In this document: piece by piece, positions 1-64,000 of the stretch
How positions within the stretch are numbered: position 1 is the stretch's first letter
Layout: the number at the start of each line of letters is the position of its first letter
Assembly (NCBI GenBank): GCA_002304345.1
Contig: NEUU01000020.1
Location: forward strand, 1 to 64,000
DNA: 64,000 nt
DNA from: Verrucomicrobia bacterium Tous-C9LFEB
GTDB lineage: Bacteria; Verrucomicrobiota; Verrucomicrobiia; Methylacidiphilales; UBA1321
Direction: 5' to 3'
Notes under the pieces: generated by a model
What the model was told of the DNA's origin: nothing
Database searches by the model: none
The model's input: only the letters and a program-made list of their open reading frames with translations
Program-made: the position numbers and the translations under genes

Positions 1-48
1 GTAGGGCGCTTCGGTGAAGCGCCATGGCGGGACACCGTCCCGCCCTAC
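1..48. repeat. REP-like palindrome doublet
   Basis: The element opens with GTAGGGCG and closes with CGCCCTAC. It holds two short perfect hairpins: 8-bp arms at 5-12 and 16-23 with loop GGT, and 8-bp arms at 26-33 and 37-44 with loop ACC. The same architecture occurs at 40827-40937 with different stem sequences. It resembles intergenic REP/BIME-type repeats. Nothing coding is visible from 49 to 172. Confidence 0.7.
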
Positions 49-172
49 AGAAAACCGATGACATTCGTAACGGCTACAGTAATTCTTAAAACGCTCTAGT
101 ATTCTGCACCGGCAGTTGTAGGCGTCCCCCTACTTCGTACCGAGAACTCAGTACTCAGTATTTTTGCCGCCT

Positions 173-344
173 CCTAAGCCTGTCTACGATCTTTTCGAGG
201 AGGCGTTGCCAGGAATTTTGACGTGGGGCAAGGCGTCCCAAATGGCCAATATCCGCAGCGATCTTGGCCATTTTGGGACAACGCCGCCCGACGCGCAAAA
301 GACCGGCAACTCCACCCCAAAAAGATCGTGGATAGGTTCTAAGG
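173..344. repeat. Long imperfect inverted repeat (172 bp)
   Basis: The left arm (173-249) and right arm (264-344) are imperfect reverse complements along their full length. The inner part is nearly perfect: 235-249 pairs with 264-279 with a single bulge. Only a 14-nt loop remains. Short open frames on both strands here are by-products of the symmetry and are not called. It could be a MITE-like remnant or a structured RNA. No second copy was seen in the window. Confidence 0.65.
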
Positions 345-345
345 C

Positions 346-545
346 AAAAATATCGCACACGCAGCTCACGTAGCAAACCTAACGCAAACGCACGGCGCGT
401 TTCCGTGCTATATCTCATGGCATGCCCGCCTTGCATCCCTATGAACTCTCAAATCGGAAATGGGAGATTTCTCGTCGACACCGATCGCGACACCCAACAG
501 AAGTGGTCGATTCTTGTAGCGCTTTGTCGACGCTCTTTTTTTTCG
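346..545. repeat. Dispersed ~190-bp repeat, copy 1
   Basis: This stretch is clearly related over its length to 50402-50590. Shared blocks include TATCGCACAC, CTAACGCAAACG, TTCCGTGCTATA, CATGCCCGCCT and CGACACCCAACAG. Near its end is an inverted repeat (CGTCGACA at 473-480, TGTCGACG at 525-532) followed by CTC and a run of T, so this copy could end a transcript. A partial, reversed copy lies at 60186-60236. I see no gene in 546-660. Confidence 0.75.
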
Positions 546-660
546 CTCCGGCTCTTCCGTTCTCAGCGTTTTTCCATCTCAATCACAAGATCAATTTTGT
601 GCAAGAATATCAGAATCTTTGCCGTTCAAGCATTCGGCCGCCACTTGGTACTCTGACACC

Positions 661-1545
661 ATGAAAAGAGCTCTCCTTACTCTCGTCGCCGTGATTCTGC
701 CGATGACGCTCACCGCGCAAGCTTCACTCCTGTTGTATGACGGGTTTGATTATGCCAGCGGCACCTTGACTGGAAGTAATGGCGGCGCCGGCTTCTCCTC
801 GACCTGGCTCACGAGCGGTGCGGGCGGAACCACCGTGGCGACGCCAGGCTACACCTATACCGACACGTTGGGTAACGAATTGCAAACTGCCGGCGGCTAC
901 GTGAGCATCAGCGGCACTTCCAGCGGTGGAGCTTACCGCAACTTCAGCGCGATTACAGCCGCCGCCGGAACGACCACCAGCTACTGGGTATCAGTGCTGA
1001 TGGACACCACGGGAGCCCCCTACGGAGCAAGTTCGGATACATCGATCATCCAGTTGCGAACCTCGGGCTTTGCCAATTTGGTATCTGTCGGCGCCTTCGG
1101 CACGAACGCCAGTTTCCGCATGCGTGCCGTCTCGGGAGATGCGGCCACCACGATTTATAGCACGACCAGCGGTGTCGCGAACTCCTCCAATTTATCGCTC
1201 ATCGTGCTCCGCATCGATGTCAATACCCTGAGCAATGGAGCGGATGCGATTTACATGTGGGTCAACCCCGATCTGAATGCCGAGCCCTCCACCGGCAGCG
1301 CCGCCGCCGCCATCACCGGGACGAATTTCTGGAACGACGGTGAATTCTCCCTGACCAATATCCGCGCCGGGGTGGAAAATGCGGGCACAGCGGAAGCCAA
1401 GGGGCTCAACCTCGACGAATTCCGCATGGGCACCGATTACGCTTCGGTTCTCGTATCCATCCCGGAGCCCGCTCATCTGGCTCTTTGGTCGACATCAGCA
1501 CTGATTATGGGAATCTATCTCCGTCGCCGGAGATACTCCCTCTGA
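661..1545 (+). CDS. PEP-CTERM sorting domain protein, lectin-like
   Basis: A 294-residue exported protein. The ATG at 661 directly precedes a signal peptide (hydrophobic to about residue 20, ending TAQAS), so it is preferred over an upstream in-frame start at 619. The body is Ser/Thr/Gly/Ala-rich, opens with a YDGFDY motif and looks like a beta-sandwich of the LamG/concanavalin type. The C-terminus is a PEP-CTERM signal: IPEP, a hydrophobic helix, then RRRR before the stop. Such proteins are recognised by an exosortase and kept at or released from the cell surface. No function beyond a probable surface or extracellular role can be assigned. A pseudopilin gene follows 16 bp downstream. Confidence 0.75.
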   Translation: MKRALLTLVAVILPMTLTAQASLLLYDGFDYASGTLTGSNGGAGFSSTWLTSGAGGTTVATPGYTYTDTLGNELQTAGGYVSISGTSSGGAYRNFSAITAAAGTTTSYWVSVLMDTTGAPYGASSDTSIIQLRTSGFANLVSVGAFGTNASFRMRAVSGDAATTIYSTTSGVANSSNLSLIVLRIDVNTLSNGADAIYMWVNPDLNAEPSTGSAAAAITGTNFWNDGEFSLTNIRAGVENAGTAEAKGLNLDEFRMGTDYASVLVSIPEPAHLALWSTSALIMGIYLRRRRYSL

Positions 1546-1561
1546 TCGGCCGATAATATAC

Positions 1562-2299
1562 ATGGGGTTGAAAACAACCCCGGCTCCCATGGCAACCCCA
1601 CACTTCCCACGACGAATTCGGAATGGCTTCTCGCTCGTGGAGGTATGCACGGTGATCATGATTGTCACGGTGCTCGGCGCACTCTTGATTCCGGCCCTGA
1701 CCCAGGCGCGCCATAAAACCCGCCTGGTCCAATGCGCGTCCAACCTGCGTCAACTGGGAGTTCTCTTCGCCCTCTACGCGCAGGATAATGAAAATATGTT
1801 ACCCGTGCGCCATCAATGGGCCAGCGACGGAACGACCGGACTGTCCTGGGAGGACATGCTCTTGCCCTACGCAGGACAGAAATTGCAACCGGTCGACTAC
1901 AAAACCGCGCCGGCCAATTACTATTGCCCCGCCTTTATCGCCCGCAACACCCAGAAAAGTCCCCGGGTCAGCAACGGCTTCGCCACGAGCTACGTCTGCA
2001 ATGGCTACATCCTGCGCGACAGGATCAATTACCCCGCCACCGCCATTCAATATCGGCTCGCGCAATTTCAGGACCCGTCCAACACCTTGCTGCTCACCGA
2101 TGGAATCCCCTACCCCGGCAGCGCCGGTCCCGCTGTCAGCACCCAGAATGAAACCCGCCCGTCGAGTCGCTATGTGGGCTACGACATGCACGAAGGCCGC
2201 GTCAACGTGCTCATGGTCGACGGCAGCGTCAAGACCCTGAGCCCCACCGATAACGGACTCGATGTTTTCCATACCGACACAGGGCGACTCTACTACTGA
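1562..2299 (+). CDS. Type IV pilin-like protein (prepilin-type N-terminal domain)
   Basis: 245 residues. After a short basic leader comes the prepilin peptidase motif GFSLVEV followed by a hydrophobic helix (about residues 22-44), as in type II secretion pseudopilins. The globular part contains ASNLRQLG and ends with the pattern HEGRVNVLMVDGSVKTL, close to the H-x-DG motif typical of the very large pilin-like families of Verrucomicrobiota, Planctomycetes and Lentisphaerae. It would be processed by prepilin peptidase and sit in the inner membrane or be exported. Start is ATG 1562; ATG 1589 is an alternative. It converges with the GH130 gene ending at 2332. Confidence 0.85.
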   Translation: MGLKTTPAPMATPHFPRRIRNGFSLVEVCTVIMIVTVLGALLIPALTQARHKTRLVQCASNLRQLGVLFALYAQDNENMLPVRHQWASDGTTGLSWEDMLLPYAGQKLQPVDYKTAPANYYCPAFIARNTQKSPRVSNGFATSYVCNGYILRDRINYPATAIQYRLAQFQDPSNTLLLTDGIPYPGSAGPAVSTQNETRPSSRYVGYDMHEGRVNVLMVDGSVKTLSPTDNGLDVFHTDTGRLYY

Positions 2300-2331
2300 G
2301 AAAGAATGTGATCACCAATTATCCGGGAACA

Positions 2332-3342
2332 TCACACCTCCGAGTTTTTACGGAGATATTCCAACAGTTCATCGGCTCGCGTGTAGGCAAGCGCGGTATA
2401 GGTATCCGCAGATCCGTAGTAGATCGCGATCCGATTGGTATCTGGATCTGACAGCGCCGCACAGGGGAAAACCACATTCGGCACATAGCCCACAGTCTCG
2501 TAAGGTTTCTCCGGCGTCAGCAGATAATCCCGCGTCCGATAAATCACCTTCTCAGGATGATCCAAATCCAGCAGCGCCGCGCCCATGCTATAAACGAATC
2601 CATTACAGGTGTTGGTAACTCCATGATAGAAAAGCAACCACCCTTCCGTCGTTTCAATGGGTACCGGGCCCGCTCCGATTTTGACGCCCTGCCACCACCC
2701 GCTGCCCCCGGCCCGCATCACCAGTCGATGTTTACCCCAATAGGTCAGATCTCGACTGTGACTCAGAATAATATCTCCAAAAGCCGTATGCCCACTGTCG
2801 CTCGGGCGACTCAACAGGACGTATTCTCCGTTAATCTTCCTCGGAAAAAGGACCCCATTGCGGTTAAAGGGCATCAGCGCATTTTCCATCTTCACGAAGG
2901 TTTTAAAATCTTTAGTCCGCGCCAGACCAATCGAGGGTCCGGGAAAATAATCGCACCAGGTGATGTAATAGGTGTTTCCGATTCGGCACAGCCGTGGGTC
3001 GTACGCGGATTTATTTACGACGGCTTTTCCAGATTCGTCCTGCCAGACAATCTTGTTGTGCTCCACCCGCCAATCATAGCCATCTCGGCTATGGGCCAAG
3101 TGCAGGTGAGGAAGCCCATTGCGATAGTCAACCCGCATAACCCCGATGAAGCCATCCTTGTACGGCAGCACCGCGCTGTTAAAAATCCGCGCGCCACATG
3201 GGATTGGATTCCAGTCGGTGACAGGATTGGACGAGTGCCGCCAGACGATATCCGTAGAGTTTTCAGGACGGTCCTGCCACGGGATCTGGGGTAAACGCGA
3301 TCCGATAATGAGTTTCTTTTTTAGAGATTTTTTTACAGTCAT
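2332..3342 (-). CDS. GH130 family glycosidase/phosphorylase
   Basis: 336 residues without a signal peptide, so probably cytoplasmic. It shows the repeating five-bladed beta-propeller signature of family GH130. Key segments are a YDPR motif around residue 114 (its Asp is in the place of the family's catalytic acid), GPVPIETTEGWLLFYHG, YSMGAALLDLDHPEKV and VFPCAAL followed by YYGSADT. GH130 enzymes act on beta-mannosidic linkages of oligosaccharides by phosphorolysis or hydrolysis. The exact linkage cannot be read here. It is the last gene of the minus-strand operon starting at 12171, 41 bp after the GH3 gene, and has a distant paralogue at 6352-7287. Confidence 0.9.
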   Translation of the reverse strand: MTVKKSLKKKLIIGSRLPQIPWQDRPENSTDIVWRHSSNPVTDWNPIPCGARIFNSAVLPYKDGFIGVMRVDYRNGLPHLHLAHSRDGYDWRVEHNKIVWQDESGKAVVNKSAYDPRLCRIGNTYYITWCDYFPGPSIGLARTKDFKTFVKMENALMPFNRNGVLFPRKINGEYVLLSRPSDSGHTAFGDIILSHSRDLTYWGKHRLVMRAGGSGWWQGVKIGAGPVPIETTEGWLLFYHGVTNTCNGFVYSMGAALLDLDHPEKVIYRTRDYLLTPEKPYETVGYVPNVVFPCAALSDPDTNRIAIYYGSADTYTALAYTRADELLEYLRKNSEV

Positions 3343-3383
3343 ATTGAATTGAGAATTTGAGTTAAAATTACTTCCGCATTGAA

Positions 3384-5696
3384 CTATTTGATATGGAACT
3401 CCACCTCTTGCAGCGAATCGAGACAGCCTCCCACGCCCACAACATATTTTCCCGGTTCAACGACAAACCGCTGCTGCGCGTTGTTAACGCCCATTTCATT
3501 CATGCCCAAAGAAAAGACAATCCGCCGAGATTCACCCGCTTTCAGAGAGATGCGTTGGAATGTCACGAGCTGACGAAAAGGTCGCGCCACGCTGCCTCCA
3601 AAAACCGTCAAATATAATTGCACCACTTCATCCCCAGTCCGTTGACTGGTATTCTTAACATCGACAGATACAGTTACCGTTTCTCCGGGAGCTGCAGATG
3701 CTTTATCCAACTGCGGCATCCCATAGGAAAAAGTCGAATAGCTCAGACCAAAACCAAACGAAAGCCTCGCCGCTCCTGTATGATCAATATAGTTATGACG
3801 CGGGAGATGCGTATTATAGAAAACAGGAAGCTGCGCTTCACTTCTGGGAAATGACACCGGCAAACGTCCCGCTGGATTAATCTCACCAAAGATCGCCTCC
3901 GCAACAGCTCGCCCCCCTTCCATGCCCGGATACCAAGCCAATAGTACCGCATCGGAATAATCCAAGACCTCATCCACAATCAGCGGACGCCCCATGATTA
4001 AAACCGTAACAAGACGTTTTCCTTGAGAGCGAAGCTGACGCAACAACTCCAACTGCAGTCCACCCAATCTCAGGTTCGCCCGGTCGTAGCCCTCGCCACT
4101 CTCCTTGTCGAATTCAGAATCGAGTTCAACTTCCTTGACGCGAGCGGCCCCGTTCTCCAGAAATCCACTTTCACTATCGGCTGCGCTTGACCCACCCAAA
4201 ACCAAGACAACCACATCCGCTTCACTCGCTACAGTCAGCGCTTCCTTTAGCCAATCTCCACGCAACGAGCGGATCTTGCAGCCTTTACCATACTGAACCT
4301 GAATCCCTCTTTTTGCCCCCAACTCTCGCATGCCTTCCAGCACTGTCACCACGTCACATCTATTCTGCGGTGCCGTGTAATCCCCGAGTTGATTCATCGG
4401 AGTATCTGCATTGGGTCCGATGACCGCAATTTTTTTGACACCCTCTAGTGGCAGCGTGGCGGCGGAATTCGAAAGCAATGTGATCGACTGGCGCGCTGCT
4501 TCGAGTGCCACCCGGCGATGCTTCGCGCACCCGATCACTTGGGCAACCTCCCCTTGTTTGGGATATGGGTTCTCGAACAATCCCATCCGAAACTTAATCG
4601 ACAAGACGCGCGCCACCGCTCGATCCAAATCCTCCATCGTAATCAGGCCACGATCAAGCGCCTCACGCAGTCCCCTCGAATAGAAATCGATGCAGCCTTC
4701 ATCCGTATCAATACCTGCCTTCAGCGCTTTTGCACAAGCCTCGGCATCATCCAAGACAAAGCGATGGTGCTTGAGGTTTGGAATAGCACCGCGATCCGAA
4801 ACAACAAAGCCATTGAATCCCAATTCGCCGCGCAATATATCCCCCAGCAAATGTTGGTTGGCAGCGCACGGAATTCCATCAACAGAGTGGTAGGCGCACA
4901 TGACGGATTGCGCGCCGGCTTTGATGGCAGCCGCAAACGGCTTGAGTTGAATATTCCTCAATTCAACAGGCCCCAGATGAACAGGCGCAGAGTTGTGACC
5001 ACCTTCAGGATCGCCATGCGCCGCAAAGTGTTTGACTGTGGCGAAAGGTCGGTTTGGTTTTGGGAAGATTCCCCCTTGCAATCCCTCCACATAAGCACGG
5101 CCCATGTGGGCGGCTAATGTCGGATCTTCCGAAAAATCCTCCTCCACCCGCGACCAGCGCGGATCCCTAGCCAAGTCTAAAATCGGACCGTATACCGTAT
5201 GAATGCCCGCAGTCCCACCTTCAGCCCCAATCACCTCTCCAATCTTCTTGAGCAAGTCAGGATTCCACGTTGCCCCCAATCCAAGCCCCGTCGGGAAAAC
5301 AGTACCGCCTAGCGCCATCAAGCCATGCGGTGCTTCCTCAGCCAACAGCAATGGAATACCCCATCGCGAATGCTCAATGACATGCTTCTGAAAAAGACAG
5401 ACCGCGCGTTCCATCAGCGAGGGAGTAAGCCCCGTACTCCAACTGCGTCCGCTCCACCAATCAGCACGGAGTAGTCCGTACATGGAACCAATCGGTACCC
5501 GGGAAAAGCTTTCTACGAATTCCCGCTTAAGGGATATGTCATCACCCCGTCTCTCATAGGAACGAAAGCCATCGAGCTTGCAAAGTTGTCCGATCTTTTC
5601 TTCCGCACTCATTCGCCCGAGAAGATCACGCACCCGCTTTTCAACGGACTGCTTGGGATCGCGGTAAATACTCATTCCAGAAAATTTCGCCTTCAT
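3384..5696 (-). CDS. GH3 family beta-glycosidase
   Basis: About 770 residues, typical for GH3. The N-terminal (alpha/beta)8 domain carries RDPRWSR, the KHFAAHG loop and the nucleophile Asp in VVSDRG (about residue 301 from ATG 5696). Most GH3 enzymes have SDW or SDY; Arg here is unusual. The second domain (about 400-620) has AVIGPNA and ends with FGFGLSYSTF; a fibronectin III-like domain closes the protein. No clear signal peptide. ATG 5696 lies 8 bp after the upstream gene's stop; an in-frame TTG at 5720 would overlap that gene, and ATG 5675 is also possible. It probably releases terminal beta-linked sugars (glucose, xylose or arabinose) from imported oligosaccharides. Confidence 0.9.
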   Translation of the reverse strand: MKAKFSGMSIYRDPKQSVEKRVRDLLGRMSAEEKIGQLCKLDGFRSYERRGDDISLKREFVESFSRVPIGSMYGLLRADWWSGRSWSTGLTPSLMERAVCLFQKHVIEHSRWGIPLLLAEEAPHGLMALGGTVFPTGLGLGATWNPDLLKKIGEVIGAEGGTAGIHTVYGPILDLARDPRWSRVEEDFSEDPTLAAHMGRAYVEGLQGGIFPKPNRPFATVKHFAAHGDPEGGHNSAPVHLGPVELRNIQLKPFAAAIKAGAQSVMCAYHSVDGIPCAANQHLLGDILRGELGFNGFVVSDRGAIPNLKHHRFVLDDAEACAKALKAGIDTDEGCIDFYSRGLREALDRGLITMEDLDRAVARVLSIKFRMGLFENPYPKQGEVAQVIGCAKHRRVALEAARQSITLLSNSAATLPLEGVKKIAVIGPNADTPMNQLGDYTAPQNRCDVVTVLEGMRELGAKRGIQVQYGKGCKIRSLRGDWLKEALTVASEADVVVLVLGGSSAADSESGFLENGAARVKEVELDSEFDKESGEGYDRANLRLGGLQLELLRQLRSQGKRLVTVLIMGRPLIVDEVLDYSDAVLLAWYPGMEGGRAVAEAIFGEINPAGRLPVSFPRSEAQLPVFYNTHLPRHNYIDHTGAARLSFGFGLSYSTFSYGMPQLDKASAAPGETVTVSVDVKNTSQRTGDEVVQLYLTVFGGSVARPFRQLVTFQRISLKAGESRRIVFSLGMNEMGVNNAQQRFVVEPGKYVVGVGGCLDSLQEVEFHIK

Positions 5697-5704
5697 ACCT
5701 CGAT

Positions 5705-6322
5705 TTATTTCCGAATCCAAATTCCCACAATTTCGCCAAAGTATAACTTATGCGCGCCGTCTTCCGGGCGGGAAGTCTCGCCCTTCTTGGGAAACCAACA
5801 TTCCACACGAGTCCGGTCGGCATAAATTTTTTTACACTGAATAATCATTCTCGCCTCGGCATAGGCCATGCCCGGTTTCAGCGACAGTGGAGTCAGGCCG
5901 GATTCCTTGACCTTATCGACCTCGCGACCTGATTTAGTGCCAAAGAGCTTGAGCTGTGGCCGGTATTTTTCCTCGAAGAAGGAGAGCGTAAAATAGCTCT
6001 CCTTCTCAAGAAATTCATAAGTATAGCGTGTATTGTAAACGAGGATAAAGGCCACGGGATGTCGCCACATTCCGAATCCACCCCAACTGGCCGTCATCCC
6101 ATTGAACTTTGTTTCATCGCCCGCACTGATAATCATCCAGTCGTGGCCTATCAACTTGAACGTGTTGTCACGGATCTCTTCTGGAGCAATGCTCTTGAAC
6201 CGATCCGTCACCTCTTTAGGAGGAAGTGGAACGACAGATGGCTTCTCATCCTCCGCCTCCGCCCGGGTCAAAGTAGGACAGCTCCATAGCACGAGCAGAC
6301 ACAACCAACATAGAATGCGCAT
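5705..6322 (-). CDS. Exported flavin reductase-like protein (FMN-binding split barrel)
   Basis: 205 residues. The N-terminal 22 residues form a signal peptide (MRILCWLCLLVL, cleavage near RAEA). The rest matches the flavin reductase-like split barrel: GHDWMIISAGD, a MTASWGGFGMWRHPVAF block, RYTYEFLE, YFTLSFF and GREVDKVKESGLTP. Homologues bind FMN and are normally cytoplasmic, so an apparent export signal on a glycosidase-operon member is odd. A lipoprotein is less likely because the residues before Cys (LWSC) do not fit a lipobox. Its role in glycan use is unknown. Confidence 0.75.
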   Translation of the reverse strand: MRILCWLCLLVLWSCPTLTRAEAEDEKPSVVPLPPKEVTDRFKSIAPEEIRDNTFKLIGHDWMIISAGDETKFNGMTASWGGFGMWRHPVAFILVYNTRYTYEFLEKESYFTLSFFEEKYRPQLKLFGTKSGREVDKVKESGLTPLSLKPGMAYAEARMIIQCKKIYADRTRVECWFPKKGETSRPEDGAHKLYFGEIVGIWIRK

Positions 6323-6351
6323 GCAAACTCCGCTCGCGAAGGACTTCCGGT

Positions 6352-7287
6352 TTATAGCCCCTTAAGACAGGCATCGATGATTTCGTCTAGGTCTCCCTCA
6401 GCCAGGCCAATACAGGTATCGGCGGCTCCGTAATAGACCCGCAAACGCCGTTTCTCCATGTCGGCAATCGCTCCCGTGGTGAAAACACAGTTGGGTGTGC
6501 GGCCTGTCTGCTCGTACGGTTCTTCCGCGGTGAGAAGATAACTTTCCATCCGACCGATTATCTTCTCCGGATCTTCCAAATCGAGTAACACCGCTCCAAG
6601 TGAATAGCTCACCGTTGAACAACTGGAAGAAACGCCATGAATGATCTCCAGCCAGCCTTTTTCTGTTTTGATCGGCGGAGTCGGACCTATCTTCTCCCAG
6701 TTCCAATTCGTGTATGGCCCCATCAGAAAACGGTACTGTCCCCAATGGATCAGATCTGGAGATTTAGACAACCAGATATTGCCGTCAGCCTGGCCCGCCC
6801 CGCCATAGGGACGATCCAGCCGCACGTAATATCCACCCACTTTCTCCGGAAAGAGGCAGGGCACCCGGTTATGAGGCAAAGCTACGATGTCCATGAATTC
6901 AAACGTCTTAAAATCCGTAGTCTTGTACATCAGATCAATGCACCCCTTCGGCGAATTTCCAGGACGAATTATATAATAGGTATCGCCAATCTGGGTAATG
7001 CGACAATCGATGGGATGATTATCCAAATCGCCAAACCTGCGTTCCGGATCTCGGGTAAAGGCTGGTTCTGGATTGATTGTGAAATCGACACCATTATCGC
7101 TCTCCGCCACATGCACCCGGGCATAAGCCTGGTTGCGGAGAAGGATGGACAGCAAGAGAATGGTCTTGCCGTTGTACATGATCTGACCGGGATTGAAGAC
7201 GACATCAGCAGAACCAAAAGGGAAATCAGCAGGCTTGATGATTGGGTTCGCTGGGTGCCGTTTAAGCAGAGTAGGTTGTCGGAACAT
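6352..7287 (-). CDS. GH130 family glycosidase/phosphorylase, second copy
   Basis: About 311 residues. The propeller pattern of GH130 is clear: NPIIKPADFP, the IDCR segment (Asp in the catalytic position), GPTPPIKTEKGWLEIIHG, YSLGAVLLDLEDPEKI and FTTGAI followed by YYGAADT. It shares only the family skeleton with the protein at 2332-3342, so the two may handle different oligosaccharides or chain positions. ATG 7287 is chosen because the longer TTG start at 7335 would overlap the preceding pilin gene by 22 bp. No signal peptide, hence cytoplasmic. It lies 29 bp before the flavin reductase-like gene. Confidence 0.88.
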   Translation of the reverse strand: MFRQPTLLKRHPANPIIKPADFPFGSADVVFNPGQIMYNGKTILLLSILLRNQAYARVHVAESDNGVDFTINPEPAFTRDPERRFGDLDNHPIDCRITQIGDTYYIIRPGNSPKGCIDLMYKTTDFKTFEFMDIVALPHNRVPCLFPEKVGGYYVRLDRPYGGAGQADGNIWLSKSPDLIHWGQYRFLMGPYTNWNWEKIGPTPPIKTEKGWLEIIHGVSSSCSTVSYSLGAVLLDLEDPEKIIGRMESYLLTAEEPYEQTGRTPNCVFTTGAIADMEKRRLRVYYGAADTCIGLAEGDLDEIIDACLKGL

Positions 7288-7313
7288 AGGTGTGATCAAT
7301 GGCTGGTTTATTG

Positions 7314-8015
7314 TTAGAAAGATTCGACGTGCCAATCAAAGAACAGGTAGTTGCGCTTTGTATGCGCCATGGTATCGACGACCGTGTAACTCGCGGATGT
7401 CGCATAAGCGGTGTCGTAGTCATGGAAGGCGATGACTCGACTCAATCCACCGACATAATCGACCGTCGTCCCGTTCGATAGCTTCACCACGCTCTTAATA
7501 CCGGAAGCGTTACTGGCCAGAAAACTCATCTTCATTCCAGATTTATGAGGGCCTCCATAGGTTTCCCCGCTAAGGAACGCAAACACCGTCCCGACTCCAG
7601 GGACATACATATCCTTGACCATATAGGAGATAAAGTTTGCCTTCTTTGCCTCGGCTAATGATTTGGATGCTCCAGGACAAATAAGTTCCTTAATGAACAT
7701 ATATTTATGAGGTATAAGCGTATAGCCCATGTACGGCGCAATCTTCGAACCAAGATAGTCCGTGTCAGGCTGTACATAGACAGTCACTCCATTAAGCGCA
7801 TAGGGAAGCCGGTCATCATTTTCCACGGTGTATAGTTGTATTGCTGCGGCCATGCAGCGCAAATTCTGCACGCATTGCGCAGAGGAGGCATATTTTCGGG
7901 CGTAATTCAGACCGGGAATCATCAGCGCCATTAAGACAGCAAGAACCCCAATCACCACCATGAGTTCCACGAGCGTGAATCCGGAAATCTTTCCCAATCT
8001 CTTTTGAGTATTCAT
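7314..8015 (-). CDS. Type IV pilin-like protein (prepilin-type N-terminal domain)
   Basis: 233 residues. The N-terminus has KISGFTLVELMVVIG, a textbook prepilin cleavage and methylation motif with a following hydrophobic helix. The middle has AQCVQNLRCMAAAIQLY and the C-terminus ends LFFDWHVESF, a short DWHVE tail shared with the pilin-like protein at 39039-39704. It is embedded in a glycosidase operon, 12 bp after the carbohydrate-binding-like gene. Inferred role: a minor pseudopilin-like or surface component specific to this locus. Known family function is limited to membrane insertion and possible assembly into a pilus or type II secretion pseudopilus. Confidence 0.87.
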   Translation of the reverse strand: MNTQKRLGKISGFTLVELMVVIGVLAVLMALMIPGLNYARKYASSAQCVQNLRCMAAAIQLYTVENDDRLPYALNGVTVYVQPDTDYLGSKIAPYMGYTLIPHKYMFIKELICPGASKSLAEAKKANFISYMVKDMYVPGVGTVFAFLSGETYGGPHKSGMKMSFLASNASGIKSVVKLSNGTTVDYVGGLSRVIAFHDYDTAYATSASYTVVDTMAHTKRNYLFFDWHVESF

Positions 8016-8027
8016 GATCCTTCCGCG

Positions 8028-8984
8028 CTATTTTGAAGTAAATGACATATCGTCGAAGTAGATCTTCCCCTTCGCCTCTTTACCCCAACCGAGACAGAGA
8101 TACATCGTTTTATAAAGAAGGTCTGGATACTTGTCCGTTTCAGTCGGCACCTCTGTCGTCACTTCGTACTCTTTCCAATCCGTATCCACCTTTAATTTTT
8201 TGCCTTTATAGAAATGACTACCCGTATGACGTACGGCATAGCCCTGAATGATCGCGGTAATCTGACACTCCTGATCCGCCTTCGCCCAGAATTTGAAGCT
8301 GACACTACGCCCCAGTTCAACAGGAAGATACATGCTGGCAATTTCCCCCGCTCCATCCATTTGCACGCAGAGACTTTTCTCTCCGGATGTAAAATCCTTG
8401 ATCGGCACGATCAGTGGAGGCTGAAACTTTCCCTCACGATTATTAGCCCTCCATGCCGCAGGAACAGCGAGTCCATTTTCGAAATTTCCGTCCGGCAACG
8501 TATTCTCTTTGAATTGGTCAACACCGACCTCGGCAATCTCGATGTTCTTGAGGCTCACCGTCAATTCCGTCTCGGGATTGATAAAAAAACCGAGTTTGAA
8601 CCGATTAGATTCTTTGGTATAGAAATAGGCGGTATAGCTTTCCCACTCCGTACTCAAGGAATAGCCATAAGTGTAGTCCTGCTCTCCATCCGGAGTAAGC
8701 GTCAACTGAAATGGAGTTTTCGTGGCTACGCCTCCGACGGTGCTTTTCATTTTCCAAGTCACTCGGTAGTAGCTTCCAGTCTTGGTTTCAATTTCTGCGA
8801 TCAATTTAGGCCATCCCGTCGTAACCGCCAAGCTATATACGACTCCACCCTCCTCCCGATGCTTTGTCCAAGGGGCCGTCACTTTGATCGGCAAATCCTC
8901 AGCGATACTGCCAGCCCCCATCACGATAAGAAGAAAAGCGATCCTCGACATGAAACCTAATCTACATTGATTTAATTGCTTCAT
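8028..8984 (-). CDS. Secreted carbohydrate-binding-like protein (CBM4/9-type fold)
   Basis: About 318 residues. ATG 8984 is preferred because AGAGG stands 7 nt upstream and a signal peptide follows (GFMSRIAFLLIVMGAGSIA). Two beta-sandwich units can be read: residues about 30-150 and 160-318. The second has the CenC-like pattern LPDGNFENG, FWAKADQE, WKEYEVTTEVP and ends IYFDDMSFTSK, typical of CBM4/9-like modules. No catalytic domain is visible. It lies 10 bp after the large GH39-like gene and probably binds the same extracellular glycan or works as an accessory protein. Confidence 0.7.
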   Translation of the reverse strand: MKQLNQCRLGFMSRIAFLLIVMGAGSIAEDLPIKVTAPWTKHREEGGVVYSLAVTTGWPKLIAEIETKTGSYYRVTWKMKSTVGGVATKTPFQLTLTPDGEQDYTYGYSLSTEWESYTAYFYTKESNRFKLGFFINPETELTVSLKNIEIAEVGVDQFKENTLPDGNFENGLAVPAAWRANNREGKFQPPLIVPIKDFTSGEKSLCVQMDGAGEIASMYLPVELGRSVSFKFWAKADQECQITAIIQGYAVRHTGSHFYKGKKLKVDTDWKEYEVTTEVPTETDKYPDLLYKTMYLCLGWGKEAKGKIYFDDMSFTSK

Positions 8985-8994
8985 CGTATCGCCT

Positions 8995-11900
8995 CTATTT
9001 AAAAGTGATAAATCCAAAGCTGAGCCGGTCTTCATGGGCCTTTCCATCGGAACTCCACCCAATTTGTTCCAGCGCCTTTTGGGCCCCCTCAGCATTATCG
9101 ACCAAAATTTCAAAACCTATTGTTTTACCGTTAGCCGGAGTAACGATGTTTAGAGCCGCCAAGGGAATGGTTAAGGCTACGTCATAGCCATCCGTCCGCT
9201 TCTGTATCCGTGGTTTGATGCCACGATCCACTATTTGACTTACGCCACGCCCTTGAAACTTGACGCCTTGCTCAGCAACCCGGGGTAGGATAAAAATTCG
9301 CCCCACCCCCTCGTGATAGGTCGTCGGATGAGCACCACCGAGATAGGTCGGGTCGGTGTCAAAGAAAAGCTCGATGCAATCCTGTTCCCATGGATTGCGT
9401 TCGGCGGGGTTCCCTGATGAAACGGCATCTTGTACATTGATCTCCAGATAAAGATTCTGTTCGTCATATGAAACGGAAAATGCCGCACTGAAGCGTCCTC
9501 CGGACGGACCACTCACCACCTTGGTCAGTGATGTGGGTGCACCTGCCTTGCTCGCCGCACCATACGTTACCCGAGGCTTGGCGATCTTGAGCGGAAAGTT
9601 CCAGAGTTTACGATCCACCACCACCTTGACCATAGCCTCACTCTCGATTCCCTTGAAATCCCGCAAGGTCACTGGAACCTTGACGCTAACCTCTCCTCCT
9701 GCTTCCGCAATAAACGCGGTTGTCTTTTGCCCCACTATCCCCTCGCCCTGAACGCCCACTTCACCCTTCACCTCTTTGGAAGATTTGTTACTCAAGCCGA
9801 CAACCACCACCCATCCCTCCCCCTCCGGCATGAGTCGCACGATCCCAACCTGTATGGGTTTTCCCGCTTCCACCGAAGCTGTTTTGAGTGCCTGCAAGAA
9901 AGCGTCATTGTCCAATTTCCCCGCAACAAGGTAGTAGGGAGATTTCTCAAGTCGTAGGGGCTGACTCTTCAGGCTGATCTTGTTGCCAAACAGATCGGAG
10001 AGAAAAGCCTCCTCGTCCGTCATTTTAAGCGTCACCTTCAGATCCTTGCTTTCACCGTAATTCCAAAAGGCCGCGCGATACTTCCCGTCTTTTTCATAGA
10101 CATAGCAAATGACATCGCGCATCCACTTAAACTTGGCCACAGGCTTGGCCCCCTCGAAGTAACGGGCAAACGCATTGTATGCGACAAAGTTAACACCGGG
10201 CACCAATCCATTCCATCCCATCATGTCGACATGAGGGGCCAGATTGCGCTTGAAAAGCGTATCGCCAAACGGCCCCATCGACTGTTGTACGCCTTCACCA
10301 AGATCCGTCAGTAATCTCCACGATGCGTGGTAAGCATCGTATTGCGTTGTTTGGAAATAATTCTTATCGCTGCCACGGAGATAATAGGTCTCTGTATTCC
10401 ACAAGGGAATCTCCTGACCAGTCGCATTTTTAATGAGCGAGCGCACTCCTTGAATCTGTCGATCCGCCGCCGTCACCGAACCGAGATGCGGAGCATCATA
10501 GGGATGAATACTGATCACATCGAGGTCTTTTGCAATTCCAGCCTTAAAGCAGTCGATGAGATAGCTCTCCACATTTCCCCCAAGATCTCCGGTCGAACAA
10601 ATTCCCACGAGTTTGGCGGTCGGATCACTCATCTGCGCGACGTCGTGCGCCTGATCCACATACCGCACATAGTCGTCCACCTTCATGTAGAGATTGGGTT
10701 CGTTAAAAATCTCATAGTGGGTGATTCGTCCCTTGAAATGCTCCACGACCGCCTGGAAGTGTTTTTTCCACAACGCCTCAGGCGCCTGGTATAGACTGCG
10801 CGTACGCAGCCAGTCCGGCAGATCCGTACGTTTGACACTCTTGTCGAGAATCCATTTCGGCTGGTATCCGAGTCCAGATTCCTCCCCCTTCTTCACCAGA
10901 AAGGCCCCTTGCAGAACGGGCAAAATCCGGATGCCATGCCGCGAGGCTATTTCGATCAGCTTGTCGCTGTAACTAAAATCAAACTTTCCCTCTTCCGGCT
11001 GAAGCAGCTTCCAGATGAATACCGACATCGGATCCATGTCGCGCAACAACCTTGTTCCGCTTTGCGAGAGCATGCCCATGAACTCCTCCCGACTCATGCC
11101 ACGGCTTTCAATCAAGGATCCATCCCGCACACCGACACATAATCCCCCGCGCGTTAATCCCAACCCCGACCAGTTGATCCCGGCCACAAACGTCGTCGAC
11201 AAATCCACCAACTTTTTCTCGATACGTCCGACGACGGCATAGTCAGACCATTGCCCAAGCCGTGTGATTCCTCCACTCTCAACACTTGTCTGAACGGTGA
11301 AGGCGCCATAGCGGTTCAAAGGCAGCTTTTCCGAAATCACTTTGGTCTCACCCGGCGCCAGAGTAACCTGATATGGCTTCGTCAGGATTTCGTCGTTGGC
11401 GTAATCATCCGTCACAACAGTCTTGATTTTCGCCGATGCTTCATTCGCTCCGTAATTAATCACGATCGTCTTGAGCGAAGAACTTTCGCCGAGGCCACCT
11501 ACGGAAAAATAATTTTTTTCAGGGACACTCAAAGCCTCGACAACCGCCAACGGCTTGTAATCTGTCAAAGCCCCTTCCTCGAGTTGGATGTTGTCGACCC
11601 ATAGGTCAGCAGCCGGATCACCCGGCTTGCACCAGGCAATGACGAACGTGTGATAATCCCGCGTCGTCCCTGCATTCACTTTGAAGGTGTAATTGTACCG
11701 CTTCCACTCCTTGCCCACATGGAACTGAGCTCCGTGATTCTGCCAGTTGTTGTCCGCCTCCACGCAGAGCGATGTCACATGAACCATGAAGTCGTCCACA
11801 CTCCCCTTCATCCAGATTGAAAAGGTATATTCCGCTCCCCGTTTGAGCTTCACTTCATGCGTGAACAGGTTCACCTGCTCTGCGAAGCGATTGGAAATAA

Positions 11901-12171
11901 ACAGAGATTGCTTCCCACCGACCGCCGTAGCGGCATCGACTCGCGCCGGCTCATAGAGGAGATCCTTGTTAGACTCCAAACGCTGGAATTTGACAGCGAC
12001 ATACCCGGTATCACCTAACTCAAACCCGGAGTTATTGAACAGATTCGCGGCCGCGAGTAGCCCTGGCATGAATGCCATACCCCACAAGACGCCAGCCATG
12101 GCCGTGCGGACGAGCCGGGCCAGAAGAGACGCATAGGCACCATCCTGAGGAAGAGAAGAAAGGAACTGCAT
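8995..12171 (-). CDS. Multidomain clan GH-A glycosidase (GH39-like) with CBM modules
   Basis: About 1058 residues from ATG 12171, which opens a signal-peptide-like stretch ending GLLAAA; a longer start at 12273 is possible. Order: CBM4/9-like sandwich (about 40-200), linker and Ig-like region, a TIM-barrel glycosidase (about 325-680), an Ig-like region, and a C-terminal CBM9-like domain (about 865-1058, with ISYDEQNLYLEI and EQDCIELFFDTD). Catalytic residues fit clan GH-A: acid/base Glu in EIFNEPN (about 491) and nucleophile Glu in WNTETYY (about 594). The spacing and surroundings suggest GH39, but another GH-A family is possible. It is the first gene of the seven-gene operon and probably starts extracellular degradation. 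Confidence 0.8.
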   Translation of the reverse strand: MQFLSSLPQDGAYASLLARLVRTAMAGVLWGMAFMPGLLAAANLFNNSGFELGDTGYVAVKFQRLESNKDLLYEPARVDAATAVGGKQSLFISNRFAEQVNLFTHEVKLKRGAEYTFSIWMKGSVDDFMVHVTSLCVEADNNWQNHGAQFHVGKEWKRYNYTFKVNAGTTRDYHTFVIAWCKPGDPAADLWVDNIQLEEGALTDYKPLAVVEALSVPEKNYFSVGGLGESSSLKTIVINYGANEASAKIKTVVTDDYANDEILTKPYQVTLAPGETKVISEKLPLNRYGAFTVQTSVESGGITRLGQWSDYAVVGRIEKKLVDLSTTFVAGINWSGLGLTRGGLCVGVRDGSLIESRGMSREEFMGMLSQSGTRLLRDMDPMSVFIWKLLQPEEGKFDFSYSDKLIEIASRHGIRILPVLQGAFLVKKGEESGLGYQPKWILDKSVKRTDLPDWLRTRSLYQAPEALWKKHFQAVVEHFKGRITHYEIFNEPNLYMKVDDYVRYVDQAHDVAQMSDPTAKLVGICSTGDLGGNVESYLIDCFKAGIAKDLDVISIHPYDAPHLGSVTAADRQIQGVRSLIKNATGQEIPLWNTETYYLRGSDKNYFQTTQYDAYHASWRLLTDLGEGVQQSMGPFGDTLFKRNLAPHVDMMGWNGLVPGVNFVAYNAFARYFEGAKPVAKFKWMRDVICYVYEKDGKYRAAFWNYGESKDLKVTLKMTDEEAFLSDLFGNKISLKSQPLRLEKSPYYLVAGKLDNDAFLQALKTASVEAGKPIQVGIVRLMPEGEGWVVVVGLSNKSSKEVKGEVGVQGEGIVGQKTTAFIAEAGGEVSVKVPVTLRDFKGIESEAMVKVVVDRKLWNFPLKIAKPRVTYGAASKAGAPTSLTKVVSGPSGGRFSAAFSVSYDEQNLYLEINVQDAVSSGNPAERNPWEQDCIELFFDTDPTYLGGAHPTTYHEGVGRIFILPRVAEQGVKFQGRGVSQIVDRGIKPRIQKRTDGYDVALTIPLAALNIVTPANGKTIGFEILVDNAEGAQKALEQIGWSSDGKAHEDRLSFGFITFK

Positions 12172-12474
12172 CCGAAAACTCCGTAAATGTTCACTTAAGA
12201 GACCTGTAATCCTCCAAGAACCTCGGCGCTCAATAGTCACCCTGGGACCATCTCCCCCACAGCAGCGATTCAAGTTTTAGCAATTCAAGCCTGAGAGCAA
12301 TATACTCGCCCTCAAAATAATGTAAATCTTTTTTTAATGATTATCAAATTTCTTGTGAGCGCAGGCATTCACGGTTATATTGAAATCGAATTCGTGAATT
12401 CCATTCCCTCAATAAACTCCTAATATACTGACTATAAATAGTTAGCAGATCTACTAAACCGATCTTATTTAAAT
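12172..12474. promoter_or_regulatory. Divergent promoter region
   Basis: An AT-rich gap of about 300 bp separates the minus-strand glycosidase operon from the plus-strand transporter operon. It holds a near-palindrome of two GAATTC words (12388-12401). A stretch at 12468-12482, overlapping the start codon of the transporter gene, reads on the minus strand TGATCATATTTAAAT, almost the same as 16787-16800. Both operons presumably start here; exact promoters could not be placed. Confidence 0.5.
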
Positions 12475-14991
12475 ATGATCATTACATGCAAAAAGCAGAT
12501 TCCGCTGCGATGGATCTTCTTTTCCATCCTGCCATGGGCTTCGTTTGCGTACACGTGGGCTATGGGCGGGACGACCTTTCTGTTTTCGCTCAAGAAATTT
12601 CTAGAGAATCCGGCGGCGGTCACCTTCATTCTTAGTCTGCCCACCCTGATCTCCCTGTTCACTGGCCCGTACTTTTCCTTTCTTTCCGACCGGATTTGGA
12701 CACGGTATGGACGTCGAAAGCCGCTCCTGATTCTCTCCTTTACCGGTGTCATGCTCTCGCTGGCGGCCATGCCGTGGATGCCCAATTTTTGGACGCTGGT
12801 GGCGGTCTACCTGCTCTATTGCTTCTTTGGCGACTTGAACACCATGGAGCTGCTCAAGCAGGAAATTGTCCCTCCGCACGAACGGGGACGCGCCACGGGG
12901 GCGATGCTATGGTGCACCAATCTTGCTGGGATCTTCTTCAATTTTGTCGCTCTTGGACGCTTTGACGATGTCTCGTTTTACGCTGGGTTCCCCATCGCCG
13001 GGGAGTGCATTCTCTATCTATCCGCCTCACTGCTGATCAGCGTGATGCTGTTATTGGTAATGCTGGGCATCAAGGAAATCGACCAGCACAGCCCTGTGCG
13101 TGGCCAACATTTTTCCCTCCGCAATTTCGCCGTCGCCATCACGGACCGGGAACTGTGGCCGGTTTATCTGCTGATCTTTGGCTCAGCCGTGCTCAATGCG
13201 GGTCTGGGTCCCTTGGCGAATCTGCTCTACACCGAACAATGGGGCTACAGCAAACAGGAGATGGGCATCAATATCGCCGTGGGCGGCGTCATCAATATTT
13301 TCCTCATCGGCGCGCTGACCGTCTTTGCCGACAAGCTCAACCGCATGCGCGCCTACCAGACCCTGATCTGTCTTTCGCTCGGGCTCAACGTGGCCTACTT
13401 CTCCTATGTCACTTTTGTCCTGCCCGACCAGCGTCCTTCTCTGGTCGAAATCATCCTCTTTGGCGAACTCAGCTCTGTCGTGGGACTGCTCACGAGCATG
13501 ATTTATTATCCTCTAGTCTACGACTATATCCGCCGCAACAAAATGGGCACCTATGCTGCAGGGGCAGGGCTTGTCATGCGCCTGACAGGATTGATGACGC
13601 TCAACGGGGTGGGTCTCTTTATCTGGGCGTACGCCACCCTTTTCCAACCACCCGCCGGAGAAATGGTCCGGGTCGTTCTCAAAGGCGGCGATGCCAATAC
13701 GCAGGCCCACGTGCAATCCCTTTTGCATGCGGCGTCCTGGAGCAACCCCACCACCGGCGCGCCCGCCACTTCCACTCTCATCGACGCCCGCGCCTGGCAA
13801 TCTGACGGCACGGTGAGCTCCTTCGGTCGAGCCTGGGAGATCCGCCTGCGTAATCCGCAGAGCGCGGAGTTGGCGAAGACCAAAGAGGAGCTCAATAAAG
13901 AAATCTCCTTACTACAAAGCCAAAGCAAAATCCTTACCGATCGTCTCGCTGTCGCGGAGATCCACACCGATGCCAAGTGCTCGGCAAGTCTGAAACAGGA
14001 ACTTCTCGAGAAGCAAAAGTGCACCGAAAGCCTCTCGCAGCAAACGACTCAAATTCAGGAGACCTTGAATCAACAGGCTCGAAAATTTGAAGCTCAAGTC
14101 CAGCGAGTCCTCTCGGCGCAACTCCTGACCGATGGCGATCAAATTCTTCGCGCTTCCACCCACTCCGCCGCGATTGTGGAGTACGCCCTCACCGCCCCAC
14201 CGAAGGGCAAGGAACTGGAGAAGATACTCGAGAAGTTGCGCCAGCTCGAACCGGATGTCATTGACTTGCGCCCGCTCAAAAAAGAAACCGATTACGCAGT
14301 GGAGCTCAGCCTTCTTTCCACCTCCAATGAGAACGCGTTGGCGGAAAAGCTCAAATCCTCGCTTCAACGCGCCGCTTCGGAGACCGGAACACACCTGAAG
14401 CTGAAGACCAACCACCCGTTTCAAATCACCCGCTTGCCCGCCCTACAATTTGACGTCCTCACCGTAGAGCCTGCCGTCACCGACTACATCTCCCCTGTCA
14501 CTCGCGGCGTCAACGTCATCCTGAATGTCTTCGACGCCGCCCCGCGACCCGATCGAAAACTGACGGCCCTCGCCCGCTCCCTGCGCGCTCCCTCGGACGT
14601 CAACCACGTCAAAATCACACCGGGACCGGAGAAGAAATCATTCACCGTACAGGCGGTCCTCCCACCGCACGCTTCCACCGATTTCACGGCATCCACCCTC
14701 ATCAGCGAACGAATGCGACAACTTCTGGGCTCTACCACATCGCCCCAGATCGTCAGTCAGGCGCTGCACTTCTATGAGCGGGTCGACGCCAACTCTGCCG
14801 CACAACGCCTCACGATTGCCAAGCCAGTCCTCGCCACGGCCTATGCTCCGATGCGCTATAACTATATGTGCGGCTACCTTTGGATGTTCATCATGGGGTC
14901 GATTGGAATCACCATCACCTTCATCTTTTGTCACTACGAGTCGAAAGGCTACATCCACAAATGCGGAGTCGAGGAGGCTGAAGCCACATGA
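12475..14991 (+). CDS. MFS sugar transporter with ~400-residue periplasmic insertion
   Basis: 838 residues. Residues 1-395 form about 11 membrane helices with the motif FLSDRIWTRYGRRKP (69-83) in loop 2-3, typical of the GPH/SUC (SLC45-like) sugar:cation symporter branch. The last helix is near 797-821. Between them lies a hydrophilic segment of about 395 residues (397-793), which by topology faces the periplasm. It contains a coiled coil (about 464-545) and several beta-alpha stretches that I cannot assign. Ordinary relatives are 400-500 residues long, so this is a distinct architecture. It heads an operon with a small membrane protein and a regulator, and probably imports the oligosaccharides made by the divergent glycosidases. 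Confidence 0.8.
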   Translation: MIITCKKQIPLRWIFFSILPWASFAYTWAMGGTTFLFSLKKFLENPAAVTFILSLPTLISLFTGPYFSFLSDRIWTRYGRRKPLLILSFTGVMLSLAAMPWMPNFWTLVAVYLLYCFFGDLNTMELLKQEIVPPHERGRATGAMLWCTNLAGIFFNFVALGRFDDVSFYAGFPIAGECILYLSASLLISVMLLLVMLGIKEIDQHSPVRGQHFSLRNFAVAITDRELWPVYLLIFGSAVLNAGLGPLANLLYTEQWGYSKQEMGINIAVGGVINIFLIGALTVFADKLNRMRAYQTLICLSLGLNVAYFSYVTFVLPDQRPSLVEIILFGELSSVVGLLTSMIYYPLVYDYIRRNKMGTYAAGAGLVMRLTGLMTLNGVGLFIWAYATLFQPPAGEMVRVVLKGGDANTQAHVQSLLHAASWSNPTTGAPATSTLIDARAWQSDGTVSSFGRAWEIRLRNPQSAELAKTKEELNKEISLLQSQSKILTDRLAVAEIHTDAKCSASLKQELLEKQKCTESLSQQTTQIQETLNQQARKFEAQVQRVLSAQLLTDGDQILRASTHSAAIVEYALTAPPKGKELEKILEKLRQLEPDVIDLRPLKKETDYAVELSLLSTSNENALAEKLKSSLQRAASETGTHLKLKTNHPFQITRLPALQFDVLTVEPAVTDYISPVTRGVNVILNVFDAAPRPDRKLTALARSLRAPSDVNHVKITPGPEKKSFTVQAVLPPHASTDFTASTLISERMRQLLGSTTSPQIVSQALHFYERVDANSAAQRLTIAKPVLATAYAPMRYNYMCGYLWMFIMGSIGITITFIFCHYESKGYIHKCGVEEAEAT

Positions 14992-15536
14992 TCCCATCCC
15001 CCACCTATACGCCCGGTTTTTCACGCTGCAAAATGCTCTTTATCGCAGGAGGAATCGCGCTCGCCACGCTCGGTTTCATTCACATCCAGGAACCCCTTTA
15101 TCTCGTGCTCTGCGGCAAGCACATTCAGGCCGAAGCCTGCGCCGTAGTGAAAACCAAGCAGGGACTGCCGGACAAAATCCTGATTCACGAGCGACAAGTT
15201 CTTTCCGAATTCGAACCCCGGGATCGTAGTTATCTTTTCTGGAACGAATTCAGATTCCAAACCGACAGCGGTAAAACCATCCAGGTGCGAGCGCCCATCG
15301 CTTCACGCCTCAAGCCGCTCTATCCCCTCACCGACGCCGATGGACTGCCGACCACGGATCTGGTTTGCTACAATCCACGCGATCCTCACCGCGTTACCTT
15401 CCCGCTGATCGTCAGCACCTGGTTTGCTTCCGGCATTCTCATCGGTATCGGCCTTCTCGCCATGGGAGTTGGTACCACCCTTCTTTATTGGTCGAAGGTC
15501 CCGATCGAGCTTCCACCCGTACCGACTGGTTCTTGA
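14988..15536 (+). CDS. Small membrane protein, DUF3592-like
   Basis: 182 residues. Its ATG overlaps the transporter's stop codon (ATGA), so the two are translationally coupled. It has a membrane helix near residues 16-33, an external or periplasmic domain (about 45-135; YLFWNEFRFQTDSGK, LVCYNPRDPHR) and a second helix (about 142-167). This layout and the YNP-P pattern recall DUF3592 proteins, whose function is unknown. Coupling suggests it works with the transporter, perhaps with the transporter's large periplasmic insertion. The identification is tentative. Confidence 0.6.
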   Translation: MIPSPTYTPGFSRCKMLFIAGGIALATLGFIHIQEPLYLVLCGKHIQAEACAVVKTKQGLPDKILIHERQVLSEFEPRDRSYLFWNEFRFQTDSGKTIQVRAPIASRLKPLYPLTDADGLPTTDLVCYNPRDPHRVTFPLIVSTWFASGILIGIGLLAMGVGTTLLYWSKVPIELPPVPTGS

Positions 15537-15588
15537 AACCAAGATTGCATTCCCCATGCGCGCCTCTTACATTGAATCACACCCGATT

Positions 15589-16689
15589 ATGTCCACTCGC
15601 AAACCTAAAAAAGTAGACATTGTTTGTGAAAGCCTGAAAAAGCGCATTATTAATAATGTGTGGAAAGTTGGTAATCATATTCCCACCGAGCTGGAGCTGG
15701 CTGAGGAATTTCAATGCAGCCGGGGAACCATCAGCAAAGCCATCGCCCGACTGGAAGGGCTCAACCTTCTCGAGGGGCGTAAACGGGGTGGAACGCGGGT
15801 CACCAGCAACACGATCAAACAAAGCGCCAGCGCGGTGGATCTGGAGGCATTCGCTTTCGTTTTTCCCAATGAACGGCACGAGGGCATTCGCCGCATGGTT
15901 CGGGGCTTTCAGGAAGCCGCCTATGCTCATGGCCGCAGCGTCATGATGCTGACCACGGGAACAGAATTGCGCAAGGAAACCGAGATCATTTCCAGCCTGC
16001 CCGACTATAACGTCCGCGGCTGCGTCACCAGTCCCGTCCTCAGCACCGTCTCCGGGCAATTGCAGTTCTCCCAAATTGTCATGGCCTCGGAGATCCCCAT
16101 CGTTCTCGCCGGTATGGCCTTGCCGGGCACCGGTTGTCCTTCGGTCACCGCTGACTTCTTCCACGAAGGCTACACCGTCACGAACCATCTCATTAAGCAG
16201 GGGCTCAAACGTATCGGATTTCTTGCCAATCACGCCTGGACCCAGATCGCCCGCGAAAAGCATCTCGGCTACCGCAAAGCCCTCGAAGAAGCCGGCATCC
16301 CCTACAATTCCTCGCTCGTTCATCTCGCTCCGCAGATGAATCCCTCCCATGAGCATCCCCTGCGCGAACCGGCGCGGATCGCCCAAAACTATTTGAAGCA
16401 GGCCACCGACTTGGAAGGTGTGGTGTGTCTTTATGATTTTCTGGCCGTCGCACTGATTGAAACGGCCCGCGCCATGAATATCCGGGTTCCCGAGGATTTA
16501 AAAATCATCGGCATCGATGACATCGCCATCGCCAACTCCACTCAAGTCAGTTTGACGACCTACCACGTCCCCTTCGAGGCCATTGGACAACAAGCCTTTA
16601 CATTGCTTAATAGTCTCGTGAACGGCACTCCCCTCGACAATACGGATGTCCAAATCCGTGGCGAATTGATTATCCGACAGAGCGCCTGA
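15589..16689 (+). CDS. GntR/LacI-type transcriptional regulator (AraR-like)
   Basis: 366 residues. An N-terminal GntR winged helix (about 6-75: VCESLKKRIINNVW, HIPTELELAEEF, RGTISKAIARLEGLNLL) is fused to a LacI-type periplasmic-binding-protein domain (about 85-366: EIPIVLAG, TVTNHLIKQGLKRIGFL, IGIDDIAIAN). The same fusion is known from AraR of Bacillus. The effector is probably a sugar released in this pathway. ATG 15589 is chosen because homology begins there; longer in-frame starts run into the preceding gene. It sits between the transporter and oxidoreductase operons and likely represses both and the divergent glycosidases. Confidence 0.88.
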   Translation: MSTRKPKKVDIVCESLKKRIINNVWKVGNHIPTELELAEEFQCSRGTISKAIARLEGLNLLEGRKRGGTRVTSNTIKQSASAVDLEAFAFVFPNERHEGIRRMVRGFQEAAYAHGRSVMMLTTGTELRKETEIISSLPDYNVRGCVTSPVLSTVSGQLQFSQIVMASEIPIVLAGMALPGTGCPSVTADFFHEGYTVTNHLIKQGLKRIGFLANHAWTQIAREKHLGYRKALEEAGIPYNSSLVHLAPQMNPSHEHPLREPARIAQNYLKQATDLEGVVCLYDFLAVALIETARAMNIRVPEDLKIIGIDDIAIANSTQVSLTTYHVPFEAIGQQAFTLLNSLVNGTPLDNTDVQIRGELIIRQSA

Positions 16690-16913
16690 CGAGCCGCAGC
16701 CTCGGTAACACCGCAGACCGATTCCCTTTTTCCGCCCCCGTCCCTTCTTTGCCCTCTTTTATATTGTATACTTTTATTTGACAAAGTGATCATATTAAAT
16801 GATGATATGCATGTAATCGCGCGGCAATTAGCCTAGGCCCTTATCTCTGGCTCCTATTCTACTTCAATTTCGCATTAACTCATTTACTTCCAACAAGAAA
16901 CACACGTTAAAGC
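16690..16913 (+). promoter_or_regulatory. Promoter/operator region of the oxidoreductase operon
   Basis: A TTGACA box at 16778-16783 is followed after 18 nt by ATGATA, a plausible sigma-70 promoter. Over the same bases lies TGATCATATTAAAT (16787-16800), nearly repeated before the transporter gene (12468-12482, other strand). It is a candidate site for the GntR/LacI regulator encoded just upstream. TGTATAC at 16765-16771 is another small palindrome. Confidence 0.4.
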
Positions 16914-18080
16914 ATGAAAAATTCTCTTGAAACCGTCCGTCTCGGCTTGATCGGCATGGGAAACATGGGCAACTGGCACATGTCCTGGCTCGGATCAGAC
17001 AAAATCCCTGGCCTCAAACTGGTCGCGATCTGTGATGTGGTCGAATCCAAGCTGCAAAAATTCCCGGCTTATCGACACTTCCTGGATCATCGCGACCTGC
17101 TGAAATCCAATCTGGTGGATGCGATCCTCGTTGCGACCCCTCACTATTCCCACACCACGATCGGCATCGACGCTCTCAATGCGGGGTATCATGTGCTCGT
17201 GGAAAAACCGATCTCGGCTCACAAGGCCGATTGCGAACGCCTCATCGCAGCCCATCGCAATCCCAATCAAATCTTCGCCGCCATGTTCAACCAGCGAACG
17301 GACTCCATTTACCAAAAAATACGCAGCATGGTTCAAGGAGGCGAGCTGGGCAAAATTCAGCGCATCAACTGGATCATTACCGATTGGTTCCGTACGCATG
17401 CCTACTACGCTTCGGGCGGATGGCGCGCCACGTGGGCAGGCGAAGGTGGCGGAGTGCTGCTGAATCAATGCCCGCACAATCTCGATCTGTTCCAATGGAT
17501 CTTTGGAATGCCGAAGAAGGTTCGCGGCTTCTGTCAGTTTGGCCGCTATCATGACATCGAAGTGGAAGATAGCGTGACCGCCTATATGGAATATGAGAAC
17601 GGTTGCACAGGCGTTTTCATCACGACTACCGGAGAAGCTCCCGGCACCAACCGTCTCGAAGTGACGGGTGAACAAGGCAAGCTGGTCATGGAAGGGGGCA
17701 ACCTCACCTATACCCGCAATGAGATTCAGATGAGCCGCTTCAGCCGCGAGACTCCGTTCGGATTTGGCCAGCCGGAAGTGTGGCACGCCACGATTCCAAT
17801 CGTGCAAAAAGGCGAGCAGCACGCGGGCATTCTCAAAAACTTCACCAATGCGATCCTCAAGGGCGAGATGCTGCTCTCCCCAGCCAAGGAAGGCATCCGC
17901 TCGGTGGAATTGGGCAATGCGATCATCCTGTCCGCGCTGCACGACAAAACCGTGGAACTCCCTCTTTCCAGCAGTGAGTACGAAGAGACGCTCATGGGTT
18001 TGATCAATCAATCAGATCGCAAAACGAAAACGCCTGTTCTTGAAAAAGTCGCCGAGGATTTCTCCAGCTCCTTTAAATAA
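16914..18080 (+). CDS. Gfo/Idh/MocA family oxidoreductase
   Basis: 388 residues, cytoplasmic. The N-terminal Rossmann fold has LGLIGMGNMGNWH for NAD(P) binding and the family's EKP motif in LVEKPISAHKAD (Lys about 98). The C-terminal alpha/beta domain has the conserved LLNQCPHNLDLFQWIFG with the catalytic-type His, and EAPGTNRLEV. The family oxidises or reduces sugars, sugar acids and inositols. The neighbouring paralogue (18095-19258) is very similar along its length, and a sugar isomerase follows, suggesting oxidation to a keto sugar, rearrangement and perhaps re-reduction. Confidence 0.92.
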   Translation: MKNSLETVRLGLIGMGNMGNWHMSWLGSDKIPGLKLVAICDVVESKLQKFPAYRHFLDHRDLLKSNLVDAILVATPHYSHTTIGIDALNAGYHVLVEKPISAHKADCERLIAAHRNPNQIFAAMFNQRTDSIYQKIRSMVQGGELGKIQRINWIITDWFRTHAYYASGGWRATWAGEGGGVLLNQCPHNLDLFQWIFGMPKKVRGFCQFGRYHDIEVEDSVTAYMEYENGCTGVFITTTGEAPGTNRLEVTGEQGKLVMEGGNLTYTRNEIQMSRFSRETPFGFGQPEVWHATIPIVQKGEQHAGILKNFTNAILKGEMLLSPAKEGIRSVELGNAIILSALHDKTVELPLSSSEYEETLMGLINQSDRKTKTPVLEKVAEDFSSSFK

Positions 18081-18094
18081 CGTCTCCCAAGATT

Positions 18095-19258
18095 ATGAAG
18101 CCGGAAGTAGTCAGGCTCGGAATTATCGGTTTGGGCAACATGGGCCGACATCATGTCGACACGGTGCTTAACGACCGGGTTCCGGGTTGTGAACTGACCG
18201 CCGTCTGTGACTCCAATCCGGTCAAACAATCTGTCGGCAAAGGGCTCCCCTTCTACACTCGCTCTTCCGATCTCATCCGCTCGGGAAAAGTCGATGCCGT
18301 CCTCATCGCCACGCCACACTATTCTCATACGCCAATCGGGATTGAGGCGTTGGAGGCAGGCTTGCATGTCCTGGTGGAAAAACCGCTATCGGTCCATAAA
18401 GCCGACTGTCTGCGGCTCCTCGCCACGCCCCGGCAGAAATCGCAGGTCTTCGCCGTGATGTTGAACCAGCGAACCGACCCCTATTACCAGACGATTCGTC
18501 GCATGGTGCAAGACGGCGAGTTGGGCCGCATCCATCGCATTCACTGGACCATCACCGATTGGTTCCGCTCCCAAGCCTACTATGATTCCAGCTCCTGGCG
18601 CGCCACTTGGGAGGGAGAAGGCGGCGGGGTGCTCCTCAATCAAAGCGTACACAACCTCGATCTCTTCCAATGGATCTTCGGCATGCCCCATAAGGTCCAT
18701 GCAGTGTGCAGCCTGGCTCGCTACCACTACATCGAAGTGGAAGACGAGGTGTCTGCTATCTTCCAATACTACGACGGAACCACCGCCACGTTTATCACCT
18801 CCACGGGCGAAGCCCCGGGCGTGAACCGCCTGGAAGTGATTGGCGACATGGGGCGATTGGTGAAGGAGGGAAACCGCTTGAGCTTCCATCGCAATCAAGT
18901 CTCGAGCAGTGACTATATCCGCTCCACTCCCGAAGGCTATTTGACGCCGCCTGTTGAGATTCGCAATATTGACATTCCCGATCACGGAGAACAGCACACG
19001 GGAATCATCAAGAATTTTGTCGGAGCCATTTTGCGCGACGACAAACTCCTTTCACCTGCCAACGATGGCATACACGCCGTTGAATTGATCAACGCCATGA
19101 TTCTCTCCTCCATGCATCAATCGATCGTGGAACTTCCCATCCAAGCCGCCGTCTACGAGAAGACACTGCAAAATCTGATTTTCAATTCTCACTTTCACAA
19201 AACCGTCTCCCCGTATCAGGGCGGATTCGGGAACTACCTTCAAAAAAGCTCCACATGA
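18095..19258 (+). CDS. Gfo/Idh/MocA family oxidoreductase (paralogue)
   Basis: 387 residues, starting 14 bp after the first oxidoreductase. Motifs mirror its neighbour: LGIIGLGNMGRHH, ATPHYSHTPIG, LVEKPLSVHKAD (Lys about 96), ITDWFRSQAYYDSSSWRATWEGEGGGVL and NQSVHNLDLFQWIFG are shared with only a few changes in each. The similarity is strong in both domains, so this is a local duplication that has been kept. The two may act on successive intermediates or form a mixed oligomer. Its stop codon overlaps the start of the isomerase gene (ATGA). Confidence 0.92.
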   Translation: MKPEVVRLGIIGLGNMGRHHVDTVLNDRVPGCELTAVCDSNPVKQSVGKGLPFYTRSSDLIRSGKVDAVLIATPHYSHTPIGIEALEAGLHVLVEKPLSVHKADCLRLLATPRQKSQVFAVMLNQRTDPYYQTIRRMVQDGELGRIHRIHWTITDWFRSQAYYDSSSWRATWEGEGGGVLLNQSVHNLDLFQWIFGMPHKVHAVCSLARYHYIEVEDEVSAIFQYYDGTTATFITSTGEAPGVNRLEVIGDMGRLVKEGNRLSFHRNQVSSSDYIRSTPEGYLTPPVEIRNIDIPDHGEQHTGIIKNFVGAILRDDKLLSPANDGIHAVELINAMILSSMHQSIVELPIQAAVYEKTLQNLIFNSHFHKTVSPYQGGFGNYLQKSST

Positions 19259-20025
19259 AACTCAATCAGATTGCCGTTCAACTCTTCACCTGCCGTGATC
19301 TCCTTAAAACACCAGCCGATATCGCCAGCACCCTGCGCAAACTGCGGAAGATCGGTTACACCGCCGTGCAGGTTAGTGGCATGGGAGCCATTGCCGAAGA
19401 AGAGCTCGTTACCATTCTCCACGGCGAAGGCATGACTTGTTGCGCCACTCACGAGTCCGGAGCCGAAATCCTGAAAAACCCACACAAGATCGTCGAACGC
19501 TTGCAGAAACTGGGTTGCACGATTACCGCTTACCCATGGCCCGCAGATGTGGACTTCTCCAGCATGGAGAGTGTCCAGTCTCTTATTTCAGGACTGGATA
19601 AGTCCGGCACCATCCTGGCCAAGGCCGGACAAACCCTGTGCTATCACAATCACAACGTCGAGTTCCGCAAGCTGCAGGGAAAAGCGGTTTTGGAACTCAT
19701 CTATACAGGCACAAATCCTCGCCATCTCCAGGGGGAACTCGACACCTATTGGGTTCAACATGGCGGCGGCGACATCGTCTGGTGGTGCGAACAACTGTCG
19801 AATCGACTGCCGATTCTCCATATCAAGGATTACCTGACCACTGACCAAAATCAACCGATGCATTGTGAGATCGGAGCTGGCAACTTGAACTTCAAACGCA
19901 TCATCGCTGCCGCGGAAAAATCCGGTTGCAAGTGGTTCGCCGTAGAACAAGACACGTGCCCCGGAAATCCTCTCGATTCCCTCGAGAAAAGCTTTCGCTA
20001 CATCTCCGAGCACCTGGTTGAATAA
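19255..20025 (+). CDS. Sugar phosphate isomerase/epimerase (TIM barrel)
   Basis: 256 residues of the xylose isomerase-like / AP endonuclease 2 superfamily. Expected metal ligands can be read in order: His in LCYHNHNVEF, the acidic pair in GELDTYW, His in LHIKDY, and Glu in FAVEQD. EIGAGNLNF is also typical. Cytoplasmic. The overlapping start and position after two Gfo/Idh/MocA enzymes indicate one pathway in which a keto sugar is isomerised or epimerised. The exact sugar is not evident. Confidence 0.88.
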   Translation: MKLNQIAVQLFTCRDLLKTPADIASTLRKLRKIGYTAVQVSGMGAIAEEELVTILHGEGMTCCATHESGAEILKNPHKIVERLQKLGCTITAYPWPADVDFSSMESVQSLISGLDKSGTILAKAGQTLCYHNHNVEFRKLQGKAVLELIYTGTNPRHLQGELDTYWVQHGGGDIVWWCEQLSNRLPILHIKDYLTTDQNQPMHCEIGAGNLNFKRIIAAAEKSGCKWFAVEQDTCPGNPLDSLEKSFRYISEHLVE

Positions 20026-20085
20026 TCTCGTAGCGCCGCAGGATTCCCCATCGAGCGGCGTCACTCTCGATCTACGCTTCGAGAA

Positions 20086-22911
20086 TTATTTATACACCTC
20101 GATCGCTGTCATCGAATGCGGAGGAAAGGTATACGCCGCCGAAGCGCCGCCGGTCAGGGCGAAAGCCGATCCGGAAACGGTCCATACCGCCGTATCCAGA
20201 TCCGCCTTCCATGTGGTCGGCGTATTGACCTGCCAATATTTTGCCGAGCTACCCGTGAATCCGCTGAATGATAATGTCGTCGGAACGGCATAGTTACTTT
20301 TGTTGGCCACGATGACATAGTACGTATTCCCATCACTGGAAAGGCTAGCTGTACTGGAGATGATCGAATGAGCCGGCAATGACTCCTGCCGGTAGAGATC
20401 CATCACCATATTGCGGACCTGCAGTGTCCCCGAAAACGTCACACTCGTGGTCGCCGTCGATCCGCTCAAAATATTGAGCGTAACCGTTGCCTGATTGGAA
20501 CTCACCTCCGAGCGGTACCATCCGTAGAAAGGTTGATAACTCGAATTAACGATCGGATCCATCGTGAGATTGGATGTCGTATCCCCTTCGCTTGCCGCCG
20601 TGATCCACAACGGTCGGGAAGGCGATGTCGCGCCGGCCACATACCGGGCTTCGTAGGAGAGAACATAATCGTAGCGCCCGGGTGAAGAATAGGTGTGGGT
20701 GGCGATCTGCGGCCAATTTCCCAGGGAGCCACCGCGATTCGAATCATATCCATTAAAGACTATCTGCAAGGCGTCACCATTCATGGTCGCGGTGGCTGTC
20801 CCGGCTCCGGCGAGATCTGTATTAATGGAAGCTATCTGACTCGATATAGTTGCTGTCAGGTCCATCGAACCCAAGTACGCTTCCGGCTGATAAGTGCTCC
20901 CCATGGCGGGCGCAATCCCCCGGTAACCGGGATAGCTCGACTGAGGTCCACTGACCGTAGTCGTAAGCAGCGTCGATCCTTTGAAATGTTGACCCCACAA
21001 TTTGAAGACAGGATAGGCTGGATACTCCCGGAAGGTCGTAGATGCCGTCGCCGTGGCATATAAATTGTAACTCAACGGCCCATAGGAGTTGCTAAACATC
21101 TGCCAGTAGTTTGCCGTAATCACTCCATATTCAGGCTTCAGAAAAACGCGCAGCATGTCGGACATTTGCATGCCCAAGGCATACGATAGCCGATAGGTGG
21201 GAACACCCACCGTCTTATTCACCAACTGGGCGTTAAATTCCGTAATTGCCAACGGCAAACGCTTTCCTGCCAGCACGTCAATTGTGTCGTGAGTCGCCTT
21301 AAGCTGATATTCGAGATAATCGCCCATCGCCATGGCTGTTTTCTCCACTTTGATGGGGTCCGAATACACCTTGTCTCCGGTGGAAGAGAAGGGCTGATAG
21401 ATATGGAGAATCACAAAATCAACAACACTCCCTGTATTCTCCAACACCGTCGCATCCCAATCATTCTGCAACTCACGACCGCTCTCTTTGGCCACTACAC
21501 CGATCTGCACCGAGGGGTCGACGGCCCGCATCGCCCAACCGCCATCCCTTACATAGGCAGAATAGGTCAGCGCGTTCATCTCGCTTTCCAGATAATACGT
21601 TTCGTTACCCATCTCGAAATATCTGACCCCATATCCCGAGGCATTGGCCCCGGTGTAGGTCTGTCGCTTTACGGCCCAGGGATTTCCCGCTGTTGCAGGA
21701 GCGTTGAGATATTCCACCAGATTGGCCACATGCTCGGGCATCTGCGCCGCTGGCAAAAGCACGTCCGGCGCCGTGTACATTGGCTCCGCTCCGAAAGTCT
21801 TGCACAATGACATGAACTCATCCAAACCGAACGACCATTTGCCTTTGACCGTCACATTGCCGCTGCCGTCAGTATCCGTTGCATCCACGCGATCGCTCAC
21901 TGGTCCAATGGTCTTGCGAAAATCGAAACGACAGGCCATTCCCCCTCCCGGATACCGCAACGAAGTCACGGTGCCCAGCTCGCTCTTGGCCTTGTTCACC
22001 AGGATCGACGAGTAAGTCATCGTGGCGGGATTCCAAAAGCCGTTTCCGTACATGGAATAATAATACTTTTCCTCACCAGCCAGGATGTTCTGACCAAAGA
22101 CGCCCCGGTTCACCGCTCGCGATGCCTGAAGCTGACTCAATAAAGCTCCGGGCGTATACGAATACAAATTCACTCGCTTCAATGCGAATGAGGCCCCCGA
22201 ACCTGTTGTCGACACGCCACGGACAAACGGGCGAACCGCAGTACCCTGACTCGCCCCGCTGGCTTGAGGATGAATCCCATCATTGGCCGTGAAGGTCAGC
22301 GTTGCCAACAGGACCCCATTCGAATAGGCACGCACCACCGGGCTTACTGTACTCGCTATATAATCCACCTGAAGCGCATAGTTGTGCGTCCCAATCAACT
22401 GGGATTGCATCACCGTGGTCGTCACGGTCGAAACGACCGCACCCGAACTTCCTGTGGCGTAAAGCGTCACATTATTGGACGTCGCCCCGGGAACAACACT
22501 CAGCGCAATGGAATTCGCCCCGACGGCATAGGCCGGCGAACTGGAATCAAACAAACCGAGCGTATAGACCACCGCTGAATTGGTGATCGTAAGCTCCATA
22601 TTCAACTGCAGCACTTTATCGGCAGTGGCATAGAAATTAGAACCCGAGATGGAATGAACCACTACAGGACTTCCTGAAGAATAGGGCGCGGCATCCGACA
22701 CCACCAATAGAGCGCTGCTTGTGTTGATGGAAAAGGAGTCTCCCGTGGCAAGGGCCGAGGCAATCGACCCGGTTCCATATCGCCACGCCGACGCATTCGA
22801 TGTGACACCTTCGAACGAATCTGAAAACAAGGTGGTAAGACCGAAGGCCGGTTTACCCATCAGTAGAAGAGAAACTGCTGCAACGAAGATCCATCGAATC
22901 AGATTCATCAA
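20086..22911 (-). CDS. GH51-like alpha-L-arabinofuranosidase with N-terminal beta-sandwich
   Basis: 941 residues with a signal peptide (to about residue 24). Residues about 28-252 form a lectin-like beta-sandwich related to that of the dockerin protein at 23549. The catalytic TIM barrel (about 265-660) has SLRYPGGGMACRFDFRKTIG, acid/base Glu in FEMGNE (about 437) and nucleophile Glu in ITEFNAQ (about 558), the pattern of GH51 and related clan GH-A enzymes. A C-terminal beta-region follows (to MTAIEVYK). No PEP-CTERM tail or dockerin. Probably removes arabinofuranosyl side groups outside the cell. Last gene of a four-gene operon, 20 bp after the cohesin-like gene. Confidence 0.8.
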   Translation of the reverse strand: MMNLIRWIFVAAVSLLLMGKPAFGLTTLFSDSFEGVTSNASAWRYGTGSIASALATGDSFSINTSSALLVVSDAAPYSSGSPVVVHSISGSNFYATADKVLQLNMELTITNSAVVYTLGLFDSSSPAYAVGANSIALSVVPGATSNNVTLYATGSSGAVVSTVTTTVMQSQLIGTHNYALQVDYIASTVSPVVRAYSNGVLLATLTFTANDGIHPQASGASQGTAVRPFVRGVSTTGSGASFALKRVNLYSYTPGALLSQLQASRAVNRGVFGQNILAGEEKYYYSMYGNGFWNPATMTYSSILVNKAKSELGTVTSLRYPGGGMACRFDFRKTIGPVSDRVDATDTDGSGNVTVKGKWSFGLDEFMSLCKTFGAEPMYTAPDVLLPAAQMPEHVANLVEYLNAPATAGNPWAVKRQTYTGANASGYGVRYFEMGNETYYLESEMNALTYSAYVRDGGWAMRAVDPSVQIGVVAKESGRELQNDWDATVLENTGSVVDFVILHIYQPFSSTGDKVYSDPIKVEKTAMAMGDYLEYQLKATHDTIDVLAGKRLPLAITEFNAQLVNKTVGVPTYRLSYALGMQMSDMLRVFLKPEYGVITANYWQMFSNSYGPLSYNLYATATASTTFREYPAYPVFKLWGQHFKGSTLLTTTVSGPQSSYPGYRGIAPAMGSTYQPEAYLGSMDLTATISSQIASINTDLAGAGTATATMNGDALQIVFNGYDSNRGGSLGNWPQIATHTYSSPGRYDYVLSYEARYVAGATSPSRPLWITAASEGDTTSNLTMDPIVNSSYQPFYGWYRSEVSSNQATVTLNILSGSTATTSVTFSGTLQVRNMVMDLYRQESLPAHSIISSTASLSSDGNTYYVIVANKSNYAVPTTLSFSGFTGSSAKYWQVNTPTTWKADLDTAVWTVSGSAFALTGGASAAYTFPPHSMTAIEVYK

Positions 22912-22931
22912 GCCTCCACGGTTAAACAGAC

Positions 22932-23528
22932 TCAGCGACGTTGGACACTCTTGCGACGATAGACGAGAGATCCGGTCAACCCGATCAGTAGTAACCCGGC
23001 AGAAGTCGGCTCGGGTATGGCCGTGACTTGCAGACCAATCTTGTTCATGGCAATCACCAACCCATTCGAATCGTAAAGGGCGTTCTTGGCCGCCTCGGCG
23101 GAAAAAGTCAGCTCACCCACAACTCCCGCAGTCAGTGAGATGTCCGCCGTCAGCGAGTAATTCAACAGCACCGAATCCGAGTAAAAATCATAACCTGTGG
23201 CGCTCGCATACCCCATGCTCGAGTTATCTCCGACGTTGGAACTGACAAACCAGCCGCTCGATGAAAGTGGTGACGTGATGGCATTGAGCGTCAGCCCCAC
23301 GGGCAATGCGGCCAGTTGGAGGTCAAACGAATCAACAGGACTGGCCGAGGTCAAACCTGTGACTAGAACACTTACCGTGAAGGTGCTGCCCGGAGTAATG
23401 GTGATTGTGGATTGGCCCGGATTGATCGCATCCGCCACCGTCAATGTCGCGGCGGATATCGGTTGCAACATCCATCCAGCGGCCAACGTCAGGACTAAAA
23501 TAAGAATGACTTTGTGTATTGTGTTCAT
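22932..23528 (-). CDS. Cohesin-like PEP-CTERM surface protein
   Basis: 198 residues. Signal peptide to about residue 26 (ISAA). The single domain (about 27-165) follows the cohesin pattern: GSTFTVSVLVTGL, VDSFDLQLAALPVGLTL, a SSSGWFVS turn and VVGELTFSA near the end. The C-terminus is a PEP-CTERM signal (IPEPTSAG, hydrophobic helix, YRRKSVQRR). Cohesin domains bind dockerins or serve as general surface modules. Here a dockerin-bearing protein is encoded 20 bp upstream in the same operon. A short cohesin-like fold without dockerin binding is the alternative reading. Confidence 0.75.
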   Translation of the reverse strand: MNTIHKVILILVLTLAAGWMLQPISAATLTVADAINPGQSTITITPGSTFTVSVLVTGLTSASPVDSFDLQLAALPVGLTLNAITSPLSSSGWFVSSNVGDNSSMGYASATGYDFYSDSVLLNYSLTADISLTAGVVGELTFSAEAAKNALYDSNGLVIAMNKIGLQVTAIPEPTSAGLLLIGLTGSLVYRRKSVQRR

Positions 23529-23548
23529 GAGGAAATTTTCGCGTTCTT

Positions 23549-25402
23549 TTAGGGCAATTGCTTACCCGTATTGTTTCGCACCTGCACCGCATCGGGAGAG
23601 GTGATGTATCCGTCCGCATTGATATCGGCCCGCAAATTATACCCGGCTTGCCCGGCCTGTAATCCCGTCCCATTGCGCACTTGCACCGCATCCGGAGACG
23701 TCACATATCCATCTCCCGTCACATCTCCGATCAGATAACCAAACGCCAGGTAGACGCTGGGCAGAGTCCCACCATCGGCGGACTGAATATTCGTCAACCG
23801 AAACTGAACTTTCTGCGCGTTGGTCACACCCGTGACGGGAATCGTCACCGTTTTTGCAGCCGCATTGTACGACAGCGTTCCAATCGTCGCAGTGCCCGAT
23901 ATGAGTGTTGCGGAGGCCGCAGTGATGGCCTTGTCGAATGTGACCACCATGTTTGCCTGTCCACCCGAGCGACACTCTACAGCCGTGATCGGTGGGGCCG
24001 AACTTCCCGAAAGGAAGTTAATCGGAATATCATAGTCTCCCAAGCTGCCGTGCGCACGTCTCGACACTGCAGATTGCACCACCGGTGCCGCCGCTGAAGG
24101 TGCCGCAATGACAATGGCCGCCGCATCGAAGGCAGACAGGGTGACGTTATCCAGCCAGATGTTTCCCCCGCTCGTAGCCGTGGAAGTCGCCTCGACGAGA
24201 AGCCGCACCGCTGATCCCCGCGATGTCCCGGAGCCCCCCAGCTTGACTCCCTCCGAGCCATTGAGCGTGGCCTGCCCAATAAAGGTTCCATCGCAATACG
24301 CGCTGACAACCGGAGTCGTCGTACTCTGTCGATAATCGACTTGCAACCCGTAAGTATGCAATCCCAGCAAGGCCGACGCCGTTCGGGAGAATGTCGCCAC
24401 GTTCCGCAATGCGCCGCTGGAACTCGAGGCCACAATCGCAATGTTGTTGGTCGACGAATTCGCATCGACACTCAGAGAAATGCTATTTCCGGTGGAAAGA
24501 TAGCCGGAGGTCGTCGCATCAAATATCCCCATCCGGGTGACCGCGTAGCCACTCGTCGTGGTTGTCGTCGTGACCGTATCAGACGAGCCGTAAACCTCAA
24601 ACTCATAGAGAGAAAATCCCCAGCCTCCCGCATGGCTATTGTGGGATGTACCGTACATGCGCACATAGCGGGCACTCGCGGCAGAAAAGGTGTACGTCAG
24701 TGGCGCATCGGTACCCACAGTTGAATTACCCGTGACCGCCGCTTGCGTGGTCCAATTCGAAGCATCCGTACTGGTTTGAATCTCGTAATTGATTCCGTAC
24801 GCATAGGGCTCCCAATAAAGAATGACCTTGTTCACATTGTAAAGGTCTCCCAGGTCGACCATGAACCACGACGGGTCCGTATTCGAACCTGTCCATTTGC
24901 TCGAGTCGGCTCGCACTCCGTCTACGGCATTGGCCGCGTAATTACTGCTGTAGGCCTCGACTGATGAGGCCGATGCCGTTTTGCTCCTTGCCAAATTGGC
25001 ATTCGGATTCAGTGAGGTAATCGCGCTATCGATGTAGAGATCGACATTGAGCTGCACAATCTTGCTCGCTGTCGCCAGAACGTTGTATGCATTCTGTGAA
25101 TGAAAGCGAATAGGACTGCTCGACGTGGCGTAAGGGCTGTAGTCCTGCATCTGCAGAGCCTTTGTCACCACGGAAGTCCCGCTATATGTCATCGAACCGA
25201 CCGCAAACACATCGCCATTGCCGAGAGTAACCGAGTTCGAACCTGTTCCCAAAATCCAGCCACTCACCACTCCGGATGAAAAATCTTCCGCCACAAATTC
25301 ATTCACCAGTGCGCCTGTGGAATCCCCGGCTCCCACTTGGATGAAAAAGAGCGTGGCCAACAGGAGCGGACATGAGAAAAAACTGCGGATTGTATTCGTC
25401 AC
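23549..25402 (-). CDS. Discoidin (F5/8 type C) and dockerin type I protein
   Basis: About 617 residues from GTG 25402, which gives a normal signal peptide (PLLLATLFFIQVGAG); a TTG at 25498 would add 32 basic residues. A beta-sandwich related to the GH51-like neighbour is split in two (about 35-130 and 285-425 in this numbering), and an F5/8 type C domain (about 133-273; YAANAVDG, WFMVDLGD, ARYVRMYG) sits in the gap. A second beta-domain (about 450-555) is followed by a C-terminal dockerin (about 558-617) with two DxNxDG-type repeats, GDVTGDGYVTSPDAVQVRN and ADINADGYITSPDAVQVRN. It likely binds glycan and docks to a cohesin. Confidence 0.82.
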   Translation of the reverse strand: MTNTIRSFFSCPLLLATLFFIQVGAGDSTGALVNEFVAEDFSSGVVSGWILGTGSNSVTLGNGDVFAVGSMTYSGTSVVTKALQMQDYSPYATSSSPIRFHSQNAYNVLATASKIVQLNVDLYIDSAITSLNPNANLARSKTASASSVEAYSSNYAANAVDGVRADSSKWTGSNTDPSWFMVDLGDLYNVNKVILYWEPYAYGINYEIQTSTDASNWTTQAAVTGNSTVGTDAPLTYTFSAASARYVRMYGTSHNSHAGGWGFSLYEFEVYGSSDTVTTTTTTSGYAVTRMGIFDATTSGYLSTGNSISLSVDANSSTNNIAIVASSSSGALRNVATFSRTASALLGLHTYGLQVDYRQSTTTPVVSAYCDGTFIGQATLNGSEGVKLGGSGTSRGSAVRLLVEATSTATSGGNIWLDNVTLSAFDAAAIVIAAPSAAAPVVQSAVSRRAHGSLGDYDIPINFLSGSSAPPITAVECRSGGQANMVVTFDKAITAASATLISGTATIGTLSYNAAAKTVTIPVTGVTNAQKVQFRLTNIQSADGGTLPSVYLAFGYLIGDVTGDGYVTSPDAVQVRNGTGLQAGQAGYNLRADINADGYITSPDAVQVRNNTGKQLP

Positions 25403-25538
25403 TCGATGATTCTTTCGCAAGAGGTTTACGAACTTGAGACAAAGGCGCTTCAGGATTTGTCCGTGGGTGGCGATGAAGTGGTCGCGCTTCGGCCGCAACC
25501 GCTCCCGTAATAATTTCGAGAATAAACCGGCCAGGACG

Positions 25539-25572
25539 GGAGTCGCTCTTCACGCGTTCAAAGAGCGACTCC
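25539..25572 (-). other. Intergenic hairpin
   Basis: Perfect 12-bp arms (25539-25550 and 25561-25572) with a 10-nt loop lie between the autotransporter-repeat gene (stop 25612) and the dockerin gene. There is no T run after it on the transcribed strand, so it is more likely an RNA-processing or stability element inside the operon than a full terminator. Confidence 0.55.
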
Positions 25573-25611
25573 ACTCAGCGGACCATCACCGCTGACCCTG
25601 GGGACAGAAAC

Positions 25612-27306
25612 CTACAGACTCACCGCGCTACGGCGACGGGTCACCCAACCCAAGCCCAGCAGGCCAGCAATCAGAAATGCGGCAGACGTAGGCTCAGGAA
25701 CCGCGCTCAAATAACCGTTCGCGTCGATCGTGATCAGACCCGCCTGACCATTGTAGAGAAGGTTATCCAGATTACTCGCCAGCAAACCGGCATCGCTCGA
25801 TCCAAAGCGAATCCCGGTGGCATCCAACGTTCCAGTGATGTCCAGCGTGAAGCTACCCCAATCCGACTGGCTCGATCCAAACGCCAGCAACGCCCCCGCA
25901 TCGATCGAGAGGAAAGAATTAGCCGAGACAATCAGTTCACCCAACGTCTCCGCGAAGTTATTCGCATCGAACGTGCCACCGTTCAACGTCAGGCTGGCCG
26001 TGTTGGTGATCTGATTGGAAGCACCTAGCTCAAGTATCGCTCCGCTGCGTACGATCGAGTTGATGTACATCGCCGAAGCCCCTGTGTACGAGGCCGTGGA
26101 CTTGAGTACGAGCTTGCCCTCCTGAATATCAAACGCACCGCCGGCTGCTGCCGCGTAGTTACCATCATGCCACATTGTCGTATCGTTCCCCGCGAAAATC
26201 ACAGTTCCAGCACCCGTCTTGGTAAAAACAGTCGTACCCGTCGTGATGCCGCTGTGGCGCCATCCCTGCACCGATCCCGTGAAGACCGCCGTACTATCGG
26301 AAGCAGCCGTGAAAGAAACCGTCGTGGTATTGCCCGCATTGTTGTACTGCTCCACATGGACACCGCCGAACGTAGCCGTGGAATTTGCCGCCGTTACGCC
26401 AATGACCACCGAGTTTGTCAACCCAGCATTGCCATAACCCGCCACCTCCACCGCATCGGTCACCTTGACGCCATTTGCCGCCGATACAACTACCGCGGAA
26501 CTCACGTTACCCGACCCGGCTCGGATCGTACCGCTCGTCGCGCCCGAGTTGTAATCTGAGGTGAAGTTCAATGTCGCCGGACTCACCACGCTGGTTTTGG
26601 CCTTGCCCGTGATGGCCAAGGTCGGAGTCGCCGCCGTGGTCGAAAAGCTGCCCACGCCGAAATTAACCGTGCCTTGGTCCACGGTCATAAACGCATTGTT
26701 CGATCCCGCATTGAATGATGCGCTGTTGATATTCACCGTGCCCGCGTCACCATCACGCACTGCCGAAATGCTTAACCGCGATCCATTGGCAATAGTCACA
26801 TTGGTCGTCGAACCAAACGTCAGAACGCCCGACCGACCAATCACCAAACCACCCACGCTTCCCGAGGTGTTATTGAAAACCACATTCATGTTCTCCATAG
26901 ACACCCTCGGTATCTGACCTACCGCTCCACCGTCAACATTGATGTACTGGCCACTGCCCGCCAGCAATGTAAGCGTGTTATTGCTCGGTGTATTCAGACC
27001 GCTGATCGTAAGTGTTGTACTGCCGTTGGCATAGCGTATCGCTGGAGCCGTCGGAGAAGTTACCGCACCCAAGGTGACATCGCCATTCAACAGTAAAGGC
27101 AGTGTCGGCGTTCCCACATAATTAAAGTTGGCATACTCTCCCGAAACATCTGGAACATTGGTGCCACCCCAATTGGCAGGGTCCTGCCAGTTCGTGCTTG
27201 ATCCGCCACTCCAGCTCAGTTGTTGTGCCTGCAGGGAACCAACCGCTAGCAGCACCCCCACGGCAACCAGCCCTTTTGTCATACGCGTTATGATTGATGA
27301 TCTCAT
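25612..27306 (-). CDS. PEP-CTERM protein with autotransporter-type beta repeats
   Basis: 564 residues. Signal peptide (MTKGLVAVGVLLAVGSLQAQ, after an 8-residue lead) and then a long Gly/Ser/Thr/Asn-rich beta-helical region starting LSWSGGSSTNWQDPANWGG. This and VFTKTGAGTVIFAGNDT plus LTLNGGTFDANN are hallmarks of autotransporter-associated beta-strand repeats. It ends in VPEPTSAAFLIAG, a hydrophobic helix and RRRSAVSL, a PEP-CTERM signal instead of a barrel, so an exosortase would sort it. Probably a large surface adhesin. First gene of the minus-strand operon ending with the GH51-like gene. Confidence 0.8.
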   Translation of the reverse strand: MRSSIITRMTKGLVAVGVLLAVGSLQAQQLSWSGGSSTNWQDPANWGGTNVPDVSGEYANFNYVGTPTLPLLLNGDVTLGAVTSPTAPAIRYANGSTTLTISGLNTPSNNTLTLLAGSGQYINVDGGAVGQIPRVSMENMNVVFNNTSGSVGGLVIGRSGVLTFGSTTNVTIANGSRLSISAVRDGDAGTVNINSASFNAGSNNAFMTVDQGTVNFGVGSFSTTAATPTLAITGKAKTSVVSPATLNFTSDYNSGATSGTIRAGSGNVSSAVVVSAANGVKVTDAVEVAGYGNAGLTNSVVIGVTAANSTATFGGVHVEQYNNAGNTTTVSFTAASDSTAVFTGSVQGWRHSGITTGTTVFTKTGAGTVIFAGNDTTMWHDGNYAAAAGGAFDIQEGKLVLKSTASYTGASAMYINSIVRSGAILELGASNQITNTASLTLNGGTFDANNFAETLGELIVSANSFLSIDAGALLAFGSSQSDWGSFTLDITGTLDATGIRFGSSDAGLLASNLDNLLYNGQAGLITIDANGYLSAVPEPTSAAFLIAGLLGLGWVTRRRSAVSL

Positions 27307-27737
27307 AGTTTCTTTTTTCGTTTTGTATTAATTCCAGCTTTCGTCCTCCTAGCTACATTCTCAATATGCGTTATACCGATCAAAAAATCAACATTATATT
27401 TTATAATTATCTTTATTTCAGATTTAGCGCGAATTTCCTGCAAATTGGCAGCTCGGTTTCTACAGCAAAGCGCGATATTGGGTTTTCTACCTAATCCGCA
27501 TTCATTTTAAAGCTTACTCGCGAATTTATACGCGCCCTCAGTATATGGATCATTTTTTATGATGTAATACTCTTATTACAATAACTTTACGAGTCAATTA
27601 GCATACTAACCTCATCTAGATAAAATCATTTCATTCATCGACTAGTCCCTACATTAGAGAGAGGGTCATAGGCGCAGCCTCAATTAAAGATTATCTTTAA
27701 TGTATAGCTTGCTTTTATATAAATAGAGGATTACTTT
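27307..27737. promoter_or_regulatory. Divergent AT-rich regulatory region with palindrome
   Basis: This 431-bp gap separates the PEP-CTERM operon (minus) and the Verru_Chthon cassette (plus). It is far more AT-rich than its surroundings. At 27684-27700 stands a perfect palindrome, TTAAAGAT-T-ATCTTTAA, 37 bp before the cassette's start codon and a good operator candidate. TATAAA at 27718-27723 and AGAGGA at 27725-27730 precede the GTG start by a normal distance. Confidence 0.55.
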
Positions 27738-28445
27738 GTGTATACAATGAACTCAAAAACGCCTTATCGGCTGTCGCGCCTCGCCTTCAGCATGGTTGAA
27801 CTTTTGGTCGTGATTTGTCTCATTGCCATGCTCGCAGTCGCCTCTCTCCCCGCATTGACCTCCTTGAATCGGAGCGGTTTGGTCACGCAAACAGCGACCT
27901 CGGTGGCAAGTCAGCTCGAGCAGGCTCGCGAGTATGCCGTCGCGCAAAACACCTACGTCTGGGTGGGTTTTTATCAGGACACCGCCAATCTGAAGATGTC
28001 CATGGTCATCGCAGCTTCGAACGACGGCACGGACTTGACCGAGTCCTCCTCGGACCTCGGAGTGATCCCCAACACCTCGGTCAGCTTGATTCACCGCGTG
28101 GAAACTTTTAAGCAAGTCGAACTCAAGGAGGCTGGAGACACCTCACTTCGCTCGCTCTTCGACCAACCGCCCAACCCGGCGACGAATCAAGACAATGCCT
28201 TGTGCTCAAATGGCATGACCTTTTCCGTCAAGATTCCCGGCTCGACCTCTTCCTCTCCCATCCGTTTTACGCGCATGCTGCAGTTCACTCCCAACGGCGG
28301 CGTACGGAACCAAACTGGCCGGGCGATCAATCTCGTGGAGTTCGGGCTGCAATCCAAAGTAGCGGCTCAAGACCGAAGCAGTCGCAATGTAGTGGTCTTG
28401 CGCATTAACGGTTTCACGGGGATGACGCAGCTGTATCGTCCCTAA
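27738..28445 (+). CDS. vccD: Verru_Chthon cassette protein D (pseudopilin-like)
   Basis: 235 residues. GTG 27738 is taken as start since AGAGGA lies 7 nt upstream; ATG 27747 is the alternative. The prepilin motif LAFSMVELLVVI is followed by a hydrophobic helix and QLEQAREYAVAQNTYVWVGFY, like GspH/FimT-type minor pseudopilins. C-terminal part: FTPNGGVRNQTGRAINLVEFGLQ. Its position before B, C and A proteins fits the Verru_Chthon cassette, a conserved four-gene unit in Verrucomicrobium and Chthoniobacter that co-occurs with PEP-CTERM systems. Probable minor pilin of an export or pilus-like machine. Confidence 0.85.
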   Translation: MYTMNSKTPYRLSRLAFSMVELLVVICLIAMLAVASLPALTSLNRSGLVTQTATSVASQLEQAREYAVAQNTYVWVGFYQDTANLKMSMVIAASNDGTDLTESSSDLGVIPNTSVSLIHRVETFKQVELKEAGDTSLRSLFDQPPNPATNQDNALCSNGMTFSVKIPGSTSSSPIRFTRMLQFTPNGGVRNQTGRAINLVEFGLQSKVAAQDRSSRNVVVLRINGFTGMTQLYRP

Positions 28446-28476
28446 GCCAAAAACTTTGAAGAGTTGGAGCGTTTTC

Positions 28477-28965
28477 ATGTCCCCCTTTTTTTCACCAACC
28501 GGTCGCGCGTTCAGCCTTGTGGAAGTGGTGATGGCCCTCGGCATCTGCTCGTTTGCCTTGATTTCTGTGATCGGACTCTTTACCGCCGGGCTGCTCATCA
28601 ATCGCGAGTCCGAAGGTCGAATCGGCGCGGTCAATCTGGCTGAGAAGATTTTGGAAATGCGACGGATCTCCCCGGTTTCCGCCACGAACCAAATGGCCAA
28701 TCTGGCCATTCCCGTCCTGAATCGTCCCTACGGACCGGCCTATCTCAACGGGGGCTCCTCCACTTCGTATATCACGGCATCCGGTTACCTCACGAACAGT
28801 CCGGGCTTCGATACCTACATGGCCACCTGTCAGGCAGGAACGAATTCCCTCACCGGCGAAAAAGTGGCTCAAGTCTATCTCATGCTTTCCTGGCCAGCCC
28901 AACAAAATCCATCCAATCCCCAGGCATTCCGTTATGAAACGCTCACCTACATTCCGCTGCGCTGA
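28477..28965 (+). CDS. vccB: Verru_Chthon cassette protein B (pseudopilin-like)
   Basis: 162 residues from ATG 28477, with GGAG 8 nt upstream. Prepilin motif GRAFSLVEVVMALGICSFALISVIGLFTAG, as in GspI/PilV-type minor pseudopilins, then VNLAEKILEMRR and a small globular part (YGPAYLNGG, VYLMLSWPA). Overlaps the next gene by 32 bp. Family function is unknown beyond prepilin-like processing; membrane localised. Confidence 0.85.
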   Translation: MSPFFSPTGRAFSLVEVVMALGICSFALISVIGLFTAGLLINRESEGRIGAVNLAEKILEMRRISPVSATNQMANLAIPVLNRPYGPAYLNGGSSTSYITASGYLTNSPGFDTYMATCQAGTNSLTGEKVAQVYLMLSWPAQQNPSNPQAFRYETLTYIPLR

Positions 28966-29731
28966 CACGACTCCCCGGCGGGCCTTCACTCTGGTGGAAA
29001 TGTCCGTCGCCATGGCCATCCTCGCGATGATCGTCATCTCCCTCTCCACGATTCTTTTTTCCACGAGCATGACCTGCAATACCGGTCTGCAACGGGCCAA
29101 CAATTTTACCAAGGCCCGCTGCATGCTGGATGCGATGGCCCGAGATCTAAACGGCGTCTTGTTGCGCTCGGACTTGCCCGCATTTTCCAATTCCAATTTT
29201 GAATTCTATACTCAGCAGGCCGGAATCATCAGCGGCAGTCCGCGGCAAATCTCACTGGTTTCCTACAAGATCGATTCCACCTCGGCAAAGAGTACTCTGC
29301 AACGGGGAGACGCCGGCACCACCTGGGCCAGCTCTGCGCAGACAGTCCGCTTTAGCGCCCCACCGGGGTCCAGCCTTCCTGCGCTCACCCAGCGCGACAC
29401 CATCGAAGGGGTCGTCGGATTCGAGGCGATTTTCCATTTCAAGGACGGCACCGCGTCGCGCCAATACACCGTCTCGGCGGACAATCCACTTCGCGCCATC
29501 AGCCTCAACCTGGCCGTGATCGACGACCCCTGCCTCAAGCAGCTCTCGTCCGACCAGATTCGCGATCTCCGGCAAAAACTGACCACCGCCGCGCAGAGCG
29601 GCATTGATGTCAAATCGAACTGGGATGGATACCTCTCAAGCCAACTCGATTGGACGAGGTACCCGAAAAAACTCGCCAGTGGTATCAAGACTTACCAACG
29701 CTATGTCACACTCTCCACTCCCATTCGCTGA
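28934..29731 (+). CDS. vccC: Verru_Chthon cassette protein C (pseudopilin-like)
   Basis: 265 residues. Prepilin motif RRAFTLVEMSVAMAILAMIVISLSTILF, then a GspJ-like globular domain: KARCMLDAMARDLNGVLLR, SLVSYKID, VVGFEAIFHFKDG and RAISLNLAVID. Starts inside gene B and overlaps gene A by 29 bp, so the four genes are translationally coupled. It would join the B, D and A proteins in the same pseudopilus-like complex. Confidence 0.85.
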   Translation: MKRSPTFRCADTTPRRAFTLVEMSVAMAILAMIVISLSTILFSTSMTCNTGLQRANNFTKARCMLDAMARDLNGVLLRSDLPAFSNSNFEFYTQQAGIISGSPRQISLVSYKIDSTSAKSTLQRGDAGTTWASSAQTVRFSAPPGSSLPALTQRDTIEGVVGFEAIFHFKDGTASRQYTVSADNPLRAISLNLAVIDDPCLKQLSSDQIRDLRQKLTTAAQSGIDVKSNWDGYLSSQLDWTRYPKKLASGIKTYQRYVTLSTPIR

Positions 29732-32700
29732 ATCCCGCCGACTCTTTCGGGAATATTCTCCCGCTCCGCAACAGGGGATGGCACTGCTCATCACCCTGAC
29801 CATGGTCACGCTCGCGTCCATCATGCTGGTGACCTTCATCGCGATGATGCAGCACGACAAGGCGGCCACCGCCTCCTACAGCCAATCGGCCAAGGCCAAG
29901 AATCTCGCACTCGGAGCGCTACAGGCGCTCGTCGAGGATCTACGCCGGGAAATGCGCAAGGATTCCCTTCCCGACATGGGACCCAACAACCTCTATGTAA
30001 ATCGTCCCATTCACACCAATATCACCAGCGCCGCGCAAGTACCGGCCCGCTGCGGCACCAACGCGGCGATGCCGTCGCTCATCCGGATCAGCACCAACCA
30101 GCCGGCCTATCAAGGCCCCCTCTATACGAGCTTGATGACGTCCACGACACTGAGTTCCACCGTGAAGTCGCGTAACGGACGAGCCATCACCACCAATCGA
30201 TGGAGCAAACCGCAGCTGGGAAAATTCCCTTCGCCGAACACGACTCCCTACTGGTCGTTGATCACCCGCAACGGCCTGACCAACGCCGCGGGTCTTCAGT
30301 TCGGCGCCGCCGGGAATGGAACACTCAATAATCCCACCTACGCCAACACCAATTACGTGATCGGTCGCGTGGCCTATGCCATTTACGATGTCGGCGGGTT
30401 GCTCGACATCACGGTGGCAGGTCATCCCACGTCCATGACTCCCGAGCAAGTCCGCCAGATCGAAGGGACTCTCGCGGGAGTCGATCTGACGCAACTCAAG
30501 GACAGTTCCGGCACCAAACTCATCGACCCGGATCAACTGGTGGCGTGGCGCAATGCTACGACCTCACAGTCGCCCGATATCTACATCACCCACCTCACCT
30601 CATTCGCCAGCACCAACGGCTTTCGCAAGACGGCCAGCGGCGACACCACATTTATCGGTCGTCAGGATCTGATCAAGGCCGCGCAAAGCGGCTCCGTCGG
30701 CATTTCGACCAATGCCCTGCCCTACCTCACGACCTTCTCCCGCGAATCGGGCATGCCCATGTGGCGGCCAGCCACCAACGCTCCCGCCGCAGGGCTGTTC
30801 AAATATAAGGACCTCGCCTATACCACGGGGTCCACCAATCGCTTTGTCCCCCTGGTTCGCGTGAATGGGGATGATCAGATTATTTCCTATCACAGCGACG
30901 GGACGCGCTATTCGTACAAGGTCGTTGCCGGTGATCCCGTGGTGCGGAAACGTTTTCCCCTCGAAAGATTGAAATGGCTGACGCGGAACGGCCCCAAAGC
31001 AGGAGTCGGTGCGGAAGCCATCCGCGCGTGCTTTGGGCTCGAGTGGGCCGGATCTAACATCACACCCGGAGCCAAAGTCTGGAAATATGTCGGCTCCTCC
31101 AGCTCCAGCGCCAAACCGATCCTTTCCACCCTCGATCAAATCGCCGCCGAAAGCCCACGGCGGGAACCCAATTTCTTTGAACTGATCCAGGCCGGAATCT
31201 TAACCGGCTCTCTCGGCTACTATGGAGGAGCGAATCAACAGCTCGACCCCAAATCATACGAATTGAAATCGACCCTGCAAATCTGCCGGATTGTGGCCAA
31301 TATCATTGATCAATATGACGACGACTCGTACCCCACCGTCATCGAATGCCCCGTCTACTCCGTCTATTATCAAATCTGCGGTGTGGAAAATCTCCCCCAG
31401 GTCAATGTCTTCAAAACGATCTGTGCCATAGCCAACTCGGGAGCAAGTCTCTCCTTCTATTCCCTGCCCGGACTCTGGAATCCACATCAAAATGCCGGGT
31501 CAATTAGCGGAGATATCCCGAAAGTGCGGCTGTCCTTTGGGGGAACAATTATGGCGCGCTGCAACTGGGCCACCACACTTCAAGGTAATCCATCCTCACC
31601 AGAAGGCATCGGTATTTATGGAGAAACCACCACGATTCCTTTCAATCCCATGGTCAACATCCAGCTCAAGTCCGATAGTCCGGGCCGGGGTGCTAAAGGT
31701 TTTGCCGAAGCCTCTCCCATTACCTCCGAGGATGTCAGCAGCGCTTTATCCGGAGGATCTGCCAGCGGCGGATCATGGGAGAAAACCCCACCCTTGGGTG
31801 GCGCGAATGCCGTTACGGAAAGCAAACAGTACGTCGGGCTCCGACTTAAAGAGATGCCGCTTGAGCTGACCACGCAGAGAGAAGGCATCGTCAAGGTCTT
31901 GAACGGATCGAATAAACCTTCCGACTTTCCGCAGACGACGGGCTATGCTGATTTGACTCCCCCCGCCAAAAAAGATATCCGCAATAGTGGTGAAATCATC
32001 ACTCGCATGACTGATGGCCAACTCTTGCTGGAGTTTGAACAAAACCCGGGAGTCTGGGTCCCCTACAGCTTTCTCTTTGGTATGAATACAGCCGATCGCT
32101 CGACATGGGTATCAGACCCCACCAAGGCATTCAATAGCGGCCATAATCCCTGGAGAAATCCAACCCATCCCGCCTCCGTGGACATGACAGTACTGGCTAA
32201 TGTGCAGCAAGTCGCCAATGGCACGTTTGACCAAGCCGATGTGTGGGGTGAAAATGGTTCGCTCCACTATCAGAAAATAGATCCCCTTACCCTCCGGATT
32301 ATCCCTGCCATTTTTATCCGGTGGCTCAACGGCAATACCTCCCCCGCCAATCCCGCAGGCACGCCCCAAGCCAGAAACGTCGGATTTAAACCCCTCTGGA
32401 GCACAGCCCCCCTGTTGAGCAATCTCCCCGGCTCCAGCGACGAATCCAAATTTGCCACGAGCGGTTATGGAGGAGCAGACTGGAACCAAACCAACGCGAG
32501 CGGAATAGAACCCAGGACAACAGCAAATCCCCAAATGCAAGGAGTACCTGGCAACATCGCCAACAAAGGCGCCAACAGCTCCTACTTCCCAGCCACGCTC
32601 TGCCGCAATAGCGGCAAGGAAATCGCCACAAATTCCTACTCGGGAAATACCGTCATCAAAGATCCCGATGGCATCGCCCGGCTGGCCGATAGCGGACTCT

Positions 32701-33359
32701 ACGGTTCCCCCTCCGATCAGGGCCCCGGCTTGGGAAATCCCTATCTCAACAGCAAGGATCGCCCCATTCATCTCGATCGCCCATTCCAAAGCCTCGTCGA
32801 ACTGGGAAAAGTCCTCCGGGATAATCCCTGGCGCACGCTGAATTTCTTCACCGAGGACAGCCCCGACTCCGGGCTTCTCGAATTGTTCTGCCTCTACGAA
32901 TCCTCCGAAAACGAACCGACCTCGGGCCGTCTCGATTTGAACACCCGCAATGAGACCGTCCTCGCCGTTGCCCTCGGTAACACCACCGCTCAACCCGCGG
33001 ACATCGCCAAGAGCTGGGTCACCTTTACCGATCCCGCGAATACGGCGCAGGGCCCCTTGTTGAACAAGTCAGATCTCGTCGTGCGGCTCTTCCATTCCAG
33101 TGATGGGCTTGCGGAATTCAAATCGATCAAACTCAAATCCGAACGCGAAAACCTCCTCCGAACTCTTGCAAACCTGGGACAGGTCGGCACCTGGAACCTG
33201 ATGATTGATCTTGTCGCGCAAACCGGGAAATACCCACCGGACGCCACTCGGCTCGAGGATTTCATCGTCGAGGGAGAACAGCGTTATTGGCTGCACATCG
33301 CCATTAACCGGGCCACCGAGCAAATCATCGATCAGCAGTTGGAAATCATCACGGAATAA
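29703..33359 (+). CDS. vccA: Verru_Chthon cassette protein A (large PilX/GspK-like)
   Basis: 1218 residues. ATG 29703 overlaps gene C by 29 bp. The N-terminus has QQGMALLITLTMVTLASIMLVTFIAMM, a membrane anchor like PilX/GspK, followed by LALGALQALVEDLRREM. The long hydrophilic rest carries LARLADSGLYGSPSDQGPG-like text, IHLDRPFQSLVELGKVLRDNPWRTLNFF, SGRLDLNTRN and, near the end, YWLHIAINRATEQIIDQQLEI. The size and order match cassette protein A. It probably caps or organises the pseudopilus-like structure. No enzymatic motif is visible. Confidence 0.85.
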   Translation: MSHSPLPFAESRRLFREYSPAPQQGMALLITLTMVTLASIMLVTFIAMMQHDKAATASYSQSAKAKNLALGALQALVEDLRREMRKDSLPDMGPNNLYVNRPIHTNITSAAQVPARCGTNAAMPSLIRISTNQPAYQGPLYTSLMTSTTLSSTVKSRNGRAITTNRWSKPQLGKFPSPNTTPYWSLITRNGLTNAAGLQFGAAGNGTLNNPTYANTNYVIGRVAYAIYDVGGLLDITVAGHPTSMTPEQVRQIEGTLAGVDLTQLKDSSGTKLIDPDQLVAWRNATTSQSPDIYITHLTSFASTNGFRKTASGDTTFIGRQDLIKAAQSGSVGISTNALPYLTTFSRESGMPMWRPATNAPAAGLFKYKDLAYTTGSTNRFVPLVRVNGDDQIISYHSDGTRYSYKVVAGDPVVRKRFPLERLKWLTRNGPKAGVGAEAIRACFGLEWAGSNITPGAKVWKYVGSSSSSAKPILSTLDQIAAESPRREPNFFELIQAGILTGSLGYYGGANQQLDPKSYELKSTLQICRIVANIIDQYDDDSYPTVIECPVYSVYYQICGVENLPQVNVFKTICAIANSGASLSFYSLPGLWNPHQNAGSISGDIPKVRLSFGGTIMARCNWATTLQGNPSSPEGIGIYGETTTIPFNPMVNIQLKSDSPGRGAKGFAEASPITSEDVSSALSGGSASGGSWEKTPPLGGANAVTESKQYVGLRLKEMPLELTTQREGIVKVLNGSNKPSDFPQTTGYADLTPPAKKDIRNSGEIITRMTDGQLLLEFEQNPGVWVPYSFLFGMNTADRSTWVSDPTKAFNSGHNPWRNPTHPASVDMTVLANVQQVANGTFDQADVWGENGSLHYQKIDPLTLRIIPAIFIRWLNGNTSPANPAGTPQARNVGFKPLWSTAPLLSNLPGSSDESKFATSGYGGADWNQTNASGIEPRTTANPQMQGVPGNIANKGANSSYFPATLCRNSGKEIATNSYSGNTVIKDPDGIARLADSGLYGSPSDQGPGLGNPYLNSKDRPIHLDRPFQSLVELGKVLRDNPWRTLNFFTEDSPDSGLLELFCLYESSENEPTSGRLDLNTRNETVLAVALGNTTAQPADIAKSWVTFTDPANTAQGPLLNKSDLVVRLFHSSDGLAEFKSIKLKSERENLLRTLANLGQVGTWNLMIDLVAQTGKYPPDATRLEDFIVEGEQRYWLHIAINRATEQIIDQQLEIITE

Positions 33360-33412
33360 GACGGCAACCTTTCCGGAAATCGATCACGCCACAGCTCACA
33401 CCGCGGCATTCT

Positions 33413-34204
33413 TTATACAGGCAAGCTTCGCAGCGCTTCTTCCAGAGACGGAAGTTCCGGGTGCCAACGTTTTTCCCATTCGAGGCTGACCGCTCCCGAA
33501 TATCCACTGGATTCGAGCAAAGCAAAGAGTTCGGAAAAATCGAATTCTCCCTGACCGGGCAACGTGTACTGGAAGTTCTCGCCCGACGAGCCGACGCAAC
33601 TCCGACTGTCCTTGACGTGAATATGCCGAACCCACGGCCCCAAGAGCCGCCAGGATTCCGCTGTCGATGTCTGACCCAAACGCCAGGTGTGATGAGAGTC
33701 CCAGAGCAAATCGACATGCGTGCCGATGGTATCCAGAAAATGGCGACAGAGTGCGGGGTCGCTCAAAGCGCCATGAGTTTCGACCAGAATTCCAGTGCGA
33801 AGGCCCAAAGAGTGAAGAACGCTGCTGGCTGACTCCACACAGCGGCGGCACCGCGCAATGTCTTCGTTGGTTAATGACTGGCCGGGCTGGCCGCCGTCGA
33901 AAACCCGTATCCAGCGATAAGGTTCCAGCCACGGGGCCAACTGTTCGAGTCCTTCGAACTGCTCCTGACCAATGAGAGAAAACGAGGAGCCCCAGACGAG
34001 CGGCTTGACCCGATAACGGGACAACACCTGATTGACTTCCGCAGGCGTCTGGAATTTTTTAGTGAAAAGAGCGGGCAAGTCTTCGCGCCCTTCGAGAGTG
34101 CGGATTTCCACAAATGGCAGCTCATGACGATCCGCAAAATCGAGGACTTCTTCTAATGATTTTTCGGGACAACCGATGGTAGAAAAACAGGTAACGCGCG
34201 ACAT
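33413..34204 (-). CDS. Sugar phosphate isomerase/epimerase (TIM barrel)
   Basis: 263 residues, xylose isomerase-like TIM barrel. LPFVEIRTLEG and VLVETHGA hold acidic residues at the barrel mouth; DLLWDSHHTW has the expected Asp/His metal ligands; VRHIHVKDSR and VSLEWEKRWHPELP give the later His and Glu. Cytoplasmic. Only distantly related to the isomerase at 19255-20025. It follows the PEP-CTERM gene at 34285-35058 by 80 bp and may be cotranscribed, serving the uronate or sugar pathway of the lyase locus nearby. Confidence 0.85.
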   Translation of the reverse strand: MSRVTCFSTIGCPEKSLEEVLDFADRHELPFVEIRTLEGREDLPALFTKKFQTPAEVNQVLSRYRVKPLVWGSSFSLIGQEQFEGLEQLAPWLEPYRWIRVFDGGQPGQSLTNEDIARCRRCVESASSVLHSLGLRTGILVETHGALSDPALCRHFLDTIGTHVDLLWDSHHTWRLGQTSTAESWRLLGPWVRHIHVKDSRSCVGSSGENFQYTLPGQGEFDFSELFALLESSGYSGAVSLEWEKRWHPELPSLEEALRSLPV

Positions 34205-34221
34205 GCAGAGGGTTCAGTTGA

Positions 34222-34278
34222 AGGATGAGTTCATAGAAGCAACGAATCACCTCGGGTGTCAACTCATCCTCGATTCGT
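34222..34278. repeat. Interlocking inverted repeats
   Basis: A 10-bp inverted repeat (34222-34231 with 34261-34270) interlocks with a 7-bp one (ACGAATC at 34242-34248 with GATTCGT at 34272-34278), giving pseudoknot-like geometry. It lies between the PEP-CTERM gene and the isomerase gene and may tune read-through. Confidence 0.45.
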
Positions 34279-34284
34279 CAACGA

Positions 34285-35058
34285 TCACGCGTGACGCCAC
34301 CGGCAACAGTGCTGGCAGACGAACAGGGCGGCCATCGAGAGAAGCAACAGATGAACAGCCGACGGTTCGGGCACCGCAATTCCGGAGTAGAGGCTGACAT
34401 TGTCGATCCACATTTCCTGAGAGTAACTTCCACTGGAAGTAGAGAACACAAATTTGGTTAGATCAGTACCCGTCGTAGAATTCAGCGCGTAGTTGTCCAG
34501 AATCAGCACATTGTCGATCCAGAGATCGAACGTTCCGGAAGCAACGCTGTTGATTCCATAGATCTCCGCCGCCGTCGTGTTGTTGATCACGATGTCGAGA
34601 TGATGCGTGGCATCAATCGGATAGACGGTGCTATAGGTACCCGAGTTGATCCGGATTTGTCCCCCGTTGAAATCGATCGAGGCAGTTCCCGGGAAACTGA
34701 TGTTCCAGTAGGTGCCGTTTACGCCGGAGGGTTCATAAAAATCCAGACTCAGGGTAGCCAGTTGGAAGGCGCTGCTGGGTTTGGAGTCCAATCGAGTGAG
34801 AGCTGCGTTGCTCGTATCGGAAATCCTCAGATACTTGTTGGTGGTGCCGTTATGGAAGACAGCACTGGGATCTGCGGTAGCGGTGAGAAGAGTTCCCGTC
34901 GGACTAGAAGTGACCGATCCCCATTTTTCATTGGAGACAAGCTCATTTCCAACAGTGTAAGACTCGAAATCTTCCGAGAAGATCAGCGTTGCGGCGGACA
35001 CCGGACGGCATAGCGCGGAAACCGTAACGGCCAACAGAAGGAGGAGGAATGTTCTCAT
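34285..35058 (-). CDS. PEP-CTERM sorting domain protein
   Basis: 257 residues. Signal peptide (RTFLLLLLAVTVSALCRPVSAA). The body starts LIFSEDFESYTVGNELVSNEKW, a common opening of lectin-like (LamG) PEP-CTERM proteins, and continues with FWIDNVLI-like repeats (FDLWIDNVLILDN, EMWIDNVSLY). The tail is AVPEPSAVHLLLLSMAALFV followed by CCRWRHA, an exosortase signal with an unusual Cys-rich end. Likely surface exposed; partner unknown. Divergent from the LacI regulator gene. Confidence 0.8.
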   Translation of the reverse strand: MRTFLLLLLAVTVSALCRPVSAATLIFSEDFESYTVGNELVSNEKWGSVTSSPTGTLLTATADPSAVFHNGTTNKYLRISDTSNAALTRLDSKPSSAFQLATLSLDFYEPSGVNGTYWNISFPGTASIDFNGGQIRINSGTYSTVYPIDATHHLDIVINNTTAAEIYGINSVASGTFDLWIDNVLILDNYALNSTTGTDLTKFVFSTSSGSYSQEMWIDNVSLYSGIAVPEPSAVHLLLLSMAALFVCQHCCRWRHA

Positions 35059-35113
35059 GGTTAGGGTGTTGTTTCTTCCAGAGTCGCATCGAAAGCAATT
35101 GACTCAATCCGCT

Positions 35114-35132
35114 GGTTGCGCACATTGTTGCG
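35114..35132 (-). promoter_or_regulatory. Candidate LacI-family operator (site 1)
   Basis: Read on the minus strand this site is CGCAACAATGTGCGCAACC. It matches 36208-36226 at 15 of 19 positions (CGCAACAAT, GCG and AA shared). It ends 2 bp before the regulator's ATG and lies in the divergent promoter of the PEP-CTERM gene, so it fits autoregulation. Confidence 0.5.
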
Positions 35133-35134
35133 TA

Positions 35135-36187
35135 ATGACGGCGCGCCGCATCACCATCCGCGACATCGCCCGCGAAGCCGGTGTCCACTTCACCACGGTT
35201 TCTCGCGCCTTGGGTCGGCACCCGAGCATTCCCGAAGCCACGTGTCAGCGCATTCAGCAGATTGCCGAGCGGCTTGGCTATGTTCCCGATCCGATGATGG
35301 CGGCGCTCATGAGTTACCGGCCCCGGCTACGGACTCCCAGTTACCACGGAAACATCGCCTGGGTGGACAATTACCCGGAGCGCGAGGGCTGGCGGCATCA
35401 CGAGATTTATCGCAAGTACCATGATGGCGCCCAAGCCCGGGCGGAGGAACTGGGGTATAAGGTCGAAGAGTTTTGGCTGAACGAGCCGGGACTGACACCC
35501 CGACGGGCCAGCGACATTTTATCCACGCGCAACATCCACGGGTTGTTGCTGTGCCCTCAGCCTTCGGTGGGAATGTCCATCCAGCTCGAATGGGATCGTT
35601 TCAGCGCCGTGACGTATGGCTATACCCTGGCCTCTCCCCCGCTGCACCGGGTGGCCAGTCACACCTCGTTTGCCATGACCGAATTGATCCGGCAGGTGCG
35701 GCAATTGGGCTGTCGCCGACTGGGCTACGTAATTGCCCCGTCCCTCGACGAACGTATCTTCAACCTCTGGTCCGGCACATTCCTGACGCATCAGATGCAT
35801 TGGCCGCGCAAGGAACATATTCCCCTGCAAGCGCTGGAAAAAGTGGAGGAATCCAAGTTCCTGAAGTGGTTCGAACGGTATCGCCCGGAAGTGATCATCT
35901 CGCCGGATGCCACGCTGATCGATGTCCTGGAAAAAGCCGGATATCGCGTGCCGCGGGACGTTGGTTTTGCCTCGCCCTCATTAGTCACGCATCCACGTAA
36001 ACTCAGCGGCGTGGACGAGAATTCCATCGAGATGGGGCGTGCCGCCATGGACATGCTCGCCGGCATGCTGCACCGCAACGAACGGGGACTGCCGTCGATC
36101 CCCTACTATCTACTGGTGAAGGGGGAGTGGCAACGTGGGGCCACCCTGCCCTCGGCCGCGTCCATCCGTCGCAAATCCGTCTCTTAA
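35135..36187 (+). CDS. LacI family transcriptional regulator
   Basis: 350 residues. N-terminal LacI helix-turn-helix (ITIRDIAREAGVHFTTVSRAL) with hinge GYVPDPMMAALMSYRP, then a periplasmic-binding-protein-like effector domain (IHGLLLCPQ, HTSFAMTELIRQVRQLGCRRLGYV, DVGFASPSL). ATG 35135 is chosen because the HTH starts there; the longer frame upstream has no support. The candidate operator directly before it and a second one before the lyase gene suggest control of 34285-35058 and 36278-40784 in answer to a released sugar. Confidence 0.9.
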   Translation: MTARRITIRDIAREAGVHFTTVSRALGRHPSIPEATCQRIQQIAERLGYVPDPMMAALMSYRPRLRTPSYHGNIAWVDNYPEREGWRHHEIYRKYHDGAQARAEELGYKVEEFWLNEPGLTPRRASDILSTRNIHGLLLCPQPSVGMSIQLEWDRFSAVTYGYTLASPPLHRVASHTSFAMTELIRQVRQLGCRRLGYVIAPSLDERIFNLWSGTFLTHQMHWPRKEHIPLQALEKVEESKFLKWFERYRPEVIISPDATLIDVLEKAGYRVPRDVGFASPSLVTHPRKLSGVDENSIEMGRAAMDMLAGMLHRNERGLPSIPYYLLVKGEWQRGATLPSAASIRRKSVS

Positions 36188-36207
36188 ATCGCGAGCACCA
36201 GCCTCAG

Positions 36208-36226
36208 CGCAACAATTAGCGTAATC
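36208..36226 (+). promoter_or_regulatory. Candidate LacI-family operator (site 2)
   Basis: CGCAACAATTAGCGTAATC lies between the regulator's stop codon and the lyase gene and repeats site 1 (35114-35132). Around it is a palindromic core, AGCG-TAAT-CGCT (36218-36229), flanked by CAAT and CATTG. Binding here would control the lyase-pilin-dehydrogenase genes. Confidence 0.5.
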
Positions 36227-36277
36227 GCTTCATTGCGACACCCTCCAACGCCGATTTACAGTGCTTGTATTCAATCC

Positions 36278-39037
36278 ATGCGCTCTATGAAGTTCCTCCC
36301 GATCCTCTCCCTCGCTCTCTCACTGTTTGCCCCGAGTGCGATGGCCGCTTCTGTGGAAAATACGGTTCCGCTCAAGGACCTCGATCTAGCATCGAATTCC
36401 GGAACCCTTCTCTCCCTGAACAAACCTTTCACGCTCACCCTCAAAAGCAAATGGACCACCGTCAAGATCAAGCTGAAGGAGCCGCTCCCCTGCGAGGAAT
36501 CGCTCGTGCTGAGAGGAACGGCGAAGGTCGATTCTGCGGCGACTCCGAAACACCTGGGTATAATCCTCACCAATGGCAACGGCCAGAAAGCCTTTGCCAA
36601 GGCCGCTTTCCGTCCGGACAAAACGATCTCCTTCGATCTCCCGCTCACTCAGTTCAAGGGGGATGCCAAAGCGGATAAACCACCGCTGGCAGTGGGAGAG
36701 ACCATTGCCGTCCTCGATATCTTCGCCAGTTTCGATCAGGAGGTGGACGCCACCTTCACCCTGGAATCGTTTTCGATCGTCAAATCAGAGGCCCGCCATG
36801 TTCTTTTCAAAGGCGACTTCGAAATCCGATCTGAATGGCGCGGCGTGCACCCGCGGCTTTATGTGAGTGCGGAAGACCTGAAGCAGGCCACCGCCAATTA
36901 TCGCGCCAAGCCCGATTCCGTTGCCATCTGTCTTCCCGCCCGTTGGGAAATGACCGAAGAACCGATCCCCTTCAATCAGGATGTCAACGCGAGTTCCATA
37001 CAACGCAATGCCATCCTTCTGGCCAAAATGGCGGCAGCCTATCGCATCACGGGCGAACAAAAATATCTGGATCGCGTTCTTCTTTGGGTCCCCATGTTGA
37101 ACGGCTATCAACCTCCCGTCATGAAATCCATCGGCAGTGGCGTTCCCCTGACGGCGGGACACATCCTGCTCGGATGCGCGATTGCCTACGACGTGCTCAA
37201 GGGACATGTGGACGAAAAGGTCGAGGCCTCCTTGCGCGATGTTCTGATCCGACAGGGACGACAAACGTATCAGGATCTTTCGAGCATGAACGGTTTTCCC
37301 TACGAGCAAAATCACTTCATCATTCCAATCTGCGGATTGGGCGTGGCGTCCATGGCCATCGCGGATGAAGTTCCGGAAGCCAAGACCTGGGGCGCGTTTA
37401 CCTCCACGATCATGGAGCGCACGCTGGACACCATCTCGCATGACGGCTGGTTCTTTGAAGGACACAGCTATTGGAACTATACGATGCAGTTCCCCGCCAC
37501 CTACGTCGCGGCGCGGTCTCGGGTGCTAGGCGGCGATTATTTCGCCAAACCACCGTTCAAGGACACGGCGCGTTATCTGGCCCACATGACGTTGCCGGTG
37601 CAGAACATGGTTTTTGATTTTGCCGATTGGGGGCCGCGCGTGGAAGCAGGCACCAGCTTTCAACCCGGTTACGATAAGCCCTGGCATACGCTGACGTCGC
37701 GCACAAAGTTGTTCATCCCCTATCTGGTCTGGCGCGAGGGCGGACGCGATCCCTTTCTGCATGACTTCATTTGGAGTTCGACCGCACCGGATGCCAAGAT
37801 GACGGGAGCCTTTGCCATCGACGGACTTTTCGGGCTGCTGCTGCAGATTCCCTTCGGGCAGGAACCCAAGCCGATGAAGGCGGAATATCCCGGCTATCCA
37901 CCCTACCATTATTTCAGCGACATGGAGGTGGTCCATTGGCGCGAGAACTGGAGCGATCGCAACGCCACGGCCATCGCGTTCAAATCGGGACCTCCCGCCG
38001 GACACCATTTCGCCAAGCATCTGGAGCGCACTCCCGACGCGAAACCAAGCCTCGGCCATGCCCACCCGGATGCGGGATCTTTCCTCCTGTTCTCGCGCGG
38101 CGTCTTCCTGACCAACGATACCGGCTACACGGGAAAGAAAGAGACGGCCGATCATAACTCCATTCTGGTCGATGGCATCGGCCAGCACAAAGGAGGCACC
38201 GCCTGGAGCACCTTCACCGACAAGCCCTACCCGGAGTACAACAAGATCCGGATGGAAAATATCTGGCTGGCCTCGAAGGTGGTCGCCTCGACGGCCGTGC
38301 TGGAAGCCGCCTACGACGATGCGCTGCAAATCTCCTCCCTGCGGCGAAACCTGATCCTCGTGGATGCCCGGTTCCTGGTGGTGCGCGATTCCATCGAATC
38401 GAAAGCCGAACACGTCTACTCGTGGCGGGTCCATACCGACAAGCCACCCGTTGCCACCGCAACCAATCGCTATCGCATGGACAACGACTCGGCTCGACTG
38501 GTCATTGTGCCACTGGCCGGGCTGCAAAAGGCCGAGATTGCCCCGACCATTGTGGAGACCGAACTCTACAACAAGCAGGGAAGCCGCCCGCAACAACGTG
38601 GATTTCATCTGGAAGCTTTCTCCGCCAAACAAGCGTCGTGCGAATTTCTGACCGCCTTTCACATCGAGGCCACCAGCGACAACCCGGACACCTTCACGGC
38701 AACCCGTCCGACAGGCAATCGGGTGGACCTGAAAGATGCCGCCGGAACGTGTTCGGCATGGGTGGGCGCGGACGATCAATTGAGTGGTCAATTTGCCTAC
38801 GTGTTACGCGACGGCAAGGGTGCGATTGCATCGGTGGGGCTGTCGGGAAAATCCTTGAAGCTCCCCGAACTGACGGTGGAAGTACCGAACGGAGGAAAGG
38901 TGACCCTGCACCGCACGGCCTCGGGAACATGGGAGGGAATCTGTAACGAGGACTCGGCCGGCAGTTGTCGCGTCACCATCACCGAGAACGGAAAAAGCCA
39001 AAACCTGACTCTTAAATCGGGAGCAAAGGCCAGTTAA
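36278..39037 (+). CDS. Heparinase II/III family polysaccharide lyase-like protein
   Basis: About 919 residues; a signal peptide (KFLPILSLALSLFAPSAMAAS) follows ATG 36278/36287. Order: beta-sandwich CBM-like region (about 25-180), alpha/alpha toroid domain (about 200-540; WEMTEEPIPFN, NEQNHF-type EQNHFIIPICGLG, DGWFFEGHSYWNYT with the Tyr/His expected for lyase catalysis), then the heparinase II/III beta-domain (about 590-870; LGHAHPDAGSFLLFSRG, DTGYTGKKETADHNSILVDG). Such enzymes cleave uronic-acid polysaccharides (alginate, heparinoids, ulvan-like) by beta-elimination outside the cytoplasm. The substrate is not defined by sequence. Next gene starts 1 bp after. Confidence 0.85.
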   Translation: MRSMKFLPILSLALSLFAPSAMAASVENTVPLKDLDLASNSGTLLSLNKPFTLTLKSKWTTVKIKLKEPLPCEESLVLRGTAKVDSAATPKHLGIILTNGNGQKAFAKAAFRPDKTISFDLPLTQFKGDAKADKPPLAVGETIAVLDIFASFDQEVDATFTLESFSIVKSEARHVLFKGDFEIRSEWRGVHPRLYVSAEDLKQATANYRAKPDSVAICLPARWEMTEEPIPFNQDVNASSIQRNAILLAKMAAAYRITGEQKYLDRVLLWVPMLNGYQPPVMKSIGSGVPLTAGHILLGCAIAYDVLKGHVDEKVEASLRDVLIRQGRQTYQDLSSMNGFPYEQNHFIIPICGLGVASMAIADEVPEAKTWGAFTSTIMERTLDTISHDGWFFEGHSYWNYTMQFPATYVAARSRVLGGDYFAKPPFKDTARYLAHMTLPVQNMVFDFADWGPRVEAGTSFQPGYDKPWHTLTSRTKLFIPYLVWREGGRDPFLHDFIWSSTAPDAKMTGAFAIDGLFGLLLQIPFGQEPKPMKAEYPGYPPYHYFSDMEVVHWRENWSDRNATAIAFKSGPPAGHHFAKHLERTPDAKPSLGHAHPDAGSFLLFSRGVFLTNDTGYTGKKETADHNSILVDGIGQHKGGTAWSTFTDKPYPEYNKIRMENIWLASKVVASTAVLEAAYDDALQISSLRRNLILVDARFLVVRDSIESKAEHVYSWRVHTDKPPVATATNRYRMDNDSARLVIVPLAGLQKAEIAPTIVETELYNKQGSRPQQRGFHLEAFSAKQASCEFLTAFHIEATSDNPDTFTATRPTGNRVDLKDAAGTCSAWVGADDQLSGQFAYVLRDGKGAIASVGLSGKSLKLPELTVEVPNGGKVTLHRTASGTWEGICNEDSAGSCRVTITENGKSQNLTLKSGAKAS

Positions 39038-39038
39038 T

Positions 39039-39704
39039 ATGCGTCAACGTTCATCTACACGAGGAGCGGCAGGCTTTACACTGATCGAGCTGCTGGTGGT
39101 TTCCAGCATCATCTCGATCTTGATGGCGCTTGGCGTGGCCGGTTACACCAAGGCCCGCAACTGGGCCGACCGCACCGCCAGCGCGCATACCATGCGTATG
39201 CTCGGAGTAGCCATCCAGATGTATGCCGTTGACAACGACAATACGCTGCCCGGACCGCTCTATAACACGCAGAACGCCTGGTACAAAAAAAACAATACCA
39301 GCTCGCTCGGTTACCGGCTCTACAACTACCTCGGCAGCCCGGCCCCCAAGGGAACCGATCAGGAGTGCAAAGCCCTGTTGACCCCGGCGTTCGTCCGGAT
39401 GCGGCCCAAAAGTGACAGCCCGCAATATCTCATCCAGACCTATATCGACTACGACGGCAATCCCTCGCAGATGCCGTTTGGTTACCCCGGCAGCGCCGAC
39501 AATCCCAATCCGTGGAAACTCGCGATGATTTCCATGGCAGGCATCACGCAAAAGTACGCCGTGCAGGAGATCGATGCCGAGCACCCTCGCGTGCAGGGCT
39601 GGAGCACTGCCGGCATGGCTCCCAAACCGGTGCTCGGCGATGTGCGCATGACGCTCTTCTTCGACTGGCACGTCGAAGCCATCCCGGCAGATCAAACGGA
39701 GTAA
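39039..39704 (+). CDS. Type IV pilin-like protein (prepilin-type N-terminal domain)
   Basis: 221 residues. Motif GAAGFTLIELLVVSSIISILMALGVAGY, then ASAHTMRMLGVAIQMYAVDNDNTLPG, the usual DUF1559-like layout. It ends MTLFFDWHVEAIPADQTE, sharing the FFDWHVE tail with the pilin-like protein at 7314-8015. It starts directly after the lyase gene and 6 bp before the dehydrogenase gene, so it is clearly cotranscribed with a polysaccharide-degrading enzyme. Confidence 0.87.
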   Translation: MRQRSSTRGAAGFTLIELLVVSSIISILMALGVAGYTKARNWADRTASAHTMRMLGVAIQMYAVDNDNTLPGPLYNTQNAWYKKNNTSSLGYRLYNYLGSPAPKGTDQECKALLTPAFVRMRPKSDSPQYLIQTYIDYDGNPSQMPFGYPGSADNPNPWKLAMISMAGITQKYAVQEIDAEHPRVQGWSTAGMAPKPVLGDVRMTLFFDWHVEAIPADQTE

Positions 39705-39710
39705 GTCTGT

Positions 39711-40784
39711 ATGACCACTTCTGCTGTATCGGATATTTCACCGCGTTCGGCTCAGATGGGTGCGGTCACCCGCTCGCGGCAAGCCCGCATCCTGATTGCG
39801 CTCAGCCGCGAGGAGGAAGCGATTTTCTTCCCGGACTTTCAGTGGAACCAGTTTCCCGCGCAGGAATGGCGGCGGTTCGATCCGCAGGGCCAGGACGAAG
39901 CCGAATGGAGGAACGCCTTGCGCACGTTTAATCCGACGGCACTCGTATCCTGCTGGTCCACACCGCCGCTGCCGATGGAAATCGTGGAAGCGCCGAGCCG
40001 CCCACTCCAATACGTCTGTCACGTCACGGGATCGGTGCGGCAGGTTGTACCCCGCCGCTTTATCGAACGGGGCGGATGGGTGACCAACTGGGGTGATCTG
40101 GCGAGCGTACAAGTGGCCGAACACGCGCTGCTCCTGTTGCTGGCCTTGCTGCGCAATCTCCCCCATTGGCGCAACTACGTATGCGTCGGACAACCCCGTC
40201 ATTCGGTCGAGTTCCTAAGAACGCAGACTCTGGTGGGTCGCCGGGTGGGCCTTCACGGATACGGCCGTATCGCGCGGCAACTGATCGCCTTGCTGCGTCC
40301 CTTCCAGGTGGAGATTGGCTGCTACTCCGGGGGAGTCCCGCGGTCGGTCATCGAATCCGGCGGAGTCGTTCCCTCAGACAGTCTGGAAGAGTTATTCGCC
40401 CAAAGCGATGTGATCGTCGAATGCGAAGCGTTAACTCCCCGATCGCTCGGCAGCATTACCGGGAAACTCCTGGACAGCCTGCCGCCTGGCGCGGTTTTCG
40501 TGAACGTGGGGCGAGGCCGCGTGGTCGATGAGCGGGCCTTGATCGCCCGCGCCCGGTCCGGTCGACTGCGCGTCGGCGTGGATGTGGCCGCAGTGGAGCC
40601 GATACACCGCGACAGTCCGCTCTTCAAGTGCGAGGAGATTCTCTTTTCGCCGCATATCGGCGGCCCCACTTTTGACCGGTTTCCAGCCTGCGGCGATTAC
40701 GCGCTCCGGAATCTCGAACGTTATGTCGCGGGACATCCCCTGGAATCCCTCCTGAACGTAGATGTCTACGACCGGTCAACCTAG
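39711..40784 (+). CDS. D-isomer specific 2-hydroxyacid dehydrogenase
   Basis: 357 residues, cytoplasmic. The NAD-binding domain has GRRVGLHGYGRIARQL (GxGxxG) and ECEALTPRSLGSITGKLLDSLPPGAVFVNVGRGRVVDE, giving the substrate-binding Arg. The Glu/His relay corresponds to VAAVEP and SPHIGG. The family reduces 2-keto acids or oxidises D-2-hydroxyacids. After a uronate lyase it may process a keto sugar acid, which is inferred from context only. Followed by the REP-like element. Confidence 0.87.
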   Translation: MTTSAVSDISPRSAQMGAVTRSRQARILIALSREEEAIFFPDFQWNQFPAQEWRRFDPQGQDEAEWRNALRTFNPTALVSCWSTPPLPMEIVEAPSRPLQYVCHVTGSVRQVVPRRFIERGGWVTNWGDLASVQVAEHALLLLLALLRNLPHWRNYVCVGQPRHSVEFLRTQTLVGRRVGLHGYGRIARQLIALLRPFQVEIGCYSGGVPRSVIESGGVVPSDSLEELFAQSDVIVECEALTPRSLGSITGKLLDSLPPGAVFVNVGRGRVVDERALIARARSGRLRVGVDVAAVEPIHRDSPLFKCEEILFSPHIGGPTFDRFPACGDYALRNLERYVAGHPLESLLNVDVYDRST

Positions 40785-40826
40785 AGCCTATTCAAGCAGG
40801 CAGCACAGGAAGAATAGATCCGAACT

Positions 40827-40937
40827 GTAGGGCGGTTCTGTGAACCGCCGGCTGGCACCGCAGGTGCCATGAGCGGGGAGTGCCTGAATTGTAAAGGCAG
40901 CTTCGCTGCCAATCGGCGGTTCACAGAACCGCCCTAC
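40827..40937. repeat. REP-like nested hairpin element
   Basis: Perfect 24-bp outer arms (40827-40850 and 40914-40937) each start or end with GTAGGGCGG/CCGCCCTAC and each fold alone (GGCGGTTC-TGT-GAACCGCC). Two more hairpins lie between: GGCACC-GCA-GGTGCC and GGCAG-CTTCG-CTGCC. Same grammar as 1-48. It stands between convergent genes and may also end transcription from both sides. Confidence 0.75.
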
Positions 40938-40996
40938 AACGCAGCCCTATCGGTACGCCTTTAATAAGCTCTAACGTCGGGCTGGGTGACGTTCTT

Positions 40997-42040
40997 TCAT
41001 TGAGAATTCAGAACCGACTCGATCGGCAAATCCGCCCGCAACCCGTTGGCCTGAGTCCATTCCGGGTTATGCAATTTCGAAAGATACTTGTGTCCCGAGT
41101 CGCATAGAATCGTGACGATCACCTGCCCCGGACCGCGCTCCTTCGCCAATCGCACCGCTCCGGCTACATTGATCGCAGAAGAAAGTCCGAGGAAAAGACC
41201 TTCCTGCTGGCGCAGATGCTGCAGAATGGTGAACGCAGTTTGATCGTCGATGCGATACGCCGCATCCATCTCCAGTCCTTCCAGATTCTTCGTCACGCGC
41301 CCTTGGCCAATTCCTTCCGCGATGGAGTCACCGTCGTTCGTCTCCAGATTGTGCTGCGTGAACCACGACCACATCGCCGCGCCGTAGGGGTCCGCGCAAG
41401 CCGTGGCGATCCTCGCATTTTGGGATTTGAGGTAGAGACTTGTTCCCGCCAGCGTGCCGCCCGTACCCACCGACGCCACGAAGCCGCTCACTTCGCCCTT
41501 TGTCTGCTCCCAGATTTCCGGGCCGGTGGTTTTGAAATGCGCGTCGCGGTTCGCCGTGTTGTCGAATTGGTTCGCCCAGAAATAACCGCGCTCCTGGGCA
41601 AGCCGTTGCGCCACCTTGTTGTAATTGCCGGGATCTTTGAATGGCTTTTCCGGCACCACGAGCACCTCCGCGCCGAGCGAACGCAGGAGCTGAATCTTTT
41701 CCGGCGACTGATTTTCCGGAATCACAATCACCGTGCGATACCCACGCGCCTGGCCGATCACGGTCAAACCGATCCCGGTGTTGCCCGCCGTGCCTTCGAT
41801 GATGGTGTCGCCCGGTTTGAGGTTGCCCGCAGATTCCGCCGCTTCAATGATTCCGAGCGCGGCGCGGTCTTTGACGGAACCGCCGGGATTCATGAATTCG
41901 GCCTTGCCGAGGATTTCACTTCCCGTCAGGTCGGAAAGATGGTTGAGCCGGATGAGAGGCGTCTTGCCCACATGATGGGAAATGCCGGAGTATGCGTTCA
42001 TATAAGCCAGTTCAAAAACAGCCAGCGGAATCTCAATCAC
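40997..42040 (-). CDS. cysK: Cysteine synthase A-like PLP enzyme
   Basis: 347 residues from GTG 42040, which has GGAG 9 nt upstream; ATG 42001 matches the usual family start but has no such site. PLP Lys in GGSVKDR (residue 57 from the GTG), EGTAGNTGIG for substrate binding and SVGTGGTLAG for phosphate binding. Catalyses O-acetylserine + sulfide to cysteine; a cystathionine beta-synthase-type role is possible because of the EGTAGNTG variant. Cytoplasmic. Forms a minus-strand group with a DUF2292 gene 41 bp upstream, usual company for sulfur assimilation. Confidence 0.9.
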   Translation of the reverse strand: MIEIPLAVFELAYMNAYSGISHHVGKTPLIRLNHLSDLTGSEILGKAEFMNPGGSVKDRAALGIIEAAESAGNLKPGDTIIEGTAGNTGIGLTVIGQARGYRTVIVIPENQSPEKIQLLRSLGAEVLVVPEKPFKDPGNYNKVAQRLAQERGYFWANQFDNTANRDAHFKTTGPEIWEQTKGEVSGFVASVGTGGTLAGTSLYLKSQNARIATACADPYGAAMWSWFTQHNLETNDGDSIAEGIGQGRVTKNLEGLEMDAAYRIDDQTAFTILQHLRQQEGLFLGLSSAINVAGAVRLAKERGPGQVIVTILCDSGHKYLSKLHNPEWTQANGLRADLPIESVLNSQ

Positions 42041-42081
42041 AAACGAAGTCTCCGCAAGTGAAAAGGCTGGTCGACGAGAAT

Positions 42082-42297
42082 TTACCGCGACGGCGGCACC
42101 GGCAGAGGCTGGGTGAAACGCGAGCGCTGGCGGCGATCGATCTGCACAATCTTCCCGTCGTGCACCACGATTTCCACCGAGCCGTAATCGAGTCCCTCGA
42201 GCGAACGCAAAATCCGGCGAATCGCCTCCGCCTCCGGCTTGCTTTCGCTGGCCAGTTTGTTGGTTTTCGCATCCACGGAAGTTAAAAGCGTGCTCAT
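42082..42297 (-). CDS. DUF2292 (YezD-like) small protein
   Basis: 71 residues. The core ILRSLEGLDYGSVEIVVHDGKIVQIDR is the DUF2292/YezD signature, a small basic protein often encoded with sulfate-assimilation and cysteine genes. ATG 42297 is taken; homology starts soon after. The job of the family is unknown. Gaps of 10 bp to the gene before and 41 bp to cysK indicate one operon. Confidence 0.82.
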   Translation of the reverse strand: MSTLLTSVDAKTNKLASESKPEAEAIRRILRSLEGLDYGSVEIVVHDGKIVQIDRRQRSRFTQPLPVPPSR

Positions 42298-42307
42298 TAG
42301 TGTCCCC

Positions 42308-42529
42308 CTAAATCCCCAAACCCAGATCATCAAACGGATCCGGTTGCGGCGCGGTTTTGGTTTTCTGGCAAGCGCGCTCGTACGCGATTTGATACAGCTC
42401 CGCCATCTTCTGCAGCTCGATCGGCGTCAAATTCGCCAGCAAGGCCTGCGGGCACATGACGTATACTTCGGGATCTTGCGGGGTGGGAGGACGCATCGAA
42501 TCAGCGGTAGTAAAGCGTTGCCGTTGCAT
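42308..42529 (-). CDS. Hypothetical small protein
   Basis: 73 residues, no recognised family. MQRQRFTTADSMRPPTP is followed by PEVYVMCPQALLANLTPIELQKMAELYQIAYERACQ, a likely amphipathic helical segment, and an acidic end (DPFDDLGLGI). No signal peptide or membrane segment. It is the first gene of the sulfur group, 10 bp before DUF2292. Confidence 0.6.
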   Translation of the reverse strand: MQRQRFTTADSMRPPTPQDPEVYVMCPQALLANLTPIELQKMAELYQIAYERACQKTKTAPQPDPFDDLGLGI

Positions 42530-42539
42530 GTTGGAATTA

Positions 42540-42560
42540 TGTCTATCGACAATATAGACA
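42540..42560 (-). promoter_or_regulatory. Inverted repeat upstream of the sulfur operon
   Basis: TGTCTAT and ATAGACA arms (7 bp) are separated by 7 nt, starting 11 bp before the start codon at 42529, in an AT-rich stretch. The position fits an operator or overlaps the promoter -10 region. Rrf2-type regulators often control cysteine genes through such sites; this link is a guess. Confidence 0.4.
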
Positions 42561-42750
42561 AAGTAAAGAAGAAAACTATTCTTTTAAATCCCCATAGGCA
42601 TAGTATATTTATAAGATATTGAAAATTAGCCACTTCCGTTGAATTTTTCTTGCGCGGTCAAAATTTTTCATTAGTCTGCCCCTACCTGCCCCACAGGACG
42701 CCGATTCTCGGCATTTCACGTCCTAAACTAAATTCACTCAGTGTGGATCC

Positions 42751-42777
42751 CTCCTGGGAACTGCTGGTACCAAGGAG
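42751..42777 (+). promoter_or_regulatory. Strong RBS inside a possible sequestering hairpin
   Basis: AAGGAG at 42772-42777 stands 9 nt before ATG 42787, the clearest Shine-Dalgarno site in the window. CTCCTGG at 42751-42757 can pair with CCAAGGAG at 42770-42777 (one bulged A), hiding the site. This could be translational control. Pairing was judged by eye. Confidence 0.5.
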
Positions 42778-42786
42778 ATAACACGA

Positions 42787-43245
42787 ATGAACACGATGAT
42801 GATGGATCGCTCGATGACCATGGGCATGACCCCGATGACCACCCCCGCCATGACCATGCCCACCACGGCTGGCATGAACATGATGATGATTCCGCGTTGC
42901 ACGATGAAGATGGAAAAGTGCAAGGACGGCATGAAGATCATGTGTTCCTGTACCGATGAAACCGCCGCCGCCATGATGCAGAATATGTGCAACATGATGG
43001 GCACCGGCATGATGAGCTGCCACATGATGATGAACGGCATGATGATGATGTCGTGCAACATGATGATGGGCATGTGCAAGTGCGAGATGACCAAGGATGG
43101 CATGTGCTTCACCTGCACCAGCGGCGACGCCAAATGCTGCCAGATGATCCAAGCCTGCTGCGAAGGCATGATGACCATGATGAACTGCGGTTGCTCCTGC
43201 TGCCTGTGCATGAACAACACGCCCGTCTGCTGCGGCTGCTGCTAA
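42787..43245 (+). CDS. Methionine/cysteine-rich putative metal-binding protein
   Basis: 152 residues, of which by hand count 44 are Met and 24 Cys (about 45 % together). Residues 1-35 are Met/Thr/Pro-rich without Cys. Residues 36-115 mix Met clusters (MMMM, CHMMMNG, CNMMMGMCKCEM) with CxC pairs. The last 40 have many Cys (CGCSCCLC, ending CCGCC). No signal peptide or membrane helix. Met motifs and Cys clusters bind soft metals such as Cu(I) or Ag(I), so a metallothionein-like or copper-storage role is the best guess. A strong RBS and a clear terminator support a real, well-expressed gene. No known family recognised. Confidence 0.85.
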   Translation: MNTMMMDRSMTMGMTPMTTPAMTMPTTAGMNMMMIPRCTMKMEKCKDGMKIMCSCTDETAAAMMQNMCNMMGTGMMSCHMMMNGMMMMSCNMMMGMCKCEMTKDGMCFTCTSGDAKCCQMIQACCEGMMTMMNCGCSCCLCMNNTPVCCGCC

Positions 43246-43279
43246 GCCGTAACGCTAACGCCTGATCCAAACTATCAAT

Positions 43280-43297
43280 GTAGGACGGCGTTGCGCC
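43280..43297 (+). repeat. Degenerate half REP-like unit
   Basis: GTAGGACG followed by GCGTTGCGCC resembles one half of the elements at 1-48 and 40827-40937: a GTAGG lead and a small hairpin GGCG-TTG-CGCC. No closing half is seen. Confidence 0.35.
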
Positions 43298-43308
43298 TTC
43301 CCTTGAAA

Positions 43309-43343
43309 CTCCCGGAGTTGTCTTCAGCTCCGGGAGTTTTTTT
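43309..43343 (+). terminator. Rho-independent terminator
   Basis: A hairpin CTCCCGGAG (43309-43317) with CTCCGGGAG (43328-43336) is followed by seven T (43337-43343). It ends the transcript of the Met/Cys-rich gene. Confidence 0.88.
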
Positions 43344-43398
43344 ACGCTCCCGATTTGACCTCTCCGGCAAAACCTCGTAAGCGTTCTTCCCACACCTT

Positions 43399-44553
43399 AT
43401 GCCCCGGCCCGCCCAACGTCTTCAGGTTTTCACGGAATCGGTTATCCGCGAGATGACCCGCATTGCGAATCGCCACCAGGCGATCAACCTCGCGCAGGGC
43501 TTTCCCGATTTCGATCCGCCCGCCGTGTTGCTCGATGCACTCACCACCGCCATTCGCGGGCCGCATCATCAATACGCCATCACGTGGGGTGCCCCGCGTT
43601 TTCGTAATGCGCTCGCCCGCAAGCACAGTCATTTCAGCGGACTCTCCATCGATCCCGAAAAACACATCGTCACCACCTGCGGCAGCACCGAAGCGATGAT
43701 GGTGTCCATGATGACTGCGTGCGATCCCGGCGACAAAGTCATCGTCTTCTCGCCGTTCTACGAAAACTATGCGGCGGACGCGATCCTCTCCGGCGCACAA
43801 CCGATCTACGTGCCGCTGCGCGCACCCGATTTTACCTTCGACCCGGAGGAACTCCGTCGCGCGTTCGCGTCGGGCGCGAAGGCCATCGTGGTATGCAATC
43901 CCTCGAACCCGAGCGGCAAAGTCTTCACGCGCGAAGAGCTCCTCTCCATCGCCGCGCTCGCCGAGGAGTTCGACACCTTCGTCCTCATGGACGAAGTCTA
44001 CGAGCACATCGTCTACGCGCCGCACCAGCACACCGTCTTCGCCACCCTGCCCGGCATGTGGGAACGCACACTCAGTTGCGGTTCGCTTTCGAAAACCTAC
44101 TCCATCACCGGCTGGCGACTCGGCTACGTGATCGCCCCGGAAGCGCTCATCGCGCAGGCGCGCAAGGTGCACGACTTCCTCACCGTCGGCGCGGCCGCTC
44201 CGTTGCAGGAAGCCGCCGTGACGGCGCTCGAATTGCCAGACAGCTACTACGCCGAACTCCTCCGCGAATACACGGCGAAGCGCGATGTGATGCTCGGCTA
44301 TTTGAAGCAAACCGGTCTCCCCTACACGGAACCGCAAGGCGCGTATTACGTTCTCGTCGACATCTCCTCGTTCGGTTTCAAGACCGACATGGAATGCGCG
44401 CAATGGATGGCGCAGGAAGTCGGCGTCGCGGGCGTTCCCGGCTCGAGTTTCTTCCGCGAACCGGAACACCGCTATATCCGCTTCCACTTCGCCAAGCGCG
44501 AAGAAACGCTGCACGCCGCAGGTCAACGCCTCGTCGACAAACTCAAACGCTGA
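43399..44553 (+). CDS. PLP-dependent class I/II aminotransferase
   Basis: 384 residues, fold type I. NLAQGFPDFDPP at the start, VTTCGSTEAMM, VVCNPSNPSGKVF, Asp in VLMDEVYEH (198), and PLP Lys in GSLSKTYSITGWRLGY (232). The C-terminal Arg fits YIRFHFAKREE. Cytoplasmic. Substrates may be aspartate, aromatic amino acids or glutamine-type transamination; the QGFPDFDPP opening recalls the methionine aminotransferase/KAT group, which would suit the nearby sulfur genes, but this is weak. It stands alone after the terminator at 43309. Confidence 0.88.
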   Translation: MPRPAQRLQVFTESVIREMTRIANRHQAINLAQGFPDFDPPAVLLDALTTAIRGPHHQYAITWGAPRFRNALARKHSHFSGLSIDPEKHIVTTCGSTEAMMVSMMTACDPGDKVIVFSPFYENYAADAILSGAQPIYVPLRAPDFTFDPEELRRAFASGAKAIVVCNPSNPSGKVFTREELLSIAALAEEFDTFVLMDEVYEHIVYAPHQHTVFATLPGMWERTLSCGSLSKTYSITGWRLGYVIAPEALIAQARKVHDFLTVGAAAPLQEAAVTALELPDSYYAELLREYTAKRDVMLGYLKQTGLPYTEPQGAYYVLVDISSFGFKTDMECAQWMAQEVGVAGVPGSSFFREPEHRYIRFHFAKREETLHAAGQRLVDKLKR

Positions 44554-44632
44554 GTTCTCGAGACGAGCCCAGTCTGACGCCACGCAGTGGGCCGTGCTAT
44601 TTTGCGTGTTGCATCATGCCCGCTCGAAAGAA

Positions 44633-44673
44633 GTCGAATTCGACCCACGCAAAGACCCGAATCAGCCTAACGA
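44633..44673 (+). promoter_or_regulatory. Conserved 41-bp upstream element, copy A
   Basis: In the orientation of the gene at 44718 this element begins GTCGAATTCG and ends GAATCAGCCTAACGAC. The same two boxes with an A-rich middle occur before the genes at 46563 (copy B) and 50595 (copy C). AGCCTAA ends 47 nt before the ATG. It probably holds a promoter and an activator site. Confidence 0.65.
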
Positions 44674-44717
44674 CTTTCGACGGTCCGTGGTTGAATAACC
44701 GTAGCCCCTAAGCCTCC

Positions 44718-45518
44718 ATGAAATACTTCTCCACTCCCCTCCTGTCGGCAGGAATTCTCCTTGCCGGGTCGCTTTTGATCACACTGCCTGCCGCCGCCAG
44801 CACGGTCATTTACCGGGAGACTTTCGGCAACGCCAAGGGGAGCAACACCTATCTGACCGATAGCGCCAGTATTCACACCGATTGGAAAGTCTACTCGACC
44901 ACCACCGCCATCAACGGCAGCGCCGCGCGTTCGGTGATTTCCAATGTTGCGAATTCCACAGGAGCTGGCGGACTTCCCAATATCGGCACGGGCTATACGG
45001 AAACGTCGCAGACCAATGGCGTCGCCTTCACCGACAGCATGAGCATCAACTGGCTCTTCATGACGACCGGCCACGCGGGCAACCTGATCGACATCGATCC
45101 CACGCAGGGACTGACCTTCTCGTGGTTCCAAGGCGACGCCAACGCAACCGATGGCTTGCGTCTCACCGTTCAGGTGGCAGGAAATTGGTATGTGACCAAT
45201 ACCCTCTTCACCACCCCCGCCTCGGGCTCCACCGCCTTGGCGGAAAAAACGTGGACCTTCGCCAATGATGCCACCCAATGGAGCCTGTTGAACTTCACGG
45301 CCGGTTCCACGCTCGGTGTGGATTCCACGCCGCTCACCGGCACGCTACCGACCGGCAACATCACCGGCTTCGGCGTCTATGTTGATCCCAATACGAGCTA
45401 TGTCCGCTTTGATAATTTCTCGATCGTCAGTTCCGTGCCGGAACCCTCCACGGCCCTGCTCGTTTCTGTTTTTGGTCTGCTGCTGAGCCTGCGACTTCCG
45501 CGCTGTTGCCGTCGCTAA
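44718..45518 (+). CDS. PEP-CTERM protein, RETFGN family (paralogue 1)
   Basis: 266 residues. Signal peptide (LLSAGILLAGSLLITLPAAAS), then STVIYRETFGNAKGSNTYL, DWKVYSTTT, NIGTGYTETSQTNGVAFTD, WLFMTTGHAGNLIDIDPTQGLTFSWFQGD, RLTVQVAGNWYVTNTLF, a LamG-like beta-sandwich shared with proteins at 46563-47357 and 50595-51305. PEP-CTERM tail: VPEPSTALLVSVFGLLLSL then RLPRCCRR. Probably a surface carbohydrate-binding protein under the nearby AraC regulator. Confidence 0.8.
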   Translation: MKYFSTPLLSAGILLAGSLLITLPAAASTVIYRETFGNAKGSNTYLTDSASIHTDWKVYSTTTAINGSAARSVISNVANSTGAGGLPNIGTGYTETSQTNGVAFTDSMSINWLFMTTGHAGNLIDIDPTQGLTFSWFQGDANATDGLRLTVQVAGNWYVTNTLFTTPASGSTALAEKTWTFANDATQWSLLNFTAGSTLGVDSTPLTGTLPTGNITGFGVYVDPNTSYVRFDNFSIVSSVPEPSTALLVSVFGLLLSLRLPRCCRR

Positions 45519-45651
45519 AACCTTTTCCATTTAAATCTCGGGAATCGTTCTTCCCCTGCCGTTCGCACAAAGGGAACTGGACAGTTTTGACACGGCTGTG
45601 GCAACCTCAATTGAGTCTGCCGCCTGTCGCCGATCCAGAAATCCGCCTGCC

Positions 45652-46554
45652 ATGAACGACACCTCTTCGGATATTCCCACGCTGTGCTGGACAGAATCCT
45701 TTCCCGCCGTTCAGGTCCCCATCGTCGCGCTGCATTTTCCCGACCGTCAACGCAACGAGATGCGCCACGCGCATGACTTCATGGAAATTCAGCTCTGTGC
45801 CCAGGGACACGGCGAGCAGCAGATTTCCCACGGCAACAGTTCCTTCAACAAGGGCGACGCCATCTTTCTTCGCCCCGGCGCGTGGCATGCGGGCATCAAC
45901 AACAGTCACGTCAATGCCTACGTCTGCTGTTTTGGCACCTCGCTCCTGCGTCGTGAACTGCTCTGGATGCTGGACGAACCCGCCCTGAATTTCCTGCTCT
46001 GGCGCCAATCCCCCGACGATCCCACCGGCACCTTCCGCCTGCATCTGGAGCCCGATACGTTGCGCCGCTGCATTCATCACCTCAAAGAACTCGCCGCGCT
46101 GGGAGAAGTCGAAACACCGGGCTCGCGCCCTTATCGCATCGGCCACCTTATTCTCATTCTGGTCACCCTCGCGGAAGCCGTGCCCCGCGATAAGATCGAT
46201 GCGCAATCCGACCGCGAACCGGTTCACTCGGCCGTGAAGCGCGCCATGTGCATGCTGGCGGAAGATATCGGCGGCGAGTGGACCTCCTCCGGCCTGGCGA
46301 AGAAACTCAACATTGATGTCTCGTATCTCGGACGCCTGTTCCGCAAGACCCTCGGGTTTCCGCCCATGACCTATCTCACTCAGGTCCGGGCCGAACAAGC
46401 CTCACGGCTGCTCTTGCGCACCGAAAAAACGATTTCAGAGATTGCCGTGGAAATCGGTTGGGCCGATCCCAATCACTTCGCGCGGCGTTTCCGTTCCCAC
46501 TTCGGCATTTCCGCCACGGAATACCGCGCCCGCTTCCGCTCCGCCAAACAATAA
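45652..46554 (+). CDS. AraC family transcriptional regulator
   Basis: 300 residues from ATG 45652. An N-terminal cupin-type sensor (about 10-150: MRHAHDFMEIQLCAQGHGEQQI, GDAIFLRPGAWHAG) is followed by a C-terminal AraC double helix-turn-helix (about 200-300: WTSSGLAKKLNIDVSYLGRLFRKTLGFPPMTYLTQVRAEQASRLLL in blocks, and ISEIAVEIGWADPNHFARRFRSHFG). AraC proteins usually activate sugar-use genes in response to a ligand. Three PEP-CTERM-type paralogues, a GH78 and a GH39-like gene around it carry a common upstream element, the obvious target set. Confidence 0.9.
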   Translation: MNDTSSDIPTLCWTESFPAVQVPIVALHFPDRQRNEMRHAHDFMEIQLCAQGHGEQQISHGNSSFNKGDAIFLRPGAWHAGINNSHVNAYVCCFGTSLLRRELLWMLDEPALNFLLWRQSPDDPTGTFRLHLEPDTLRRCIHHLKELAALGEVETPGSRPYRIGHLILILVTLAEAVPRDKIDAQSDREPVHSAVKRAMCMLAEDIGGEWTSSGLAKKLNIDVSYLGRLFRKTLGFPPMTYLTQVRAEQASRLLLRTEKTISEIAVEIGWADPNHFARRFRSHFGISATEYRARFRSAKQ

Positions 46555-46562
46555 GGCGTCCG

Positions 46563-47357
46563 CTAGACCAGAGCGTTGGCGCGGCGACGCACGCGTTGAC
46601 ACGCCAGCAGGCAAGCCACACTCCCCAGCAGCAAGACCGCGCTTCGACTTTCCGGAACACTGAGCGCGAACGTATCCAGTCGATTGCTTCCTCCGGCCCC
46701 TCGCACATCGGAGTAAAGTCCAAACCCGGTGATATTACTCGATGAAAGATCGGTCGCGAGCACATTGCCAACGCTCATGGTCGTTCCCGCAGTAAAATTC
46801 AGCGTGCACCAATCGACGGCATCGTTCGCAAATGCGAAAGACTTCAGCGTCCATACCGAGGCTGTCGACGTGAACAGCTCACTGGTGACATACCAACTCC
46901 CCTCCACCTGCACCGCTACGCGAAATCCATCCGACGCGGAATTGTTCCGTTGATACCAGGAAAAAGAAAGGTCTGGGCTCTGCGTGACATTGATCAGGTT
47001 CCCCGTATGTCCGGTGGTAAAAAAGAAATACGGGTCAGTGGGTTGATCGGTGTAGAGCACGCCATTTGTTTGGCTGGGCGTGGTGTAACCGGTGCCGACA
47101 TTATCCAGATTGGTCGGTGACGAAGCCACATTGGAGGCCACGGCCCGAATCAACCGCCCATTCGTGCCACTCGCCGAATAGTAGACCTGCCAGTCGGTGG
47201 CCAGATAGGTCGTATTACTCAAAAGATAATTCGTCGTGCCGCTGTTTCCAAAAGTCTCGCGATAGATGACCGTTTGCGCGTGGCTCGGCGTGGCGAAGAA
47301 CAGGAGGCCGAGCAAGCCGAGCCGCCCGATGATCGAAAGAAGAGGCTTTTGTTCCAT
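46563..47357 (-). CDS. PEP-CTERM-like protein, RETFGN family (paralogue 2)
   Basis: 264 residues. Signal peptide (LGLLGLLFFATPSHAQ), then TVIYRETFGNSGTTNYLL, DWQVYYS, GTGYTTPSQTNGVLYTD, FFFTTGHTGNLINV, FSWYQRNNSASDGFRVAVQVEGSWYVTSELF; full-length similarity with 44718-45518. The sorting motif is VPES instead of VPEP, followed by a hydrophobic helix and RVRRRANALV, so exosortase processing is likely but not sure. It converges with the AraC gene (8 bp between stops). Confidence 0.8.
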   Translation of the reverse strand: MEQKPLLSIIGRLGLLGLLFFATPSHAQTVIYRETFGNSGTTNYLLSNTTYLATDWQVYYSASGTNGRLIRAVASNVASSPTNLDNVGTGYTTPSQTNGVLYTDQPTDPYFFFTTGHTGNLINVTQSPDLSFSWYQRNNSASDGFRVAVQVEGSWYVTSELFTSTASVWTLKSFAFANDAVDWCTLNFTAGTTMSVGNVLATDLSSSNITGFGLYSDVRGAGGSNRLDTFALSVPESRSAVLLLGSVACLLACQRVRRRANALV

Positions 47358-47405
47358 AGGGTGTGTTTTGGGTGATGGCTCAATCCAACCAGAATTCGCC
47401 GGACG

Positions 47406-47446
47406 CGGTTAGGCTGATTCGCGCTTTTCGTGTGGACCAATTCGAC
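47406..47446 (-). promoter_or_regulatory. Conserved 41-bp upstream element, copy B
   Basis: On the minus strand it reads GTCGAATTGG, an A-rich middle with GAAAAGCGC, then GAATCAGCCTAAC, matching copy A closely. It ends about 50 nt before ATG 47357. In the other direction, 47469-47496 has a looser version (CGAAT, CCAGTCCTAG) facing the GH78 gene. Confidence 0.65.
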
Positions 47447-47515
47447 ATGGGATTTTTCCGATTGAATTTCGAATATCGAACCAGTCCTAGTTAAAAACTT
47501 TCCACGGCCTAATGG

Positions 47516-50401
47516 ATGGCCCGCTTTCTTGATAATCTCATCAAAAAGCGAAATACGTTTTTTCACTACCTTCCCCTCATGCTCATGCAACTGATTCAAT
47601 CGCCTTTACTCCAACGCGGCTCACGCCTGCAGGAGATGTCCCGCTTTCGTCTGCGCTTCGAATTTCACGGCACGCTCCACACCCTTCCCGTCGAGGTGAC
47701 CGCCGATTCAAATTACCTGCTTTTCCTCAACGGCGTGGAAGTGGGTCGTGGACCGGGACGTCACTTTGCGGAAACGTTGCCCGTGAACCGGCATGATTTG
47801 GCTAGCGCACTTCGCGAGGGCGAAAATATTCTGTGCGCGCTCGTGCGTCATCTCTATGTGAACACCTTTGGTTATCTGCGGGGAGAACCGGCTTTCGGTC
47901 TGGCGGGAACGGTCGGTGAAATGGATCTGTCGACAAGCAATCCCGAATGGAGAGTCTCCCGCGAAACCGGATTCCACTCTTTTTCACCGCGCGTGAATAT
48001 GCATCTCGGCTGTCTGGAAGATCAATCTCCGGACGCAGAGGGCTTGCTGGGGTGGACACGCCTCGAATCGCGCGAAGAAGCCGAGTGGATTCCGGCCCGA
48101 CCGGTGGTAAAGGAGTGCCGCGCCTTGATCGCGAATCCCGTACCGCCTTTGCAACGCGTCGAACTCCCTCTGTCGCGGGATATCTCCGTGCTTGGCACAT
48201 TTCCGTCGCTGCCCACAAGCTCCGGTCCGCTCTTTACCGTGCCTTCCAGCGGCCCCGGTCAGTTGATCGAAATGACTTTCTCTTCTCCCGACATTCGACC
48301 CGAAACCGAAGTCACCCTCGGCGTTCGCGGGCTGGGTGCCGTCCTCGAAACGACGCCCGGTCATACCAGTAAAATTTTTCCCTGTGGCCATCATGCCGCG
48401 GAGGGTTCTTTCCACTGCCGGGGTGCCGACTTACGCGACGGCGTGCGTCTGATCACCTGCGATGCGGAACATGTTTTGATTGGCACTCGCGACGAAATTC
48501 CCTTTGCCGTGCAGGCGCAGAAAATCGGCGAGCGTGGATTGGAACGGGCTTTCGACCAATTTCGCGGACTCCCCGCCGAGACGGTCGCGAAATGGGATCT
48601 CACTCCCGTCACGCCGCCCCTGCCTCTGGAGCCAATCGGCACGGATTGTCTGTATGCGTGGAATTCTCTGAGCGGTTTCACTCCGCTTCCCCGTCCCGCA
48701 AATTTTACGCGCGGTCAGTGGCTGCGCCGGGAGGGACTCGTTCTCGATTTGGGCCGTTTTCGATACGGTCATTATCAGATCCATTTCGCGACGACACAAC
48801 CCACCCAGGTTGAGATCGGCTATGGCCATGAGACCACCGAAGACGGCACCCCCCAAGTCTTCAATTGGGATCGCGTGCGATTACCCGCCGGGAAAGCCGC
48901 CTATCACAATCTGTTCACCCCGCGCGGCGCTCGCTATCTTTTTCTCTCCACCACCGGCGAATGTCAGCTCGAATCAATCTCGGTCACCGAAGTGTTAGCG
49001 CCACTGCCGGAACGCGAACAGTTGGGCACCTTTCGCTGCAATGATCCCGAGTGGAATCGTATCTGGGATGCCGCGCGCGAGACGATCCGCTATTCGCGCA
49101 TCGATGTGGTCTCTTCCGATTCCTTCCGCGAATTCTGCGCGTGGCTCGGTGATACGCATTGGATCGGCCGCAACTACTTCTATTCGTTCTTCAGCCCGCA
49201 CCCCTTGCGCTACACATGGGAGCTGTATGCGCGCGGCGTGGACGAAGCGGGACGCATGCCGTCGGTGGTCCCCTCTTACGCCATGTTCAATCTTCCGGTC
49301 TGGACCTGGCAATTCTGGATGGGCACGTGGGAATATTATCTCTACACAGGTGACCTCGATTTTCTGAATTCCATTTTTGATGTCTGCCTGAAGACCCATA
49401 GCTATTACCAGCAATTCAAAACGAAGCGCGGCACGCTCCTCAACCCGCCGGAATGGCGCATCGTCGACTGGGCTAAAATCGATCTGGGCGGTGAATCGTT
49501 CGTTCTCAACGCCATCTATCGCCGCGCCGTGAGTCAACTGGCGCAAGCCGCGTGCGCGTTGGGCCGCAAGGAGGAAGCGCCCCTGCGCGAAGAAGCCTCG
49601 CAATTACTTGAAGCGCTGTCCCACCCCCGCTTCGAAGACCCGCATCAACGGCTCTTTCTGGACGGCCTCACGGAAGGTCGGCCCAACACCACGTTTTCGC
49701 AGCATGCCCAGATTCTGGCCTATGATCTCGGCCTGTGGAACGAACGGAAAATGGGCAACCTGATCGGGCGCATTCTCACGCCAACGCCCCGGCAGGATTT
49801 CTGGACCCTCGGAGAACCGAGCTTTCATTGGGCTGCGGAAATCCTGCGCAAGCATCCCGATTTTCCGACCTTCGGAAAATGGATTCACGATGCGTACCAG
49901 CATCAAATGGAAGCGGGCGCGACCTGCCTCGGTCATCGTCATCCCGGCCCCATTCCCGGCGAATATCAGGAGCGCACCAAATCGCCCTGTCATGGCTGGG
50001 CCTCGTCGCCGCTCTATCTTTCCGGCGCCATGGCTCTCGGGGTTACCCCGGCGCAGCCCGGTTATCGATCCGTGCGCGTGGCGCCGCGACCGCTGTATCC
50101 GGCGATGACGCAAGCCTCCGGCACCGTCCCAACATTACGTGGGGCGATCCAGGTGAGTTGGCAACTTCCCACCGCGAAACATAAAACCGGCTTCATCGAA
50201 GTGACGTTACCGCCGGGAATGGAAGGACAACTCGATCTCAGCGCGACCGAATGGCAGACGGTTCTGCCCGACATCGATGGAATCGCCGCGAAGACTTATG
50301 TTCTCGGTCCTTCGCGCTTTCGACTCGAACTTTCCTTGCCCATGGACCGACCGCAAGCCGTCCGCGCTTCAAAACGCGAGGCGCTGACCGTGCGTCCTTA
50401 A
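47516..50401 (+). CDS. GH78-like alpha-L-rhamnosidase
   Basis: Up to 961 residues; the true start may be ATG 47579 or 47585, since homology-like text begins RFRLRFEFHGTLHTLPVEV. N-terminal beta-domains (about 40-500: YLLFLNGVEVGRGPGR, EIGYGHETTEDG) precede the (alpha/alpha)6 catalytic domain (about 510-850: CNDPEWNRIWDAARETIRYSR, DSFREFCAWLGDTHW where family GH78 keeps its acidic residues, GTWEYYLYTGDLDFL). A C-terminal beta-domain has CHGWASSPLYLSGAMALGV and GYRSVRVAPR. No signal peptide was seen. It should remove alpha-L-rhamnose from oligosaccharides or glycosides. Its stop codon touches the dispersed repeat. Confidence 0.87.
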   Translation: MARFLDNLIKKRNTFFHYLPLMLMQLIQSPLLQRGSRLQEMSRFRLRFEFHGTLHTLPVEVTADSNYLLFLNGVEVGRGPGRHFAETLPVNRHDLASALREGENILCALVRHLYVNTFGYLRGEPAFGLAGTVGEMDLSTSNPEWRVSRETGFHSFSPRVNMHLGCLEDQSPDAEGLLGWTRLESREEAEWIPARPVVKECRALIANPVPPLQRVELPLSRDISVLGTFPSLPTSSGPLFTVPSSGPGQLIEMTFSSPDIRPETEVTLGVRGLGAVLETTPGHTSKIFPCGHHAAEGSFHCRGADLRDGVRLITCDAEHVLIGTRDEIPFAVQAQKIGERGLERAFDQFRGLPAETVAKWDLTPVTPPLPLEPIGTDCLYAWNSLSGFTPLPRPANFTRGQWLRREGLVLDLGRFRYGHYQIHFATTQPTQVEIGYGHETTEDGTPQVFNWDRVRLPAGKAAYHNLFTPRGARYLFLSTTGECQLESISVTEVLAPLPEREQLGTFRCNDPEWNRIWDAARETIRYSRIDVVSSDSFREFCAWLGDTHWIGRNYFYSFFSPHPLRYTWELYARGVDEAGRMPSVVPSYAMFNLPVWTWQFWMGTWEYYLYTGDLDFLNSIFDVCLKTHSYYQQFKTKRGTLLNPPEWRIVDWAKIDLGGESFVLNAIYRRAVSQLAQAACALGRKEEAPLREEASQLLEALSHPRFEDPHQRLFLDGLTEGRPNTTFSQHAQILAYDLGLWNERKMGNLIGRILTPTPRQDFWTLGEPSFHWAAEILRKHPDFPTFGKWIHDAYQHQMEAGATCLGHRHPGPIPGEYQERTKSPCHGWASSPLYLSGAMALGVTPAQPGYRSVRVAPRPLYPAMTQASGTVPTLRGAIQVSWQLPTAKHKTGFIEVTLPPGMEGQLDLSATEWQTVLPDIDGIAAKTYVLGPSRFRLELSLPMDRPQAVRASKREALTVRP

Positions 50402-50590
50402 AAATATCGCACACGTAGCAAACCTAGCTCACCTAACGCAAACGTCCGGGGCGGTTCCGTGCTATAACTCGTGCATGCCCGCCTCGTCTCCCTTTGAAAT
50501 CTCAAATCTGAAATTTGAAATTTCTCGTCGACACCGACCGCGACACCCAACAGAGACGGTCGATTCTCGTAGCGCATTGTCGACGCTATT
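50402..50590. repeat. Dispersed ~190-bp repeat, copy 2
   Basis: Second copy of 346-545. The terminal inverted repeat is kept (CGTCGACA 50526-50533, TGTCGACG 50578-50585). An inner stem changes from CGATC to CGACC against GGTCG, keeping the pairing (G-U to G-C). It fills the whole gap between the stop of the GH78 gene and the stop of the paralogue gene at 50595. Confidence 0.75.
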
Positions 50591-50594
50591 TATT

Positions 50595-51305
50595 TTAGCG
50601 TCCGCCCGCACTGACACTAAACGTATCGAATCGCCGCGTCTCCCCCGTGGTCGCTTCCGTGAAAAGACCGAAGCCCGTGATGCGGCCTGCGGGGAGGTCC
50701 GCCGTTGGATTCGCCCCCATGGCCAGCGAATGACCCGGCGTGAATTCGAGCAGACGCCAACTCGCCGCCGCCGGAGTGAATGTGAAGCTTTGGTTCGACC
50801 AGGCATTAGCGGGCGAAGAGAAGAGCGCCTTCGTCACATACCAGAGGCCATCGATCTGAACCGCCACGCGAAAACCATCATCGAGCCGGTTGTTTCTCTG
50901 GAACCAACCAAAGGTCAGACCCTGCGACGGGTCCAGATCGATCGCACTGCCCGTTTCAGCCGAGGTGAAAAAGAAATAGGTATTGGTCGGCACGTCCGTG
51001 TAGATCAGCCCATTGCTTTCGCTCGTCGTGGCATTCGAGGTACCAATGTTCATCGCCGCGTCCGGTTTCGATGCTCCATTGGAAACAATCGCCCGCGTGG
51101 AATTGCCTTTGGTGCCTGCACGTCCCCAAGCCACCTGCCAATCGGTGAGCACGTGGGCTTTGTGATCGACCGTATAGTTGGCGGAACCGCTATTGCCAAA
51201 CGTCTCCTGATAGATGACCGACTCGGCATGCAGAACCGGAGCGCTCAAAAGAGCCCAGAAAAAAATCATCTTATTCGACCGGCAGAAAACAGAATTCTTT
51301 TTCAT
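50595..51305 (-). CDS. RETFGN family protein lacking the PEP-CTERM tail (paralogue 3)
   Basis: 236 residues from ATG 51305. Signal peptide (MIFFWALLSAPVLHAE), then SVIYQETFGNSGSANYTV, DWQVAWG, MNIGTSNATTSESNGLIYTD, FFFTSAETGSAIDLDPSQGLTFGWFQRNN, RVAVQIDGLWYVTKALF, the same domain as paralogues 1 and 2. It stops at RRFDTFSVSAGGR, exactly where the others continue into VPEP/VPES and the membrane tail, and the stop codon lies at the edge of repeat copy 2. So it is probably truncated and would be secreted freely rather than sorted. Confidence 0.78.
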   Translation of the reverse strand: MKKNSVFCRSNKMIFFWALLSAPVLHAESVIYQETFGNSGSANYTVDHKAHVLTDWQVAWGRAGTKGNSTRAIVSNGASKPDAAMNIGTSNATTSESNGLIYTDVPTNTYFFFTSAETGSAIDLDPSQGLTFGWFQRNNRLDDGFRVAVQIDGLWYVTKALFSSPANAWSNQSFTFTPAAASWRLLEFTPGHSLAMGANPTADLPAGRITGFGLFTEATTGETRRFDTFSVSAGGR

Positions 51306-51347
51306 AGGAGGAATCCGCAACTTCCAACTTACCCAAGCGCGATCCCG

Positions 51348-51388
51348 CCGTTAGGCTCTATTGCGCTTTTCATTTACCCGAATTCGAC
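51348..51388 (-). promoter_or_regulatory. Conserved 41-bp upstream element, copy C
   Basis: Minus strand: GTCGAATTCG, middle GAAAAGCGC, then AATAGAGCCTAACGGC, ending 42 nt before ATG 51305. Just beyond, on the plus strand, CGCGAATCGAAATCAGCCTAG (51397-51417 region) is a looser version that ends 54 nt before the GH39-like gene at 51472, so the intergenic region can serve both genes. Confidence 0.62.
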
Positions 51389-51471
51389 GCAATTCCCGCG
51401 AATCGAAATCAGCCTAGCCAAAATCATCCCGAAGCCTAACCACCCACGGGAGCTTTTGTTAAAGTGATCGT

Positions 51472-53853
51472 ATGGCTTTTGTCTTCTGCAATGTGAGACT
51501 GCAACGAATCTGGCTTTGGCTCGTCCTCGGCTTCGTGCTGAATCGGGGGTTCTGCGCCGACACCTCCATGGAAGCGGATCGACCCATCAGCTGGTGGAAA
51601 ATGGGCGAGGCGGTTCGCTACCGAATGACCGGAAACCCGCCGGACTCGGGAACCGATTCGATCAAGGGCGTCGTCACGAACAGCAGTGGCAAGGAAGTCG
51701 CCGCCATCTCCCTCGCGCGCGAGCAATGGGCCACCGGCTGGTCCTGGACGCCTTCGGAAACCGGTTACTATGAAGTGGAATTCTTCGCGGAGAATAAAGA
51801 AGGGAAAAAGCACCCCCTCCAGCGTTCGTTCTGGTTTCGAGCGCCCAACGGAGCAACGAAGGAGTTTCACCACTCGCGACGCGGCATCGCCGTCTTGCCC
51901 AATAACGAATTCCCACCGACAGCCACGCATCAATTCGGTTTCGCCACCTACTCCAGCAATCCCGAGGATTTGATGCTCGCGCAATTGGTCGGGTTCAATC
52001 TCGTGCGCCTGACCGCCCATTGGGGTCCCGACGGTTGCGGCATGGTAAAAGACGAAGTGATCGAATCCACGAAAGGAAATTATAATTGGGTGGGATTCGA
52101 TCGGCTGGTGGATATGTATACCGCCGCCGGTTTTCAGATTTATGCCCAGATTTATGGCACGCCCTACTGGGCCTCACCTCACCCGGAAAAAGCGGGCACG
52201 ATTAATATCTGCGTCGATGCCGCCACCGCTTACGCACCGGTCGACATGAAAGACTGGACCCGCTTTCTCGAAGTGCTCGTCCAACGCTACAACGACCGCA
52301 TTCGACTGTGGGAGATTGGCAACGAACCGGCCATGCCGGGTGGCAGTTGTTTCTGGCTCGATACTCCGGAAAATTATTTCCAGATGTTGAAGTCGGGTTA
52401 CGAGACCATTAAGAAAAATCAACCTGACAGTGAAATCTGGATCGGCGGATTGGGAGCCAACTCCTTTTACCATGCGTTCTATGACCGGATTTTATCCCTG
52501 GGCGGCGGAAGCTATTTCGATGGTCTCTCCCTGCACGGTTCCTGGAATAGTCCGCAGGAAAAATTCCGCGATATTGAAAAACGCTGGAATGCCGGTCCCA
52601 AACCGGCGTTCAATTCCGAATGGCATGCCGTCTTGCAGGGCAACATGCAAAGCGGACCGGTCCTCAGTGAAGAAGCGCTCGCCTTTCGCATGATGTGCGA
52701 TCTGATGCATCAATTGAAACAAGGCATGACGCGCACCATCCTTTTTGAAATCAAAAATCTCGTCGAACGGGAGACGCTCGATTTCTGCATCCAGAATAAA
52801 TGGTTCGTTCACAGCTCCGGTCTTTTTCGTAAACGGCCACAGACCGAACCGCGGCTTCCCGCCGTGATTCTCTCCAATTTCCTGATTACCTCGGGACGGC
52901 AGGCCGCATTCAAAAAAGAGATCGCCTTATCGCCTCATTCCATGGCGGTGGAGTTGACCACCGCTCAAGGCCCACTCCTCGCTTTCTGGAGTGAGAAAGA
53001 ACCCCTCGCAGCTGATCTCGTCAAGGAATTCACCACGCCCCAGTCGCGACTGACGGATTGGGAAGGGCGGGCACGAAGCTTCGATGCCACCGAAAAACTC
53101 GAGCCGGGAAAACTCTATTATCTCTCCCAACCCAACATCGCCAAACTGGATGCCGCGTCACCCGCCGACAAACTCGTCTCTCCGCGTCAGGCCGAGCGTC
53201 AATCGCGTCCGGCCCCGACTGGCCCCTTGTCTACGGCGAAACTCTTCGATGCCGTCAATACGTCCCCGACGGTATCCGGGGAAATGTGGATCACCAAGGA
53301 CTGGCATCGCGTCGCGCTCACTCGCGAAACCCAAAATTCATCCCTCACAGCCCGCGCGGCGCTGGCCAGCACGCCTCAAGGTCTGGATGTCGTGGTGGAA
53401 GTCACCGATCCGGTACACGTCCAAAAAGAATCTTCGGCGTGGTGGAGTGGCGACAGCGTGCAGATCGCGCTGGATTGCGAGAATTCCGGTCTGGCAGGCG
53501 GCAATACCGAATTCGTTTTCGCGCTGACCGAGCAGGGACCAGTCGCGTGGAAAATTCTCGCCGCCGAACCGCACGGTAATATTCCCGCAATGTGGTCGCC
53601 CTCCGGCAGCGCTGCCAAATTTGTGGAAACCCATATCGTGCGCAACGGCGAGATCACCCGCTATCAAATCCGTATTCCATGGTCAGAACTTTACCCGCTC
53701 ATTTACGACGCCGGGAAACCGCTGCACGCCGCCTTGGTGATCAATAACAACGACGGCAAAGGGCGCGCGGAATGTTTGGAATGGGCCGCCGGAATTTCCC
53801 GGAGCAAGGACCCGGCGCAGTACGGCACGTTGAAGCCCATCACGAATAAGTAA
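51472..53853 (+). CDS. Clan GH-A glycosidase (GH39-like) with C-terminal CBM9-like domain
   Basis: 793 residues. Signal peptide (LWLWLVLGFVLNRGFCAD region). An N-terminal beta-sandwich (about 35-125) precedes a TIM barrel (about 150-480) with acid/base Glu in WEIGNEP (285) and nucleophile Glu in FNSEWHA (383). A beta-region and a CBM9-like domain (about 600-793; GLDVVVEVTDPVH, WWSGDSVQIALDCEN, YQIRIPWSELYP) follow. Related in plan to 8995-12171 and 55478-59881 but shorter. Probably extracellular or periplasmic; substrate unknown. Part of the AraC-linked group. Confidence 0.82.
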   Translation: MAFVFCNVRLQRIWLWLVLGFVLNRGFCADTSMEADRPISWWKMGEAVRYRMTGNPPDSGTDSIKGVVTNSSGKEVAAISLAREQWATGWSWTPSETGYYEVEFFAENKEGKKHPLQRSFWFRAPNGATKEFHHSRRGIAVLPNNEFPPTATHQFGFATYSSNPEDLMLAQLVGFNLVRLTAHWGPDGCGMVKDEVIESTKGNYNWVGFDRLVDMYTAAGFQIYAQIYGTPYWASPHPEKAGTINICVDAATAYAPVDMKDWTRFLEVLVQRYNDRIRLWEIGNEPAMPGGSCFWLDTPENYFQMLKSGYETIKKNQPDSEIWIGGLGANSFYHAFYDRILSLGGGSYFDGLSLHGSWNSPQEKFRDIEKRWNAGPKPAFNSEWHAVLQGNMQSGPVLSEEALAFRMMCDLMHQLKQGMTRTILFEIKNLVERETLDFCIQNKWFVHSSGLFRKRPQTEPRLPAVILSNFLITSGRQAAFKKEIALSPHSMAVELTTAQGPLLAFWSEKEPLAADLVKEFTTPQSRLTDWEGRARSFDATEKLEPGKLYYLSQPNIAKLDAASPADKLVSPRQAERQSRPAPTGPLSTAKLFDAVNTSPTVSGEMWITKDWHRVALTRETQNSSLTARAALASTPQGLDVVVEVTDPVHVQKESSAWWSGDSVQIALDCENSGLAGGNTEFVFALTEQGPVAWKILAAEPHGNIPAMWSPSGSAAKFVETHIVRNGEITRYQIRIPWSELYPLIYDAGKPLHAALVINNNDGKGRAECLEWAAGISRSKDPAQYGTLKPITNK

Positions 53854-53879
53854 TCCAATGGACTAAGCCAGACGGAATT

Positions 53880-54629
53880 CTAACGGCAGTACTGATCGAC
53901 AACGGGCTGGATCGCATCGGCCCAGATGCGATAACCAGCCAGCGAAGGGTGAAGCAAATCGGGCATGATCTCCTTGGACAACGTACCGTCCGGAGACAAA
54001 AATTTCGCCCCGATATCGAGATAGGTCACACTCGGTTCGCGACCGAGCGGTTCGATGAGCTTGTTGATTTCCGCTATTTTCACGCGGAGCCCATCCGTAG
54101 AACTGGCACCACGCGGAAAAATTCCCAATAGCAAGATATGTGTCTGCGGGCTACGCTTCTGGACTTCACGAACAATCGCCGTAATGCCTTCCGCAATTTG
54201 CGGGGCGGAGTCGCTCAGATTATTCGTGCCGATCATGAGAACCAGGAGCTTCGGAGAGATGCCGTCCAGTTCGCCATGCTGCATCCGCCACAGGACATTC
54301 TGCGTACGATCGCTGCTGATACCAAATGAAGCCGCCTTGCGGTTCTCATACCGTTCCTTCCAGACTGCGGCTCCGAGACTTTTCCAGCCATGTGTAATGG
54401 AATCGCCCTGAAACAGGAGATCGATATTTCCGCCTTGAGCCTGCTTGAGATTATCCGTGAATCGCACCATCCAGTCATTTCGCGGTACAGGATAAATCGC
54501 CGGATTCACTCCGGCAGGCGGAGTTTCGAGCGGCCAGTTGACCGTCTCTGCGTGAAGGGGGAACCCCCATCCGATCGAGAGGGCAATGGCCAGAGGCAGG
54601 CTACAGACAGGACGGAGCATGGTAAGCAT
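53880..54629 (-). CDS. SGNH/GDSL hydrolase
   Basis: About 249 residues; ATG 54629 stands 8 bp after the pilin stop, ATG 54620 is also possible. Signal peptide (LPLAIALSIGWGFPLHAE). Block I Ser in LLFQGDSITHGW, Gly/Asn in block III VLMIGTNNLS, and block V Asp/His in MPDLLHPSLAGY form the SGNH set; RYENRKAASFGISSDRTQNVLWR matches PAF-acetylhydrolase-like members. Likely a secreted carbohydrate esterase removing acetyl groups for the giant glycosidase of this operon. Confidence 0.88.
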   Translation of the reverse strand: MLTMLRPVCSLPLAIALSIGWGFPLHAETVNWPLETPPAGVNPAIYPVPRNDWMVRFTDNLKQAQGGNIDLLFQGDSITHGWKSLGAAVWKERYENRKAASFGISSDRTQNVLWRMQHGELDGISPKLLVLMIGTNNLSDSAPQIAEGITAIVREVQKRSPQTHILLLGIFPRGASSTDGLRVKIAEINKLIEPLGREPSVTYLDIGAKFLSPDGTLSKEIMPDLLHPSLAGYRIWADAIQPVVDQYCR

Positions 54630-54637
54630 TCTCTTTT

Positions 54638-55366
54638 TCAGGGATTCATCAACAAAAGTGTCCGACGGTTTTCCACAAATTCCGCCGTGGGAATTGCCTC
54701 CGTATGACCGTCGATAAAGACACAAAGAATTTCCCCAGTCCCGCGATCATTCACGTCATTGGTTTTACTGGCGTAGCTATTGACGTAACTCGACACATCC
54801 AGATACCACGTGGCGCGCACGCTGGTGCCAGCGGTCACCACCATCACCACCTGGCTGGCGCGCGACACCGTGGCGGCCCGCATCGCCACATTCAGCCACG
54901 GAAAGCGAAAAACCTCCGTGCTTCCACCATAATCGCAAATGGTATGGTGCTGCCCGTTCTTCATGAAGGGATCAATCAAGGTGGGACATTGATTGAACTT
55001 CTGGCCGGAATAGTTGACGTAGGATTGATTGGGCAGCAGGTAGGGCCGGATCAAGTCAGACCAATAATTCCCCTGATAGCTCGTACCCGTATAATCTCCC
55101 GTGGTCGTATTGTCACAAAGATAGGGATAGCGCCCTTGATTATCGCTGACGTAAAGGTTGATGGAGGTCGCGATGGCGCGGAGATTGGAAGTACTCTTAG
55201 CCATCTTGGAGAGCTGCATGGCCCGGCCAAATCCCATCAGCAACAGACTCGCCATCACCGCCACTATCGACAGCACGACAAACATCTCAATCAACGTAAA
55301 GCCGCGCAACTGAGAGCGGCGATCCCGTTGTCCGCAAACGACTGGATTCTGGAATAGAGAGTACAT
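54638..55366 (-). CDS. Type IV pilin-like protein (prepilin-type N-terminal domain)
   Basis: 242 residues. Motif QLRGFTLIEMFVVLSIVAVMASLLLMGF, then STSNLRAIATSINLYVSDNQGRYPY. It ends with ILCVFIDGHTEAIPTAEF, the variable DGH-E tail of this family. ATG 55366 has a short basic leader (RDRRSQLR). It lies 111 bp after the giant glycosidase and 8 bp before the esterase, the fourth case in this window of a pilin-like gene packed with carbohydrate-active genes. Confidence 0.87.
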   Translation of the reverse strand: MYSLFQNPVVCGQRDRRSQLRGFTLIEMFVVLSIVAVMASLLLMGFGRAMQLSKMAKSTSNLRAIATSINLYVSDNQGRYPYLCDNTTTGDYTGTSYQGNYWSDLIRPYLLPNQSYVNYSGQKFNQCPTLIDPFMKNGQHHTICDYGGSTEVFRFPWLNVAMRAATVSRASQVVMVVTAGTSVRATWYLDVSSYVNSYASKTNDVNDRGTGEILCVFIDGHTEAIPTAEFVENRRTLLLMNP

Positions 55367-55477
55367 GCTGGAAGCTCAATTCAATGAATTCATCGGCACT
55401 TCCACAGAATACCCATAGTGGGTCAAAGAGGTTATGCCATTCACGGTTTTTGTTTTGTCTCAAATCGACTTATTTGA

Positions 55478-58400
55478 TCATTTGCGCTTCAGAAGCAAAC
55501 CCATTTTGGTTGGGTCCCGTTCCGGCAGAATGCCCTGCCCCAATTCAATTCGCTGGGATTTTCCATCCAAGCCGCGATTGATGAACACCATCGACATACC
55601 CACGGCCTCACTGGCTCCGACGGGGAAGAGAAGCTTCTCCGGAATCACGACGTCATAATAGATATAATTCGCGTCCCGATGGATGCGTCGAATCGCAGCG
55701 GTGAACGGTTTCGCCGTTTCCAACCCGTAGTTTCCATCCCACGAATAGGAAAGTGCCGATTGACGGCCAAACGCAAAACCACATTCCAGATAGCCCGCTC
55801 CGGGCTTCTCGCCCGTGACGGTTCGATCGAAAGCCAGCACCAGACAGTCCCCGCCGTTTTTCAAATCACCATTCTCCCGATCTTGAACCGGCGTAGCATC
55901 CTGGACCCGGGCCAGAATCCGCAAGCCCTCCGGCACCCAGAAGAGATCATAGTCCGCTTGGAACTTTTCCGCGCTTTGAATTTCCGGCAACGCGGAGTAC
56001 GAAAGATGAGCGAGATCAGGAGACGTCCCTTCCAGTTTTTGAGGTCGGAAAAGGATGGCCATCGCGTCCTTGGTATATTCGTCGCCCGGCCATTTCACAT
56101 GCAGATCATAGTGGATCGGTCGATTGAAATCGTTCCCCTTGCCTTGGGAGGAAATGGCGATGGGCAGATTTGCCGAGGTGGAGGGCTGGAGCCGTTGCTT
56201 GAGAACATCCGGCTTGAAGAGGTATCCGTTCTTGGTTGCCACCACTTCGATTTCGGAGACGTTCGTGGAATTGTTCCGCAGCTCGATCGAACGCGTATAG
56301 CCCGCCACGCTGATCGCAGGCGCAGTTTTCACGGTAAACACCAGCGGCAGAAGCTTGCTCCCGTCCTCCAGAGTTCCCATCAAACGGAAGGATTGCGGGT
56401 TGATATTCCGATCCGCGAGAAGCTCCACCTGAATGAGGCGAGATTCGGAGGATTTCAGCGAAACGACAGCATCTTTAAAAGAGATCTTCAGTCCGTCGGG
56501 ACCGCTACCGGTCAATTTCACCACTTGAGCATTCTTGCTTTCATTATGCAAACTCACCGAAAGGACAGTGGGCTGACCGACCGCCACTTCGCGATCAAAC
56601 GCCTTGGTGACATCCGGCAGGGCCAGATAGGTCGTCGTCGTGTAACCACGATCCGTGGCCGGAGTGCTCTGATTCGATTTGAAGCTGGCAATAAAAGAGG
56701 GGTCGCGTTGTAGCAATGCGAGATCGACTCCTCGCGCGTAATGCACCAGTCGATCCTTCAGGACGAGCCGATTCTTTCCGTCGGTGGGCAGACTGATTCG
56801 ATTGCCAAACACATCAAATAATTCCGCTCCCGCCCGCAATGGCAACTCTATGGAGACCTCGTCCGAACCCGTATTCCAGAATGCAGCCATCCCCATACCG
56901 TCCTTGCGCTGGAAAAGATAGAGATGCACCTTTCCTTCCGCGAGGGTGGCCCGTCCCACGGGCGAGCAATCCATATAGAAACTGTTCTTGAAACTCTCCA
57001 TCGGCAACAGCGGCGTCGAATCGCCACAGGGGAACACCATGTCCGTATCGAGATAGAAAAAGCTCCGCGAGAAACCGGCACAGAGAAGTATCGGCATCTT
57101 CTTGGACTGCAGATCGAGAATGCTCCGGTAGTTATGAAAAACGAGCCCCGACTCGGTATCCCACACGTCCCAGCCCGGATGAACCTGGTCGATCTGGGTT
57201 CGTCCTTGCATCAACTGTTTGAACCCTTCCCCGTTTGCCTCGAGTCCGTAAAGATGAACTCCCACGACGCCATCGGCGAAGCTGTTTTGATTTTGCTCGG
57301 CGGCAGCGCGGATATAACTTTCCGGAATTTGATTGAAGCAACCTAAAATCGGTTTCGCTTCCGGAGCGTGGCGCTTGAGGGCGTTGTAGAATCCCCGATA
57401 GAAGACCGCCCATTCCCGACCGTCCGGCGCGGGGCCCCAGCCCATGGGTAGATTGGGCTCGTTGGCGAAATTCCAGAAATCGATCAGACCCTTGGTCTTG
57501 AGAAATGTTTTTTCATATAGAGTGGGCATGTCGCCCGGCTGCCATTCCCGGTTGATTGAATAACTGCCGCGCTCGACAATCGCTCCGGTGATAAACCCGG
57601 CCTGCTTGAATGCCCGCACCGTCTCCAAGGGATCTCCCGGCAGATCACGGCCCTTCCCGTCAACGAGATGAAGGTTGAGCCAGTTGACCATGCCGACTCC
57701 GAGATTTCGAAAGAGAGCAATGGCTTCCGCGCTCTTAAGCGGAGCCGGCAGCGAGAGATTTGAATCAAAGAAGAGACCGCTAAAAGCGCTGATGCGATCC
57801 GCTTTCGTTCCCTTGCTGATATAGAGTTCGCGGTCCGCCAAAAATTTTCCGTCAGCATTCCTAACCTTCAATAAGACGTTGAAAAAGCCATTCGGCAGCG
57901 AGGACACATCCCACGACAGATCACTCTCCCCCACCGCCACATCCTTAGCCCACTCCTGCGAAAGGACGGTCGCTCCACCGAAGTAATCTTTCACCTCGGC
58001 TTTGATTTTCGTCTTGATCGCGGCTCCGGACGCAAACTTAAAACGGAGACTGTTCTTTTCCCCACTCCAGAAATGAGAGAAAAGTCCCGACACCGAAATG
58101 AGCGCGTCGAAATCGGCTGGCGTCCGTCGCGTCACCCGGATATTCCGCGTCTCGATGGTTCGACCGGGCTGCGCTTTATACTGAAGTAATATCCGTCCGT
58201 TGCGGATGTTGTCCCGAAACCGATCCGGAATCGGCATGGTGTAGGTGCAGGGAATCCATTGCAGTCCCGCGGCAGACGGCGAGGTCATTTTCGATTCCAC
58301 AATCTGCCAGCTCGACTGCGAAACAAACTGCCCGCGGGGTAACGAAACCGAGGCACCCGGACTGCCGCGAACTTCCAGCTCCATGATGATGACTTCTCCC

Positions 58401-59881
58401 GGCAGCACATTGAATGGCGACAGCGCATAGGCGGCGGCTTGTTTGGCATCCTCGGCAAATTGAATGCGGAAGCCCTGACTTGCCTCTTCATTCATCACCT
58501 CGAACTTCCCATCGCCCGGTCGCATCCACGTGGAAAAATTCTCTTTGGCCGTTGAGTTGAGCACCAGATTGAAACGGCCCGGAAATTGAGGCTCCACGTT
58601 GTATTCGGCCACGTCTCCCAACCATAGAGGGCGATATGCCACGGTTTCGTCCGTCTGGAAAATGAGAGGCACATACAGACCGGGATCGCGCCACGAGGCA
58701 TTCGCCTGATCCTTCGGTGAGAAACTAAGCCAGTGCTCCTGCCCAATCGTGTTGGCGTCGTGATATCCGGCATTGAAGGTCAGGGTCAGGCCATTGAACG
58801 GAGTGATCCGGCGGGCTTCGTTGCGAAGAGGAATCTTTAGGATTGCCTCCCAGCCGTCTTTCACCAGCCGGGTGATGGCCGTCGCATTGGCGCTTGTCTC
58901 GCCATTCATCGAACGCGACACCGTGTATTGCTCCTTGCCGATAAGGCCGCTGCCGGAGGACACGCGCCCGGAGGGCATAAGAAAAAACTCGAAGCAATCC
59001 CGTTCATAACGGGATTCATGCTTGAAATTCAGGAAGCGGTCCTGCGCTCGAAAGCGAACAACCAGAGCATTCACCGACCAGCTCAGTTGAAAACTGGCCG
59101 CCACGTCATTGAGGGGCGTTTTGTTGGTGCTCGTCGCGGCGAGTTTATAGGCTGGCCTTTTCTCCCACACCGGCGAATCGAAAGAGAAGGCCTCATCGGT
59201 ACTAAATTCAACCAGCGCCGCTCCCGGTTCCACCGCGAGCTTTTCCTTCCCACCAGGAATGGTGAGCCAGGGCAACGCTACACCCTTGATCGCGGTTTCA
59301 GAAAGGTCGACACCAGTCCACTCCAGTTCATACGACTCGATCTCCAGCGTGCCGCCACCGTGACTAGCGATGTCGAACCGCACGGCGACGGCTTCGGTGG
59401 GAATAGTCGCTTCGATCTTCAGATCCTGCCAGTCCGGCTTGGCCGCAATGACTTTGCTTGCGCCTGCGTCCTTGATCGTTTTTGTGTCCGCGTCCAGATA
59501 GAGAAGTCCGACGCTGGTAGCCTTGAGGTTGGCCGTGTCACCCATCCATCGGCACTTCAAACGCAAAAGAAATGATCCCTTCATTTTCTTGTCCAAGGGC
59601 AGCGTCCCGATCAACGCCGTCCATTTGCCTGTCGGAAATTCCAAGCTCGCCAGCCGTCCCGATGCCGCGGGGGTCAATCGGCAGCCGTTATGAATATTCC
59701 ATCCTTGCGGGCTGGCCAGTTTCTCCGTTCCGAAGACGTGGACCGGGGGAATTTCGGCGGCGGACAAGACCGTCGTGAGGTAAGTGATGACCCAAAGACT
59801 TTTGAACAATAAGCAGAGACTTCGTACCATTGGTGTGAGGAGCTTGTCCGCCTTCATTTCGAATGAGCATCCGGCACTCAT
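55478..59881 (-). CDS. Giant multidomain clan GH-A glycosidase
   Basis: Up to 1467 residues; ATG 59857 or 59830 may be the true start, since a signal peptide (CLLFKSLWVITYLTTVLSAA) follows 59830. Order: CBM-like sandwich (about 45-190), CBM9-like domain (about 215-410; RYERDCFEFFLMPSG), CBM4/9-like domain (about 430-590), Ig-like region, TIM barrel (about 695-1010) with Glu in WNFANEPNLP (808) and WDTESG (910), beta-domains, and a second CBM9-like domain (about 1275-1467). The two Glu fit clan GH-A; a GH39-like assignment is tentative. Probably a secreted enzyme holding a complex polysaccharide at several points. Confidence 0.8.
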   Translation of the reverse strand: MSAGCSFEMKADKLLTPMVRSLCLLFKSLWVITYLTTVLSAAEIPPVHVFGTEKLASPQGWNIHNGCRLTPAASGRLASLEFPTGKWTALIGTLPLDKKMKGSFLLRLKCRWMGDTANLKATSVGLLYLDADTKTIKDAGASKVIAAKPDWQDLKIEATIPTEAVAVRFDIASHGGGTLEIESYELEWTGVDLSETAIKGVALPWLTIPGGKEKLAVEPGAALVEFSTDEAFSFDSPVWEKRPAYKLAATSTNKTPLNDVAASFQLSWSVNALVVRFRAQDRFLNFKHESRYERDCFEFFLMPSGRVSSGSGLIGKEQYTVSRSMNGETSANATAITRLVKDGWEAILKIPLRNEARRITPFNGLTLTFNAGYHDANTIGQEHWLSFSPKDQANASWRDPGLYVPLIFQTDETVAYRPLWLGDVAEYNVEPQFPGRFNLVLNSTAKENFSTWMRPGDGKFEVMNEEASQGFRIQFAEDAKQAAAYALSPFNVLPGEVIIMELEVRGSPGASVSLPRGQFVSQSSWQIVESKMTSPSAAGLQWIPCTYTMPIPDRFRDNIRNGRILLQYKAQPGRTIETRNIRVTRRTPADFDALISVSGLFSHFWSGEKNSLRFKFASGAAIKTKIKAEVKDYFGGATVLSQEWAKDVAVGESDLSWDVSSLPNGFFNVLLKVRNADGKFLADRELYISKGTKADRISAFSGLFFDSNLSLPAPLKSAEAIALFRNLGVGMVNWLNLHLVDGKGRDLPGDPLETVRAFKQAGFITGAIVERGSYSINREWQPGDMPTLYEKTFLKTKGLIDFWNFANEPNLPMGWGPAPDGREWAVFYRGFYNALKRHAPEAKPILGCFNQIPESYIRAAAEQNQNSFADGVVGVHLYGLEANGEGFKQLMQGRTQIDQVHPGWDVWDTESGLVFHNYRSILDLQSKKMPILLCAGFSRSFFYLDTDMVFPCGDSTPLLPMESFKNSFYMDCSPVGRATLAEGKVHLYLFQRKDGMGMAAFWNTGSDEVSIELPLRAGAELFDVFGNRISLPTDGKNRLVLKDRLVHYARGVDLALLQRDPSFIASFKSNQSTPATDRGYTTTTYLALPDVTKAFDREVAVGQPTVLSVSLHNESKNAQVVKLTGSGPDGLKISFKDAVVSLKSSESRLIQVELLADRNINPQSFRLMGTLEDGSKLLPLVFTVKTAPAISVAGYTRSIELRNNSTNVSEIEVVATKNGYLFKPDVLKQRLQPSTSANLPIAISSQGKGNDFNRPIHYDLHVKWPGDEYTKDAMAILFRPQKLEGTSPDLAHLSYSALPEIQSAEKFQADYDLFWVPEGLRILARVQDATPVQDRENGDLKNGGDCLVLAFDRTVTGEKPGAGYLECGFAFGRQSALSYSWDGNYGLETAKPFTAAIRRIHRDANYIYYDVVIPEKLLFPVGASEAVGMSMVFINRGLDGKSQRIELGQGILPERDPTKMGLLLKRK

Positions 59882-60308
59882 TACTCTATAAAATCGGATT
59901 GGAACGGCAACGATCCATGTTGAATTACGTGGAATATATCGCTTTCTGGAGCAGACCTGTTATTCCATTCACGGCTTTTGAGTGTTCCTGTTTCGACTTC
60001 CCTGCCCAGACTAAGGAGGCACAAAGACTTTTTTGAGATCGCGCTCCCAGTGGCGCCCAATCTGGACAACCTCGCTCCTTTCCCAGAGGAGCCCGGCATG
60101 GGGGGATGACCCAAAAGAAATGTCCGTGCGCAGTCATGGATTCGAGGGCGGGTGGAGAGCCCCAGTCAAGCACGTTTACGACCGAAACGTTAGGCTTAGA
60201 TGCGTTAGGTGAGCTACGTGTGCGATATTTTTCGCCCGGTGAGCCCGGTACAGCAATCCGATCCAGTTTGACGTTGTCGCCCCAGTCCATTAGATAAGCT
60301 ACATTACG
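59882..60308. other. Intergenic region with partial dispersed repeat
   Basis: About 430 bp without a supported gene. At 60186-60236, on the minus strand, lies a piece of the dispersed repeat (AATATCGCACACGTAG, CTCACCTAACGC). The rest presumably holds promoters for the giant glycosidase and the tryptophan synthase gene; none could be placed. Short open frames here show no recognisable protein. Confidence 0.5.
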
Positions 60309-61679
60309 ATGAACGATTCCATTAAGTTTTTACTCTCCGAGAAGGAGATTCCGCACACTTGGTACAACATTGCCGCCGACCTGAAGACGCCTCCGCCCAC
60401 CGTCTTGCATCCGGGCACGTTCGAGCCGATCGGACCTTCTGACCTCGCGCCGATTTTCACCGATGCCATCATCGCCCAGGAAGTCTCCACCGAGCGCGAT
60501 ATTCCGATCCCCGGCGAAGTGCGTGAAATCTACAAGCAATGGCGACCCTCGCCGCTGTACCGCGCCCGGCGGCTGGAGAAGGCGCTCGATACACCGGCCA
60601 AGATCTATTACAAAAACGAAGGCGTCAGTCCCGCCGGTTCGCACAAACTAAATTCGGCCATCGCCCAGGCTTACTACAACAAAGCGGCGGGCGTGAAACT
60701 ACTCATCACCGAAACCGGCGCTGGACAATGGGGTTCCTCCCTCGCCCTCGCCTGCAATATGTTCAATCTGGCGTGCGAGATCTACATGGTCAAAGTCAGC
60801 TACAACCAGAAGCCGTACCGCCGCGCCTTGATGCAGACCTACGGAGCCACAGTCACCGCCAGCCCGAGCGATCAGACCGCCGCAGGCCGTGAGATTCTCG
60901 CGCAGGACCCGAACAGCAACGGCTCGCTCGGCATCGCGATTTCAGAAGCCGTCGAAGAAGCCACCCAACATCCCGATTCCAAATACGCGCTCGGCAGCGT
61001 GCTGAACCACGTCTTGCTACACCAAACCGTCATCGGCATGGAGGCCATCAAGCAAATGGAATTGGCCGGAGACGAACCCGATGTAGTGGTGGCTTGCACG
61101 GGTGGCGGATCGAATTTCGCGGGTCTGGTATTCCCCTTCATCGGACGCCAACTGCGCGGCGGTCGCAAACTCCGCGCGGTCGCGGTTGAGCCCGACGCCT
61201 GTCCGAGTTTGACGCGTGGCAAATACGCCTATGATTTCGGCGACACCGCCCATCTCACGCCGCTGGTGAAAATGCATACGCTCGGCAGCACGTTCATGCC
61301 GCGCGGATTCCACGCAGGCGGATTGCGCTACCACGGCATGGCGCCGTTGGTCAGCCACGTGGTGGAACAAGGCCTGGCCGAAGCCATCGGCGTGCCGCAA
61401 CTGGAAGCGTTCGCCGCTGGAGTCCAATTCGCCCGAGCGGAAGGCATCGTGCCCGCGCCGGAAGCGAACCATGCCGTTGCCGGAGCAATCCGCGAAGCAC
61501 TTCGTTGCAAGGAAACCGGCCACAGCGAGACGATTCTATTCAACCTCTCCGGACATGGCCATTTCGATATGCCGGCCTATATCGATTATTTCGACGGCAA
61601 GCTGATCGACTACGCGCATCCCGAGGAGGAAATCGCCATGGCCCTTGCCGGTCTGCCCGCGATTCCGACGGAGAAGTAA
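60309..61679 (+). CDS. trpB: TrpB2-type tryptophan synthase beta chain
   Basis: 456 residues, longer than classic TrpB (about 400) with the N-terminal extension typical of TrpB2. PLP Lys in SPAGSHKLNSA (113), TETGAGQWGSSLA, VSYNQKPYRRALMQTYGA, and the phosphate-binding VVACTGGGSNFAG; near the end FNLSGHGHFDMPAYIDYF. Makes tryptophan from serine and indole in the cytoplasm. TrpB2 forms do not need the usual TrpA partner, and no trpA is nearby. Not linked to the glycan genes. Confidence 0.92.
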   Translation: MNDSIKFLLSEKEIPHTWYNIAADLKTPPPTVLHPGTFEPIGPSDLAPIFTDAIIAQEVSTERDIPIPGEVREIYKQWRPSPLYRARRLEKALDTPAKIYYKNEGVSPAGSHKLNSAIAQAYYNKAAGVKLLITETGAGQWGSSLALACNMFNLACEIYMVKVSYNQKPYRRALMQTYGATVTASPSDQTAAGREILAQDPNSNGSLGIAISEAVEEATQHPDSKYALGSVLNHVLLHQTVIGMEAIKQMELAGDEPDVVVACTGGGSNFAGLVFPFIGRQLRGGRKLRAVAVEPDACPSLTRGKYAYDFGDTAHLTPLVKMHTLGSTFMPRGFHAGGLRYHGMAPLVSHVVEQGLAEAIGVPQLEAFAAGVQFARAEGIVPAPEANHAVAGAIREALRCKETGHSETILFNLSGHGHFDMPAYIDYFDGKLIDYAHPEEEIAMALAGLPAIPTEK

Positions 61680-61861
61680 CGCGAAATTATTCGGCTTCGT
61701 CGCCGAGCGAAACCAGTGGCTCATGTCAGATGAAATGATCCACTAGTGTTCTTTATGGCCGCGAGGGAATGGATTCTTTTGCGATCGCGCCCCGCTCGTC
61801 GAGATTCTGGTGATTGAGCACCGAACCGTTTTCCAATGGATCGACCTTTTGCGCGCGCAGT

Positions 61862-62101
61862 CGCCGGAAATCCGAGAAAGTAGGCGATAAAGCGCGCGCC
61901 AACGACCGGGATAATGCCGAAATTCACGATGCCCGCGCCAAAGCCGAGGATGCCGGTAAACACGCGGAACGAGCGGCTATAACGGATCTCAAAAAATTGT
62001 GCGAGCGTCATCGCGCGGGTTTCGCGATAGCGATAAATCACAAATCCCGAAATGACCACAAGGAACCAGACAGGAAATTGAATCCAGCTCCACCAACCCA
62101 T
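61862..62101 (-). pseudogene. Sodium:solute symporter fragment
   Basis: About 80 codons encode an internal piece of an SSS-family transporter: WWSWIQFPVWFLVVISG, YRYRETRAMTLAQFFEIRYS, FRVFTGILGFGAGIVNFG, GARFIAYFLG. Both ends run into unrelated sequence without start or remaining helices (intact members have 450-600 residues). It is a deletion remnant. Confidence 0.75.
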
Positions 62102-62136
62102 GGAAAAGCCGGAATTGCATTCGCGACCTATTTCTC

Positions 62137-62529
62137 GTGAAAATCCTCCATGTGAGCACTCTGGATATCGCCGGTGGTGCCGCGCGGGGAGCCTACTGGA
62201 TTCATCGCGCCATGCGCGAAATGGGAGCCGATTCGTGGATGTTCGTTTCGGACAAGCGTAGCCGGGACGATTCCGTCGCGGTATGTCCTGCGGAGATGAA
62301 TTGGAAGGAAACCATTCACACCCGCACCGAACTCGACGACCAGCGATTGGCTCATTATCCAAAGCACGAAGCCGTTTATTTTTCCCCGGCATCCTTTGCT
62401 CCGGGAACGGCAATCGACGCCATCAATCGCCTGGAAGCGGATATCATCAATCTCCACTGAGTCGCCGACGGTTTTCTGATGCCGGAAGAGATTCCCCTGA
62501 TCGAGTCCCCCAATATGGTCCAAACGGAG
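62137..62529 (+). pseudogene. Glycosyltransferase (GT4-like) 5' fragment with nonsense codon
   Basis: Starting GTG 62137, the text KILHVSTLDIAGGAARGAYWIHRAM is the N-terminus of a family 4 glycosyltransferase. At 62458-62460 a TGA interrupts INLH-VADGFLMPEEIP, where relatives have Trp (TGG), and the frame continues for about 20 codons before ending at the transposase remnant. Donor-binding C-terminal half is missing. Confidence 0.72.
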
Positions 62530-62551
62530 TTAGAGGGATTGGGTTGGTTTG

Positions 62552-62758
62552 CTAGTTGATGGAGATGGTATCAGATGATGGGCTTGGATCAAGCTCTTGG
62601 CGGATGGAGCCCGTAGGGCGAGAGGAGCCAAGAGCTTCGAGTCGAGCTTGGGTTGGGGTTCGATAACCGATGCCGCCGTGAGGGCGGATGTTGTTATAGT
62701 AGTCCTTGTAATCGGTGACGATGACGCGGGCTTCGGCCACCGACAGCACGATCGGCAT
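62552..62758 (-). mobile_element. IS3-family transposase (OrfB) 3' remnant
   Basis: The C-terminal part of an rve-type integrase: ARVIVTDYKDYYNNIRPHGGIGYRTPTQARLE, the usual end of IS3-family OrfB. The catalytic DDE region is absent and the upstream side (62759 on) joins unrelated sequence. No inverted repeats could be defined with confidence. It marks the breakpoint between the surrounding gene fragments. Confidence 0.8.
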
Positions 62759-62759
62759 C

Positions 62760-62888
62760 GCTGCGGCCGTGAATGATATGGACGAGGCCGATCAGAAAGA
62801 TCCTTCCGGCTTGGGACTATTCGGTGGCATTTACCCCAACAAGAACATCAAAAAACTGGAATTGCTTCTCCTCGGTGAAAAACCATAA
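62760..62888 (+). pseudogene. Unidentified 3' gene fragment
   Basis: About 42 codons open from the transposase edge to a TAA at 62886-62888: NDMDEADQKDPSG, LGLFGGIYPN, LELLLLGEKP. It looks like the genuine end of a protein but I do not recognise the family. It stands directly before the glycosidase fragment. Confidence 0.4.
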
Positions 62889-62918
62889 CGCCTCCCCTTT
62901 ACCTTTCACACTCACATC

Positions 62919-63545
62919 ATGAAACAAAATCTCTCCTGGACGAAAACCCAACGGCAATTTGGCCCCGGCATCGGCTTCAACTGGCTCGGCTTTCTCGGGA
63001 TGGGCGGTCATTACGCCCACCCACCGACCTATTACCCGCTGCATGATCCCTGTTACCCGGCGCTCGATGATTCTGCAGGGTGGAAGGCCTTGCTGGATGA
63101 ACTCACGCGATTGCGCCCTGGCTTTCTGCGATTCGGTATTCCGGCCGATCCGCATATTGATGCGCAGGGGAAACTCTTCACCAATACCGTCCACTTGCAG
63201 CGACTTGAGCGAGTGGCCCAGTGGGCGGCTCGTGAAGACTGCACGATCCTGCTCGACACCTTCTTATTGCCTTCGCGTTACGAAATACCGGAACCGACGG
63301 ATGGATCATTCCAGTTCGAGGGAATGTATCAACTCGCCGCGAGTGATAACCGGGCTCTGGCGCGGGAGTTTATCGCGCCTTTCTTGCACCACATTGTGCG
63401 TAAACGGAAACTGGGTGCCGTCAAATACTTCAATCCGGTCAATGAGCCGCTGTGTTATGGAGTGTATCAGACCATCAATAACCAGCCGGATGCGTATGTA
63501 CACTACGTTGCCATGTACCGGGAAATCCGGGAAGCTCTCGATGCA
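62919..63545 (+). pseudogene. Clan GH-A glycosidase 5' fragment
   Basis: ATG 62919 opens about 209 codons of a TIM-barrel glycosidase: GPGIGFNWLGFLGMGG, RLRPGFLRFGIPADPH, ILLDTFLLPSRYEIP and acid/base Glu in YFNPVNEPLCYG (about 172). Then it joins the reverse side of the peptidase C26 fragment, and the open frame to 63704 past about 63545 is antisense text. The half with the nucleophile is missing, so it is inactive. Confidence 0.72.
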
Positions 63546-63990
63546 GTGAATTCACCCAGTATTTTCCCCGTGGCAGGAGCTGGGATAAGCGGGTATTGGG
63601 AACGATATGCACTTTTTTGCGGCGCAAGACGGAACGCACATAGGTGGTTTCTTCGTAAAGTCCGCGAATCTCGGGATGCAGAGATCCGCCGAAAACGACA
63701 TTGATCAATTGCGCGCCCCGACAAATTCCGAGCACCGGTTTTCCCTGATCCAATAGCGTTTAGAGAAAGGAAATTTCGATGCTGAGGTGAAGGACTGAAT
63801 GACTTCAGTGGGAGTTTCAGCACGGGAAAATTTCGGATCGAGGTCCGCGCCTCCCCCTAAAACCAGTCCATCCAGTTGGGAAATATCGGAATTCGACCCG
63901 GGTCGCAAGCGGCGAGGCAATCCCCCTGCCCGATAAATCGCCAAGGCCGTGAAGAGCCACGCGACCTCCCCGCCCCGGCGTGGACCGGGT
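63541..63990 (-). pseudogene. Peptidase C26 (class I glutamine amidotransferase-like) remnant
   Basis: On the minus strand YRAGGLPRRLRPG, LDGLVLGGGADLDPK (63790-63950) and, in another frame, LDQGKPVLGICRGAQLINVVFGGSLHPEI (63667-63756) with the nucleophile Cys, then VNSLH, give a gamma-glutamyl-GABA hydrolase-like protein. A frameshift and an in-frame TAA just before LDQGKP separate the parts, and the 3' end is cut at the glycosidase junction. The 5' end may lie outside the window. Confidence 0.72.
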
Positions 63991-64000
63991 TTAGGGGGTC

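Follow-up and report, generated by a model that had tools for sequence, protein, structure and literature searches.

Bacteria are known to lay down reserves of carbon, phosphate, nitrogen and iron, and to our knowledge no bacterial protein storing sulfur amino acids has been described. A search of the literature on sulfur-amino-acid storage proteins returned only examples from plant seeds, such as delta-zein and the 2S albumins (PMC3420316), which are rich in Met and Cys and there constitute a sulfur amino acid reserve. The protein described here, encoded in a 64,000-nt stretch of DNA (the window), is likewise Met/Cys-rich; we claim no homology, and whereas the plant proteins are eukaryotic and made in seeds, ours is bacterial and stands under predicted riboswitch-type control in Clostridium. 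Bacterial metallothioneins (SmtA/BmtA, MymT) provide another parallel, being small, Cys-rich and endowed with potential soft-metal ligands. In comparison with these, however, the Met/Cys protein is longer, contains more Met than Cys, has no Pfam match, is predicted to adopt a duplicated beta-beta-alpha-beta-beta fold, and lies in a sulfur rather than a metal neighbourhood. The copper storage proteins Csp1 and Csp3 are also reminiscent of it, as they are small and soluble, contain many Cys and embody the idea of storage, yet they form four-helix bundles, whereas the Met/Cys protein is predicted to consist mostly of strands with two helices and would thus fall outside the Csp class. With regard to control, in the ubiG-mccBA operon of C. 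acetobutylicum an antisense S-box permits expression only at high SAM (PMC9943018, PMC2940859). The Clostridium Met/Cys loci resemble this operon in carrying an antisense SAM riboswitch on the 3' side, with expression at high SAM (here predicted), and in having a cysteine-linked element on the sense strand. The targets differ, as ubiG-mccB-mccA encodes Met-to-Cys enzymes and the Clostridium target is a Met/Cys-rich protein, and so does the sense element, which is a Cys T-box in ubiG and a Cys-rich leader peptide with terminator in the Met/Cys loci.

The Met/Cys gene of the window (42787..43245, plus strand) encodes a protein of 152 aa with 44 Met and 24 Cys (45%), precisely the numbers counted by hand in the original prediction. 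Across its whole open stretch, the frame contains 40% Met plus Cys; among all 223 stop-to-stop frames of the window with 100 aa or more, the next-highest reaches 12% and the mean is 3.9%. The gene is single-copy in its own genome. A Shine-Dalgarno motif read from the sequence (AAGGAG, 42772..42777, plus strand) lies 9 nt 5' of the ATG at 42787, and the intrinsic terminator that had been proposed downstream folds as a 16-bp stem followed by a U run (43305..43343, plus strand; -32.9 kcal/mol, z -5.9), a stability reached by none of 200 shuffles. Judged by its 31 intact relatives and by dN being smaller than dS in every pair tested, the ORF is a genuine gene, as had been claimed; dN/dS spans about 0.03-0.6 over these pairs, indicating purifying selection, with 0.03-0.06 among the Clostridium genes and about 0.4 between the window gene and its nearest relative. 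The possibility of a low-complexity artefact was ruled out by the same homologues and dN/dS relation, together with the conservation of D, G, N, P and E positions. Downstream of the gene, a co-directional aminotransferase (43399-44553) matched methionine aminotransferase models below their cut-offs.

No usable match to the Met/Cys protein was obtained in Pfam, NCBIfam, PHROGs, PADLOC or PDB sequences, so that the earlier statement of no described family holds for every library searched and the protein is, by the tests made here, outside known families. At E up to 1, neither the window protein nor 11 members hit a metallothionein profile in Pfam or NCBIfam, and the copper-storage families likewise gave no profile match. 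BLAST searches of phages, plasmids and viral contigs yielded no relatives, which is weak evidence because the low-complexity filter was on. The nearest relative (genome G023, locus L055), from a different family within the same order, shares 68-71% identity. With both proteins as queries, a contig scan revealed eleven loci in Planctomycetota (Isosphaeraceae), Omnitrophota, Fibrobacterota, Spartobacteria and Clostridium, and profile searches added further members, including divergent Cys-dominated (6-9 Met, 34-35 Cys) and Met-dominated (64-72 Met) proteins. The family set thus comprises 31 intact members from Verrucomicrobiota, Planctomycetota, Omnitrophota, Fibrobacterota and Clostridium; one unconvincing Omnitrophota match (L054, E 8.6e-4) was excluded. 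The distribution is patchy: the gene occurs in 16 of 45 Isosphaeraceae genomes, in very few elsewhere, and in five of 13 genomes of one Clostridium genus, where two copies are decayed, and it is absent from both searched genomes of the window organism's own genus. The family tree separates one Planctomycetota group from a mixed group of Verrucomicrobiota, Omnitrophota, Fibrobacterota and Clostridium; this mixture suggests transfer, with some weak forks and long branches that meet.

The N-terminal Met/Thr/Pro tail (residues 1-34, 42787..42888) varies in length across the family and is predicted to be disordered, with an AlphaFold2 pLDDT below 50 for residues 1-32. In the AlphaFold2 model, it is followed by two units of strand-strand-helix-strand-strand, namely residues 37-92 (42895..43062) and the Cys-richer residues 96-151 (43072..43239). 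This model, built with ten family members, has a core pLDDT mostly between 70 and 87, and independently the profile of residues 37-92 matched that of 96-151 with 97.8% probability and a score of 59, against a maximum of 22.9 among 200 column-shuffled profiles. According to model and profile match, the core is an internal duplication behind a Met-rich tail. The protein had been divided originally into the tail, a mixed centre and a Cys-rich C-terminus; the Cys-richer end stands, whereas the division into centre and end gives way to the two duplicated units. A search of solved and viral predicted structures for the fold found none at E up to 0.001 (best probability 0.41).

Over the 31 members, Met plus Cys amounts to 28-46% of residues, with individual proteins ranging from 6 to 72 Met and from 15 to 35 Cys. 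High sulfur amino acid content, the mark of the sulfur-storage class, is thus found family-wide, together with a trade-off between the two residues: core Met and Cys counts are inversely related (rho -0.84), and the commonest substitute for Cys is Met, and for Met is Cys. The original prediction had suggested a search for homologues with a preserved Met/Cys pattern, and such a pattern exists, as Met or Cys accounts for at least 70% of the 31 members in each of 44 core columns. The trade-off argues that sulfur content is what the family retains. Furthermore, a 16-row alignment contains invariant G48, D57, N83, G84, E100, S112, D114 and P146, among others, as well as five invariant cysteines (C125, C138, C148, C149 and C151).

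Divergent from the Met/Cys gene lies a gene for a 73-aa protein of a second undescribed family (42308..42529, minus strand), which we refer to as the partner; the original prediction was silent on it, as well as on the internal duplication. The partner has no match in Pfam or NCBIfam, and neither the literature nor the family and structure searches revealed anything described for it or for the Met/Cys gene. Its family, about 65-100 aa in length, bears the motif CP..L..LT..E....YxxAYExA and was discovered by an iterated profile seeded with seven small neighbouring proteins and applied to all small frames of the 31 loci. It occurs within 6.5 kb of the Met/Cys gene at 25 of these loci, mostly in divergent orientation, whereas 800 kb of sequence drawn at random from these genomes contains no match to the profile. 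Among 78 related whole genomes, the partner is present in 28 of 32 with the Met/Cys gene and in none of 46 without it. In C. tyrobutyricum both genes are decayed, one of the pair by a frameshift and deletions and the other by three stops. The AlphaFold2 model of the partner, mostly one helix (pTM 0.38), is uninformative. The genomes of the two most divergent Met/Cys members (L030 and L031, Planctomycetota), which have far longer Met/Gly/Pro tails and 64-72 Met, lack a partner gene.

Further along the minus strand, the window contains a gene for a DUF2292/OscA-like protein (42082..42297, likely ATG start at 42297) and one for a CysK-type cysteine synthase (40997..42040; NF007989, 479.8 bits), so that the two divergent genes named originally were recovered by profile matches. 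The former is a neighbour, distinct from the Met/Cys protein; it belongs to DUF2292 (PF10055, 58.5 bits; gathering score 22) but lies below the NCBIfam cut-off for the OscA equivalog (NF033785, 43.7 bits against 85). From their arrangement, the partner, DUF2292 and cysteine synthase genes read as a single putative operon. The sulfur link recurs across phyla and is stronger than originally supposed, as DUF2292/OscA-like genes are located beside the pair at seven loci (the window and six others; 0 in controls) and Rrf2-family regulators at 17 of 31 loci (1 of 40 control regions), and cysteine synthase or cystathionine beta-synthase at five loci (two weaker hits in controls). In contrast, no metal transporter, ATPase, chaperone or metal regulator is recurrent beside the 31 loci, and a scan of the neighbours for motifs of heavy-metal domains and metal ATPases brought up isolated matches only. 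Hence, the metal-linked neighbours expected of a metallothionein were not found, and the recurrent ones are the partner, Rrf2, DUF2292 and CysK/CBS. The cysteine synthase, it had been suggested, could meet the sulfur demand of the Met/Cys protein; its adjacency is confirmed, but the supply logic is possibly reversed, because the prediction for Clostridium is that scarcity of sulfur amino acids turns the partner and OscA on and the Met/Cys protein off.

This prediction stems from the control elements of the Clostridium loci. In all three intact loci (L012, L068 and L069), an antisense S-box lies 218-253 nt beyond the end of the Met/Cys gene; it scores 84.7-89.7 bits with the Rfam model of the SAM riboswitch, for which the gathering score is 44.4. 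The S-box is flanked by a perfect or near-perfect promoter on its 5' side and by a terminator hairpin on its 3' side (z -6.7 in L068 and -4.3 in L012; weak as folded in L069, z -1.1), and read-through past this terminator would run antisense through the Met/Cys gene. The three loci thereby display the ubiG-type arrangement, in which a riboswitch with its own promoter and terminator is read from downstream against the gene and no gene intervenes, while the antisense S-box is absent at the two decayed copies. Four loci (L012, L069, L125 and L126, the last of them decayed) have a sense S-box just 5' of the partner. A tandem of T-box and S-box precedes DUF2292 in L125 (1764-2620), followed by the S-box of the partner; with the T-box specifier read by eye as UGC (Cys), the tandem suggests that DUF2292 here answers to both Cys and Met supply. 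In addition, L012, L068 and L013 have a short frame for a Cys-rich leader peptide 5' of the Met/Cys gene, closing with runs of the type CCMCCC (the core of the peptide), where a terminator hairpin overlaps or directly follows the leader stop (z -5.8 to -6.9); in L069 the leader is degenerate. As a ribosome at the leader stop would disturb the terminator and a Cys-stalled one would not, Cys sufficiency would permit transcription. All cis evidence from Clostridium points in one direction and predicts the Met/Cys protein to be made in plenty of Met/SAM and Cys, and the partner in scarcity. Neither a SAM nor any other riboswitch was found in the window, and none in the other non-Clostridium loci tested.

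The simplest reading of the Clostridium cis evidence, taken together with a family that keeps its sulfur and not Met or Cys per se, is that the Met/Cys protein acts as a reserve or sink of sulfur amino acids, and we give this about an even chance of being correct. Accumulating Met/SAM and Cys would be packed into a compact protein of two duplicated units behind a tail rich in Met, with storage as its presumed purpose. During shortage, its synthesis would stop, and the partner, OscA/DUF2292 and cysteine synthase would come on. In such a scheme, the antisense S-box would silence the Met/Cys gene at low SAM, the Cys-rich leader would let transcription through only if Cys is available, and the same logic may apply in Verrucomicrobiota, where no riboswitch was found. 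As a guess, the partner may mobilise the store or manage it, perhaps by assisting in degradation. Strictly opposite control of the two genes is not universal, since in G023 (L055) and in the Fibrobacterota locus (L010) the partner lies upstream of and co-directional with the Met/Cys gene with no clear terminator in between; it may be a peculiarity of Clostridium or be achieved by other means elsewhere. Taken further, and with rather less than even confidence, this could be the first dedicated bacterial sulfur-amino-acid storage protein, part of a two-gene module of store and mobilising partner that has been passed between phyla and is controlled in Clostridium by opposed antisense and sense SAM riboswitches and a Cys-permissive leader. 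A module so conserved and so closely paired, with a switch linked to SAM, would make sulfur storage directly testable.

Several points speak against a reserve, among them the patchy distribution, the degenerate leader of L069, the co-directional partner at L055 and L010, and the lack of a riboswitch in the window and the other non-Clostridium loci tested. Moreover, a pure store needs its composition alone, but here conservation is strong in the fold and at many Cys positions, which would suit ligand binding too, and the chief weakness is that a shortage of sulfur would probably shut down any protein that costs so much of it (“sulfur sparing”). The last two points lead to the main rival, a binder or store of soft metals (Cu(I), Ag, Hg, Cd) with a new metallothionein-like fold, whose synthesis would be gated by sulfur supply owing to the cost of 68 sulfur amino acids per chain; a metallothionein or copper store is also what the original prediction had pointed to. 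Clusters of Met and Cys can act as ligands for soft metals, the two residues being interchangeable at fixed positions, and the conserved Cys positions, including the five that are invariant in the 16-row alignment, together with the compact conserved fold that is predicted, favour some kind of ligand binding, to which sulfur gating is no obstacle. However, the lack of any recurrent metal gene at the 31 loci and the isolated motif matches, the lack of a match to metallothionein or copper-storage families, and the sulfur-metabolic context given by a dedicated partner and by Rrf2, OscA, CysK, S-box and T-box elements make metal binding, in our view, possible but rather doubtful. If it were correct, a metallothionein-like fold with synthesis tied to sulfur supply would be new as well, and either way two unannotated gene families across five phyla gain a testable function.

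The very high Met and Cys content and the Cys pairs at many positions could also serve a thiol/thioether buffer for redox or reactive sulfur, in which Cys would take up sulfane sulfur or oxidants and Met would be oxidised and repaired; the recurrent Rrf2 regulators, of which some bear three Cys in a motif resembling that of Fe-S or redox sensors, would fit. Against this, neither thioredoxin, Msr, persulfide dioxygenase nor sulfurtransferase is recurrent among the partly annotated neighbours, and the members with the highest Met content are carried by strict anaerobes, so that we judge such a buffer improbable. The extreme codon demand and the sulfur-linked control in cis would even be consistent with a regulatory sink, where translation itself, by using Met- and Cys-tRNA, reports or caps a surplus of sulfur amino acids and the protein is disposable. 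Purifying selection on the protein and the predicted fold with its internal duplication argue that the product matters, and leave this idea hardly credible.

Outside Clostridium, several short sequence elements were found 5' of the genes. In G023 (L055), the perfect or near-perfect palindrome AGTCTATAGACT stands 5' of both the partner and the Met/Cys gene (5380-5391 and 5806-5817; 0.06 expected by chance). The divergent promoter region of the window contains an imperfect palindrome, GTCTATCGACAATATAGAC (42541..42559), which resembles these sites and includes a degenerate form of AGTCTATAGACT at 42541-42550; with one match and 0.46 expected by chance, it is weak. Eight of 17 Isosphaeraceae loci (L057, L059, L060, L062-L065 and L067) share the block GTCATGATnCATCA, preceded by GATCA repeats and located 123-140 nt 5' of the Met/Cys gene; it occurs nowhere in 800 kb of control sequence and is a candidate operator for the adjacent Rrf2 regulators.

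In Clostridium, a small hairpin, GACTRGANNNACYAGAG, is repeated in the 5' UTRs of the Met/Cys gene and also near a partner remnant (L068:5704-5931, L013:5627-5826, L012:309-325, L069:5854-5870 and L126:3422-3438). Its stem varies between CUAG and CUGG with a compensating change on the opposite side, and neither Rfam nor 120 kb of control sequence from Clostridium contains it. The decayed copy of C. tyrobutyricum (L013) is adjoined by what we take, by eye, to be an S-adenosylmethionine synthetase (minus strand, 7220-8492); next to this apparent synthetase lies another short frame rich in Cys (by eye, MKKINIVLYSKNNIIIPELQSYCCCMYISNTMLNI), with three more hairpins of the GACTRGANNNACYAGAG type nearby (L013:6775-7140).
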